Source: Zychaea mexicana (lineage: Eukaryota > Mucoromycota > Mucoromycetes > Mucorales > Lichtheimiaceae). Taken from it: 64,000 nt of DNA. A program made the translations under genes and the position numbers. Positions 1 through 64,000 of this stretch are shown one piece after another (the first letter of the stretch is position 1; each line of letters starts with the position of its first letter). The notes beneath the pieces were generated by a model, which was not told where the DNA came from, made no database searches, and saw only the letters and a program-made list of their open reading frames with translations. Location: assembly GCF_025766255.1 (NCBI RefSeq), contig NW_026516685.1:372001-436000 (forward strand), given 5' to 3'.

Positions 1-2240
1 AGGGACATGTTTATCGATGACTCAAAGGCAGCACAGGTTGGTGGCCTGGCGGTGGGCGTCCCGTGAGTATTCTTTTTTTTTTCTTAGAAAGGCAATTCAA
101 GATGATGCTGTGATCATCATCAGGTTATTGGTGTATGGGGCCTGACGTAGAGCAAAAAGTTTTGACAATTATACTTTTTCTTTTCTGTTTATAATCCAGG
201 GGAGAAGTTCGTGGATTCGAGCTCGCACATAAGCGGTAAAGATTTTGACAAAAGGAGATAAGGCAGAGAGTGGATTGTCATACTAATTGGAGGGTTACAC
301 ATGCATTTTCGTTGTTTGTTTGTTTTTTCTAGCCATGGCAAATTACCGTGGGCCACACTGTTTGAACCAGCAATAAGAATTGCAAGGTACGGGTTCCGAG
401 CAACGCCGTTACTGGAAACCCGTTTAAAGGTAAAAACAAAGAATTGTGGATATCAAGGCTTGTCTAAAACAAGGTTTGTTATTTACTAGTATTATCATTG
501 TGGATATAGACAGCTGAAAGTTGGTTGATGACCATGCCCGAATGGACCGAAGTGTTTGCGCCAAACGAAACTTTAGCAAAAGCAGGTGACCTGATTGTTC
601 GATCTAAACTTGCAGAGACCTTGGATACTATCGCCAGAGAAGGTCCCGATGCATTCTATACTGTAAATAACTTTATTTACTTAATTATTATTAATGCCCT
701 TTTTCACAAATTAATAATGTTTTTACTAACGGAAAATGTGGCTAACTGATAGGGATATATTGCAGAAAGTTTAGTGAACGCGACACAGGCAGCAGGTGGA
801 ATCATGACCATGGAGGATATGGAAACTTACAAAGCAGTCATTCGACCTACAGTCAGCACATACTATCATGGCCGTAAGGTCACTACATGCACAACACCGA
901 CCAGTGGCCCACTTATTGCTAGCGTACTCAATATCCTCGAACGGTATAATTTCCCTGTCCATGGCATGGATGGTTTGAATATCCATCGGTTTGTTGAAGC
1001 GATGAAGTATGGGTTCGCATTTCGCACCGAGTTTGGAGACCCAGATTTTGTTGATAATGACGAACGAATCCTTGAGATTGCGACAAAAGAATGGGCGAAT
1101 ATCGTTCGACGGAATATTTCTGATGTGAGTGGATAAGTCGGGTGGTTGGTTGGTGGTGGTAGTAGTAGTGATGACGACTCGTAGCATTAGATACGCGCAC
1201 AGTATGGGTTTTTCTAGCTCACATAAACACATGAAACACGTGCAGGATACCACGCATCCTCCCTTATATTACCAGCCAAAATTCGATCATATTTCATCGC
1301 ATGGAACCATGCATTTGTCCGTTGTTGACGAGGATAATGGTGCAGTTGCCCTTACGTCTACAGTCAACTTATTGTTTGGAGCTCAAATCTTGGATCAAGC
1401 TACTGGTGTGATACTAAATGATGAAATGGATGACTTTTCGATACCAGGGTAACGTGTGCATTTTGCATTGCTTCTCTAGTCTGTTGTACTATGGCATGTG
1501 GTCTAACCGACGCATGCCGTTTGCCTTTTAAAATAGAAAACCTAACAAATTTGGCCTTTATCCGAGCGAGTACAATTATGTTGGTAAGTCTGCTTTGCGT
1601 GTGAAAAAAGATTAAAAGAAAGGAAGGATCATGGCATGCGCTGGAATTAGGATCAACAAACAATGGAAGAATCTAAACATGGCAACGTCGTTATTATGGA
1701 TATTAGCTCCTGGCAAGCGACCGCTTTCGTCGATTACGCCCACTATCATTGAGCGTGACTCACAGTTTGAAATGGCTCTTGGTGGCTCAGGTGGTTCTTT
1801 GATTCCCACAGCCACATTAAGTGTACGGTTTATATATTATTCATCGTGCTCAATGACTAGGGTGGTGTGATCATTATCACTGACTTAAATTCAACACATG
1901 TAAAATTTATAGGTCCTTCTAAATGCCATTGATTTTGGTTATGATCTTTACGACTCTATCGAGCTTCCGCGGTTACATCATCAATTGTTGCCGAACATCT
2001 TGCTTGCTGAAGGAGATTATGATAGAGATATCCTGGAGCAATTGGCTCAGCGCGGTCACGAGGTATGGATCAACGAATTTATAACACATTGATATACTGA
2101 CTTTATATCTGTATGTGTAGACCTTCATCCTTGGTGAGAATCAACGTGTCTCTGCAGTACAAGCGGTCCGACGCCTACCGGACGGCACTGTTCATGCCGC
2201 AAGTGATCCACGCAAGCTCGGATTAGCAGCTGCTTACTAG
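1..2240 (+). CDS. Gamma-glutamyltransferase (GGT), 5' end cut by the window edge
   Basis: Cleaves and transfers the gamma-glutamyl group of glutathione; family members are secreted or vacuolar N-terminal-nucleophile hydrolases that self-process into two subunits. Exons I can join in frame: <1-62, 200-235, 333-429, 510-662, 753-1124, 1246-1448, 1537-1583, 1707-1822, 1913-2062, 2121-2240. The large-subunit part reads DDSKAAQVGGLAVGVPGEVRG-type sequence, the usual substrate-pocket start. The nucleophile is the Thr of HGTMHLSVV (codon 1306-1308), followed by TSTVNLLFGAQ and the NDEMDDFS motif seen in eukaryotic GGTs; the GGSGGS oxyanion-loop motif is near 1780. The C-terminus ends at TAG 2238-2240. 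The acceptors at 510 and 753 were chosen because they alone keep the frame. The true N-terminus and any signal anchor lie outside the window. Confidence 0.95.
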
Positions 2241-3565
2241 ATAGGATACTTTTTTCGCTTCTTAATTTTTATCTTTTTGGAGTATATAATTAGCTTTGCG
2301 TGTACTAATGCATTTTGTTGAAGTATTCTTATCTGTGTATGTTTAATAGCGTAATATAAAGTCAAAAGATCCTTGAAATTTAGTAGTTTCACCAATTCCT
2401 TGCCGACATCTGCTGGGTAGCACTCCACTTAAAACCTACAGTACACCTACAAACTTATGTAATAGAGGAAGCTTACAGCCAAGGATATTGGAGTACCCAT
2501 AGCAAGAAAATATGTTTTTAAAATTCTTATATGTACAAGCAATATCCACGAAACCACCCTCCACTTGAAAACGCTGACAATAGTGAAAGGGGCACTTGTG
2601 CATCCAAAAATCAATCTGAAACGTCTATAGCTCATTGATAATGGCAGCAACGTTTCAACCGTTTAAGTCCGTAGACGACTACAGTGGAAAAGGCCGTGGC
2701 TAAAACGATTATAGATACAACAGAAACGAACCAGGTGGTGCCCAAAGCAAACATGTATACTTAGCGCTTGAAGAACTTTACAGCCAATGTATTTATTCCA
2801 TTAGAAAAATTGGAACGAGTATTGATCAAGAATTGATATGTAAAATACAATGATGAATGCTACTACTACAATTAAACTAAGCATGACAGAACATAGCCCT
2901 GTTCCAATATTGGTGTAATGGGAGAATGATCCACTGCGATGAAGTAATGCTTTTTGATGCTAATTATGTTGAAGGATACGATATTATATAATACATTTGT
3001 AAAACTAACAATCTTCGTGAGTTGCTAACATATCATCGGCGTGAGAGTGATTATAAAGCAAATAGGTTGAGCATATGAAAGGAACACGCAAGAATACCGT
3101 GGCATGGTTGGTCGGACGTTGTAAACCAAATGTCATACAAAGTCATTCCAGTTTACGATCATCTTGTTGAACGCATTCGACCCCAGACTGTTGGAATAGA
3201 TAAAAACATTGACCATAGAGTGAGCATTTTTGATTTTAAGTGACGAGAAGTTAAGGCGACGAGAGCTTCTCGACATCTTCTATAATTGTTTAGGTGGGGG
3301 CATTGTACATGCTTAAAATGAAATATTGTATCGTTTTGTTCTTCATTGTAAGTGGCTTCAACAAATGGATGATGTGAGAGAGGAGAAAGGGAGTATGTAT
3401 ATTTACGAGGGAGAGCAAGCGAGAGAAGATATGGGTTCAAGTGGATTTGGTTGATGGCTGTGATGAAATGCTGCTGCTACAGGGCAAACAGTTTCGATAG
3501 CGGGTGTTAGGGTAATAATATGCCGTTGTCAAAATAGGTGCGTATGTGTGTGTGTGTGTGTGTGT
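2241..3565. other. Intergenic, no gene seen
   Basis: Between the GGT stop and the 3' end of the Dr1 gene. Short open frames here look random on both strands. A (TG)n run at about 3546-3565 lies just past the Dr1 stop codon, in its 3' UTR. Confidence 0.6.
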
Positions 3566-4300
3566 CTACTGTTGTTGCGCTTCGAACTTTTGTCGAGACT
3601 GTGCGAAAAGTAATTCCTGCTGCCGTAACAGTTCCTCTTCCGCTATGCCTGTGTTCTCCAAACGTGTACTTTTTCGGTCTCGCTCCTATAAAGCAAAAGG
3701 ATTTTTTAAATCAGTGCTCAGATACTCTCTCCAAACAACCAGAAGAAAGCGCACCAACTACTACTACTCCTACTGCTACCACAAACAATAGCAACTCTAT
3801 CCGCACACACATAGAAACACTACCTTCTGTTGTTTTTTGTGTTCTTTATAAACTTCGTCTACTTCCTCTACGTAATCGTCAAAACCAAGAGCCTGCAGCG
3901 CAGCCACAACGTGTTCACCAGCGATCGTCTTTTTATTTTCGCGCTCGCAAATATCATTTGCCTCCGAAGCGATCAAGTGAATAAATTCTACATTGACCGA
4001 ATTTAACAACTTGTACTTGACAGTGAAAAACACACACCATAACGAACTTACCGACGCAGGAATCAATAAGTAGATCTCGTGTGTCTTTGGCGCAAGCAAT
4101 CTCATTTGGCATCATTTCGTTTATTAATTTTTGAACGGTGGCTATATGTTTTTTTTCCAAAATTGAGAAACACGATCACTATGAATTAACTGTTTTAAAA
4201 AGCAAAGTAGACTCGAAAGTGTAAGAGCAAGAGAAGTTTCCTTACCTTTTGGAAGCGACAGGTCATCATCGGCTGCTCCGGAACGTTCATTGTCACTCAT
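3566..4300 (-). CDS. NCB2: NC2 complex beta subunit (Dr1 / Ncb2), histone-fold transcription regulator
   Basis: Beta subunit of negative cofactor 2, which binds TBP on promoter DNA as a heterodimer with NC2-alpha (Bur6/DRAP1) and blocks TFIIA/TFIIB entry. Four exons on the minus strand: 4246-4300, 4052-4141, 3824-3987, 3566-3685, giving 142 residues in frame. Visible landmarks match Dr1 in order: acidic start ending DDLSLPK, histone-fold helix ATVQKLINEMMPNE, then EFIHLIASEANDIC, then KKTIAGEHVVAALQALGF, and the C-terminal RLENTGIAEEELLRQQ block ending in Gln-rich sequence. The last exon is the most diagnostic, because the EEELLRQQ helix is typical of NC2-beta and not of NF-YB or H2B. Shorter than human Dr1 (176 aa) because the C-terminal tail is trimmed. 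The start is the first ATG before the acidic segment. Confidence 0.95.
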
Positions 4301-6826
4301 AGTTGTGTATGTGCGTGTGTTGCAGGAAAAAAAAAGAAACGAGCTAATTAACAGCCACTGCCTGCTGGTCTTTCTGATAAATGCAAGAAAAATCCCGCAC
4401 TGCGACTGACATTCGTGTGCAGTATCGTCTCAAGCTGCTCTACTGCTACTAGTCCGTATCATTAAGAGAGTAGTAATATTTATGAAGATATTAATCAATC
4501 CTGCTCCATTTTCAATAAATCAGTGTTTCTCTTCATCCCGTGTCTGACATTGTGCCAAAAAGCAAAGCAGATCACTTTTCTTAATAGAAATGATTAGAAA
4601 AACATTTGCAGCAGCAACAACGTCCTGATATAAGTTTGTAAATCTTCTGAATAATGTATTTATACCTTCTCTTCTTTCGGATGTGTTTAACTGATGTTCT
4701 CACAAGATATTGTACATAGCAGCATGCTGCCACGTACTGGAGGCATTCGATAATGTGAATACATGGACATTTAGGGTGAGTATCGAGCACCAATTTCATC
4801 AAACTCAACAGCAACACAAGCAATTAACTAGGAAAAATCAATTGAGCTTAAAGAAGCAAGCAAAACTCTATAGGATACCAGAAGAGACCGCATTTTAAAG
4901 CAGTGGATCCAAAGCCAACAGCGAGTTGCTGAAAAACGAATGTGTTCGAGGGTCAGAATTTCGATGTGCCCCGTATGCCGAAGAGCTATCAAGGCTAAAA
5001 ACGCATGTATATCTTTCTACTACTGTATACCGCGAGGTAAAAATGCTTACTTTCTACTTTCATTTTATTAAAGCAGAAGTTTCTCACGTAGTGAATGATA
5101 TAGCAGTAGACGATTATGACCATTAATGTGTGTCACCGCTTTTATTGAATATGATACGGTCTAAGGAGAGTAGTAAGGGTGACCCTAGAAAAAAAAATGA
5201 TACTGACGCCAGCACTAGTAATGCAACCTAACGTATCTGAAACAGCAAAGAACTTGTTTGGTTCGTCATTACTACGAATACATTCATATCATGAAGACAT
5301 CACTGTGCAGCCAGATGCCAAGGATAACAAAGTAATCGAGGAAATTTGGCCATCCTAACAGTTTGCATAGGGAGATTGCTGACCGAAAGCAAGATAGACT
5401 TAAAGAGCAAAGAACGATTCAAACAAAGAGCTGGGTATGCACGTTTTTGATCCCACCAGCTCTAAATCAGGTTAATAGTAGTGAAATCAAAAAAAAGTGT
5501 AAGCGGTGACGGCAACAAAACAAAACAAATTACACCTGTATACTAGTTGAGAATATACAGCAGTAGCAGTAACAGCAGTAATTTTACTCATGACTGTTGC
5601 TTAAGTGCATTCTACTGATAACAAGCTATTGATAAAAGAAGCTTCATCAAATTCTGACTTTTACTTTAAATGGTAAAGTGTGATTTTGTCTCAAAACACA
5701 GCAGCTGTGACGGGTTCGATATGCAATAGCGATAAAAAAGCGAGATGGATTACGTCGTTTTTTGTTTTTCTTCTTTTTACCAAGGGCTAAAATAACCTCA
5801 CAGAGAAAGAAGCATTAGGTTTTTGTACGAAAACGTAGTTCACTTCTAATTTCTCTAACTGCAAAGGTCCAATATCGATATTCCGGCCCGCCTTTTCTTC
5901 CTATCACCAAGCGCATAAGAGGATAAGGGTGGTAATTGAGCTTTGTCTCTTTATACTCTCTTCCTCTTATTATCGTGGTCGGTTATGGAAAGGTGGTCGT
6001 ACATCACTCTTTTAACTATTCTATCGTTTGTATGCTCACTTGTCAGTGTTGATAAGACCTGATAGATAGTGTGGAGTGAGTGGTCCACTCGGTGAGAAGA
6101 AGGTAGTTCGGCTTAGAAAGAAACAGTGCATTCACAGAAAGGGGTAGATGGTTCTTGTGGGTTTATGAATAAAAGGATCAAAAGCACCTTGGAATTGCAT
6201 AGTGGCAGGGGGTGTAGATTACATAACTTGACAAGTAGTACATAGTACTCCCTACATGGGCATCATCATCTCATGCACCAAATTGACGAATCCTTCATGG
6301 TTGTGGCTTGTGAGTTATCAGTAGCTATTAGAAGCTTATTATGATGATACCACGGAAACATGATTCAAATACATATAAAATGGAGGGTCGCGAGTGAGGG
6401 GTGTATCTGGGGGGTGAGATCATTGTACAGATTTTTTTTTCAGGAACGGTTAATGAAACTCGGTAATACGAAAATAGCAAAACATGGTGATGTCATTTAT
6501 TTGTAACGCGTAGAAGAGGGGCAGAGGGCTGTTATCATACTAGGAGCCGAGTGTTTTGGTGGTGTACACTTGTCGTATAGTGTGTATATGTGAGGAAAGG
6601 ACGAGGAGGAGGGTAAAAAGCTTCAATGCACTTTACAGTCTTGTGTCTACAAGGCTGGTGACGATACGATGAGGCAAGGGATATATAGTAGTAGATAGCT
6701 GTCTTCTGTACTATTTATCTGGTGAGGGAGGGGGTCGAAGTAATAGGATATACATAAAAAGGGCAGCTGGAGTATAGTCGTTTATGTGGATACAGTGTAT
6801 GGCTGTCGCGAACATGCAAGATATTT
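4301..6826. other. Intergenic, about 2.5 kb, no gene recognised
   Basis: Upstream of Dr1 and downstream of the CYSTM gene. Open frames at 4710-4898 and 4926-5126 have no recognisable motif and no convincing splice partners. The stretch 5900-6800 is likely in part the 3' UTR of the CYSTM gene. I see no tRNA or transposon signature. Confidence 0.5.
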
Positions 6827-7110
6827 TTAACAAAGTTGGTCTATGGCACAGCAGAAACAAATGGCTGCCAAGCTACAATATTGCAATAGATTTCAGAGAC
6901 TTAGAAAATTGTCAAAGACCAGGATAATCATTGTTTCTTAACTTACCATCCCCAACAGCAAGAACATGAGCTGTCGCTCGATTGTTCCTCTTGTTGGATA
7001 ACAATTGTTTGTGGAGGAGGTGCAGGTTGATAGTAGCCGCCATCAGGAGGTTGCGAATAAAGCGGTTGGCCATCAGGACCTTCTTGAGGAGGAGGATAGT
7101 ACGAAGACAT
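6827..7110 (-). CDS. Small CYSTM-domain protein
   Basis: A 69-residue protein from two exons (6947-7110 and 6827-6872). The N-terminal half is Pro/Gln/Tyr-rich (starts MSSYYPPPQEG, later QPAPPPQTIVIQQ) and the C-terminus is a cysteine-rich hydrophobic segment, CSCCWGCLAAICFCCAIDQLC. That layout is the signature of the CYSTM (cysteine-rich transmembrane module) family, tail-anchored eukaryotic proteins linked to stress tolerance and metal or toxin resistance. The splice falls inside the module: the donor splits a Cys codon (TG|C), and only this junction restores the Cys cluster. The function here is inferred from family membership; the exact role is unknown. Confidence 0.85.
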
Positions 7111-7858
7111 GATGATGCAAATAGGATGGTATGATAGTAAAAAATTAAAAAGACAGAAAAAAACGTTTGTTCTTGTTGCTTCTTTTCTGTCTTTTCGTCC
7201 CTCTTATATATCTTTTTTTGTTGTTGTAAGAAATTAGATATAAACAACAACCATTTATCCTATTTACCGAGACCATTTCGAGTTTATGAAGTGTTCTGTG
7301 TGTGACACATGCACACTACTCACTAGTGGTGATATAAACTTTCTTCTCTACCCATTGTTATGCTTGGCTTCCGAGCTAGCCGACGGCGAGAGATAGAGCG
7401 TGTTGTTTTTTTGTACATATTCTGCAACAACAACAACAGAAACAGCAACCATTGCTCCGCTTCTATTCATATCCTCTCAATACGGCCAAGTCCCTGCGAT
7501 TCTTGGCAATATGTATAAACATGCTGCCGATAAATTGCGCTTTTGATCTCATGTGGTACCAGCAATACTTACTATTAATATGGCTATTGAGTACGTACCT
7601 GAAAAAAAAGGGACAATCCATACAAAAGATTAAAATGAAAGGATGATGTAATCTCTGTGTATTTAAGTGATAATAGGAAAAAGACATGCACGTGGTGATA
7701 TTGGTTGTTATAAGTATATACAGGTTAGAAGGAAAGATGGAGGAGAGAAAGAGAGGGCTATGTATGCGATACAATATGGTACAAGTTGTTGCTTTCCTCG
7801 GTCCGTCAAAAAGTAGAGCCCTATAACTTCGTGTGTCAAAGAACAGCTCCTTGTATGA
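7111..7858. other. Intergenic between CYSTM start and CSC1 stop
   Basis: Holds the CYSTM 5' region and the CSC1 3' UTR. Short open frames on both strands show no family motif. Confidence 0.5.
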
Positions 7859-10800
7859 TTAGTGCTGATTGCTGTTATTGGCATTATAAACGCTTGGATC
7901 GGAATGGCGACGAAGCGGTGGCTGGACAGGACGCAATAGTGGCGGAGAACGTATTGCGTCCAAGTATGTCGGTAATTCGGGCGTTTGAGGTGTAGAAGGC
8001 TCAGCGGCAAAAAGATCAGTAACACCGCTGTTACCAGCAGGAGCAGGTTGAAAGGATCGCTGCACATCCATCCGTTGTCTCCATTCTTCTATGGGTCCCG
8101 ACGATTTCCGCCGTGCTTCAAAAGATTGGGACGGTGTCAGGATTAATGACAAAGGAGGGGCTGAAGGTTGTTCTGCTGGTGATAGATGTTGTTGCTGTTG
8201 TTGCTGACCCATCAACGCTTTTTCGTTGCGCGGGTCTACTGGTATTATTGGTATATTAGAGTCGCCCACAGGAGGATCGTCGTAGTAGAGATATTGTCGT
8301 CGTGGTCCATGGCAGCATGGGCAGTAATCGTCATTTTGATTTTGATCGTACGTGTAATAGTCGTCGGTGACGGTATGGAACACCACGGATCGGTTCTCGA
8401 CCGGGTCGTGTAAAACGACATGGAAATCCGGGTTCGTGGGATACATGCCGAATGGTTGGTTACCGTCACTATCACTACTGCTACTGCTACTGCTACTGCT
8501 GTTGCTGATTCCATGATAAGCAATGTCCTCGTCGTTATTATTATTGTTCGGATCAAAGTTTGTAGAGGAAGAAGAAGAAGAGGGAGATCTTCTTCTATGT
8601 CCCCGTCGTTGCTGTTGCTCTTGATAATTGGGGTAAATTTGCGTCAAAAGTGAGCGCATGTCATCGTGAATGACAGGCATCAAGTAGGTATGGTCGAAAA
8701 GCGGATTGCGATATTGGTCTTGCAACAAGGCTGACGAAGATGGTTTTTCATGGTGATCTTGCTCTCCTTCTTCTTCGTCTTGTAACGCCAAGGCCTCGCT
8801 TGATGTCAAGCGTTTTAAACGACGACCGTACCACCATTGGAACGCCAGGGTGAACATCGGCAATGGTATAATGCCTAAACCTTGCTCATACCCCCCCTTG
8901 AGCAACAAAAGCAAAAAGCTGACCAACTGAAAGACAATAGTCGAGAATATCGTCGAATGCAATACTGTTGGCCAGATGCGTCCGCCACTTTCAGTTTTAG
9001 TGACATATATGTACATCAACATGTACTTGTAGACAAACGACGACGTAACGAAATAGACGAGCGCAAAGGGTAGTACCAAGGGTGCTGTGGACGAATAGAC
9101 TAAAGCAATTGTGAAGAAAAACAAGACGATGTTGTAATTCAACGCAAAGTCAAAGTTGGGCGGCATGGCCAATTTCTTGAACCGACGTGGCGTCAATCGC
9201 ATAAAGTATTTCCGCAATGTCACCATCAGCACGGGCATGACTTGAACCAGCTCCAAGGAAACACCAAAGGCACGGATGCAGTACAAGTTAATCCAAAACG
9301 AAGACACATCGGACATGTTCTTCGCGAGCTGTGCAACGTATTCGGTAATGTACTCGTCGCCGAGAATGCCGTCCAAGACCAATTGGCGCAGCTGGCCGTA
9401 GAGACCGATAAACATGGACGAGATGGTGAACATCAGCAGGTGGTTGATCAGAAAGAAGATGTACAGCATGGCCAGCACTTTGCTGTCACGGGCCGTGCGT
9501 GTTAGATAGCCTTGCTTCATGGCCAGGTAGCGGAAAAAGTGCGGCAAGATGTAGAACAGAAAGGCCATGGTGAGTGGCGTGATGTAGGCTTGGATAAGGC
9601 CGATCACAAACGAGTGTTTTTCGATCATGCTGCGGGACTCAGGGTACATGCGAATCATGTTGACCATGTTGGACAGGGCCGATAGTATGGCAACTGTTGA
9701 GACATGTTAAGCTTTGATGTAATGTGTGCATGTGTACGATGTGATGTTGCATAAACAAGACACTTACTTGGAATGAGCCAAATAACCATGAATGACACAA
9801 ACAGGCCTCGGCCAAGCCATACCTTGAGAGCCCGCATGGCTTGAGGAATGGACATGTTTGACCAAAAGATATCCTTGGCCGGTGGCGATATGCAAGCCCT
9901 CGTGTCGCTGAGACGACTACTTTTGCGCTTGAATTCTTTCAGCGCATTGTTTGCACTGCGCATGTTGCGGAACGTCACCCAGCCGTAGTCCAAAAGGGAC
10001 TCTTTCTTGGTGGTGGAATTGAGGCGGACCATGCGGTTGAGGTCACTGACTTGCTTCGTGTAATAGTCGATCGCATCCATGGTCTCGCCCCGCTGGAATA
10101 GGCAAAACGGGAATGGCAATAATCGTCGATGGTGGTGTTGTTGTTTTTTCTTCCAAATCCGGATAGAGGGCCGTTTTCTATGACCCGGTGCACCTGCACA
10201 CACGCACACGCAACAGGTATTTGTCAATAAAGAAGGAAGAAGGTTCATCCTGCACAATCATTGACCATAGAGCACATGCATGTGTGTGTGTGTTTGTGCA
10301 CCCAACACATGCACACATGAAAAAAAAAACCCGCCACATTAAAGTGGCTTGCTCCTTCCTGCTCTCTCTTTCTCTTTCGATCTCCATCCAAAAGCAAAAG
10401 AAAAAAAAAAAACTCCCAATCCGGGGAGTGAGAGAGCACAATTACCTTTTGCGTACGCCGCCAACGCGTCCTCGAGGTGATACACGGCTTCTTGATACCG
10501 TTGCACCAGGTCAAGAAGCTTTGAGTTCTGCCGGCCCAGCCAGACCTGTTCGATCGGGTATTGAATAATGCCATGTCGCGTTTCCAGCCACGATTTAAAA
10601 TCAACGTCCGAGCGCGCGGCATGTGCAGGGATGGATGAGACCAGCAGGGATCGGGAGGATAGGCTGTACGCTGGCGATCGACAGAATTTCTTGCGCATTG
10701 CAATGTAGTCGTTGGTTGCTCTGTGCAAGAAGTACACAACCACCGCCGTAAAGAACCAGGTCGCAACGACGGGCGACAGGTACCATGATTGGTCGGGATC

Positions 10801-11648
10801 CTGGACCTCCTGACCACCCCGAAAGTTGATGCCCGAGATTGAAAGAAAGCCAATGTCGAATGAAACAGGCGGCCAGTCGCTATTTACATCACAACAGCGT
10901 TGTTTTGTGCGTGTCGATTCGATTTGATAGACAAGGGATTGAAGGTGGTTCAACGTAAGCGTTTGTTGAAGGTAAGTAATTTTGTGTGACACGGGACGAT
11001 GATTAGGACGGATATGTAATCATCACAGCGATTATTGTGCTGACGATGAGATGGCTTACCCAGTGATCCGAGTGGCGGCAACGTTGATTGGCATGAGGAC
11101 TGCGAGGGCGATGATCGTCAGGACAATCAGGATGTTGCGAAGCGTGCGCATGAACCTCAGATAGAGCACGGCGTCGTAGCCTATACCATCGATAAGGAAG
11201 TCGTCTGAAACTTTTGCCAGCTGTCTCAGCCAATCGCTCCAGCCGAGCTCAGCATGTTTGGTGTCACTAGCATCACCACTACCACCATCACTTGTTGCAC
11301 TACTGCTTCTAGTACTAGAACTGCTACTGCTACTGTTACTGCTACTACTGCTGCTGGTGCCATTTTTTTTTTTCGTCTTAGTTTTTTTTATTATCTCAGA
11401 TTTTCGTGTCGTAAAGAGAGAGATAAAAGGAAAAGCTGCTATTTTTACCGAGTCGGGGTAGAGGTGGTTGAACCGATGCTCGCTTTGCTGGACGGGTATG
11501 CTAAAAAGTGTCGAGGCCGAAGGTAGCTGACGCACAGTATTACTACGATGGATATGGCCACGTTGATGCACAGCTGCATACCCATGGACTTCAGGGTCAT
11601 ATGCGCATCCTCCTCTGCTTGTTCTCGCAGAGCATCGTAAACTTCCAT
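7859..11648 (-). CDS. CSC1: CSC1/OSCA-type calcium-permeable stress-gated cation channel
   Basis: Family members are mechanically or osmotically gated cation channels with about 11 membrane segments, related to TMEM63. Exons: 11449-11648, about 11060-11350, 10446-10879, 9768-10193, 7859-9693; about 1061 residues. Order of parts: N-terminal membrane segment (MQLCINVAISIVVILCVSYL), Ser-rich loop, two more segments (ILIVLTIIALAVLMPINVAA; FFTAVVVYFLHRA), cytosolic PHM7-type domain, then the 7TM DUF221 region from about 9900 to 8800 with ALKVWLGRGLFVSFMVIWLIP and YPESRSMIEKHSFVIGLIQA. The last about 300 residues are a disordered tail with Ser, Asn, Gln and Pro runs and a CPCCHGPRRQ cluster. The first intron is the weak point: donor 11448/11447 is good, but its acceptor falls in an AGC/CAG repeat, so 11350 or 11353 are equally possible. 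The start ATG (MEVYDALREQ) is the first in frame before the first membrane segment. Confidence 0.92.
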
Positions 11649-13347
11649 GTATTGGGGATGAAAGAGGTTTAAATAATAGCAAGAACAAGGAAAAAAAGAA
11701 AAAAAAAGGTGAAGGAAAAACCAACCAACAGAAAGGAGAAGGAAAAAAAAAATATAAAAGATGCCGGGTTTCACACGCGGGCTGCTGTCTCTTGTGTGTG
11801 AGTGAAAGGCTTTACTACTTTGTCTCCGATATAAAATTATCAGTCGCTAACAAGCCCGTATTCAAGGAACAAGCCTGTGTCCAAGGACCTTGTTATCATA
11901 TCAACTCCACCTTTGCAACCTACTGGAGGACGTTGCAATTCCTTTCTAGTCGCGTCGATACTTAATAACGCTTATGACAACCACAATTTCTCTGTTAACA
12001 GAAATCCGGGTTGCTCTTCCCCAGGAAGTACCAAAAGAAGCTGAGATTGCTATATTGTCCTTTAGGCAATTCGGTCTCGGCTCGACATTTTGGCTAATGA
12101 AGAATTGCACTGCAATGTTATTTCTTTCACTTTTCGCTACGTATTCAGATTTACGTTCAGCTTTTGGAACATTGCTCTTTCTTGAACGATCGATAGCATA
12201 GAGAACAACAACGGTGAAAAGCGCCGGGTCGACAACTCAGCGAGACTATTTTGAAATGTCAGTGTGCAAAAGATTGATGTATAGACTTTAAATGATTATA
12301 GTTCGATTTATTTATTTTTATTGGCTTTGAAGGTATCAAAGTTCTTTGCGGGAAGAATGATGCATGTACGAGAAAAGTGCACAAGAAGATCCTCTTGGGT
12401 ATCCGATTATGAACTTCTGTAGTTGTTGGCGGAACAAGACAACCAGGTACAACTTACTATTGGGTTGCTGGATGGGGGATGCTAAATCTACAACGTACCT
12501 CTTCTTAAGCTGAGTGCCATTCTACTGACTGAGAAGGCACGATAGTCATCGTGACTCAGGTGATATAATATGCAGCAGTGTATGCAGTAGTGTAATGAAT
12601 TGCATATGGGAAGACAGACTCGCATTATACTTTCCACTACATATCGAAGCATAATGCTTTGTGCCTGTTGCTCATATATAAGTCTTGATCTCGTTGAGAA
12701 TGATGAGCACGTATATCATTGCCGTCGATTTAATCCATCAATACACTCATACTTCAGAACATCAGGATTTTAAGCAAGTGTTTTGAAGCTAGTGGGAGGA
12801 AAAAGAAAGTGAGTTGGATTGAGCTCCTTGAGCAGAATACATAGCACTTGGTTTTGACATTAATATTATCTCGTTTGTGGACACTTTCATTATGATTCTA
12901 GCAGAGCCGTATCATATCTACTACTAGGTGGATGTGTTTCCTTTCTAGTATAATTGCAAAGACAGAACTCCCCTCTATGCTGCTGCCTACCACTGCTCTC
13001 CATCACAGCCTATTTTATCAACTGTATCATCCAATATTGAAGTGCCACATTGAGTGTGATGATGAAGAAAGCTATTGATACAACTGCAAATTAAAAGTAA
13101 AGCGAGCAATGATGTGTCGTTTACTATGTAGATCTTATCACTCGAAAACCAAGCCAGCACGACTTGATTTTTCCTCGGGGAAGGCTAAATGTGTACGACA
13201 CACCCTCTGATAAAAGAAACCCCGCGAACCAGAGCACGCAAACTCGGGTCGGGCTTTTTTTTGTTTCTTTTCTAGTAATTCTTTTTTATTGGTAGTAGTC
13301 TCCAACCCCACATACTTTCTCTCTTTTTTTTTTCTCTCTCTTTCTTT
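11649..13347. other. Divergent intergenic region between CSC1 and the ERT1-like gene
   Basis: About 1.7 kb separating two divergently transcribed genes, so it should hold both promoters. No open frame with family features. A pyrimidine-rich stretch (about 13260-13347) sits directly before the ERT1-like ATG. Confidence 0.6.
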
Positions 13348-15571
13348 ATGGATTTAAAGCCGCAAGGAAGCAATACGAGTAATACACCAACCAACAATAC
13401 CAACAGCAAAAACCAGGGGTCATCCACACCTTCAGCTGCCACCATGGATTCCGCCTCGGAATCAAATACGAGTACCCCACAACAACAGGACACAAAAAAG
13501 AAAAGAACAGGTCCAAAACGGCGGAAAGTGACTCATGGTGAGTTATATAATAACCCTTTCCCAATTGTTCCTTAATTTTCGAACCTGGTCTAATAATTCC
13601 CTGATTATTTCTTCTCACGACTACTTTAGCATGCGTATATTGTCGACGTTCACACATGACCTGTGATGAAGGTTATTATCGTTTTGTTTATAGCTATAAA
13701 CTAATCAGCGTGAGAAGAAGAAGAGGGAAAAAAGGGACAACCTATTAATTGCGTTTTATTTTTTTATAGGTCGGCCTTGTCAGCGGTGTATAAAGCGAAG
13801 CATTGGCCATTTATGTCATGACGAACCAAAACATTCCAACAACTCGCAACCGAACAATAATAATAACAGTAGTAACAATAACCATGCCAATAAAAGCCGT
13901 GTGGCGCCACCTAGCACGAGTGCGCCTTACATGATGAACAATATGCCTAATGGTAAGTTATCTGTTCCTCTTGTCAAGATGTAATGTATATATATGTGTG
14001 TGTGTTTCTTGCGATAACGCTTATATGTATACTGATGATAAAATGATAATTGTAGGATTGAGTGGGAGCAGTAATTTGGGCGGGTTACCGATCCAATTCT
14101 TTGGCCAAATGGGTACTGGACAGCTCACGTTTGCAAGCGAACATATGGGCAACGAAATCTCGGTCATCAGGTAACTGAGAGTTGTACAGAGAGGGGAGAT
14201 GATATAGACGAGTAGCAAAGATCTTGTCCGTTGCTTATCGATTGATATTTATGATCTAGTAATTTCCTTGATTCGTTGGATGGTGATGTCCAGGCAATGT
14301 ATGGCAACAACAACAACAATAATAACGATAATGCAAACAATCAGCACAATGCAGTCGCAGCACCCGCTGTCAATACCACCGAAAAGTTCTTTTTGACTGC
14401 TGCTGATCCGTCCGATGGCAAGTTGGAAGATCGGTTGACAGAAGTGATCAATGCCAAATACGAAGCTGGATTCTTGAAACCATATAACTATGTCAATGGT
14501 TATGCACGGTTGCAAAAATACATGGATAACAAGTAAGAGGCTTACCAGTGGTTTTTTGTTGGTCAAGATGTCCTGTGATATGTGTAATTTAAACAGATTA
14601 CTAAACATATTGCACTTTTTGTAGCATGTCTGCTTCAAGTCGGCAACGTATTTTGAATGTCATGGGCACGTTCCGACCGGCATTCCGATCTGTGGCGCAA
14701 TCATTGACAGATATTGATTTAATTTTAGTAGAAGAAGCATTCGAGCGTTTGTTATTGGTAATTATTAATGATGGATGATGGAATTTCACAGGATCATGAT
14801 ACTGTGTCTGTATGTGTGTGCGTGTGCGTGAGGGAACGAAAAAGTAGATGGATAGGTCAAAAATCTGATAGGGTCGGCTGACTTGATATTAAAAGGGGGC
14901 CGTTACCCGATGTTGATCTCTGATTCGATCTAACAAATCACATATGTGTATAGGATTATGATCGTGTGTTTAGTTCCATGGGAATCCCAGCGTGTCTGTG
15001 GCGTCGTACAGGTGAAATCTATAAAGGAAATAAGGAATTTGCTTCACTTGTCAATGTTCCCATTGAAAATTTACGAGAAGTATGTTGCTGTTGTTTCTTA
15101 TTCGTTAAAGATCAGGCAACGAGATTTATTAACTCTCTACTTTATTCAGGGGCGACTATGCATATACGAACTGATGGCAGAAGAATCGGCAGTTAATTAC
15201 TGGGAGGTTTGTTTGTTTGTTTGAATATCTGTTACACATGAGCTTGTGGGGAGAGTGAAGAGGCTAGTGATTGTAAGAAAAAAAAATAACGTGCTCACAA
15301 TGTTTATGTCTCTAGAAATACGGCAATATCGCTTTTGATCCTGGACAGAAGGCAGTATTAACGTCGTGCTTGTTGAAGAATCCGGATCCTGACAACACGA
15401 ACGTCATTTCATGTTGTTTCTCATTTACGATACGGAGAGACAAATATAATATTCCGGTAAGCCATTCTCTAACTCAAATAAAGCGTGAAAAGAACATCCT
15501 TATCACTAATATCATATTACTATCGTTAGACGGTGATTGTTGGAAACTTTTTACCTGTACGCTTGCAATAA
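13348..15571 (+). CDS. ERT1: ERT1/Rds2/AcuK-like Zn(II)2Cys6 transcription factor
   Basis: Fungal regulator of gluconeogenesis and non-fermentable carbon use in Ascomycota. Ten exons: 13348-13537, 13630-13671, 13770-13952, 14056-14170, 14260-14532, 14625-14757, 14954-15079, 15150-15206, 15316-15456, 15530-15571; 433 residues. The binuclear zinc cluster starts right after a basic GPKRRKVTH stretch and reads ACVYCRRSHMTCDEGRPCQR then CIKRSIGHLCHDE, with all six Cys present and close to the ERT1 family sequence. A Ser/Asn-rich linker follows (Asn runs near 13855 and 14305). The C-terminal half (from LEDRLTEVINAKYEAGF through YDRVFSSMGIPACLWRRTGEIYKGN to RLCIYELMAEESAVNYWEKYG) is the conserved PAS-like domain of the family. 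The zinc cluster itself is cut by two introns. Regulatory targets in this organism are inference only. Confidence 0.93.
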
Positions 15572-16418
15572 TAGTTTTTATATACATCATACACACATAT
15601 ATACATTACTACAAAAGAAAAAGGAAAACAGGATTTTTCGTTTGATTGTACTTTTGACCGTATAACACTAAAGGCTATGATTTGCATTTATGTTGCCTGT
15701 GCATGATACATCAGCTGTGTTATAGTGATTCTAGAATATCAGTGTGTTTAACCTGGTTCGTGATACTTACTTCATGCCTCTTCTATTGCGTATACTCTAA
15801 TGTCGGTCTACTTCCTCTGCTCAGAGACACTCTTATGAAGATTGAATCTTCCTCTTGCTCTGTAACAAAAAGCAACCATGCGTGTAGGATCAGTCCAGGG
15901 CGGATATGATAGGCACGCGTATTGTAATGTAGCCAACATATCAATAATGAGGACTGCTCAACTAGTAAAATGACGTTACGACATGTAGATAGCTCAAGAA
16001 CATAGTGAAGCTTAATAGAGCCCTTATATCTATAGTAAGTTTGGCTTTAGCGAATGTAAAAGCGATGTATCTGTCTAAACATCTAGACTGACACCTATTT
16101 AGAATTCAAGACCAGCTCAACGAGAAGCTCTCATCTTCCATCAGCTACTACACGACAACCACATGTGCGAATACAACTTTAAATCAAAGTAAATATTGCA
16201 AGAGAAAATCAAGACACTAATTAATCGTTTTTTTTTCGGTAAATAGGCATTCATATCTCAGTATACGGCTGCAATGATGCATGTGTTGATGTGTATCATA
16301 CCTACTTGTACTCCGCGCCTTTTGTTTTTTCGTGTAGCCCTTCATCAATTAAAGCCTTAAAAGTTCTTCCAACTCCACACTCTATACACAAAAAAAAACC
16401 TCCACATAGTGTATATAT
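15572..16418. other. Intergenic, no gene seen
   Basis: 3' flank of the ERT1-like gene and promoter of PER1. AT-rich, without coding signal or clear repeats. Confidence 0.5.
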
Positions 16419-17372
16419 ATGCGCACCAACACTGCTATCTGCGTAATAGGCACCTTCTTCTTGAGTCTTTTGCGCCTGTGCGCAGGCTCCAAGGGCAATG
16501 TCCAGCCCAACTTTTTATCCTGCGTCGACACATGCACACGAACCGAATGCCCAACAGCTGAACTACCTCTTTCGCTACGCCTGACATTATGGGATTGTCC
16601 AGAAAACTGCCGGTACAATTGCATGCAAGGGATTACCGATCGTGCCATTGCCAATGACGCCCCTGTATATCAATACTATGGGAAATGGCCTTTTTACCGA
16701 GTGTTTGGCATTCAGGAACCTGCCTCCGTCTTGTTCTCGATCGGCAATGGCTATGTCCACTATTACTATTACAAGATTCTACGACGCGACATTCCCAACG
16801 CATACTACTTGAAACCCTACATGCTCGTGTTTTCTATGGTGGGCATTAACGCTTGGATATGGAGCACAGTCTTTCACGCCAGAGATTTCCCCATCACGGA
16901 AAAACTCGACTATTTTTCGGCCGGTTTGTTTATCCTGTACTCATTGTACTATGCGCTCATTCGTCTATTCCATATCCGCAACCAAGTCGTGCTACGGCTC
17001 CTGTCGGTGGTCGTGACAGCCATGTTTTTAGCGCATATTTCGTACCTGTCGTTCTATACATTTGATTATGGATACAACATGATGGCCTCTGTTGTCGTTG
17101 GGAGTTTAGTGCTCTTGCTATGGGTTGGATGGACGATTCTGCAGTACACTAAGGAAAAGAACAAACATCGTCGGTCCTATGCGTATCTGGTGATTCTCTC
17201 GGTGGCAGGCACATCGGCGGCTATGGCATTGGAATTGTTCGACTTCCCTCCCTTTTTGCGTGTGTTTGATGCTCATAGTCTGTGGCATTTCTCCACAATT
17301 CCTCTGATGACACTCTGGTATCGGTTTGTGTTGCTGGATACGCCCAATGAGATGCGAATTGGAAAATACTAG
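16419..17372 (+). CDS. PER1: PER1/PGAP3 GPI-anchor lipid-remodelling phospholipase
   Basis: ER membrane enzyme that removes the sn-2 acyl chain of GPI anchors during lipid remodelling. One of few single-exon genes here: 317 residues, close to the family's usual size. An N-terminal signal peptide (residues about 1-22, ending LRLCAGS) precedes the Cys-rich luminal domain (CVDTCTRTECP, then LWDCPENCRYNCMQ), followed by seven hydrophobic segments. CREST-superfamily catalytic features are visible: IWSTVFHARD (Ser and His, residues about 147-156), TEKLDYFSA (Asp), and the late LWHFSTIPL His. The conserved GKWPFYRVFGIQEPASVLFS block is present. The neighbouring GPI-type protein at 21371 would be a natural substrate, but proximity alone is no evidence of that. 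Confidence 0.95.
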   Translation: MRTNTAICVIGTFFLSLLRLCAGSKGNVQPNFLSCVDTCTRTECPTAELPLSLRLTLWDCPENCRYNCMQGITDRAIANDAPVYQYYGKWPFYRVFGIQEPASVLFSIGNGYVHYYYYKILRRDIPNAYYLKPYMLVFSMVGINAWIWSTVFHARDFPITEKLDYFSAGLFILYSLYYALIRLFHIRNQVVLRLLSVVVTAMFLAHISYLSFYTFDYGYNMMASVVVGSLVLLLWVGWTILQYTKEKNKHRRSYAYLVILSVAGTSAAMALELFDFPPFLRVFDAHSLWHFSTIPLMTLWYRFVLLDTPNEMRIGKY

Positions 17373-18527
17373 ATTTTACTCGTACCTTTTTTTTTATTTA
17401 TTAAATTGATAAATTATAATACCCAATTTTTCTATCTTTATAAGCTAATTTTTTTGGTGATTTTGTATACTTAGCACTGCAGTATGAAGAAGACTGAAAC
17501 CATGGAACTTATATACTACTTCAATGCTCGTCATACATGCTGCTGTGACCAGCAAGCTTCATTACATAGAGTCCTCGTTACGATCTTTATAACGGTATCA
17601 TAGAGACCGAAATGATTTGCCGTCAATTTATTCGCATGGTCTATTCTCGCTCTCTTTCTTTCTATTCCCAGTCAATCTGAGTAATAGCTATATCGTATAT
17701 CTGATATGCATGAGAGGTGATAAAGCTCAAATAGTCAAGATATCAAAGATGATATGTATAAGCTCGTGCACTGCTGAATCATTGGAAAAGCGTACCCTGC
17801 TGTACAGGGTTTTTGCATTAAGAGAATGAGGTTGTAACACAAGCTGAGATGAATGCATTCTTGGAGCAAGTTTGGTTTTCCAAGCACTTGAATGTAACTT
17901 AAGGTTTCTGGGAGTTTGCATCGTTTACTGATGTTGAAAAAAGCGCGGGGCAACAAAGTTGCTTATCGGGCCACTGCAGTTGCCATGCAACCCAGATAAC
18001 TCGGCTGATGCCGTTGTCAAGGGGTACGATAGTAACCATAATTATGTATAACACGCAAATCATACTTGCTAGTCTTTATTCGCCTGCTTCTACATCTCTC
18101 ACTTGACACTTATTTACTTACAGCGAGTGCGTAGCCACCATCGATGTATAGGTCAAGAAAAGTACCGAACATTGATCATTGTCATCGGTGTCGGCAGATT
18201 AGCGAGGATAAGAAGAGAGCAGGGCAGGCCAGGACAGGGCACCAAGCCTCAGCTGACCCACCAAAAAGCATCACAGACGGCGGAAACAATAAAAGAGAAA
18301 AAAATGCTACTGATGTCATGTTACACGTTTGTGCTTTTTAATACGAGGCTAGAGATCGTTACACGCTCTATTCTCAAAGGGTATGCCGAAGGAACCGCAA
18401 TACCAATTGTTTTTTTTTTCTTGTGCACCAGCCAGCCAAAAATAATTCTTCTCTTTTTTTCTCTTCATTAACTCTTTTATTACATATACCCCACCTCTCG
18501 CCGTTTATACAACAATAGCGCTACTAT
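17373..18527. other. Intergenic, no gene seen
   Basis: Between PER1 and the RhoGAP gene. Open frames at 17735-17956 (-) and 18103-18471 (+) lack motifs and fit no splice model. Confidence 0.5.
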
Positions 18528-21014
18528 ATGTCACCAACACCAACACTCAGTAGAAGACGATCATTTGGTAGTTGGATTCGCAGGCTGGCTTCTGGAACAG
18601 GAGGTGGCACGAATACACGAAAAGTCGGCCCTGTGGGTTCTAGAAAATCTAGAGGTGAGTCATTGTTTGTCTCTATGCAATATTGCACAGCAACAACTTT
18701 TCTTGTATGACTTTTGCGCGGGTTTTACTAGTATTCGAAGTTGTTGTCGAGGATAGATAATTGAAGATAATGGTGGTAAATAGGTGTTTATGGAGTTCCT
18801 GTATGCGAATCGATCTGTTATGCTCGATCCACGGTCGGCTATGTCGACGAAGATGCTATCAAGCATAGACGAGCAGGAATTATCCCGCTTGTCGTGGCTA
18901 AATGTGGATCATTCTTAAAGGCGCATGGTAAAAAAGTACTCCTATATCTATGTCACTTCATAGCAGATTAAATGTTGTTACTTAATGCAAATCCATCATA
19001 TAAAAAAACCTAGCTCTGCAGACGGAAGGCATATTCCGGATTTCTGGCAGCACCAAACGCATTAATGCCCTGCAGGCGATATTTGACGATCCAAAAGAAT
19101 CCTATGGTCTCAACTTGAACTGGCTTGGCTATACTGCTCATGACGCGAGCACAGCACTGCGTCGCTACCTTAACAAGCTTCCTGAGCCCGTCATTCCCCA
19201 TGCATTCTATAAGGATTTTCGTAATGTCATGAGTAAGTGCTTTTCTGGAGATTGTATAGTGTTTCTGAATGGGTTGGTCGTATGCCAAGTCAACATGAGA
19301 AATCTTTAAGCTGTGTCTTTGAGTAAGCTAATATACCGCTCTACATAATTAAGGTGACAATCATTACCACTCCCTCGAGGAACGGATTGAAGCTTTTCAA
19401 CACTTAATTCAACATCTGCCTATCCCACACCAACACTTGCTGCTTTATATGCTGGACTTGCTGAGTCTATTTGCGTCTAATGCAGCAGAAACCAAAATGG
19501 ATGCCGCCAATTTAGCAGTGGTCTTTGCGCCCGGCATATTGAGTCATCCACAGCACCATTCTCCTGTGCAGTACCGCATCTCACAGCGTGTCTTGGAGTT
19601 CTTGATCGAGTTCCAAGTCTTGTTTACAATGCAGTTATTATCGCAAGGGTCCACAAAGAGGTTAAAGGGTGCACCGCCTGTACCACCGTTGCCCAAGAGC
19701 TTTGTTGATCCACGAGCCACAAAAAGTGATCCGCTCCTGCCACTGTCGCCTCAGCCAGTCCGTCCGATCCCGCGTCAGCTTTTGGCAGATGTGCCGCTCG
19801 ATGAAAAGACGTCTGAAGACGATGATGATCCATTGCCGCCGTCACTGCCGATGCCCAAGAAAGCAGGACCACAACCACCACAAGAAGAGGAAATGCTGTC
19901 AACACCTTTGCCAGCAGTGGTACTGCCACGTCCGAGATCTGCTGCTGAGGCATCCACTTATACATCCGTCTCTCAACGAGCGCCCAACGACCAGCCAGTT
20001 GCAGATGGAGAAGAGCAAGAGGAGGATTACGATGCACCTACTCCACGAGCCATGTCGCCACTTTCTCCGCCACATTTAACGGAAGAAAATCCATCAGAGC
20101 CGCCTAGAAATATGCTTCAAGAACTACGTGCTTTAAGGGATAATTTGCTACGCATGATGCCAGGTAAAATACTAATAATACTAGAACAAGTAGATGATAA
20201 ACGCGCGCGTGCGTAAAAAAAGGGGCAAAAAAAATAGAGACGTTTAGTGTGGCTCAAACTTTAAATTTATTTTAACAAAATAGACAAGCCCATCTACAAG
20301 GCATGGATCGGTCTTATGAATATCGTGATGCTGGTGTTGATCTACGAACTGTATCAGGCTTTATGGGGAATGTGCTGCTTTGAGCCATACTTTTTCTTTG
20401 TGGGATTCACCATGTACTGGACACTCCTATTATACGGAATCCAATGGAAAGGCAATGTTGAGCCACATTATGAGCAATACCGCGGTGGATGGCTTGGTGG
20501 TGGTGATGAAGCTCAGGATGACAAGAAAATCATAAGCGAGGACGATGATAGCGACGGCCTGTCCTTGTTTGACGATATTTCGATTGCAGAGCAAGATGTC
20601 GAGGAAGCTATGCTACGCGATACCATGTGTGAATGGCACAGTCTCCTCAGTCGATCGTGGCGGATCAATAATAACGACGAAAATGGACAAAAGGATTCGG
20701 ATATGACATCAATTATGAGTGTATCAAGCCGATTCAACGAGGAGGAAGGACTAGGAGAAGCTCAAGGGGAAAGAGGTGCCAATAGCAATATCCCACAAGA
20801 CTATAACGACGACTACGACTACGACAATGACACTGCTACGGATTCTGTGCCGGACATTGACTTCCATGCGCTCTGGAACCGTCACCAGCAAATTCTCCAA
20901 GATGCAGAACTGGCTGCCAAGATACAAGAAAATGAAAAAATGCAATTCAGACGAAGGTCACAGAGTAGTGGCGATAACCATGAGGAATGGAAGATCCGCT
21001 ATTACCAACGGTAA
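18528..21014 (+). CDS. Sac7-like RhoGAP with C-terminal transmembrane region
   Basis: GTPase-activating protein for a Rho GTPase, 676 residues. Exons: 18528-18654, 18784-18927, 19014-19232, 19354-20163, 20284-21014. The GAP domain (residues about 43-260) has VYGVPVCESICYA, GIIPLVVAKCGSFLKAH, the arginine finger in TEGIFRISGSTKRI, LRRYLNKLPEPVIPHAFYKDF and AANLAVVFAPGIL; this series is closest to fungal Sac7/Bag7-type GAPs, which act on Rho1. A proline-rich linker (about 19670-20090, e.g. PPVPPLPK) follows, then a short predicted helix LQELRALRDNLLRMM, then two hydrophobic stretches (IGLMNIVMLVLIYELY and YFFFVGFTMYWTLLLYG), then an acidic Asp/Glu-rich tail. The GAP assignment is firm. Membrane anchoring is inferred from hydrophobicity. 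The start is the first ATG in frame; a longer 5' end cannot be excluded. Confidence 0.9.
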
Positions 21015-21242
21015 TAGAACCAATGAGGGAGGATCGTCGTTGTTGTCGTCGTCCGTCATCATTGACAGAGCACCCTTTATATTTCCCACATACACACACT
21101 CCTTATTTTATCTGTTTGTGCATAACTTAATGTATGCCGCTCCACCCCCTCTCCCACGCACATCTTTTGTTTTATTAATTTTGTGCGTGCGTGATCTTGT
21201 CAAGAGAGGAAGAGGGGATGTGTATCAAACAACCCGATCCGT

Positions 21243-21299
21243 CACGTGTTAATTTGTACAAATTTTGACAAGCTTAATCCAACAAACTTTATATAAAAA
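21243..21299 (+). promoter_or_regulatory. Candidate promoter of the GPI-type protein gene
   Basis: A palindromic CACGTG E-box (21243-21248) and a TATATAAAA box (about 21289-21299) lie some 75-130 bp before the ATG at 21371, normal spacing for a fungal TATA promoter. Inference from sequence only. Confidence 0.5.
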
Positions 21300-21370
21300 A
21301 GCGATCTAGACACAGTCCAGAAAAGATCTTCTTCTTCTTATCCGCAACATCCAGTAATCATTCCGCTATT

Positions 21371-21941
21371 ATGAAGGTCTCGTCGTCCGCCATTTTGCTT
21401 CTCGCGTTCTTGTCCACTGCTGCCTTTGCCAAGCAAGACCAGTATGACGAACAGGCCGTTGCTCCTGCACCCACGGCTGGCCAAGGCGCCATGCCGGCAT
21501 CCTCCTCAGATGCAGCATCCTCTCCTGTAGCTGACACTGCCGCCCCTACCGGTACCGCCGGCCACTCTTCATCCGCAGCTTCATCGGCTGCTCCTACATC
21601 GGGTCCTTCTAGTGCCGCTCCAGCTAATCTTTCGTCTGCGAGCAACAGTGGTAAGTTCCACGAGTAATGATCCAGATGAGCACTTTTGTGTGTGTATATC
21701 AAAACAAGAGTCTGACATTTTGGTGTATCATTTGTGAATATTAGCTTCGTCCGCAGGCGCATCCTCTGCAGGCTATGGTGGTAGCAGACACAGTCCTACA
21801 TCCATGGGCGGCAGTAAGCCCACTCACCGCTCCAGCACATCTCTCAACCGATCCGACGCCACCGCTTTGAGTGCTGGAAACGCACTTGCCCTCACTGGTG
21901 CCACTGTTGCTGTTGGTTTGAGCTTGTTCCAGCTCTTCTAA
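21371..21941 (+). CDS. Secreted Ser/Ala/Pro-rich protein with GPI-anchor-like C-terminus
   Basis: 158 residues from exons 21371-21650 and 21745-21941. The N-terminal signal peptide (MKVSSSAILLLAFLSTAAFA) is followed by a low-complexity region of Ser, Ala, Pro, Thr and Gly likely to be O-mannosylated. The C-terminus is hydrophobic (ALALTGATVAVGLSLFQLF) after a small-residue stretch (ALSAGN), the pattern of a GPI attachment signal. No catalytic domain is visible. It is probably a surface or wall mannoprotein; the exact function cannot be read from sequence. The intron splits a Gly/Ala repeat in phase 1. Confidence 0.85.
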
Positions 21942-24663
21942 TTTCAGTGAAAAGGACCACAAAAAAAGAGTTTCCTTTTCTCTCTCTGATCATACCTCTC
22001 ATTCAAAGCTGTCCTGCTTTCCTTCCATAACACCCCTTATTGCATCGTAATAAAGCATTTCATCATCACATTGTTTGTTCATACTTCGATTATATACAAA
22101 ACAATAATAGTAGTAGCGCTTTTTTTTCCTTCTTTGAATGGCTCGTATGTATGCACCATGATTGACATTAACAACTGATATAAAAAGTACAAAAGTGTCA
22201 GGAAGTGTCGTATATGTAGCAACTTTATCTTGATGGGGTATACATAGGAGCTTCTGGTTGTGTTCAGTCTGCCTTCATCACTTCCTCTTCCTCTTCTTTC
22301 TTGCCTAAAAGACACTGTGATCATCCGCACAACATTAGCTAAGATACCACTTAAAGATCATTTCATCTGAGGTGTGTTAAAGAAGCTCGCTACCACAATG
22401 CACGATGACTCCTTCAGCTCTTAAGCTTTATGTGACCCGAGAATTTGTGCCAGTATGTCTAACAGCACTTACAGAAAGATAACTGATCGCAGACGCTACT
22501 TAAAAGTGGAAATCAAAACACAGGCGAAAGGCCTCTTGCATAAAGTGTGTAACATCTCCAATTGAGAAGATACGAGAGGCGTACGAGCATTACCAACGAC
22601 CGCTTTCTTGAAGTGTAGTCTCATGACACTCTGCAGTACTCAAAAATATATTTTACGCTACACGAGTATATGCACCATGAAATAAATCATGTGCAGTAGC
22701 AATACTGAAAGAAGGAAATGGTTCTTGCTCCTTCAAGACAAGGCATACATCTCGAAAACGTGTTGCCGATCCGGCGTGATGAAAGTCAATACAAGTTAAC
22801 GTTTTTATTTGATCAGTGGCAGCCAAGAATGGTTTAACAGAATAGCGGCCAATATTTTATGATTTTTTAAAATAGTCATATCACGATTCCAGCATACCGA
22901 GTTGCTCATCACTATTGAAATAGTGATAGCACCAAGCAGCTCACTATTGACGAAAGGGGAAGTCAAGGAACACGGTACTCCACCACGCTTTCCAACATAC
23001 TATGGATTGCTGCAGATCCAATCATAGTACTGGAACGTGACAAAATAACTCTTTGCCTCATATCATATCAATAAAAGGAGCAACAACAACTGCGAGAACC
23101 GTCTCCAAATTGACCATAGAAGTACGATACATAGCACGATATCTAGAGAGCTCGCTAGTGTATTAGAGAAGATTTTAATGAAAGCAACGTTTTCAAATAA
23201 AGAGTCGATGCTCTGATCTGACTGGCTTATCGCAAACGCTTGTGCTAGATCAATACTATCTCCTTTCAATACAGATGTTGCGTCCCACGAACTTAAATAT
23301 CTCTGGCCAACATCTATGACTTTATGCTCAAAACCTGCAGCAGTAGCAAAGTGTGATGATAGAGCTTTAATAAAGATAATAAGGGACAAGATTAAGTATC
23401 TTTGAGATGATGTTTTATTCCAACAAAAGATAAAGCTCTTTTATATTCTAGCTATTAAGACGGCGATATCAATTCATCCGACTAATGGGTAAACTATGTG
23501 ATAGAGGATGGATCAAGGACGTATCAGAACTTCTATTGAAGTCGCTATGTTAATCGGGCACATCTTTGAAACCGGCGTTAGCTGATGTAATGGCCGAGGT
23601 ACCTGTTGATAGGTTCATTATCCTGTTCACGTAAGGTGGATCATCTGAGTGAGAGATTTTATTCAATAGTGTTTAGCCGAAATGCCGTAGTGTTCATACG
23701 TGTGTGCTATAATGTTTAACCGAATATCTTATTGTTGATATCTTAAGCAGTGTATTAATGTGGTTCACCACACAAAATGATCGAACTGGCGAACCCAAAA
23801 AGACAATATAAGAGCGCGCATGATGCTCCCATCTATAATAAAATATATTATTCGCATGTACAACACAGCGCCGCAGGAGTTTATGTAACAGGTGTAAAAA
23901 GATCGCAGCCGAAATGATAAATACGAATGGAGACACAAGCCTTTATGTCAGGCTCCACCACGCTTCTTTCATCAAACAATCGAACTAGTTATCCTACCCA
24001 GAAAAGACTAGTCACTGCCGCTCCGAACGACACCTTTTTTCACCAATGTTCACAGCAATCAGCACATCTGAAGTTGGCCCGTTCATCGCGCTTAAAAAAC
24101 TGCATAAACTATGCGAATCTCTTTATAGTATATTGATTCGAGTCCGAAATAACCACGAGGGTGCATAATCATGCGAGTATTCGTGATATCCACTACCCGT
24201 CAGTTTTGCTTATGCGTGCACTGCGACAATTACAGCAGCACACCATCATAGAAAATTTAGTCGGCAACCGTTTTCTCCTCTGTTTCAAATGTAGCATTCA
24301 CAACAGCATCAAACCGAAATTTTCGATTTTGGTTATGTGCGTACCGCGTGTTTAACCTGATGAGAACTGAGCGATTTCTTTAACGGTGGCACCGCTAGAG
24401 TAAATATATATGTAACTGATATATTACTGATGCGAGCTCTGTTATACGCAAAAGAAGGATGCATCCTTGTAACTTCTTATTGCCTTTTTGATTCCAGTCT
24501 CATGACGGCGACCTTGTCCTCTCTGTATGCTATATATAGCACACATGTAAAAGATGATATCATCGTTGTTTATTAAATAACGTGACACAAAACGAGTTTC
24601 CGCTCCTGTCTACATAAGAGAGAAAGAAGTTTCTCATTTTTGACGAAAATATATTCTCCTATC
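21942..24663. other. Intergenic, 2.7 kb, no gene recognised
   Basis: Short open frames (e.g. 23063-23389 minus, 22079-22330 minus) lack family motifs. A TATATA stretch near 24530 lies about 130 bp before the guanine deaminase ATG and may be its promoter. Confidence 0.5.
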
Positions 24664-26112
24664 ATGCTTTTCCATGGAACCTTTGTTCACACACCGAAAC
24701 GAGGCGAATTGGTTATTTTAACAGACACACTACTTGCTGTCGATGAGACGACGGGGCGCATCGCCACTCTCTTGCCTGGTATACCACGTACACAACTCGA
24801 AGCAACAATCCAAACAACACAGCTGCAGCAGCATACACTGACATTATTATCGCCGACTCAATTCATTCTACCGGGATTTATCGATACGCATATCCATGCA
24901 CCACAAATCACCTACGCAGGCACAGGCACCGACGTGCCCCTCATGGTCTGGTTAAACCTATATGCCTTTCCGGCCGAAAAGAAGTTCAAAGACGTCGAAT
25001 GGGCGCGCTACGTTTACCCCAAACTTGTTGATCGATTATTGCGTAACGGCACGACCACAGCCCTGTATTTCGGCTCGCTACATCTGGAGGCCAACAAGGT
25101 TTTAGCCAACACAACCTTAAATGCAGGCCAACGCGCGTTTATCGGCAAAGTGTGCATCGACCAAAATTCGCCAGATGATTATATAGAATCCACCGAGAAT
25201 GCTGTGAGGGACACGGAAGCATTCATCCAATACTGTTTATCATTGGGCCAACGGAAGGAAGAGGGATTGTTGCTGACGCCAGTGGTGACACCAAGGTTTT
25301 TACCGACTTGTTCAATCCCATTGTTGGAACAACTGGGTCAGTTGGCAAAACGATACGATGTGCCAATCCAGTCGCATATTTCTGAATCGTTGGATGAGGT
25401 GGCGTTCGTTCAACAGTTGTATGGCTCAGAAATAAGCGATACTGAAATATTTGATAAAACTGGCTTACTGACACCGCGCACGGTGATGGCTCATGGCGTT
25501 CATTTGAATTACCAAGACACGCAGACGCTTGCACAACGTGGTACGGCGGTCGCTGTGTGTCCTTTGTCCAACGCGTACTTTGCTAATGGGGTGTTTCCTA
25601 GCACGCGATTCAGCTATATTAAACAAGGCCTAGGTACAGACATAGGAGGTGGCTATGCACCGTCGATGTTGAGTTCGATAAGGCATCTGATCACTGCATC
25701 ACGCTATCTTGCAAGCACCGCTGCCGCCGCCGCCGCCGCCCTGCATGGTGCTGGTGCTGATGCTGGTGTTGATAATAGCAACAATCATGCAGGGGTAACA
25801 GCAGCAGCAGCTGCAGCAGCGGATTTAGAGAAGGGCGACATTATCATGGATTGGAGGACTGGGCTCTATATGGCTACACGGGGCGGTGCAGAATGTCTAC
25901 AGATACAAGATCAAGTTGGATCATTTCAGGTTGGCATGTCGTTTGATGCCATTTTGGTCGACGTGGCTGTTTCTGGAACGCCTATCGATCTGTTCCCTGG
26001 CAATGATGATAGATTGGAGGATTACGTGGAAAAGTTCATTAATCTCGGGGACGATAGAAATATTACCAACGTCTGGGTTAATGGTCAAAACGTGCTGTCG
26101 TTATCAAGATAG
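24664..26112 (+). CDS. GUD1: Guanine deaminase
   Basis: Hydrolyses guanine to xanthine and ammonia in purine salvage and catabolism; cytosolic zinc enzyme of the amidohydrolase superfamily. Single exon, 482 residues from the first ATG at 24664 (MLFHGTFVH); the frame stays open a little upstream but has no ATG. Metal ligands are visible in order: HxH in FIDTHIHAPQ (about 24880-24900), His of QSHISES (about 25375), His of MAHGVHLN (about 25490) and Asp of LGTDIGGG (about 25640). The substrate-loop motifs NGTTTALYFG and CPLSNAYF also fit. Odd feature: two alanine runs with a Gly/Asp/Asn linker (25716-25830) inserted after SRYLAS, where most family members are short. Confidence 0.95.
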   Translation: MLFHGTFVHTPKRGELVILTDTLLAVDETTGRIATLLPGIPRTQLEATIQTTQLQQHTLTLLSPTQFILPGFIDTHIHAPQITYAGTGTDVPLMVWLNLYAFPAEKKFKDVEWARYVYPKLVDRLLRNGTTTALYFGSLHLEANKVLANTTLNAGQRAFIGKVCIDQNSPDDYIESTENAVRDTEAFIQYCLSLGQRKEEGLLLTPVVTPRFLPTCSIPLLEQLGQLAKRYDVPIQSHISESLDEVAFVQQLYGSEISDTEIFDKTGLLTPRTVMAHGVHLNYQDTQTLAQRGTAVAVCPLSNAYFANGVFPSTRFSYIKQGLGTDIGGGYAPSMLSSIRHLITASRYLASTAAAAAAALHGAGADAGVDNSNNHAGVTAAAAAAADLEKGDIIMDWRTGLYMATRGGAECLQIQDQVGSFQVGMSFDAILVDVAVSGTPIDLFPGNDDRLEDYVEKFINLGDDRNITNVWVNGQNVLSLSR

Positions 26113-26535
26113 GCAGTATGTAATTACTCTCGTCATAAAAATGTACTACCATGTATACTCTCGACGCCATTCCTGATTTGCCCGCTTATTTCTAAACTGT
26201 GCTATCTCTTTCTACAGACCAGACCATAAGTTCTTTTTTAGTGAATGAACAAGTTTTTATTTTTGTGCGTTATTGATGCGGCGGAAACGGTGGTTAGACG
26301 AGGGATAAACAAGAAAAATCATTCTAAAGAAACTTGTACAACAAAATGTGGAACGATTTGGTTGGTTGGTTGATTGGCTATTTGTTGAGGATGGATTGTT
26401 TGTGATGTGCTTTGTGTTTGTCTGTTTGTGGCGAGAAGTGAGATGGATTTAAATAAAATCTGTACAGTATGTGGGAAAAGAAAAAAGGTGGTGAGGGGAG
26501 AGGAGGGATAGAGGAAGTGCGAAATGAGAAGAAAT
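26113..26535. other. Convergent 3' flanks
   Basis: Guanine deaminase (+) and UDP-glucose dehydrogenase (-) converge here; the stretch holds both 3' UTRs and no gene. Confidence 0.6.
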
Positions 26536-28290
26536 TTATGCAGTTCCAGCAAGCTCGTTCTTGCCAATGACGTTGACCTTGAAACCAATCTCACGCAACT
26601 TGGCAGCGTTGAGCATCAAACGGCCATCGAACAAGAAAGCAGGCTTGTGCATGCCCTGGTAGATCTTGGCATAGTCCAAGTTCTCGTCACGGAACTCGTC
26701 CCACTCGGTCACAATGACGACGGCATCAGCGCCATCAGCAGCCTCATAGGGGGAAGCGCAGATCTGAATATGCTTCTCGACTTCCTTGCGGGTATCAACG
26801 ACACCAGGTTCGCACAAGTCCATGTAGATCTGTTCGTGCTCGACCTTGGGATCATAGATGGCAACACGGGCGTGTTCCTGGATAAAGTCCTTGATCAAGG
26901 TGATGGCAGCAGACTCACGGGTGTCACCAGTATCCTTCTTGAAAGCGAAACCCAAGACAGCGATCTTCTTATTGGTGATGGTGTTAAACAAGGTCGAGAT
27001 GATCTTGCGGACGAAACGCTTCTTTTGGTATTCGTTCATGATCACGACCTGCTTCCAGTAGGCAGCAACCTCGGGCAGGTTCAATTGTTCGGACAGATAG
27101 ACCAAGTTCAAAATGTCCTTTTGGAAGCACGAGCCACCGAAACCGACGGATGCCTTCAAGAACTTGGAGCCAAGACGCGAGTCGCGGCCGCATGCAAAGG
27201 CGACTTCGTCGACATCGGCACCAGTGGCCTCACAGATGGCAGACAAGGCGTTGACGGACGAGATACGCTGGGCCAACATGGCATTGGCAGCCTAATTTAT
27301 CATACACAAGTAGTGATTATTAGCGAACTATTGCACATATCTGTAATCGTGCCAAGACCAGCCCATTCCACCCCTACTTGCACACAATGATCCACTGTTC
27401 CCTGTCAAATAGACTTACCAACTTGGACAGTTCAGACGACCACAAGTTGGTGGTAATGCAGCGCTCACGGGGGACCCAGTTGGCATAGACATCGACCAAT
27501 GCGGTCTGAGCAGCAATGCCTTCTTCGGTCTGCAAGGCACCGATCAAGACACGATCGGGGGCGAACAAGTCGTCGATGGCGGTACCCTCAGCCAAGAATT
27601 CAGGGTTAGAGAGGATCTGGAACGAGACCTCGGGGGTGGAGTTGGCTTCCAAAATGGTGCGCATGCTCTGAGCAGTGCGACAAGGGACGGTGGACTTCTC
27701 AACGACAATCTTGGAGCTCTTTGCGACCTCAGCAATACGGCGGGTAGCGCTCTCAACATAACTACAAACATACACGCATGGTGTCAAAATTCTATCTGTG
27801 TCCCACTGCCAGTATCCTTCCTCTCTTTCCCCATTACTAGAAAACCCCCCCCCCACCCCTATTCATATGATAAGATAAAACTTACGCCAAATCAGCAGCC
27901 ATACCAGCACCCATACCGGACTTCTTGGTGGGGGTGTTGACGGAGACAAAGATGAGGTCAGCCTCCTGGATGGCGGAATCAACATCAGTAGAGAAGAACA
28001 AGTTCTTGCCACGGCGGTCAAAGACGACTTCTTCAAGACCGGGCTCGTAGATGGGGAGCTTGTCCGAGTTCCAAGCTTCAATACGGGCGGGATTCACATC
28101 AACAATGGTGACCTTGATGTCATGGCACTTGTAAGCGATGACAGCGCAGGTGGGACCGCCTTTAAATTTTTGTTTTCAATTGGTTGTTTTTAGTACTCGT
28201 ACTACCACCACAGCTACTAGACATTTCAATCGATAATCACTTACCGACATAGCCGGCACCGATACAGCAGATATTCTTGACAGCAACCAT
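26536..28290 (-). CDS. UDP-glucose 6-dehydrogenase
   Basis: Oxidises UDP-glucose twice with NAD+ to UDP-glucuronate, the precursor of glucuronic-acid polymers and UDP-xylose. Exons: 28245-28290, 27886-28159, 27419-27761, 26536-27291; 472 residues. Signatures in order: NAD-binding [68 protein letters not shown], catalytic-cysteine motif [10 protein letters not shown] (about 27120), and the C-terminal UDP-binding domain with [17 protein letters not shown]. All key residues are present and the length is near that of animal and plant enzymes. The presence of this enzyme fits a mucoromycete with glucuronate-rich walls, though basidiomycetes also have it. Confidence 0.97.
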
Positions 28291-29456
28291 GGTTGTTCTT
28301 TATGTTCGCTAAGGGACTGTGTGAGTGTGTGTTGGAAGAAGTGGATAGGTAGAAGAGAAGAGAAGAAGAGAAAAAAGAAAAAGGGATTAAATTGGTTTCG
28401 ATGGTGTTTAAATATAAGGTTTGTGCTCATTGGCAAGCTGTTGGCAGGGCAATCAATCGCCGACTCAAACATGGCTACCGTAAAAGGAAATCAGGATCGC
28501 CGGTTTGTGTGATACGATGCGCAGGCCGGCTATTTTGTGTGGGTAAGGGATTGGTCTCACATCATTCTGTTTCCTAGAAACCAAAATAAGAATAATCCGA
28601 TACATTATCTCTCTGTAGGCCTAGGTCCACAGCAGCGCACATCTGCATGCCCTACTTTGTACTTACTGCTACATGACAGTGCATACGCATCGCTCGCTCG
28701 CTCGACAAGTCAATTGAACACGTGTATTCAGCCACATTCGAGATTAGCTTCCAATCGAAACCTACAAGCCGTTACTCGTGGCCCCTTTCCCCTGTTTCCT
28801 CTCTATCTGTCTAATCTTTTTTCTTGAGTCTATCTAGAAACGCCTCTATATTTTTTATATATTATTCGTTTGTTTACTTTTTAATTTTCGCAGATCAACA
28901 AGCGATGATACATAACAGAAGGATTTCTGCACGCTCTGGCTGCTGCTGCTGCTGTAATATCTTTAGTTTCCACTCCCTGCCCTCTTGTATAAACAGACAT
29001 TGTATGTATGTTTTTGCCTCTCGCTCAATGTTTTAAAAATAGATAAGCGCCACTCTGGCCAGCCCTCTGAAACCAGGATTATATACTGTGTACGTAAGAT
29101 ATCGGGTCTGATAAAAAACAAAGCCAATGATCGATCAATCCCCGCTTCTGCATCCCGTCGGGATGACGAGGGGGGGAGGGGCAAGTGGTAAATAGTGGGG
29201 GTGTGCCGGTGCGGCGAGTTTTTTTTAGTGCTACTTGTTAGAAACCACGCTCATCTTATTATATAAATTGCCTTTTAAGCTCAAAAACATTATTTTTGGT
29301 ATCGTTGTTTTTTTTACAAGAACAACGAAAAGTTAAATATAAATACTACACAAAATAGTGTATATTTACGAAGAAAGGTGCTTGTTGCAATATATTTATT
29401 GCGTATCTTTCTTGTATCATTATCACTACTTTATTATAAATATTATTTTGTTTCAA
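28291..29456. other. Intergenic, no gene seen
   Basis: Upstream of UDP-glucose dehydrogenase and downstream of the LITAF gene. Purine-rich 28320-28390 on the plus strand corresponds to the pyrimidine-rich 5' leader of the dehydrogenase. No other signal. Confidence 0.5.
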
Positions 29457-30831
29457 TCATAGCTTTGAATGTCTCCCGATATTCGTACCACAGGCTGGAC
29501 AATAATGGACCACATCTTGAAAGAAACGGTTGTGAGTATGTGCTGCATATCCCACCTGTTTAAACACCCCATTTATACTTCTTAATGCGGGTATATAATC
29601 CTTTTAACTTCATCATAACCATCAAGGCCTTCCCCGCACCAAGTTGTAGTAGTAGCGAGTAATATGAAGTTTATACCTTTGAAGTATTTTACATAGAATG
29701 GTACCCAGAACAAAAACACCGTGCACATGAATCTATGGATGAACAAAAAATATATTCACGATTGTCTTAGTTAGCATCTGCCCTATCTCTACCCTTCCAT
29801 AACATTAGGATTGATAATGTGCCACGTTCTTCTATGTCGCACCACAACTCTTACAGTATAAATGCTACGAGCCAGGTTAATGCGCCTAGACGATACCGAA
29901 TTCGCGACTGGACCCATTTCTCACAGGTAGGACAAAACACCTGCATTTCAAAGTCCGGTAAAGACTGATCCTCCATCATGGCTCCACGCGCTCGTCGGAT
30001 ACGCCACGAATGTCCAATACTCGGATTGCTTGATCCTTGTCGCACGCGTGGTCGTCTGGAGAAGAACGACGCTCGTCGCTCTCCATCCTGTTGTTCTTGT
30101 TCCTCTTCTTGTTGAAGCTCTCGCCGATGCTTTTGATACATTCTTTGATATCGTCGCTGTCTTTGTTGCTCCTGTTCCTCCTGTCGTTGTTGTTGTTGCT
30201 GGCTGATAAAAGTGTCATGCTGTAAGTGATTAGTGGCAGAATCACCAGAACGGGCGGAATTTAAAGAATGATCATCATTTTCATTAGCATCATTGTTACT
30301 ACTGCTGTTGCGGTGGAGCCTATAGGAAACAGGTGTGCCGATATGATAGTGTTGTAATCGCACAGACATGCCTGACTCGGCGGTCATTGAAGGGGCATTT
30401 CGTGGGGTCATGCCGGAACACGCGGATCTAAAGGAAGCCCTAGTGTTGTCTTGAACAACGTCGTCATCGTCGTCGTCCTGTGACGACGATGAAGTGGATT
30501 GTATGCTGTGTCTTTGTTGTTGTTGTTGTTGTTGGTGGTGACGATCATTGTATGGATGTTGCTGAGGGGTATGTTGTTTAACATATCTATTGTTGTTGAT
30601 GTTGCGACCCCTACTGCTGCTGGCACCATATGTGCCATAAGTATTATCTGCTACTGTTATTGCTAGCCCTCCTGCTGCTGTTTGTCTTTCCTCGGTCGTC
30701 ATGTTTGTATGATGCCCACTGTCTGCACGTTCCCGTTTACTCCGTCGACGTCGGTATTTGTGTACGATCGAAGACACAAGTCGATCTGGAAATAGAAAAC
30801 TCCTTGATCCTCTTGATTGTGTCGCATCCAT
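29457..30831 (-). CDS. LITAF-domain protein with long disordered N-terminus
   Basis: 372 residues from exons 29855-30831, 29677-29732 and 29457-29542. The C-terminal about 85 residues form a LITAF-like zinc-binding membrane domain: first CxxC in VFCPTCEKWVQSR, then a hydrophobic stretch (LGALTWLVAFI / LFMCTVFLFWVPF), then the second knuckle VVHYCPACGTNIG. LITAF domains insert monotopically into endosomal or lysosomal membranes, with the two CxxC knuckles joining one zinc. The N-terminal about 290 residues are low complexity (Gln, Ser, Asn, Arg runs), which is unusual as most LITAF proteins are short with PPxY-type tails. The second intron's acceptor (ATGCAG, 29543) is chosen because it keeps both the frame and the second CxxC; an acceptor 12 nt earlier breaks the frame. 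Confidence 0.88.
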
Positions 30832-33030
30832 TGTTTTTTTTTGTTGTGATATAGTGCCGTTGCTGCTGCTATTAGTATATGTGGATGAAGACTGCGGTAC
30901 GTGTGTGTGTGTGTGTGCGGGTTGTGGTGTATAATATCTGGTGAAAAGGGTGAAAAAAAAAGGAGACGAAAAAGAAAGAGGAGAGTGTCACAGCCAGCAA
31001 ACAAGTACTTCGCCAGAACGGAAAGAGTTTGTGAGAGAAAGGGAAAAGAAAGGGAGAGGGCTTACACAGGTTGTTTATATATGTAGTGTCATGCCGTGTA
31101 CTGTGTGTGTCTTTATATGGTCTCAATCGCACATAGCTTATGTACCGGTACATGGAACAATCCGCCCAACGGTTCCCCTTGTGATCTTTCTTTTTCTCTC
31201 CTCAAGAACGTGACTTCACGAGCACACACGCTGCTGCATCATCTAGTAAACGCTATGCATATCACCCATCATTGGTCGTCATCATCATCACCATCGTCGG
31301 CATCATTAGTATCCCTGCTCTCTCCTCAACCTCACACAAGGATTCCTCTCCCGGAACACCAAGAGAGTCGCTGTTACTGTTGTCATGGCGTCTATTGTAA
31401 CAACGGAGCACTTGGGTACTGATTGTTTTTGTTGTTTGTACACCCTTTTATGGAACGATTCTTGTGTATCCCGAACAAAGAGGGACACACACCCGTAAAC
31501 AGAAGCTATGTAAACAAAACCAAGACAGATAAAGAGCACGCTGGGGCCCTCCGTTGAGACTCTTTCTTTTGTTTAATTAACACATGAAAGAGACAAAGAG
31601 AGAGAGAGAGAGAAAAGGTCTGATGATGACACACACACACACACACACACACCAATGAAGATAATGATGAGGGCTATTTTCCCCGCACTATCGGAAAATC
31701 ACACAACACACACCTTTCAAGCTTAAATGAAAATGATTTAATATGTGGAATGATCTACGCCTTTTTTGATTGACGAAGGTCACCTGCATCTAGACTTGTT
31801 ATACGCTGTTGCATTACTGGAAAGATTGGAATCACGTGGTGTCTTGTTCCGCCTTTCAGACACGTAAATGTTTTGTACACAGACAGCCAGTATGTGATAA
31901 ACAATAGCGTAGCAACTTCGTCATAAACAACAATCAAGTACATTTAGAAACAATCTATTTCTCTAATAGATAAAACCCTGAGTGGTATCTCTGTAATAAT
32001 TACAAAAATAAAGACTTGTCTTAAAACTGATCATCGATATATTATTTAATACTTTTCCACCAAGTTCTCCTGAAACTAATGATCTCTATCTGTTTCCCTT
32101 TGTTAACAAGTAAAGAAGTGACGGCTCTAGTAGAAGACGGCGGCTGTCATAGCATCGTAACTTTTTTTACTTTCGATAGGTGGGCCTTCGTCAGGGTTAA
32201 GCAAAACCATATAGCAAAAGGAGGTGGCGTCATTGTTAATAGTTGTGTTTCATAAGAAGGGTATCCCTTCGTACTCCTATGAGAGCAGAAAGATCCTGTT
32301 ATATCTATGGAGCTGCTGGTTTATTCGCGGCTCTTTGTATTCTGACGGATATGTCTCTCTGTTCATCTGCTAAACGAGCGAGAATTGGCCAAAGAAGATG
32401 GGCTCTTTAACAATGTTACAACATTTTTACGTGTACATACTAGTAGTGATGATCTATAATGGTGCTATGATACATTGTGAAGGCCTACGGCGGAGGAGGC
32501 TCGGACTTACCCAATTTGTATGAATTTCTTTGTTGGTTCCAGCTACCAACAACAACAACACACCATCTGAATGAGGACGACACCGATCGCTTAAAATCAA
32601 AAAGAGCCTTTAAAGCAAAATCGTATATATTCCCGGCGTTTTGCGAAGCTAGGACTTTCCTACAAGCCGTCTTCAACGATAAATTCGACACTCTATCAAA
32701 TGTTGTTACTGTTAAAAAAATTAAGAAGAGAAAAAATATACTTGCTGTTTCCAAACATGACTAAAGATGACGCGGAAAGCGATTTCTCATACAAAAGATG
32801 CCATGACGACTTTACCAGTTGCAGCGACAAGACTTTTTACGATGCAAGAATGAATGAGACGAGTAAAAGAATAATGATCACAACAGACAGAAGAGAAAAG
32901 GCTCCATGCATTAATGTTGCCACTGATCAATCAAAGTGCTTGTGCCAAACTGTTGTTAGAAGAGATTGAGCTTTGAATACTATTTCATGCATTCCACTGA
33001 ACAAGCAAATGCTAGTAGATGTTCTGACTA
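30832..33030. other. Intergenic with microsatellites; no gene recognised
   Basis: Contains (GA)n at about 31592-31613 and (CA)n at about 31629-31652. Overlapping plus-strand frames at 32477-32764 and 32700-32969 look locally protein-like, but I recognise no family and no splice model joins them. Confidence 0.45.
31629..31652. repeat. (CA)n microsatellite
   Basis: Uninterrupted CA dinucleotide run, with an adjacent (GA)n run near 31592-31613. Likely length-variable. Confidence 0.95.
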
Positions 33031-33700
33031 CAGTAGGCCCCCGTTTTTTGCAGTAGCAAAAAGTGGGGAACTGCAAAAAGTGAGGATGGGTATAAGGGTG
33101 TTACACAGGCTGACTATAGCTTGGCCTATCAAGTGTCAATTATGTAAACCAATTAAGGAACATCAGTACTTCATTGAGGTTACTTTTACATTGCAACTTT
33201 AAATAAAAAGACCTAATTCTTTTTGCAATTGTTTTATACACACTATTCACACCATACATCATCATGACAAAAGGAAAATCATAGGAAAAGCTTACTGACG
33301 AAATAATGAAGCAGCCTATCTCAGTATTATATCACCATAGAAAATGCACTACACAAATCTAGTAGGTGCAGTCATGACTAACTGCACTAACAGTGAATCA
33401 AACAATGCAGACGAAGTTGCACTTAGCCAGATAAATGATTATATAAGCCTTATTTATAGTGCCAATAACCTTGTGAACTTCACTTATGACGCAGATCCAG
33501 CAGAGGAAATTGCAGCTGTTAATCCGCTGCTGTGCGATGAAGAAATTGTTAGTGCTGTTCTTAATGAAAGAATAGCTGATGATGATGTTGTTGACAACGG
33601 CAACGAAGATGCTAGCATGGCTGTTTCATCTGAACCTGTTACACCAGTATATAGTTTGCAAGAAAAAACAAGAATGCTAGAAAAAACAACTAGTATTTAG
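33031..33700 (+). mobile_element. Degenerate pogo/Tigger-like DNA transposon remnant
   Basis: Directly after a TA dinucleotide (33029-33030) comes a CAGTAGGCCCCCG start, the form of a pogo/Tigger terminal inverted repeat, followed by two near-copies of GCAAAAAGTG. About 230 bp inside, a broken open frame resembling a transposase start (MTKGKS, stop, EKLTDEIMKQP) is followed by an open frame (33344-33700) whose acidic PLLCDEEIVSAVLNE and VYSLQEKTRMLEK segments resemble the C-terminal tail of Tigger/jerky DDE transposases. The catalytic DDE core is absent, so this looks like an internally deleted, non-autonomous copy. I cannot find the 3' inverted repeat. Assignment rests on the terminal motif and tail composition and is tentative. 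Confidence 0.45.
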
Positions 33701-34287
33701 ATGCCCCAGAACATCAAAACGTCTGGAATGAACTCAGGATTTTTTGTGTGCTGTGTTCGACAACAGCAAATGGATGGAGAGAGTGATACAAATTTATTTC
33801 TCACAATCTGGATAGACACATATTTACAATATGCAATGATTTTTAAAGCTGTCGAATACTAGATATAGCAATCACCATTGCCAATTTAGACAAAATGGAT
33901 GATGTAGAGAGAATGCTATGGAAAGATTGTACGAACTGCCCGGGTGTGTGTGAGTGTGTTCAGAGAGATGCATCATGAGTATAACATCTGCTTTAATGCA
34001 AACTTTACGAGATTTACGATGAGCGAGCCAGAGCCCAAAGAAATGGAAAACTATTTTGGAAAAATAACGATCTGCGTCCTTTTTATTTATTGACAGCGGA
34101 TCTGCTGCAGGAACCACGTGGCTGCCTCTCAGGCACGGAACTCGATACAAAGGTTACCAAATACTTATCGACATACTGCTTGTCTCTGCTTGTTTGGTTG
34201 TAGTTTTTTATATATAAAAAGAGAGGGAGAAAAGGGGGGTTGGGGTAAAGAAAAGAGTAGTACTATATGTATAATGTATATAAAGAA
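33701..34287. other. 3' flank of the LUFS/WD40 gene
   Basis: No coding signal. Holds the 3' UTR of the minus-strand LUFS/WD40 gene and possibly the lost end of the transposon remnant. Confidence 0.4.
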
Positions 34288-37200
34288 TCATAAGGTCCAC
34301 AGCATTAAATTTTCTTTGGCGTGATTGCTGGCAGATGCAACAACCTGGGTATTGTCCACAACTGCACATGCGATGCCTGCTATTGTTCCTGATTGTGAGC
34401 CTGCACGCTTTGGTTGGGCGCCGCCTGCTGAAATGCCACATTCCCAAATATAGATCGCCTCGTACTCGCCATACACAACCCTCATTTTATCCGACATGTC
34501 CCCTCGCGTGAACGCGCAGCTGTTGACCTTGGCCTGTATCGACTGGGCCGAAATCATCTTCCAGTGCAATGTATCATAAAGTGCAATAAGTCCTTCGGAT
34601 GCCGTGACAAGATAGTTGCCGTCCTGTGACCAATCCACGGAGCAGATGTATTTTGAGTCTTCGGTATGGATCGTCTTGATGCCTTCGGACGCCCCACTGC
34701 TGCCTGATTTGGCCGAAGCGAGATCGACTAGGAAGAGCTGACTTCCGTTGGCACAGGCGACCATGTTGCCTTCGCGGGGATGGAACCGCAGTGGGTTTTG
34801 GGAGTATGCCATGTTCGACATTGGCTATGTGTCATCATTCATATCTAGCTTTTAGCCTTTTTTTTCTTTTCGTAATTTGCAAGCACACACCCATTTTCTC
34901 TTTTCTGCGACGCAAACGTTACTTACCAGTTTTAAGGTCTTTTCGCATTTTGAGGAGTTGATATTCCATACATTGAGCTCACCCTCTGCATCCAACGAAC
35001 AAATGATATCCTGTCGACCTGGCGCAAAATCCACAGCGGTAATCGACGTCCGGCCCGTAAACTTGACAATCTCTTTGGCAGAAGCCGCACTTCCATTCAA
35101 CACGGCGCCGACATCCCACACCCGTATACTCTTATCCATCGATCCTGTCGCGACCCAATTGCGATCATCCAGACTCCAACGCACACAATTAATATTGTTC
35201 GTATGGCCTTCCAACGCACTCAGTTTCCTTCGGTCTTGCACACCCCAAATCATGACGCGCTTGTCCTGCCCTGCACTTGCCAAATACTGTCCATTCGGAG
35301 AAAAGGCGCACGTCAGTACTTTGCTCGTGTGACCTTGCAGTTCTCCGTGTAGCTGTAATAAGGGTCCCGAGGTCGGTAATGTCAAAGAATTGTCTACGCC
35401 AGTAATGTTGCCCATGGTGGCTATAAAACTACTCCCGAAACCATCCAAATCGTTGCCATCGCCAATCATGAAGCCTTGATCAGCGCCATCTTCGGTGCCT
35501 GCAAAAATGTCATTCAAGTCCGACACGTCGCTCATCATGAATCGCTCCAAGTCAAATGACATTGGCGGTTGAGCTTGAGCTTGAGCTACTTGTGCTTGAG
35601 CCGCTTGTGCTTGTGCAGCGGCAGCATTGTTATTACCAGCTGGTGTAGAGTTCGGTGGTAATGCACCTGCTACCGTTGCGGGTGATTGCATTGTTTCGGT
35701 TTTAACATTTGACATACTTGGTGACGAGTCCATTTCTATATTTGGATTCCATGCCATTCTTTGCTGTTGTTGTTGATTTGGTATCTGTTGTTGCTGTTGT
35801 TGAGGCGTAGTTTGTTGTTGTGATAATTGTTGAGGCGTGGAGCGAGGTTGTGGTGTCTGTTTTCCAGGAGGATTACTTCGATTGGCTTGTGGTGAAGTGC
35901 TTGCTTTCACGTCTTGCTGGGGAGGAAACGCTGCGCGTTGCTGTTGAGGAGTTGTTTGCTGTTGTTGTTGTTGTTGTTGCTGAGGTAATCTTCCCTGCAT
36001 TTGCATAGCAGGTGATTCCTGTGCGTTGTTTCGTCCTTGAAGTACACTTTGCGGGCTACCAACATTGTTCATTTGCGGGGATTGGTGGGTGAGGGGTGTG
36101 CTAGGTTCGTTATCGGGATTGGGGCGGGGTCGTTTGGAAGGATGGCCTTGAGCTTGCTGCTGCTGCTGCTGCTGCTGCTGTTGCTGCTGTTGTTGTTGTT
36201 GCTGAGCTTGTTGGGCCTGTTGTTGAGGAGTAAGTTGCTGTTGTTGTCGCATCATCTGTTGCTGCATTTGCTGTTGATACGCTGCCATGGCGGCCGCATT
36301 GTTTCGAGGTTTACCCGGATCCTGTGGAGATCCAGCAACAGCCATCGGCATGGGTTGGGTCGTAGTAGCAGCCATGGTGGCAGGATTCATGTTGGGAGGC
36401 ATGCCTTGTGATTGCATATGTTGTTGCATATGATGCTGCTGCTGCTGCTGTTGTTGTTGCTGCTGTGCTAACCGACGTTGGTTGAAGAGGAGCCTCTGTT
36501 GATATTGATGTCGTTGAAATAATTGCTTATTGGACGTTTAGTCTCTTTTATGCTCCTTGTTAAATCCCCCCCACCCCTCACCAAACTATTCAAAAAGATC
36601 AATGTTCGTTTTACCTGTTGATGTTGTGTCAGGTTTGAAGGCATCTGGCCTTTGCTCATCATTTGCTGTGCAATCATAAGGTTCATTGCTAATTCATACA
36701 GTTATTAGTAACTTATGACGGGAACAAGACCCCACTCCAACTTTTTTAGACAACTTACCATCACCATTGAATGGAGCACTCCCCATCACATTCGGATTCT
36801 GCATATTGCCCACCATTTGTCCTGGCACACCAGGACCTGTCAATCCCATTGCCGCTGGATTCCCTACAGCTCGTGGTTGTCCATTCCCTATTGAATACAC
36901 TCTATTGCGTCAAAACAAACAGATATACACACTCCAAACTATGGTTACTACTGTTCTTCTCCCGAAATGGGTTGCGTACCTGGTTGTGACATGGCAAAAC
37001 TCCGTCCAGTGGCATCCATCGCGTGCTGTGGTATCTGTTGTGGCGGATGAGGAGGCTGTGATTGTGATGGTGCTTGGACCTGACCAGGCTGTTGTTGTGG
37101 AGTACCGGATGGCTGTTGTTGCTGTTGTTGTTGAGGATGCTGCTGTTGCTGTTGTTGTTGTTGTTGCTGCTGCTGTTGTTGTTGTGCTTGTTGAGCCTGC

Positions 37201-38316
37201 TGCTGTTGTTGCTGTTGCTGCTGTTGAGCTTGCTGCTGCATTAATATCTGTTGCTGCATACGCAGATGCGTTTGTTGACTATTTGCGAACAACATCCTGT
37301 CCATAATGAGCAAAACCACAGAAGGAGGAAACCAATTCATTTTTCTTGATCTACATAAAGCTAAACTACGCTAACTAAGCGGGACTTACGGATTTCGCAT
37401 CATGCCTCCTGCAGCAGCTTGTCTCTTTTGCAACATGTATCGTGTCTTTTATAAAGAAAAAAGAGGTTAACACAAGATCAACGTCTCCCAGTAAAATAAT
37501 GACTTTTTACCTGTTCTTCAGGCGACAGGGAATTAAATTCACGATTAAGGTTGATGGCGGTAATGGTAGCGGCGTTCTGTATGTTGGAAACAGCTGCTAC
37601 TCGTTGTTGTTGTTGCTGGGTATTCATCATCGGCTGGCCTTGGGCATTCATGGGCATACCTTGTTGTGGACCGACCATGGGCGAGTTCATCATATGATCA
37701 GCTGCTGAAGAAGGATGATGTCCCATGGGCTCACTGCTACTACTACCACCACCACCAGTGGAGGCGGCGGCGGCTGCGGCAGCAGCAGCAGCAGCGGCAG
37801 CAGCAGCAGCGGCAGCGTTCGGTCTTTGCATTTGTTGTTGTGGTTGTTGTGGTGAAAAAGACGGCGACGGAGCGTGTCTACCCTGGATATGTTGCTGGGG
37901 TAAGGATGCGGGCATGCTTTGAGGAGTATGTACAATGTTGCCGTTGTTGTTGTTGTTGTTATTATTATTATTATTGCTATTGCTGTTGTTTGTAGGGTGA
38001 GGCATGCCGCTATTATTCGGGAGTGAGGTGGTGCTGCTTGCGGGTGACGGACGGGAATCTCGTGACAGGGCAGCCTGTTGAGAGGGAACGCTTTGGAGAT
38101 GGGGCGTTTGAGCGGCGGCCGCGGCAGCAGCAGCATGTTGCTGTTGTTGCTGCGGTTGCTGCTGCTGTTGCAATTGATGGTGGAGTGTGTGTTGCTGTTG
38201 TTGAGGAGATTGTGTTTGTCGTTGGGCTTCAGAAACTCGTCGTTGCTGTTGCTGTTGAGCCTGTTGATTCGCCTGTTGAGCAGCAGCAGCGGCGGCCTGT
38301 TGTGCGGCCTGTTGCT

Positions 38317-38356
<40 letters not shown>

Positions 38357-39347
38357 AGCTTGCTGTTGTGACATTTGGTTAAAGAGACGATGTTGTGTTA
38401 GGACTTCTTCTCTTCGATTCTGTAAGATCCGGCTGTACTGTAATCAGGCAAAAGAGACATACACAAGAAGTTAAGTTTGGATATAAACAAACATGCAGAA
38501 CCGCACAAAAGAGAGTGTGTGTTTTGCTTTACCTGATCGAACACCTGTGCCTCCTTACTGGCGTTGACTTCATTATGCTTGGCACTGTAAACGTCCCAAA
38601 AGACACCCCACCAGTCCGATAAAAAGCCTGACGGTATGTCGACGGGTGGTGCTCGATCTGGTGGAATATGTGCTTCTGCCGCAAACGCCTTTGCTGCTTG
38701 CTGAAAATTACGTTTCTTGCAATAGTCATAGATATACATGTGTAGCAAGTCGTTTGCTTCTCCTGCTGCTGCTGCTGCTGCTGTTGCTGTTGCGCCTGTC
38801 GTGCCTGCTGTTGCTGCCGTGCCTGTTGGTGTGTTCGCTGCTGCTGTTGCTGCTGCTGTTGCGTCTGACTGGGCCCGTCCATTTTGTCTGGAATATAAAG
38901 AAACTAGTTTAATAACCCACTCACTACCCCAATGCGTTTCATTTCATTACACACACGTCAAAATGTTCAAGTTTTTGCCCCATTTTCACGCTTTCCCAAC
39001 CTCATTCACCACCCCTTGACTGTTTCCATAGAGCAGTTATCTAACAGAAGGCTGTAGTATTGGTACAGCCATACCCTCATACACATACACACACACACAC
39101 ACTTTTACGCACGCACACGACCCCCCCTTTTTTTTGTGTATATTTGTGGCCGACAAAACCACGAAACCACCGACCAAAGCGCCGGACCCCCTTCTGTCTC
39201 TTTCTCTCTCTCTCTCTTTCTCTCTCACACAAAACCCAACCCACACCCCATTCTCAATCCAGGCAGTAGAAAAAAATAAAAGAGATGATCGTTCGAGTGT
39301 GTTACATACGTTTCCCAGGCAGTTCGCCGGACTTGCGATTGTGCCAT
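34288..39347 (-). CDS. LUFS (LisH)-polyQ-WD40 transcriptional co-regulator, LEUNIG/Flo8 type
   Basis: Nine exons: 39310-39347, 38533-38887, 37511-38437, 37390-37445, 36980-37296, 36759-36887, 36615-36688, 34927-36495, 34288-34824; 1333 residues, all junctions in phase. The N-terminus MAQSQVRRTAWE and then an Ala/Thr tract lead into the LUFS domain: ANDLLHMYIYDYCKKRNFQQ and PSGFLSDWWGVFWDVYSA, close to plant LEUNIG and fungal Flo8/Som1. A very long Gln/Pro/Ala/Asn region follows. The C-terminal about 350 residues are WD40 repeats (LQGHTSKVLTCAFSPNGQYLASAGQDKRVMIWG; LEGHTNNINCVRWS; GSMDKSIRVWDVG). Such proteins act as adaptors that bridge DNA-binding factors to Tup1-like repression or activation machinery, in fungi often in morphogenesis. 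The obvious ATG at 38882 is rejected because it leaves LUFS out of frame. Confidence 0.92.
36150..36480 (-). repeat. CAG/CAA poly-glutamine tracts in the LUFS/WD40 gene
   Basis: Long near-pure CTG/TTG (plus strand) runs, with similar tracts at 37100-37245, 38275-38370 and 38755-38870. Most encode glutamine; the one at 38755-38870 encodes Ala/Thr in the correct frame. Confidence 0.9.
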
Positions 39348-39927
39348 TATACGAGAGCTTTTTTCCAAGGGAAAAAATAAAAGAAGGGTGTAGGCGACAA
39401 CCTAAAAAAATGTGTAGTGCGGTTGGAAAAGAAAAAGGCAGCTCTGCTCACAGTCCAGCACAGAAAGGGGGAGAGAGGAGAGAGAGGACAGGAAAAGTGG
39501 GGAGCGAATCAGCGAACTCTTGCTTTTTTGGGACTACGTCACTCAACCCGTAAAGCTGTAGTACGCTCTTTCGCCAATCACCTTGAACTTCCCGCGCCAA
39601 TCAGAGAGTGGGTTTATATTCCGCAGGTAAATGAAACTAACGCACGGGCTCTCTTTCCCTACTCTCTGCTCTTTGCTTCCGTTTTTTATCTAGACATCTC
39701 CGATAACTCTCTCCACACTTTTACACATTGTTAAAGCAAATGCACTTTGTAAGCAACGGCCCCTTCTTTTGCTGTAAATGCTATTCAGATAGCGGCGATC
39801 GTTTGAGGTCATTCAACTGTAAGTGTAGATCCGTTTAAGGAGATAATGGATGGGTCTATTACATACACTAAAATCATGAAAAACATACATGGTAGAAACG
39901 GGAACATAGCGGTATATACACAATGAA
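39348..39927. other. Intergenic between LUFS/WD40 start and thioesterase-like stop
   Basis: Contains the promoter of the LUFS/WD40 gene and the 3' flank of the thioesterase-like gene. No coding signal. Confidence 0.5.
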
Positions 39928-41393
39928 CTACAGTTTTGGACGCTTGATTTCGCGCTTTGTGTTTCGCGACCATGGAACAATTAGACATTGATGTCTACAA
40001 TACAATGAATAGATTGGTAAGTCGGTGGTGTCACATGATCATGATGCATTGTAGCTAGTGGGACAACAACAATGCACGTTACCTTGTCAGTGCAATCAAG
40101 TTGCCTTCGAGATCCCAGATACCGCCGCTGGCATCAAATCGACCATTGATAATGTGCGGAGAAACGATACTAGCAATCACTTCTTTGCATGCAGGTCGTC
40201 GCTTGAATTGAACCTCTAATTGCATTGTCGGGCACCAGCACGGTCTATGTTCATCCACTGTTCTTAGTAATCTTTGTTTCATAGTATTGCAGTACCCAGA
40301 GTAATCCTGCTTTCCAATAAATAATCTTATTACCCGCCCAAAACTTCTTCACCAAGCATCCCAGGTGGAGGAATAAACATATCGCACCAGTAAGGTATAG
40401 CTATAATTACTGTATTATCAGTGCTGCTTTTTTCTTGTAGCATTTACTCAATAAAAGTAGGATTTTATTGAATTACCTTTGAAATCCGTTTCACGGCCAT
40501 CCTTGAACTTGATCGATTGATTAAACTCTGGTTTACCCGGCTTGCCGTCTTTAGCTGTACCCGTCTGATCCAACAACGACTCAACATAATCGCCCATAAA
40601 GAAATACTGAAACGGTTCCATGATGCTTCGATCCGGTGGCTGATAAGGTTCATGGAGATAAGTGACGCCTTCCTCTGTATCCATGTTACCCATGGTGAAG
40701 ATGGCATGAACTTTTTCCTTGTATGCGATCGAAGCGAATTCGTCGGCATGGGTCAAGACATACGACTTGTCTGTCACAGGCTGCAAAAGCGATGCCTTGA
40801 CAAGCCAGTAGCCCTTTTTGCTCGTCTTGAGGTCCTCAATGGCAACAACGCATGGGCCGACTTCAGTTTTGTGCATAAAGAAGCAGTTCAATGCGATAGG
40901 ATCTTTTTGATGCTTGCCGGAAAAGTGGCGGAGGACAGCGTCGGTCACAATCGCTAATACACCACCTGTTGTTATCCGTTGTTAAGTACAAGCAATGCAG
41001 TTTAAGCTATCTCTCGTTTGTGTAACCTGTCCTGTTTCGTATTTTTGCTTACCACCCTGAGAACCAAGAATAATCACAGGAGCAAAAAGTCAGAACGAAA
41101 GGTATTCCCAAAAGAAAAAGCTTATTGTGACTCAAAACTTACATGAGGCACATCGCCAATACACCAATCCTGGATAGGTCGCAGGGGAAGGGAGCCATGT
41201 TAGTGCCAAGTGGGTTATAAAAAGACATACAAAAGTGTGGACAGAGAGAAAAAGAAACACTTGCTGCATCTGCACTGCCGCTGTATAAACTGACGCCATC
41301 GTTTGTTGTGCCCACATATTCAGTATCGGTTGCTCTATCAAAAGCATACTGTGTCTTTTTAACTGCTGCCGCTACTTCAGAGTGACCGCTCAT
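39928..41393 (-). CDS. Acyl-CoA thioesterase-like protein (TesB-like double hotdog)
   Basis: 325 residues from seven exons: 41259-41393, 41143-41169, 41053-41056, 40477-40965, 40334-40400, 40083-40271, 39928-39994. The sequence follows the fungal thioesterase-like superfamily: YAFDRATDTEYVGTT, DWCIGDVPHGGGVLAIVTDAVLRHF (the HGGxxLA hotdog motif), PIALNCFFMHKTEVGP, then the second domain with IPYWCDMFIPPPG, WCPTMQLEVQFK, FDASGGIWDLEGNLIALTRH and a closing LIVPWSRN. Likely hydrolyses acyl-CoA or a related thioester; substrate unknown. Exon 3 is only 4 nt (GGTG). Without it the frame runs into a stop at VLA; with it the HGGGVLA motif is restored and the total coding length is divisible by three. 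The first-exon donor (GTTTCT) is poor, so that junction is less sure. Confidence 0.88.
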
Positions 41394-41487
41394 AATGCTG
41401 ACGTTTGCAATAAGAGAGAAAGAAAAAGTTTGGGGGAAAAAAAGAAGAGGGGAAAGGGTCGCAGAGAGGGAAAAACCCGATAGTAGC

Positions 41488-41497
41488 TTATATAAAA
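41488..41497 (-). promoter_or_regulatory. TATA box of the thioesterase-like gene
   Basis: Reads TTTATATAAG on the minus strand, about 95 bp before the ATG at 41393. Suitable position for a fungal TATA element; inference. Confidence 0.5.
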
Positions 41498-43860
41498 GCA
41501 AATGCGATCGGGGTTACACATTTTGCCCAATTACAAAAAACACACCGCCATCAACAGACCCCCAAACGCCATAGTAAGAAAAGAACCCCGCCATCATGAG
41601 AAAAAAAGCATCGCCAATCATAAGGAAAAATCCTGTACTTCAAAATCACCATTGACCTTGTATTGGGCATATCTGAGGTCTATTGCCAAACACACAACTC
41701 TTGACCAATGTAATAGATGCTAGTGTATGCGGTGACATTCAGTAGCCGCTACTACCCGCTTACTTATAAAACAATGGGAAACCCTGCGAAAACCTGCGTT
41801 GGTCCCTCTGGTCGAGGGGGAGTGCAAAAAAAATTGTATTGAAGCGGAGCATGTGTCGACTTTTTTTGGAAGCAATCGTAGCAACTATCACATATACGAC
41901 GACAGTATGGGCGAATGTTCTGCTGTTGGCCCGAGAATTAAAAAGAGCAACCATTGTCTCATCCATCCATGCTGCCTGGGGGAAAATACATGCGTGGACG
42001 AGTTATACAACGTATTTTGTACTGGTACGCTGCTATTGTATACATAGAAGACCAGAATTTGAAGTGCAGCAGCCATAGTAGGTGAGATGGCGGATAATGT
42101 GTTTAGGCATGAATATCGTTACGGATGATTTGAGTCCCTGTCAATCTATTTAAAATCAAGGTTCTTGCCATCAATCCTTTCTTTTGTTGTTCGCTAATAA
42201 CAGTAAACACGTCACATCCGCGAGTAAAAGCTGGACTTGCTCCAGATGCTATATTTTTGTCATTTTCTTTTTTTTGTGTAAAAAGTGGGGAACGAATGGG
42301 AAAAGAAACTGATCATTCTTAAAAGAACTTTCAGCTCCCCACTCCTACTTCGAAAAGTAGAAGCACGATGTCAACCCGGCGATAGCTCGAAGGCCCCCGA
42401 CACAGCTGGAATACCACTGCTGGCTTTATTCACCGCATCCAATTCGTTGAGAAATTTTTTTTCGCAGCGAATGGCACAATTTATGGGCAACGTCCGCTAT
42501 TGAAGCGACTTGTGGGTCAATTTTCAAATTTCGCTTGCATCGCTTTAACCCCAATAGAGGCCCTTCCTGTCATGACTATTCGTTGATCTCTACTCAATCC
42601 CTCAACATCTTTATCGTCAATCATCACCCAACTTATCAACCTTCATAAATATAAATGTAATCACTCGACTTGTTCCTTGTTCCTTTCTCATCATCTGGTC
42701 TCCTTGACCTTCCGATATTCTTCTTGCCTTGACCTAGATTCATCTCTCCTCTGTCTTTGGCTTGTCTTGTTTTGTCGTCGCTTCCGGCTCACTTTATGAC
42801 GCATGCCCGTAATACTAATTCAAGTGCCCGTGTATGATCCAGCCTTCGGATAAAGCTCTTCCAAGTGCATGTCAACTGCAAGATTGTGTGAGAAACATTG
42901 AGTCTGTTTGTAAGGGATTCTCTCACTCTGTAACCTTTAACCACCAAGAATAACTTTACCACAATACAAGTCTTTTTTTATTAGTATATGTACAATATCA
43001 AAACTAACAATTACGTTAAACGCACAATCTGAAACCTGGTTGAAAAACTAGGGCACATCGGTGTGCTTCTATGGGTAAATCTATCATAAGCGTTGGCTAT
43101 CCAATTTGTCACTGGGGATTCTGCGAGATCATTGTTCTTCATAGGCAAGAAGTTTTTACCAGACAGCAGTGAGAGGTCGAACCTACGACCGTTTGAGCAT
43201 GCTCAGAAAGGCTACCCGAAATGGTTGCGCTAGCCCTGTTAGTCGATTTTAATTCGCACAGTACCGGTTGCTCGTATGCTGCTGCCGATCTCACCTCGAA
43301 TGCTCATACTGTATCGGCGTGTTTTACGTAGGCATAACTGGAGAATCGGCATTAAGGCAACCGCCAAGCGTTAGAATGCTAGTATGTCTTCCATGAAACG
43401 GAACAGGTAACCTTGGGCATGGCATCATCATACTGTATGATACAACCCCGTTGAATATGAAGCAGTTATTAATGATTCATTCTCTGCCCTAGTTTTCTTT
43501 GGATGCGAGTACCTTTCTTTTCTCTCCCACCCGGCCCCATTTTGTCCTTTTGCAAAATTTGGATGGGCGGAATGGACACTATTAATATTCTCGTATCATA
43601 GAAACCGGAGTCGACCTTATGTTGATTAAGGAAGAACAGCAAAGTACCGTATTTGGTGAATCCCAGCCATAATGATGTATCATATGTGCTGTTATCAAAG
43701 CACCTTTGACAACAGCACCTTCACATAAAAAGAGGTAGCACTGTTAGCTTTTGCTATAATTATCTTGTTCATGATGCTCTTTGCCTTTGCTGATATGCCG
43801 TGGGAGTTGGCCACCTGATTATGCGTTTGCAGGTATTCCCTCGGTTGCGTGCCGTACTTC
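41498..43860. other. Intergenic, about 2.4 kb, no gene recognised
   Basis: Open frames on both strands near 41760-42080 overlap each other and show no motif. A tRNA-like relic may lie at 43164-43240. The rest shows no structure I can name. Confidence 0.45.
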
Positions 43861-43999
43861 ATCTCCATAAACTGGTCCCTCCGCTTCGCTGCGTGTCACA
43901 TTTGTCCTTCAGGAGCGAGTTTACTGGGGCTCTACCCCAGTGTTCCTGAAACAATGCTTCAAATAAGATCTTTCAAAAGTGCTGTGTGTACAATTTTTC

Positions 44000-44495
44000 T
44001 CATATTTTTATTTTTTTTATTTCGTGAAAAGGGTGTGGCAGCAGCTTCCTGGAACGTCGCATATGTTGTGCCCTCATATTGACGCAGGGAAAGAAAGCCA
44101 GTAGGGCCGCGAACAAACAGCAAAAGCAGACGAAGGCAATATTGTGCCATGTTTGGAAGCGAAGCATGGTATATACGCGTGACAACATTTTGGACAGGAG
44201 GGTTGGTTCGAGGGTTCCAACGGCGATTTCTGTTGTTCCAGGTGTAGTAATATTATAATTATTATCAACAATATGTTTATATTTCTTATTTTCTTTATTA
44301 CATATATTATCATATTTATAACATATAAAACACTCTTTTTTGTTGTTTTTAGGATTCCAATCTTTAGGATGATTATAGATACAATTATCATTCCAACATT
44401 TTATGCCATTTAGACATTTTTTCTTAATTATTTCATCATTTCCATGTGCAAATAGGCATTTATCATCCTTGTCACATCCTTTTGGTGAATTATGG
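44000..44495 (-). CDS. Open frame with AT-rich CCCH (Nab2-type) zinc-finger cassette
   Basis: Reading straight on from the Helitron fragment without a stop, the minus strand encodes a Lys/Asn-rich segment with zinc-finger spacing: a partial finger CDKDDKCLFAH, a full C-x5-C-x4-C-x3-H finger in CLNGIKCWNDNCIYNH, and ECFICYKYDNICNKENKKYKH. C-x5-C-x4-C-x3-H is the spacing of Nab2/ZC3H14-type RNA-binding fingers and of zinc fingers in some large DNA viruses. The DNA is visibly far richer in A/T than either flank. Beyond TTPGTTEIA the frame continues in GC-richer sequence with a hydrophobic stretch (IAFVCFCCLFAALLAFFP). No ATG or splice support was found, so expression is unproven. Confidence 0.4.
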
Positions 44496-45165
44496 CGAGG
44501 GATTTCCGAGTTAAGATACTCTTCTATTGCACGATTTTCGCTGTAAAGACGGAAACAGGCAGGAAGCTTGGTGCCGGATTCTGCTGCGTCACGGGCTGCT
44601 CGAACCTCTTGTGGAGTCATATCATCACGGAGATTGACGATCTGTTCGCCTGGCAGATGAAGATCCAGACGCACGACGGTTGGATAGTGCATATGCACAT
44701 CAAACTCGAACGTACGATGGATAGCTTTGCACGGACCAATGTATCGAGCGTTTTGAGACTGCTCTACTTCATTGACCGGCTCGGCAGCGGCATTATCGGT
44801 ATTGGTGGTGGTGGTGGCGGTTGCGGTGGTTTGGATCTGTGCTCGGTCGGTGCCCTTGGTGATGTATTTGCACAAATACTTGATGGCGCGGTTGGATGTG
44901 CAGATTTCAACGTTAATGTGTGCATCGTACTTGTGGCTAAGGTAGGGGTGTGTACGGCACAACATGTCGGTTGTCGGCGAGAAAGTCGGAAGTAGGGAAG
45001 AGGTGGCGGTTTTGGTGATTTTCAAGGCGTCGGTAGATGGGATATCCATCTCGGTTTGACGCGTGTCTCGTTGTTGAATGGCTTTGGATAGCCTTGTGAG
45101 CACCGGTTATCCTTCATGCACACAGCATTGGTGCCTGGACCACATGGGCCGTGTATCATGCATGC
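44490..45165 (-). pseudogene. Helitron Rep/helicase fragment, frameshifted
   Basis: Helitron proteins combine an HUH Rep nuclease and a Pif1-family helicase for rolling-circle transposition. Here only the stretch between those domains survives. Recognisable pieces on the minus strand: CMIHGPCGPGTNAVCM (about 45140-45165), CSQGYPKPF (about 45075-45100), DNRHVVPYT, then after a one-base frame change in a C/G run near 44945, PYLSHKYDAHINVE, IKYLCKYITKG, NARYIGPCKAIHRTFEFD and VHMHYPTVVRLDLHLPGEQ, down to EYLNSEIPRH. At least two frame changes and no start codon make it non-functional as a transposase. The family similarity stops sharply after EIPRH, where the AT-rich segment begins. Confidence 0.8.
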
Positions 45166-46430
45166 TGTCACCGTGCGATACACTGTGGTTGTGTGAGTGG
45201 ATCTAGGTGTAGTAGCAGGAGTAGGAGCTGTAGGATATTCAACGACATTCTACCCGCCATTCCATTTTTTCCACTTAAACAAACTGTAACAGTTAGTTTC
45301 AAATGTGGCCTTAAACATTCATTGCCTATTCTACGGCGAACGTTGCGTGAATGAAGTGGACATGGCCCATTATTGTCATCCGAGCCACAGTGACAGTCTT
45401 GGTTAACTTCAGATTGCTTCAATACAAGGATGAAAAGTTAATTAGTACACTTGAGTCTTTTAAACAGTCTGTCAGAATCTCAGGCAAGAATCTTCGGCAA
45501 GGCTCGAAGATGCTCAATGATTTTCCATGAATAGACCTTTCAAGTGTCGTTTACGGAAGATTGAAGCAGTAACACACCTTTTGCGAACTCATAGTAAAAT
45601 TACAATAGTAGTAGAGAGAAACAACAAAGTTAAAGTGTAAACGTTCCTGAGAAACACGTGTGTGCGGGCAAAAAGATTATATATTGGTGATGCTAATTTC
45701 CAAATATGGACTTACGCTGGGAATGAATCGTAACGACCTCTCTTTCAGAGTAGAGATAGAAGTCGCATCTGTGAAGTATCTAGCGATCTCCATGGTAGTT
45801 CTTAAAAAAAACGGTGGTACCCCGCCCAGTACCTTAAATATTTTGCACGTATTGTTGTCAGTGTCAACCGTATCCTTTTTCCAGAAGCGACTGTGTAGTA
45901 CGTTTAAAATGTGCGACGTTGAATCTGTGCCGATGCTTATAAATTCCGGTGTCGTCTGGCACGAGTAGCATACTATTTAGCTCTATTTTATGCAAGTGAT
46001 ACAAAACGACTCTCTTCCCCCTTCTCTGCTCTTGGCTTAGTACAGTCAAGGCGCTACAAGTTGCTTTTACTGTGTATGTGGAGGTGCTGGAGAGTCCTTC
46101 GCATTGAAAGCTTCGGATCAGGCAATCTTTATCAACTCTGTACACAACTCTCTCGCTGTATTCCAATCGTCTTTCGCTGTACATCAGTCTATCAGTCGCT
46201 GTTCAGCAATCTTTATACTTACTATCCATCTGTTGATTTGGTTTGGATCAGCTGCTTAAAAATGTTGTCTTTTCTGTCCCCCAAGTTTGTATTTCGCGGT
46301 GAGCGGTCTGTGATCTCGACAATAGCTGTGGCGGTGACTCGTTTTTCAACCGCAGCCGCTTTGCTTCCAATGAATCTGGGCTTCTTTTTATTATTTTTCT
46401 GACACTTTTCGTCAAACACTTTGGAGAATA
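45166..46430. other. Intergenic, no gene seen
   Basis: The minus frame at 45168-45422 may be more decayed Helitron sequence but I recognise no motif. The remainder up to RPB12 shows nothing. Confidence 0.45.
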
Positions 46431-46778
46431 ATGGAAGGCACACCCATTCGTCAACCCGTTGCAGCCATGATTTATACTTGTGCTGGTAATTACCTTTTGA
46501 AGCTCTCATTGATATAGAGTACTAATTTGAAGAAAAGTAAAAAGCTAAACGATTTTTCAAATATTACATGTTTCGATCCATAGATTGCGGTTGTGAAAAT
46601 CAGCTCAAGCCTCGAGAGCCAATCCGTTGCCAAGATTGCGGCCACAGAATCATGTACAAGAAGCGAACCAAGCGAAGTACGTTACGACTGTTTTCTTTTA
46701 AAAAGGGGAAAGCTTACTAATCTTCCATTGTTTTACTCTTTTTTCCTCTCTCTAGTGGTTCAATTCGAAGCTCGCTAA
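46431..46778 (+). CDS. RPB12: RPB12 (RPABC4), shared subunit of RNA polymerases I, II and III
   Basis: Zinc-binding small subunit common to all three nuclear RNA polymerases. 56 residues from three tiny exons: 46431-46485, 46584-46676, 46756-46778. The spliced protein has the family motif CxxC...Cxx[38 protein letters not shown] and the terminal MVQFEAR, nearly identical in layout to human and yeast RPB12. No single open frame covers it, so ORF-based calling misses it. The first intron splits the first zinc knuckle and the second splits the Met codon (A|TG) before the end. Its 3' end faces the Ufo1-like gene with 124 bp between stop codons. Confidence 0.96.
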
Positions 46779-46902
46779 AATAAAAATTAGCATACTATCA
46801 TCCACTACTACAACCACTACAGCAACAACTTTTTTGCCAATACATTTCCTCTCTATCGCCTCATATCACTTTTCATTCATTACAATTTACACAAAAAAAT
46901 CA

Positions 46903-49900
46903 TTAAAATTCCTTCTGACTCATACGCAACACATATTGCAGTTCATCATCGTTTTCGTCGTTATCGTTATCGTTGTTGCTGTTGTGTTGAGCCTTGCTGG
47001 TGATACGAGTTTGGGTGTCATTCCAGATATTTCGAGAACGCACGGTGCTTGACTTTTGCCATTTTCGGTTTTCATTGCCATCAGCCACGGTAGGCCATTC
47101 TGTGAGGTCCTCAGGTAACGATGTGCTGCTATTACTGCTGGATGATGTAGTATTGCTATTACTACTACCACCATCGTTACTACTGTTCTGACCAGTTGAT
47201 GACATTTCCAAGCTTGCAATCATAGCCATCATCAACTCTTCATCGTCTTCATCGATATAGTCAGTTGTTGGTGCGAGGCTGTTGTTGTTATTGCTGCTGC
47301 TGCTGCCGCCACCGCTGTTGCTGTTGCTGATGAATCCTTCTTCAATCGCAAAGCAATCGTTCTGATGTTCCCCTCCTTTTTGTTCTTGCGACAACATCAC
47401 GGCATATGCAAGCATTTCTTCATCCGATAATCCACCCAATGTCATTTTGTTCAATTCCTTAGCCTCTCGTTCTCGTTCCTGTCGTTCTTGTTCGATCGCT
47501 TCGGCCGATTCTTTCCATTCCTGTTTTATCTCGTAATGGAGTTGGCGCGAATCGCCAGCACCCACACGCACATTGTTTCGTCGCAAGTTGCGTTTGTTCA
47601 GCATTTGCTTGTTGGGTGAAAAGTCCCATGTCTTGACTTGATGGCCAATCGTAGCAACACCACGATAATCGTCGCAGTGAAGATTCGTTACTCGCATAAC
47701 GCTTACATCGTTACGATCCACAGGTGCATTCTTTGGAATCCTGAAAAAATAAATTGAATTAGCATACTCTCACCAAATCGTTCCTTAACCTAAGAAAAAA
47801 ACCTTACTTATTGCCTAAAACATTGACCAGGGACCCCGTGAGTGGATCCCAAATCCTAATCCAACCATCGTCACTATAACAATTATTTAGTATCGATTAA
47901 GAAATGCAAATGGATGCCTTCCGATCCAAAGAAAAACTTTTTCTTACCTTCCGCTGACCACCTTGAAAGAATCCACGAAAAGAGCACTAATAGGTGCCAA
48001 ATGTCCATGCAAAATACGTAGGGGTCTAACTTTACGTCCGTCTATACTTGTTGCATCTCCATCCCAGATGCACACGGTGCCTGCCGTATCACCAGTGACA
48101 AGCAACCGTGTCATCATCACTTGGGAAGAGTTTTTTGAGGCTCCTGCTTGAGCCATATATGGGGGATCTTTTGTTGTTGTTGAGGTCGTCGACGTTGCTC
48201 CGGCCATTTTTGTACGCAACTTCATAGCAGCCTGGAGAGACCCAGTCTCTGTAGGAGGAGCAACATCCCATTCCATACAAGTAATTGTTCCAATATCATG
48301 GCCCCATCCATATACGCCAGTCCGTTCACCGGTCGTCATTTTGTACTTTGATACCTCGTGAGATCCATAATGCGTCACTAGAATCACGTCAGATTCACAG
48401 TCATGTTTGATTGCTTGTACCGGTGTCGATGTCTCGGCGGTTGCTGGTGCAATGACTCGTCGAGATTCAAAAATATTCGTCGTCGAATTTGTTGTTTCGA
48501 CTGCTGGCGGTGTTCGATCGCCCACGTCGCGTCGTCTTAGCTGTTCTCGGAAATCCTTCACAAGCTGATCCACACGAATATTCCAGATAACAATAGTTCC
48601 ATTGGCGTAACCAGCAACGATCCGGTAATCCCTGGTCACTTCAAGGCACGTGGGAGTGTCGACAATACCTATTTGGATCCGCGTGAGCATGACTATAACA
48701 AAAACAAAAAACGATCTAGTGCTATGCGAAATTGATAAAAAATAAACGTACCAACAAAAGTTTTCGCGCAAGATACAGTAGGAACCACCCAAATTTTAAT
48801 TGCGCCATCCTCACCTGCACTTAGTGCGATATCTGGTGCAAACGCTGGCAATGCCAAAGCAGTAACTGCACCCTGATGGAATTCGGCAAACACTCGCAGT
48901 TGCCTACCAACGACTGATTTGGGTCGTGTAGTCATGGTGATGTAACCAGGGTTGAATCCCCATAAAATGCGTTGTCTATAATAATATACAAAGTCAAAAC
49001 AAACGAATTACAACTTAACCAACTCTGACCCCTCCAAGTTCAGTCAACTTACCCTTCCACTTGCACTGCATTTACACGCAGCGGAACACCGTCATCCGTA
49101 CTATAAAGTAAATGCTTATCAACACTGCCTGTTGCTGGATTGCATTTAACGGCAAGGCCTAAAAAAGAAACAGAATCAAAAAGAATAAAGTTATTATCAA
49201 AGTTAAATACGCGATTTCCTCCTTTCTTACCTCGTTCAGTACTTGCAGCAAGCATATAGGCGTTATCGAGGTCTACAGATACTGCACGGATTGATCCAAT
49301 TTTTGGATTAAACTGCATGACCGTTCCTCGTCCCTTTTCCCATTTTCTATAAGTCTGCATTAGCTTATCCACTCATTTTTTATAAAAAAAATCTTCGCAT
49401 TGCAAATCATTATTTACCTTATCAAATGAGTACGTAGGATATATTCTGACTTCCAGCTATCTTTTCGTAAACGCTTGAAAGGTAATGAGCCAAAGAACGA
49501 TAAAAAGGCACTTTTCCCTATATATAATATTGGGGAAGAACAAATAAGTACGTATCCAAGGTAGCATATTAATATTACTTCTTTATAGTCATTCCAGATA
49601 AACTTACAGCAAGCGTCATCCGTCGCAATATGTCTCCAGTGTCGACAGACCTGGGCAACAGTCGCTAAAGACGCAGGGTCCAACCGGGCAAATATATGCG
49701 TAACAATCTCTATCGACAATTGTTGAAAATAGCAGGGCCCACTATTTATATACGTGAGATAAATGTCAACCACATTTTGTGTTTAAGTTACTTTGGAAAA
49801 TGTCTGTAAAGAGATTAAAATAAATTTTTTACATTGAATTGTTGTTTTTGTTTTTGTTGCTGTTGTTGGTAGCAGAAAAAGACGGTTGTTCCTTTTTGTT

Positions 49901-50068
49901 GTAATGTTTTGAACTGCTGCCGTCAGTCTGGCCAGGAGATTGAACTTGTTCATGCAAGCCATTTTGTAATTGAAAATCGTGTTGCTGTAAGTAGTCTTGT
50001 AATTCTGTATCAGTCAATGAATCGTCGTTTTTGTTGTTATAGCAGTATGTGTTGGAATCGAAAGACAT
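46903..50068 (-). CDS. UFO1: Ufo1-like F-box/WD40 protein with C-terminal ubiquitin-interacting motifs
   Basis: Substrate receptor of an SCF ubiquitin ligase. 854 residues from nine exons: 49833-50068, 49608-49741, 49418-49517, 49231-49346, 49053-49158, 48752-48975, 47948-48692, 47808-47873, 46903-47740. The F-box (LSIEIVTHIFARLDPASL, then VCRHWRHIATDDACW) is followed by WD40-type repeats (ALSAGEDGAIKIWVVP; IVAGYANGTIVIWNI; LLVTGDTAGTVCIWDGD; SDDGWIRIWDPLTGS). The C-terminus has three UIM-like helices: SDEEMLAYAVMLSQEQ, DEELMMAMIASLEMS and DDELQYVLRMSQKEF. This architecture is that of yeast Ufo1, whose UIMs control its own turnover and which acts in HO and DNA-damage pathways. The start is the first ATG; the frame upstream is open but only with TTG. 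Confidence 0.9.
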
Positions 50069-51151
50069 GAAACGGGGTGTGGAGAGTTTTGTAAACAAAA
50101 GAAGCTGATTAATGAACGCTTTTTAAACCTTGTTAGTGATTGCAGGGGAGGTTCGTGGGAAGCGTTCTTTGACAAATTTTGACAAATTTCAAAGGGAGGA
50201 AGAAGGTGCGAAGATTAAGAGTAAGAAAATGTGCTTTCTATTGATGAACGAGAAGACTTCAGGGAATGCTAAACAGTGAAAAAGCACAGTTGGTGCTGTT
50301 GCTGCGGTCTGGTTTCGCTGTTGATAAAAAGACAACGACAGCTTCCGAAAGCTGTCGGAAGCATTTACATTTGTATTCTCTCTGGTTTGACATGCATTTT
50401 AAACCCAGATCTATCGATCATCAGTTCGGTGGAAACTTTTGAATCGTGTGATCTGCCAAGTGAGAAGATTTGATGTTTCTCAGTCCACTTGTAGGTGCTG
50501 CTGTATTAGCCTACTTGTTTATAATCTAACTTTGACTTTTTGACGACGTCATTTCCCCTATCATGCTCCTCCCTTATACTTGACTCGAGCAAGCATATGG
50601 TATTGAGCTCCACGGACGTTGTTGTGCTCATTAAAGATAGAGCAATTTGATACCAGCTTTCTGCACAACTTCGTTCGGGCGATCCTTTCTTCAAAGCTTT
50701 GAAGGCACTTTTCTGCAGCGTATATTTTATGTAAGCTTCACTGCTGCAGGCGAGAAAGAACGGGCGTTGACTGTTAGAAGTAGAAGAACCAATATAGGCA
50801 AAGGTGTAAATCTGACAAACATGTATAACATTTGATAATGTCATATTATATTTTGGCGCAAATCATATATTTTACATGGTTGTATTAAAGAAATCGTACA
50901 GTGTACGATTTTCACAACTGGGATGAGAGATACAAGAAGAGATAATGGCTATTTGTCAATACTATATATACGCTATACATGTCATGAGCATCTTAAACAA
51001 GAGCCTTACTATGGTAAGCTATCTATACCTACAAATTGTGATGCACATAATAGTATTTCGCATAGAATTGCATATATCATTTGGTCACCATCACTGTTGT
51101 GCACTTGCTACTGCTTCTTTAAGCTGTTAAGTCATCGGACACACCACCTCA
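50069..51151. other. Intergenic, no gene recognised
   Basis: 5' region of the Ufo1-like gene and 3' flank of the eight-cysteine peptide gene. The minus frame at 50506-50844 has no known motif. Confidence 0.45.
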
Positions 51152-51355
51152 TTACGAGCTCCAGCACACAAAGGTTTGTCTAACACCGCAACCACCATCC
51201 TGACAAGCGGCCCTGAAATTCTTGCAAATAGATTCCTTAGAGCATGCGGCATTGCAGGCAGCCTTGATCATGCAGTGACAGAATGCATCAGTATCCTCGA
51301 GGAAAAGAGCAAAGATCATGGTAATGACAAAGACAACAAGCAAAGTGGGCTTCAT
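51152..51355 (-). CDS. Small secreted eight-cysteine peptide
   Basis: 67 residues, single exon, starting at the ATG complement of 51353-51355. A clear signal peptide (MKPTLLVVFVITMIFALFLE, cleavage likely after TDA) leaves a mature peptide of about 43 residues with eight cysteines in the spacing C-x-C-x5-C-x3-C-x5-C-x6-C-x4-C-x7-C, enough for four disulfides. The pattern does not match the classical CS-alpha-beta defensin order (C-x3-C then C-x-C), nor hydrophobins or CFEM. A secreted effector, antimicrobial or signalling peptide is possible; I do not recognise the family. It stands alone, without neighbours of similar type. An AT-rich leader lies just upstream. Confidence 0.65.
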   Translation of the reverse strand: MKPTLLVVFVITMIFALFLEDTDAFCHCMIKAACNAACSKESICKNFRAACQDGGCGVRQTFVCWSS

Positions 51356-52864
51356 GATATTGTTTGCTGATTAAAAATAAATATTTAAAAAGAAAAGATG
51401 TGAGTGCCTTTCTTTTGCGAAATGCAAAACAACCCTCCATATTTGTATTTTATTGACATCCTTCATGGCATTGCCGTTATATCGGGTTAGCTGCAATTGC
51501 TTTACTAATGATACTGCAGGAATGCATTCATCGACTAATGCCTCCGCCACCAATGCTCAATGGTTATTTGTTTGAAAGTCACATATATACCATAGTACGC
51601 GTAGGTTGTGACATGTCGATTACTTTATAATAACGTGTTTTCATATAATACCATTTTTCTGATTATAGTCAATAGCGTACGCTGCCCAGTATATTACTCG
51701 AAGCTCTGCCATCCTGTGACACAAAACGTAATAGAGTGTTGTAAACCTTTTGACTTTCGTTTTGGCTGATACTTTTATTCAATATGAATTAATTTTCTAT
51801 TGAACAAATCATTAGGTATACACAGGCAGCATCCTTGAAAATGCATAATATGATATGTACAACACATATAAAAATAGCAATGTATACTATGAAAAGTACA
51901 GACTGATTGATTTAAGCTAGATTGACGTTTGCTAGATATGCCCTGTAAAAATCGCATGGTCATGTATAGGATTTTGATCCTGTAACCGTATAGGTCACCT
52001 AATCATACTGTAAGTAATGAGCGCAGCGCTTAACTTTATGCAAAGGCGGGTGTTATACTTGTCTCGCAAACACATTATGCTGTGTATACTTGTTGCTGTT
52101 GACGCCGAGAAATAACAAAAGTGCCGTTCATTTGCTTGTACATACTATCCTGGTGTGAATATCGCTGATGTGCGTATAATAAACCACTACTAGCTGCTGC
52201 TGCTACGGTTGCTCTACTACAGCTCGTTTCTTTTGATGTCATCAGCCTCTATCAAACGAAGAGTCAAAATTTAGTGCTTTATCACCAAACTTGCACGTAT
52301 TGTTGTTAGAACTCATGTGGTTTCACGCGCATGTATGTAGTTCCATATAGCGGTGTATATGATAAATTATATCATGGCCACAATCCTTTTGCACCAACGC
52401 AAATACTTTATTGTAAAGAAAAGCGAGCGGATACAAGGCAAAGTATGTCTGTTAATGAGCTACGTTCCCTCTGAAAGGAAAGGATAGGGAATGTGACCCT
52501 ATTTTAAAATGCTGGGTTACATGAATTGATAGACTTATTCGGCTCATGACATTCTTTCATGGATATTAACAGCCTGGCATAGGATTATACAGAAGTGCAT
52601 TTCTTTTGATTTTGAATAGAGTCAATGGTATATACAGGTACTATCTTACCGCAAGTGCAAAAGAATAAGCCATTTTCCTGATGGGACCGCTCATAAAGTT
52701 GCTGTTCACATATGTATGTGTCGAGATGTGTCATCTCTAGAGGAGGTAGTCACATATTATTGGCTGAGGGAAGAAAAGAAAGAGGAACGCGTTCCGCCGC
52801 GAAATTCTAACAGCAATTTTTTTTTCGGCTTCGACGTATAGACATACAACACACACAGAACGAC
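51356..52864. other. Intergenic, no gene recognised
   Basis: AT-rich spacer before eIF2B-beta, with no coding signal on either strand. Confidence 0.5.
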
Positions 52865-54778
52865 ATGACGTTGCCTACTGCACTTGAAGCACAAGTTGAG
52901 AACTTCATTAATCGACTGAAAAGACGGTAATTGAAAACCTGCGAATGACTGAACAACGGGTGCATGACGAAAAAGACAACTGATTTCCTTTCTCTCCATG
53001 ACCTCGTAATATTATCAAAAAAATTAAAGCCAAGTCATTGGTTCATATGAGGTCGCCAAAGAAACAGCTGTCATACTGCGGCAAGCTGTGTCCATGAGCC
53101 GATGGCGCGATGCCGATGCGCTGATAGATATTATCCGAGATCTTGGCGGTAGATTGGCAGCAGCCCAACCAAAAGGTATTGATTTTTCAGTATATTCTTG
53201 TGACCCACTCGATAAAACAACAACCACCAGAAAAGATGTTTTAGTTAACTAATATGTATTATAAACAGAACTGGCAGTAGGCAATATTGTACGTCGAGTA
53301 TTAAAAGTTATTCGTGAAGTTGTTCGAGGCGAGTTGGATGATATGATGGATGACGATAACGACGAATACGACGAAGATGACAGCTACTCAGATGACGGCG
53401 ACAATAACAACGATTCTTCACCGCCACCAAGCAAAAACTTGTCAACCACCAGCAGCCAGATTGGATCCGTCAGTGAACGTCCACAGCTGACTGTACAGTC
53501 GTCCATGTTTAGACTTTTGGCAGATGTGTCACCAGCTACACCCGATGATTCAAGTGATACACCCGAAAAGAAAGCATACACCTTGAAGCCAATTATTATT
53601 CAAGAAATTAATGAGGAAATTATCGCGGATCTGGAGACTGTATATAAGGGCATTGCAGATCAGGCTATTGATTACATACACGCAAAGTATGTTGATTACA
53701 GGATGGTTGGATGGCGATGATTACGAGAAGCTCGACTATGCGATGACTACGATAACTTGGTTACTCACCAAACATCACCCGGTTTTTATCAAAAATGCTT
53801 ATAGTGAAGTGATCATGACGATTGGCAAATCGCGAACTGTCGAAGAATTTTTGCTCCGAGCTGCACAGAAACGTAAATTCCAAGTCATTGTTGCTGAAAC
53901 TGCACCCACGTAAGTACACCTCTTCTTTTTCTGGTCTTACGTCGATAAGCACGAGTCTCTTTGTTAATTAGGAGCGGAATGCTCCCATTTTGTAATAGAT
54001 ACCAAGGACACGAGATGGCTGCTTCATTGTCAAAAGCTGGCATCGATACAACCGTTGTTGTTGATTCTGCCATATTTGCCGCTATGCCACGCGTCAACAA
54101 GGTTGTCGTTGGCGCACATGCTGGTAAGCAAATCCAAATATATACAGCGAGGAAACTGAGTGGACAAGATTGGGAAGAAAGAGAACTGAATACGCGTTTG
54201 CATTTTTGTCAGTTTTGGCCAACGGTGGTTTGGTAGCAGTAACGGGATCCCATTTGCTGGCGGCTGCAGCCAGGCATCATGCTACTCCAGTTCTTGTCTG
54301 CACTGCGCTGTACAAGCTTTCGCCTGTGTTTGCATATGATGCCGAAACATTCAATATCACCGTCGCACCAAATAGCATTTTGGATTTCCAGCAGGGGCCT
54401 ATCATCGACAAGGTCACAGTGTCAAACCCTTATTATGATTATGTTGCACCCGAGCTGGTCAGCTTGTTTGTACACAACTTGTAAGTTTAATCACATCTCT
54501 TTCGGAGGAGGGAAGGAGTTTCCATGTGAAACTAAAGTGGTAGTGGAGGGATGGGTTGTAGAGAAGAGAGGTACAGACCAATTTGTCACGTATTTGCTGA
54601 ACAATTCTTTCTGAAACAGGGGATCCGCACCACCTACTTACGTCTATCGGTAATTAGTGAACACATATGATAGGAACTCACATAGGATAAGGTATCTTAA
54701 ACAATGAACTAACTCGCTATTTCATTCATTTATAGTCTCATTAACGACAACTACGATCCCGAAGACACCACTTTGTAA
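52865..54778 (+). CDS. GCD7: Translation initiation factor eIF2B subunit beta
   Basis: Regulatory subunit of eIF2B, the guanine-nucleotide exchange factor for eIF2; with the alpha and delta subunits it senses phosphorylated eIF2. 407 residues from eight exons: 52865-52926, 53030-53175, 53269-53686, 53805-53909, 53972-54123, 54213-54480, 54620-54649, 54736-54778. Family landmarks: [111 protein letters not shown] and a closing YDPEDTTL, all typical of the beta subunit. An acidic Asp/Asn/Ser-rich insert (about 53335-53440) lies in the usual beta-specific loop. The acceptor at 53805 is used because a nearer one gives a stop. Confidence 0.96.
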
Positions 54779-57700
54779 AATATGTAACCTGTCTAATAAT
54801 AGTAATAAAACAAGTGTCCCATTCATGGAGCGATAATAAGAACGAAAAGACGCTACTTTTCTACATAACCAACCAAGTCATGCAAGTTTAAACACGGCCT
54901 TGTTTACATTCGGATCAGGGAACACATCCGCACTCTAATATCTCTCCAGTATCATACAATCAGATGTTCTTAATGGCTGGCAACTACATCAGGCTGACAT
55001 ATAAGAACTGGAATAGTCTCACAAAAGCTGTTTAGAGGGAAGAGGAAAACGAGATAAGTGATAGTCTGCTAGCCCGTAAATAAAGCAGCCTGTTCTTACG
55101 CAGATTCTTCAGTAGAACTAGTGGATTTGTCAAAATTTCAAACCATCCTCTGAATATAGGCCCTCTTTTCAAAACTGAAAAATTCTACTTACCCTTCCTC
55201 AGCTTGATCAGTATCCACAGTATGTTCAATTTCAATGGCATAGATTAAGGTAGTGTCACTTGTATCTCGAGGAGAAACTGGGCATAACGATAAGAACAGT
55301 TTAATATCAACTGTAGATAGCAGATAACAGGTGTCATCCATTACACATCTACAGTACTTACAGGATTGACAAGCATCTTGTAGAGGAATAAGGTACGGGA
55401 GAGATCAAAATGGAAAAATGGACCCCCCTATATCTACTGCTCTTTTTACGAACAGAGACACGCATTCCTCGGTATCTCTTCTGCCGCCAAAATTCTTGGC
55501 AGACGCCTCTTGGAGGCAGGCTTCACAGCTGTAGGTTTCTTGTTTTTCTATTTGCCGCTTGGCTACAATCGTAACAACATGCGATACGGAAGGACGTTCA
55601 CTGTCATTAACCACACATTTCAACAAAGAAATTTCAAACCCACATTGCCTCTTTTGCGGCTATCTTACTATCACCCCGTCTGCCGAAGAAAACAATCCTC
55701 AAACGTTATAAAACGATACAAGGCATTAAAATGGATTTCGTTGCAAAAGGAGATTATTGGAATATCCCACATTGGAGAAAATTTATATGCGATGCTAGGT
55801 CGACTCACACGCATCAACTACAACGCTTATCTGCCATCGTGGTGATCATTGCGTTACTTTGATTATCAAGAACAAAAGTAAAAGATCCAAGCAAGACCGT
55901 GATCCGACGAACGATCAGGATCTAAGCAATTCTTCCAACCACCTTGCGTTTCTCGGGGAGCGTTCAACTTTTCTGGAGCATACACGTTTGCGCTTCTATA
56001 TATTTAGTCTTCAGCCTTCAACTTTCCAGAAATTGTTAATATTAGTACATTAAAATGCGCCGCGATTTGAGACGAACGAACATGTTGTTGAAAAAAAAGA
56101 TCCGGATTTAGCGACTGCCATTTCTCCTTCTTCTCGACCATCATCCTTCAAGAGTAAAAGCATTCTTGTAGTTTCGCAGCTCTATGAATCTATGCAGATT
56201 ATCAACAAGAGGGCTCTCGTACCTGGAAGAAAAATATACCTTTGTTTTACGCCGCCATTTCTGTGGCTGCTTACAAATGAGAATACAGTCTTAAGCGGAG
56301 GAGGAGCGGGTACTATACTCAACCACGGTCAGTCATTCATTGCTAAAACGGACAACATGTACGGATGTATTTCGGTGGGTAGTTTTGATTATCGCTTCTC
56401 CAACATATTGACAAATTCTTCAGTTGAGATGGCTCGGTTGTTGCGCGCTTAATACAATTTACTGATGAAGTATCATATATTCGTAAGTAAAATATATTAT
56501 ACGTACATGACGCAATATAAATGTCTTTGCCCATTGATCACGCGTATAATAATATTATTATTGCACTGTTTACTCATACATTCTTTAAAACCTCGTGCTA
56601 CGCCAACTCTTACCAACGAAATTAAGCTGACTGATGCAATTGGCAATTTGCATTGTATATGTATACATGTGTATAGCATGATGTGGCACATAAATTATTC
56701 ATGGAGGTTACGCGACAGAGATAATGCGAGGATGATAACTAAAATAATAAAAGGGTCATTCTTCGCCTGTAAGAGCGAGGGAGAAGTAACACAAGCTCAA
56801 ACGCTATGACAAGCTGGAATCCGTTTACGAAAAACGAATGGTCAAGAGAAAAGTGGTACTTTTTGAAACCGGAGAATAGCGGGAAAAAAGGCATCCTACT
56901 TGCAATATCATATCAGCGCGTTATAAAATATCGTATAAGCCTTTTTAAACGCGAATCCGCAGCAGTCGATCAAGCTTGAAGTCAAGCGTGTCTCAATTGC
57001 TGCCGCTGATGGCCATTCGTTTCAAACGGATCTTGCATCACAGAAAAGAAAAACACAGACGCAACCTCGTTTCTTTCTTTCAAGAACAATAGCAGGGTCC
57101 GTGCGTAGAGAGCACGGTGTCAAAGGGTTGCCACCGCTTTATATGCACTTGAAAGAGATCCTAAATCTCAATCAGTACATTCACAAACAAGGTACAAAAG
57201 TACTTCACAAGGTCGATCAGTACGCGAGAGATCGTTCTTTGTGAATTGGGATGTCATTACCCAACGAAAGATTAACCTTCCGTTGTAATAATCAAACATA
57301 GAAAGCTTCTCTTGTTGATTATTATCTTTTTGTCATTTTCTTATTGTAATATTTTAAAGAGAAACCCTCTTTTCTAGGAAGTTCCAATAGAAAAAGAGGG
57401 GAAAAACTCCTGCTGTCTCTTTTTTCCAGGAAGACAACAAAACCTGATCGAAGACGCAGGTAGTGAATGGTCGCTACGCAATGAGAGACCTTCGCCATTC
57501 ACTAGTGGCGCCCGTGCCGTGTGTGCCCACAACGTCAACTAAGCACAAAGACGCCTCAAGGTTGTTGTATTACGTTGATGCAGCCCTAGGGCATGCTTCC
57601 AACAACCTTGCTACCGTTGAAGCATCTTTCGGGTGAAAACATCCACCTCGACTCGGCGGATAGCTTTCCAAGTCAAGGATTCACACAACACTTTGCGCTT

Positions 57701-60700
57701 CATAAAGTTTGTGTAAATGGAACTGAAGAAGAAAAAAAAATGGGAGGGATGGGGGTTTTTTGGTATTCTTATTCAGACAATTTTTTTTGCCGTCACGCTC
57801 GGGTCTTCAATGAAATCCATCATTTTGATTGGCTCTCATTGGTAAGGCTCTGGTTGGCTCATTCTATGGACCGCTTATATCATATGACGCAACTTGGCCC
57901 AAAAGCAAAGGGAAGAGGAAGGAGATGTGTAAGTGATAGTCGTCGTGAAGAAGTCAAATACGCTATAGCAGCAGTGATCGACATGCTATGTATGTTTCAC
58001 CATGCCGATGTACCCTCCGATACTGTCGCCGCTTATTTTGAAAAGAAGCGTCAGTGCACGCACCCAGCCTCCGCGTCAAATACAGGTACGTTTCGAATGC
58101 CAACTTGTTGATACATCCTGTAGTTACTGGAAGTATTGCAAGTAGACAATTGTCAAGAGCTCTACTATATAAAACATATTACCAAAGTTGTTGACTAAAC
58201 TCTTCTTTATCCGAATACACAAAGCTGTCTGTTCTTTCAAATTGAAAAACACAACTGAATGCTTAATAAAAGGCAGCAGCCGATGGGCGCGACTGTATAT
58301 CTACGCACTCATTATTCCCTGGATTGTGATCGCCTAATATGGTGCTCCCGGCGTTCAAGCTATACAAGTTTTGGGGTACTCTCGTTTAAAAGGAAGAGTC
58401 ATTCTCACTTCTTTTACAGACTTTCAACCAAGGTCTTTCTTCATATTGTCCACGATGCAAAAAATACAGTTGATTAGGTTCATCGACTGCAAGTAGTACA
58501 ATTAACAAGCGGTCAGTGTGTGGAGTATCAGCAAAAATATATTACCAGGCTTCCTTGCTTTACGCCATTGCAAACAGCAGCTCCTGACCATTCGCGCCGA
58601 AGCTTAAAAACAGTAAGGTAAACTCGACGGAGCCCTGAAGAGCGCTAGTCGCCTATTGTGACGCTAGTGTTTTCTTCAAAAGCAACAACCTGAGCGAAGC
58701 GGTCGAAACATTTGATGATTTTGTTGTTCAATGTCATTATTATCCTCTTGGGGAGGTTGTGGGAATTTTCAAGCAGGCAATACGTGATCCCAATATATAA
58801 AAGGCTTTTGAGCGCTATAACATACAGTACTGTAATTGCACTGTACACACCTAAAGAGATGATTCAATGCCTTTGTGCCGTTCTTCTACTTTATATTCGG
58901 GGCGTTCGATCCATTCTCAATACGCGTGAATATCAGTTTTTAACCTGCTGCCAACAGTATTTTTTTTTGTCAAAACGCTCAGAATCGATCCACCAGAGTT
59001 GGAACATTATAATAGTTGATTCTTTTTTTGTATTACTGGCCTGCCTATCGGATTACTGCGAATTGATCTTTCACTATCACTTTGAGAAAAAAAATATGCT
59101 TAAACAAAATTTGAGGAGTCTACAAAAAGTGGACAATCTGATACGCCTAGAGGAAATCATATGATGCCAATGTAAAAAGCTTCAATATGGAACATACTTG
59201 CTATCTAAGCTCCGTTGTAGTGTATTGGGCAACATGTCCGCTAAAGCGCAATTGTATGAACTTACACTGCGCGCAAGCATTTCTTCGAGTGAATAATATT
59301 GACAGCTGCTCTACCAAGCGAGATATAGCGCTTTTTCATTCTACCCTCTTTGAAAGGAGCTACGTGCAACGTCCTCTTCTCTCACAGGGTGTTCGATTCT
59401 GAGTTTGGGCGAGGTTAGCAGTATGACAAAGATCAGGTGGATAATGCTTTTGACACAACTATGATACTCATTGTACGATGGCAGAGTTGAATACTGAATT
59501 CAAGTTCCGTTCTTCAAACACAAATCACTGGAGATGGATTGCTCCATCGTTGGGAAAGTTCGGTCTTGTCCGGTAATATGCGCATGGTGGTACAAGTATC
59601 CTGTTATGATCAGTCAGCATTTAATGTTTTGCGTGGCACCATTTCCTTACTTTGACATTTCTACTAACTTTGACTTGTATACATGTATGATGTATAAGAA
59701 CGATGAAACATAACATAGAGAATGGAAGTGTCTATGAAGTAGCATAATATCAGATCATTATCCTGGAAAAGTTGCAATGAGGCCTTTGAGTTGCATCCTT
59801 GATTCGCAGTGACAAATCCGGTGGGTACACCGTCACGCGAACTTTACGCATCATGCATATGCTTCGACATCTACAAGAACCTGTTATTTATCTCGGGAAG
59901 CTTCATATTTGTAGAAGTATTGCATATTACTTTTGACTAAAATCAGGGGTTTGTGATAGAGCAACATGTGTTGTATTGTTGACAGCTTGCGGTGCAAATG
60001 TTTCGTTCGATCAATTCGATATAATGGTGTTCAGTGCTCATTGTCAGTTATGATTTAATTTTTTTTATTGTTATCGTCGCTGATATTATAACTTGGAGCA
60101 GCAAGTAGTAATCAGCACAAGTATTTATCGCATAACTTTGATCCACAGTCAAATAATGATACAGTAGTAGAAACGACAGCAACGAAAAACAGTCCAACAA
60201 CGCTTCTTGTAAAATAAGCCCGTTATCTGAGCTTCAACCTATGAAAGTGAGAGGATTATTGCAGCAGCTGTCGTGCAGTAGTGTGCTATACTGTAGTCCT
60301 CCCTCTGCTTTGCTTTGTCTGCTGGCAAAAGAGTAGTGAGACTACGGGCAACTATATTTTTAACATACTGTTGTGCTCAAAGCAAATTTACCGTCGAATC
60401 TCAATGGCCTGTCTCCATTCAAACAAGAGCCAGCTCTCGTTCACCTGTTTATAACAGAGCTTAGCGGTTTATCGATGCTAAATTTTCAAAAGCAATCATC
60501 ATTAAAAGCATTCGAGATTGCTGAAAGATACTGATAAAAGGACAAACATCCTTGATAAATATTATTGCCTAATATAGGAGCGGGATCTTGAACCACTAAA
60601 TTTAAGGTTTTTGAGCGACTATCAAACACAGCGTTGATAAGATTTGAGATTACATATTGTGCTTGTGTATTATGATAAATTCTTTCCGGTCGTGCGAATT

Positions 60701-60900
60701 TACCTTTCAACCTCGAAATAGTGATCCCCTTCTTATCTCCACCGAGTCGTCTTTGCACTTTAATTTTTTTCCCGGCCGAAATTTGGGTCTTTCGGGCTGT
60801 GGTTTGCCATGGCAATATAAAAGGGAGTTACCTAACGTAAAACAGAGTAAGTGGTTTACTTCTCTTTATCTTATCTATTTACTACTACTGTATTGATAGT
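54779..60900. other. Gene-poor stretch of about 6 kb
   Basis: No gene I can support. Plus-strand frames at 55510-55845, 56192-56452, 57593-58111 (172 codons) and 58712-59164 (150 codons) have ATG starts but no recognisable domain, and do not join into a longer model. The region may hold old, decayed transposons or species-specific genes. Confidence 0.4.
60816..60822 (+). promoter_or_regulatory. TATA box of the M20 amidohydrolase gene
   Basis: A TATAAAA motif about 80 bp before the ATG at 60901. Inference from position and sequence. Confidence 0.55.
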
Positions 60901-63163
60901 ATGACAGTCGCCATTAATTCAGCTCAAGTACGTACTTACCGTAATATGCAACAATGTTTCGGTTGGATGGGTGTATAGACTGATGGCCAGTACTTTATAT
61001 TCATGCGACTATTGTACTTTTTTTCACACTCTCTCTCAAATATATATTTAAAGGCCACACAACAGCAATGCGATTTCCCGGAGGCGCAAAACGTTATTTA
61101 TGCAGAAATCGATCGTATTTCGCCAGAGCTACGTGAGCTCAGTGCTGATGTAAAGCATTTGTTCCCTGTTATATTACCCTTTGTTATTGAAACATAATAT
61201 GGCTTCTTCTATGCGCACGATTTTAATTCATATATGTTTAGTTACACGCACATCCCGAAGTGGGCATGCAAGAGCATCACGCGCATGACATTTTAACAAA
61301 CTATCTGGAAAAGAACGGATTTGAACTGACACGACACGCGTTTGATTTGGAAACAGCGTTTATGGCCACGTATACCAAAGGATTGGGATTACGTGTAGGC
61401 TTTTGCTCCGAATATGACGCTCTTCCTGGATTGGGACATGCTTGTGGCCATAACATTATTGCTATCAGCGGCGTAGCCAATGCGATGGCTATGAAGGCTT
61501 TGTTGGACAAGGGATTGGCATCAGGAACTGTCGTTCTCTTTGGTTGTCCGAGTGAAGGTAAAGGAGTTTGATGTCAAGCTTTGGTGGACCTAGGTCCTAG
61601 AGACTAACAACTATGGTTATACATACGCGTGCTCACTCATCCGTTACATAAAACAGAACCACTGGATGGCAAGATTTTGATGGCTAAGAAGGGTGCATTT
61701 CAAGACCATGCGGATGTTTGCAGTATGCTCCATCCAGGACCCATGAACATGACGTATTGGGCGGGAACTGCTATTCAGGACGTTAAAGTCGAATTTCTCG
61801 GAAAGGTTAGCATATAATACTTACTACTTTACATCTGCCACGAAGAGTGTTTATAATTAATAAAGAGGAAGAAGAAGAAAATTGTTCGATTGAAAGTAAC
61901 TAATTCTTTCTTTTCATACTCGTTATCAGCCTGCCCATGCTGGTGGCGCACCATGGAATGGTATAGGCCAACGTTCATTTCATTATTGGAAGAGTGTCGT
62001 AATTAATGAGCGAACAGGGAAAAAGAGGCTTACCGTTTCTAATTTCAACAAAAAATAGGCGTCAATGCACTGGACGCTATTTGCCAAGCGTGGGTCAGCA
62101 TTGGTTTACTGCGCCAGCAGTTGCTAGCAACAGATCGTATTCACGGCATCATTACGGACGGTAAATAGTATTCTTTAATCACATGTTACTAGTGCTGTCG
62201 TATGCGTGGCTAATAATATAACATGTAAAACAACAACTCATACATGAAACATAGGTGGCAAAGCGGTAATGCGGATATCCTACGCCTATGTCTATATTAG
62301 CCATATGAAATGGAGCAGAATGTGCATTTTGCTAATAACCAATAGATCATTCTATAAAAATTACTTATATAATAGCCAAACATCATTCCAGACCGTACAG
62401 CAGGATACTTTTATGTGCGAGCCAAGACCACCAACCGCGTTGAAGAGCTGATGGAGAAAGTCGAAAATTGTTTCAAGGCTGCTGCACTCGCCACAGGGTG
62501 TGAAGTCAATATGAAATGGCGCGAAGCTGGCATGTGTAAAAGTAAGATTATTATTATCATTGTCATCATTCTTTTTTCGTGAACCTCTTATTACATACTG
62601 CTGTATATGTCGTCGTATATATATACATATTCACAGAGACGCAGAATGAGCAAAAAACGGACTACTAACAATGAACATTGTATACATTTTCTCTAACATC
62701 AGATGTCATTCAAAACCCGGTAATGGCTGAAACGTATGCGCGGTATTATCGGGAATTCGGCAGCAAGGGCAAGCCAATCGAATCTCGACAAGCACAAGAA
62801 GCGAATCAAATGGGTGGATCCACAGAAAGTATCATTTTTCTCGGTATTTGCAATTTCAAAAAGTGGGTCTTTAAAAACTTATAAGTCTATTCCTACTTCT
62901 TTTTTTTAACCGAAATACAGGATTTTGGAAACGTGGCACATTTGATGCCTGGCTTACATCCATTCTACGATATATACACCGACGAGTTTCCACACACTGA
63001 AGGATTTGCCAAACATACAGGAACAGAAGAAGCACACGAAGGCACAATGATTGCATCAAAGAGTTTGGCTATGGTATCTGCTCATATGTTTTTGGAAAAA
63101 GGATTCTATGAGAAGGCTTATCAGGAGTTTGACATAACTGTGCCAAAAGAACAGCGTTGTTAA
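60901..63163 (+). CDS. M20-family metallo-amidohydrolase (PM20D2-like)
   Basis: Zinc-type amidohydrolase of the M20 family, which cleaves small amide or dipeptide substrates. Ten exons: 60901-60927, 61054-61149, 61242-61557, 61657-61805, 61930-61960, 62059-62160, 62255-62265, 62376-62541, 62703-62824, 62921-63163; 420 residues. Landmarks: LHAHPEVGMQEHHAHDIL, the metal-site block VGFCSEYDALPGLGHACGHN, VLFGCPSE, GKPAHAGGAPWNGVNALDA (dimerisation domain), IITDGGKAPNIIPD, and GGSTDFGNVAHLMPGLHP with the C-terminal TEEAHEGTMIASKSLA. Exon 7 is 11 nt. The intron after exon 9 starts with GA instead of GT (ACA|GAAAGT...ACAG|GAT), yet only this junction gives STDFGNV. Substrate unknown; family enzymes act on N-acyl or beta-alanyl-type amides. 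Confidence 0.93.
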
Positions 63164-64000
63164 TTCGTTAGTAATAGCACGATATAATGCTATCGTTGTA
63201 CTTTTGCATACATTCGATAAGCTAAAAAACATTGTAAAATAAATACATCACTATGATACTATTGTTACGGCTAATCATAAATTATCACTCGCAACAGCAC
63301 AAACAGTCTTTGATAGGATTGTAGTAATAGAAAGATCAATTAGATATCATCATCTATGCAGGATTTTCGACTGTTATTTTGTGCTTTTCAATATTGTTTT
63401 ATCGTGGACATGTTTTGATTCCAAAACTTCTTGTGCTGCTAGGAAAGAGTAAAATATCGTTGAAGCCCTATTTTTTGCTTTAATTTGAGAGTGACGCCGG
63501 CATACATATATATGCATCACACAGTCACGATTTTAAAACGTTTAAAGTTATATTAGATTTTGTGTGTCTTGTTCCGTGGCAATATTAAATGCAATGATGA
63601 TCATCGAGAGAACGAGATTGGTAGACGGAGATAAAGTTCATGTTTTCCTGTTCTCCGTCTTACAGCAGTTCGTTTCTGACTGACAAAGGAGAGAGAGTTC
63701 GGTTCGTATATTTTTAGTCTAGTGCACCAGCACCACACTTATACACGTTACCGGAGCTATATAAACTTCCACCGAGTAGGAGATCGACACTATTCAAAGC
63801 TCTAGATCCAATAAACATCCAAGTCCGCCAATATAGCAGGAACGCCTCTCTTCCAAACTAAAGTGTCTTTTTTTTTACTTTATTAAATCAATTTATACAA
63901 TGAAAGAAAAAAATTATTTTTTTCTTATGACAGTCCTGTTATTTTTACATTGTTATGTGGTTGGCGTTTTGTTCTGAAGGAAAAAGCAATGAGGGAAGGG
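63164..64000. other. Intergenic at the window end
   Basis: 3' flank of the M20 gene; no gene seen. A TATATAA-like stretch near 63760 and a pyrimidine-rich run near 63867 could belong to a promoter of a gene beyond the edge. Confidence 0.4.

Follow-up and report, generated by a model that had tools for sequence, protein, structure and literature searches.

This locus raises the question of how a lysine- and asparagine-rich zinc-finger segment came to lie in the open frame of a Helitron gene, and whether the two together form a new fused protein. The window analysed here is a stretch of 64,000 nucleotides (C135:372001-436000) of an assembly of 50.3 Mb in 305 contigs, whose gene content, as assessed by eye, looks fungus-like. 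The original prediction, made on this stretch, described a long stop-free frame on the minus strand in which Helitron similarity ends after EIPRH and is followed by a Lys/Asn-rich zinc-finger segment and a GC-richer tail, and it explained this arrangement as a gene capture that had kept the fused frame open. The features of the locus are as follows:

42220..45762, minus strand: decayed Helitron-derived element, its limits taken from a second copy on contig C285.
44493..45202, minus strand: frame-broken part of the Rep-helicase gene on the upstream side of the insert, 93.6% identical over 708 bp to the long open copy L007.
44248..44492, minus strand: foreign-looking insert of 245 bp and 22% GC that encodes a portion of a Lys/Asn-rich CCCH-like protein; a single A at its edge can be assigned to either side.
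44039..44247, minus strand: continuation of the Rep gene directly past the insert in a different frame, from all-frame reading and copy comparison.
44000..45106, minus strand: open reading frame of 368 codons, with its stop.

The long frame and its parts are borne out by the sequence. The frame is open over 368 codons from 45106 to 44003, with its stop codon at 44002-44000; its 5' end is at 45106 and not at 45165, and a stop codon lies just upstream. In all-frame reading, the first 53 codons are Helitron DNA outside the Helitron frame, whereas the following ∼151 codons are in the Helitron frame and run to EIPR. The H codon (44494-44492) is a Rep codon split by the insert, and with it begin the 82 codons that span the insert, in which 31 of 82 residues are K or N, together with 8 Cys and 4 His. 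The last 82 codons are indeed GC-richer, but they are ordinary Helitron-element DNA read in the wrong frame, which rules out the tail as a new domain. The Helitron protein itself picks up directly past the insert in a different frame (RWNPRT...RIYHASLPNMAQYCLRLLLLFVRGPTGF). Moreover, the 219-bp tail register is free of stops in 5 of 19 insert-free copies (L005, which is the nearest, L021, L022, L023 and, in two pieces, L006), and contains one or two stops in the remaining 14. Since this register is also open in copies without the insert, its openness in the window is no evidence of selection. The openness of the frame is real, but there is no working fusion: we saw no sign that the 368-codon frame is a gene and infer that it is not in use, and beyond the captured codons it has no demonstrated meaning.

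To place the segment in its genomic context, the genome was searched with the surrounding 1.7 kb. At least 62 matching stretches, including the window's own, were obtained, and 40 of 136 candidates were scored. Among the matches listed, query positions 909-1152 were matched at no place besides the window. The junction comparison comprises 19 other places and leaves aside the more distant Helitron families present in the match list at 66–71% identity. The site is empty in 19/19 of these places (20 locus records, one place being represented twice), and in all 20 records the flanks are contiguous, being one A shorter than the joined flanks of the window. At the target, we found no duplication longer than 1 bp and no loss, and the insert ends carry no terminal direct or inverted repeats. 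Further copies with the same junctions, for which the original prediction had proposed a genome search, were found at none of the 19 other places, so that there is no sign of mobilisation of the segment among the copies examined. At the DNA level, the insert is closely matched at a single place in the genome.

The Helitron copies also bear on the relative age of the insertion and on the state of the element. The nearest copy, on C285, reads EIPRHYTWNNRNRRWNPRT across the insertion point and is 98.6% and 97.6% identical to the window on the two sides of the insert. Because this copy differs by only 38 substitutions in 3279 aligned columns (with 21 gap columns), the insertion is recent relative to the Helitron family. 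L007 is open over 1236 codons, to the edges of its locus, and matches PF14214 (Helitron_like_N, Rep; 1.6e-60) and PF05970 (PIF1; 6.5e-69). It is uninterrupted at the insertion point, as is the other long open copy, L008; in this genome, the segment is therefore not a normal part of intact Helitrons, a possibility that its absence from 19/19 other places examined rules out. The window copy has frame breaks and no complete Rep-helicase, and its RepSA match (16.5 bits) is below the cut-off of 34. Helitrons start with 5' TC, end with 3' CTRR and lie between A and T. The shared 5' edge of the element starts with CTTCTATCTCTACTC, near a TC start, and the shared 3' edge, possibly truncated, shows no CTRR. 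In L007 (C235) and L008 (C104), the Rep-helicase frames are open over >1230 codons to the locus edges, and the Helitron family to which they belong may be active. Finally, we noted on C24 (L036:5362-5432) a stretch of ∼71 bp and 21% GC at another position in another copy of the same Helitron. It has no recognisable content and, in a DNA search, no match elsewhere in the genome; it is possibly a third case of such an insertion.

The composition of the insert sets it apart from its surroundings. Segments of 244 bp taken across the 64-kb window have a mean GC content of 42.6% (s.d. 5.4); only 7 of 6376 are at or below 25.4% GC, and 6 of these 7 overlap the insert. Another AT-rich stretch in the window lies at 29251-29470 (23% GC over 220 bp). 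When the bases of the insert were shuffled, one given frame stayed open over 81 codons in 5 of 20000 cases, which argues that the insert frame was recently coding; this test and the homologues described later in the text show that the frame exceeds chance. That the segment is foreign to the Helitron, as the original prediction had claimed, is supported by its absence elsewhere, by the sharp contrast in composition and by relatives that are not Helitron proteins. The fused frame that it had proposed is not supported, as a Rep codon is split, the Helitron frame is lost and both ends of the open frame are out of the Helitron frame.

A search with the single protein sequence gave no homologues. 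Alignment searches retrieved two proteins when the alignment included a second member from this genome, and seven in all with a wider alignment. These proteins (P0001-P0007) are unnamed and 144–248 residues long; their contigs, which come from the sources lgn and ena, do not exceed 1675 bases, and no taxon is given. We take these sources to be metagenome-type assemblies, and the contigs could derive from fungi or protists that have not been sequenced. The core of the family is C-x5-C-x4-C-x3-H plus a conserved WNP..NK.EC..C. The consensus spacing of CCCH zinc fingers is C-x(5-15)-C-x(4-6)-C-x3-H, and both fingers of P0001 (C-x7-C-x6-C-x3-H and C-x5-C-x4-C-x3-H) fit it. In the insert in the window, the second finger is retained, and the first is cut through and present only in part. 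Among the relatives, P0001-P0004 possess a tail that carries an FP motif, to which P0001-P0003 add YS[DE]V, while P0005-P0007 carry a long N-terminal stretch in place of the first finger.

The family resembles known CCCH fingers (Nab2 type, tandem CCCH) in the Cys/His spacing of the second finger and in weak matches below the cut-offs to Nab2-type, tandem CCCH and Muscleblind fingers. It differs from them in that it scores under the Pfam cut-offs (best CCCH model 15.9 bits, curated cut-off 25.8) and has WNP..NK.EC..C and a third Cys/His group in addition. P0007 has an IBR match of 18.3 bits, also below its cut-off (24.3). NCBIfam and PHROGs scans of five of the seven relatives gave matches at chance level only, and the structure predictions have mean pLDDT values of 38.7 and 38.1. 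Among the papers listed on CCCH proteins in giant viruses and on giant viruses in fungi, titles and abstract openings contain no mention of the family.

The only other clear member of the family found in this genome is on C157 and has one in-frame stop; four protein queries revealed no intact member in the 50-Mb assembly among the best candidates scored. The C157 member is part of the following feature:

L034:4072-5239 (C157:198571-199738): compound filler, consisting of 120 bp of host DNA like that of contig C263 and 1046 bp at 16.7% GC.

The member sits in the 1046-bp island, and the joined 120 bp are 97.5% identical to a locus on C263. Together, the island and the 120 bp take the place of a few bases in a host locus whose relative on C283 is uninterrupted. 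In the island, a piece running in the opposite direction matches P0001 residues 72–134 at 29% identity (E 2e-4 in a single-subject search without composition correction) and may, on this weak similarity, be part of a second family member. Such a patchwork of differing origins is the typical signature of filler DNA captured in end joining. Farther along the same locus (L034:5438-6148), we noted a dispersed AT-rich repeat of ∼700 bp with short palindromes, present on >20 contigs when partial matches are included; two copies face each other ∼6.5 kb apart on C250, and matches occur at ∼9.5-kb spacing on C267.

The insert in the window is not a recent copy of the C157 member, as the two are 74% identical in DNA over 188 bp and have only 43 of 78 core residues in common. 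The window insert shares 45/78 core residues with P0001, a difference from 43/78 that is trivial by itself, and the C157 member shares 50/79 with P0001. Since both genomic members are about as close to P0001 as to each other, neither can have been copied recently from the other. In a gene tree of nine rows, one of six inner branches is well supported and the window row is on a long branch. The comparison of these sequences suggests that two independent uptakes from a single type of AT-rich donor are more likely than recent copying within the genome, although the tree lacks the strength to prove this.

The reading that we favour, with a probability of roughly 75%, is that the insert is a foreign AT-rich fragment used as end-joining filler in a decayed Helitron copy. 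A double-strand break would have occurred inside a Helitron copy that was already decayed and would have been closed by end joining; in the process, 245 bp of very AT-rich foreign DNA that was in the nucleus would have been incorporated as filler. This fragment would be a piece of a gene for a small Lys/Asn-rich CCCH-like protein from an AT-rich genome. While the exact insert, the empty sites, the lack of a target duplication above 1 bp, the frame break, the homology and the second, compound insertion are observed, we infer the break, the end joining and the origin of the DNA outside the host. Nuclear insertions of mitochondrial DNA are an example of such break fillers. The insert has traits of this type of DNA, being absent from close relatives and having neither a long target duplication nor transposon-like termini.

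Helitrons are known to contain such fillers, and a filler-DNA model for them proposes break repair internal to the element, with end junctions of 2–13 bp at the source loci (PMC6544945). Under such a model, the ends of the source fragment should share short homology with the flanks of the break; the source locus of the present insert was found neither in the host-genome nor in the viral-contig searches. As in filler DNA at double-strand breaks (PMC6544945), an unrelated fragment is internal to the element, the junctions are blunt and there is almost no target duplication, and C157 shares with such filler the joining of several fragments. However, the apparent source here is an AT-rich genome and not a known host gene or recognised organelle. 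A comparison can also be made with Helitrons that carry captured gene pieces, such as HELPO1 of Pleurotus, in which, as here, Helitron-derived DNA of a fungus-like genome contains a coding piece of foreign appearance; in the description of that element, the captured genes are downstream of RepHel (PMC4289320), whereas here the Rep gene of a single dead copy is interrupted. The same source suggests that gene capture is rarer in fungal Helitrons than in those of plants and animals (PMC4289320).

Capture by a Helitron with the formation of a new chimeric protein would account for the 368 codons that stay open and would have precedents in fungal Helitrons with captured genes and viral domains, in the account of PMC4289320. 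We nevertheless hold it to be highly improbable: none of the other copies examined has these junctions, and past the insert the open frame is no longer that of the Helitron. The tail can be read without a stop in five of the 19 insert-free copies, the nearest among them, and the element, with its broken frames, lacks a complete Rep-helicase. Nor does a small mobile element carrying a CCCH-like gene fit well. Sharp ends, a discrete insert and the insertion of the same gene family twice in one genome could point to one; however, only a gene piece is present, cut inside the first finger, with one close place in the genome, no terminal repeats, no target duplication above 1 bp and, by eye, no ends common to both inserts, so that we consider this explanation very unlikely.

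It is unlikely, to a lesser degree, that the insert belongs to a native AT-rich host gene family, lost or unassembled, that was copied within the genome and is not foreign. The presence of two members in this genome, the stretches of ∼20% GC in many of the fetched loci and the joining of the C157 filler to a piece of host DNA would agree with such a family. Against it are the failure of the four protein queries to find an intact member among the best candidates scored in the 50-Mb assembly, the composition of the insert, which is unlike that of the 64-kb window, and the fact that both members are about as near to an outside protein as to one another. An assembly artefact, with contaminant DNA joined into the contig, is hardly credible. 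Only one close place exists and no donor was found in the assembly, but both flanks carry on beyond the insert without the loss of a base, and C157 holds another insertion of this family, built as a different patchwork.

The insert looks more like a scar left by the repair of a DNA break than like a new gene. The value of the finding lies in the donor, as a record of foreign DNA; as a fused gene, the locus is unimportant. A dead transposon of which many near-identical copies have the empty site is a good trap, showing what inserted, where and how recently, and two genomic places with the same unannotated AT-rich gene family point to a recurrent DNA donor. With the family signature WNP..NK.EC..C, this donor could be identified among fungal and viral sequences. 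Given that the gene is AT-rich and that large DNA viruses reach the nuclei of fungi, a fungal virus of this type is a plausible source. The source could also be a cellular parasite or symbiont with AT-rich DNA, or a host gene family missing from the assembly. More tentatively, and with considerable doubt, the two fillers may reflect repeated uptake from an undescribed intracellular agent with a multigene Lys/Asn-rich CCCH-like family, in fragments of 17–22% GC. An unknown large DNA virus of fungi would be the most attractive candidate for this agent, and in that case the fillers on C135, in the Helitron, and on C157 would each be the fossil of an infection of its own.

An endogenous large-DNA-virus region of 1.5 Mb is described in Rhizophagus irregularis, in a report from which we take that such viral DNA reaches fungal nuclei (PMC10640383). 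The insert is AT-rich and apparently foreign; it is unlike these endogenous elements in that the two insertions measure only ∼0.25 and 1.05 kb and that no viral marker gene or viral-contig relative was found. Scans for exact short patterns, which such searches need, detected no relative of the family in IMG/VR viral contigs or in 50,697 phage records, and a scan of prokaryote genomes detected none either. Searches of the genome for the capsid and VLTF3 families gave no match, and their 14 controls were likewise without a match. Two weak D5-family matches were obtained, with E values of 0.015 (just over the family cut-off with its neighbours) and 0.023. Both were rejected as viral helicases: the translation of the match on C56 reads as a host RFX-like gene, and the match on C250 is beside four tRNA matches in AT-rich DNA. 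This tRNA-bearing stretch (L062:400-1350, at ∼262 kb of C250) has 22–29% GC, is repeated in part in inverted orientation ∼25 kb away and is probably an insertion of mitochondrial DNA.
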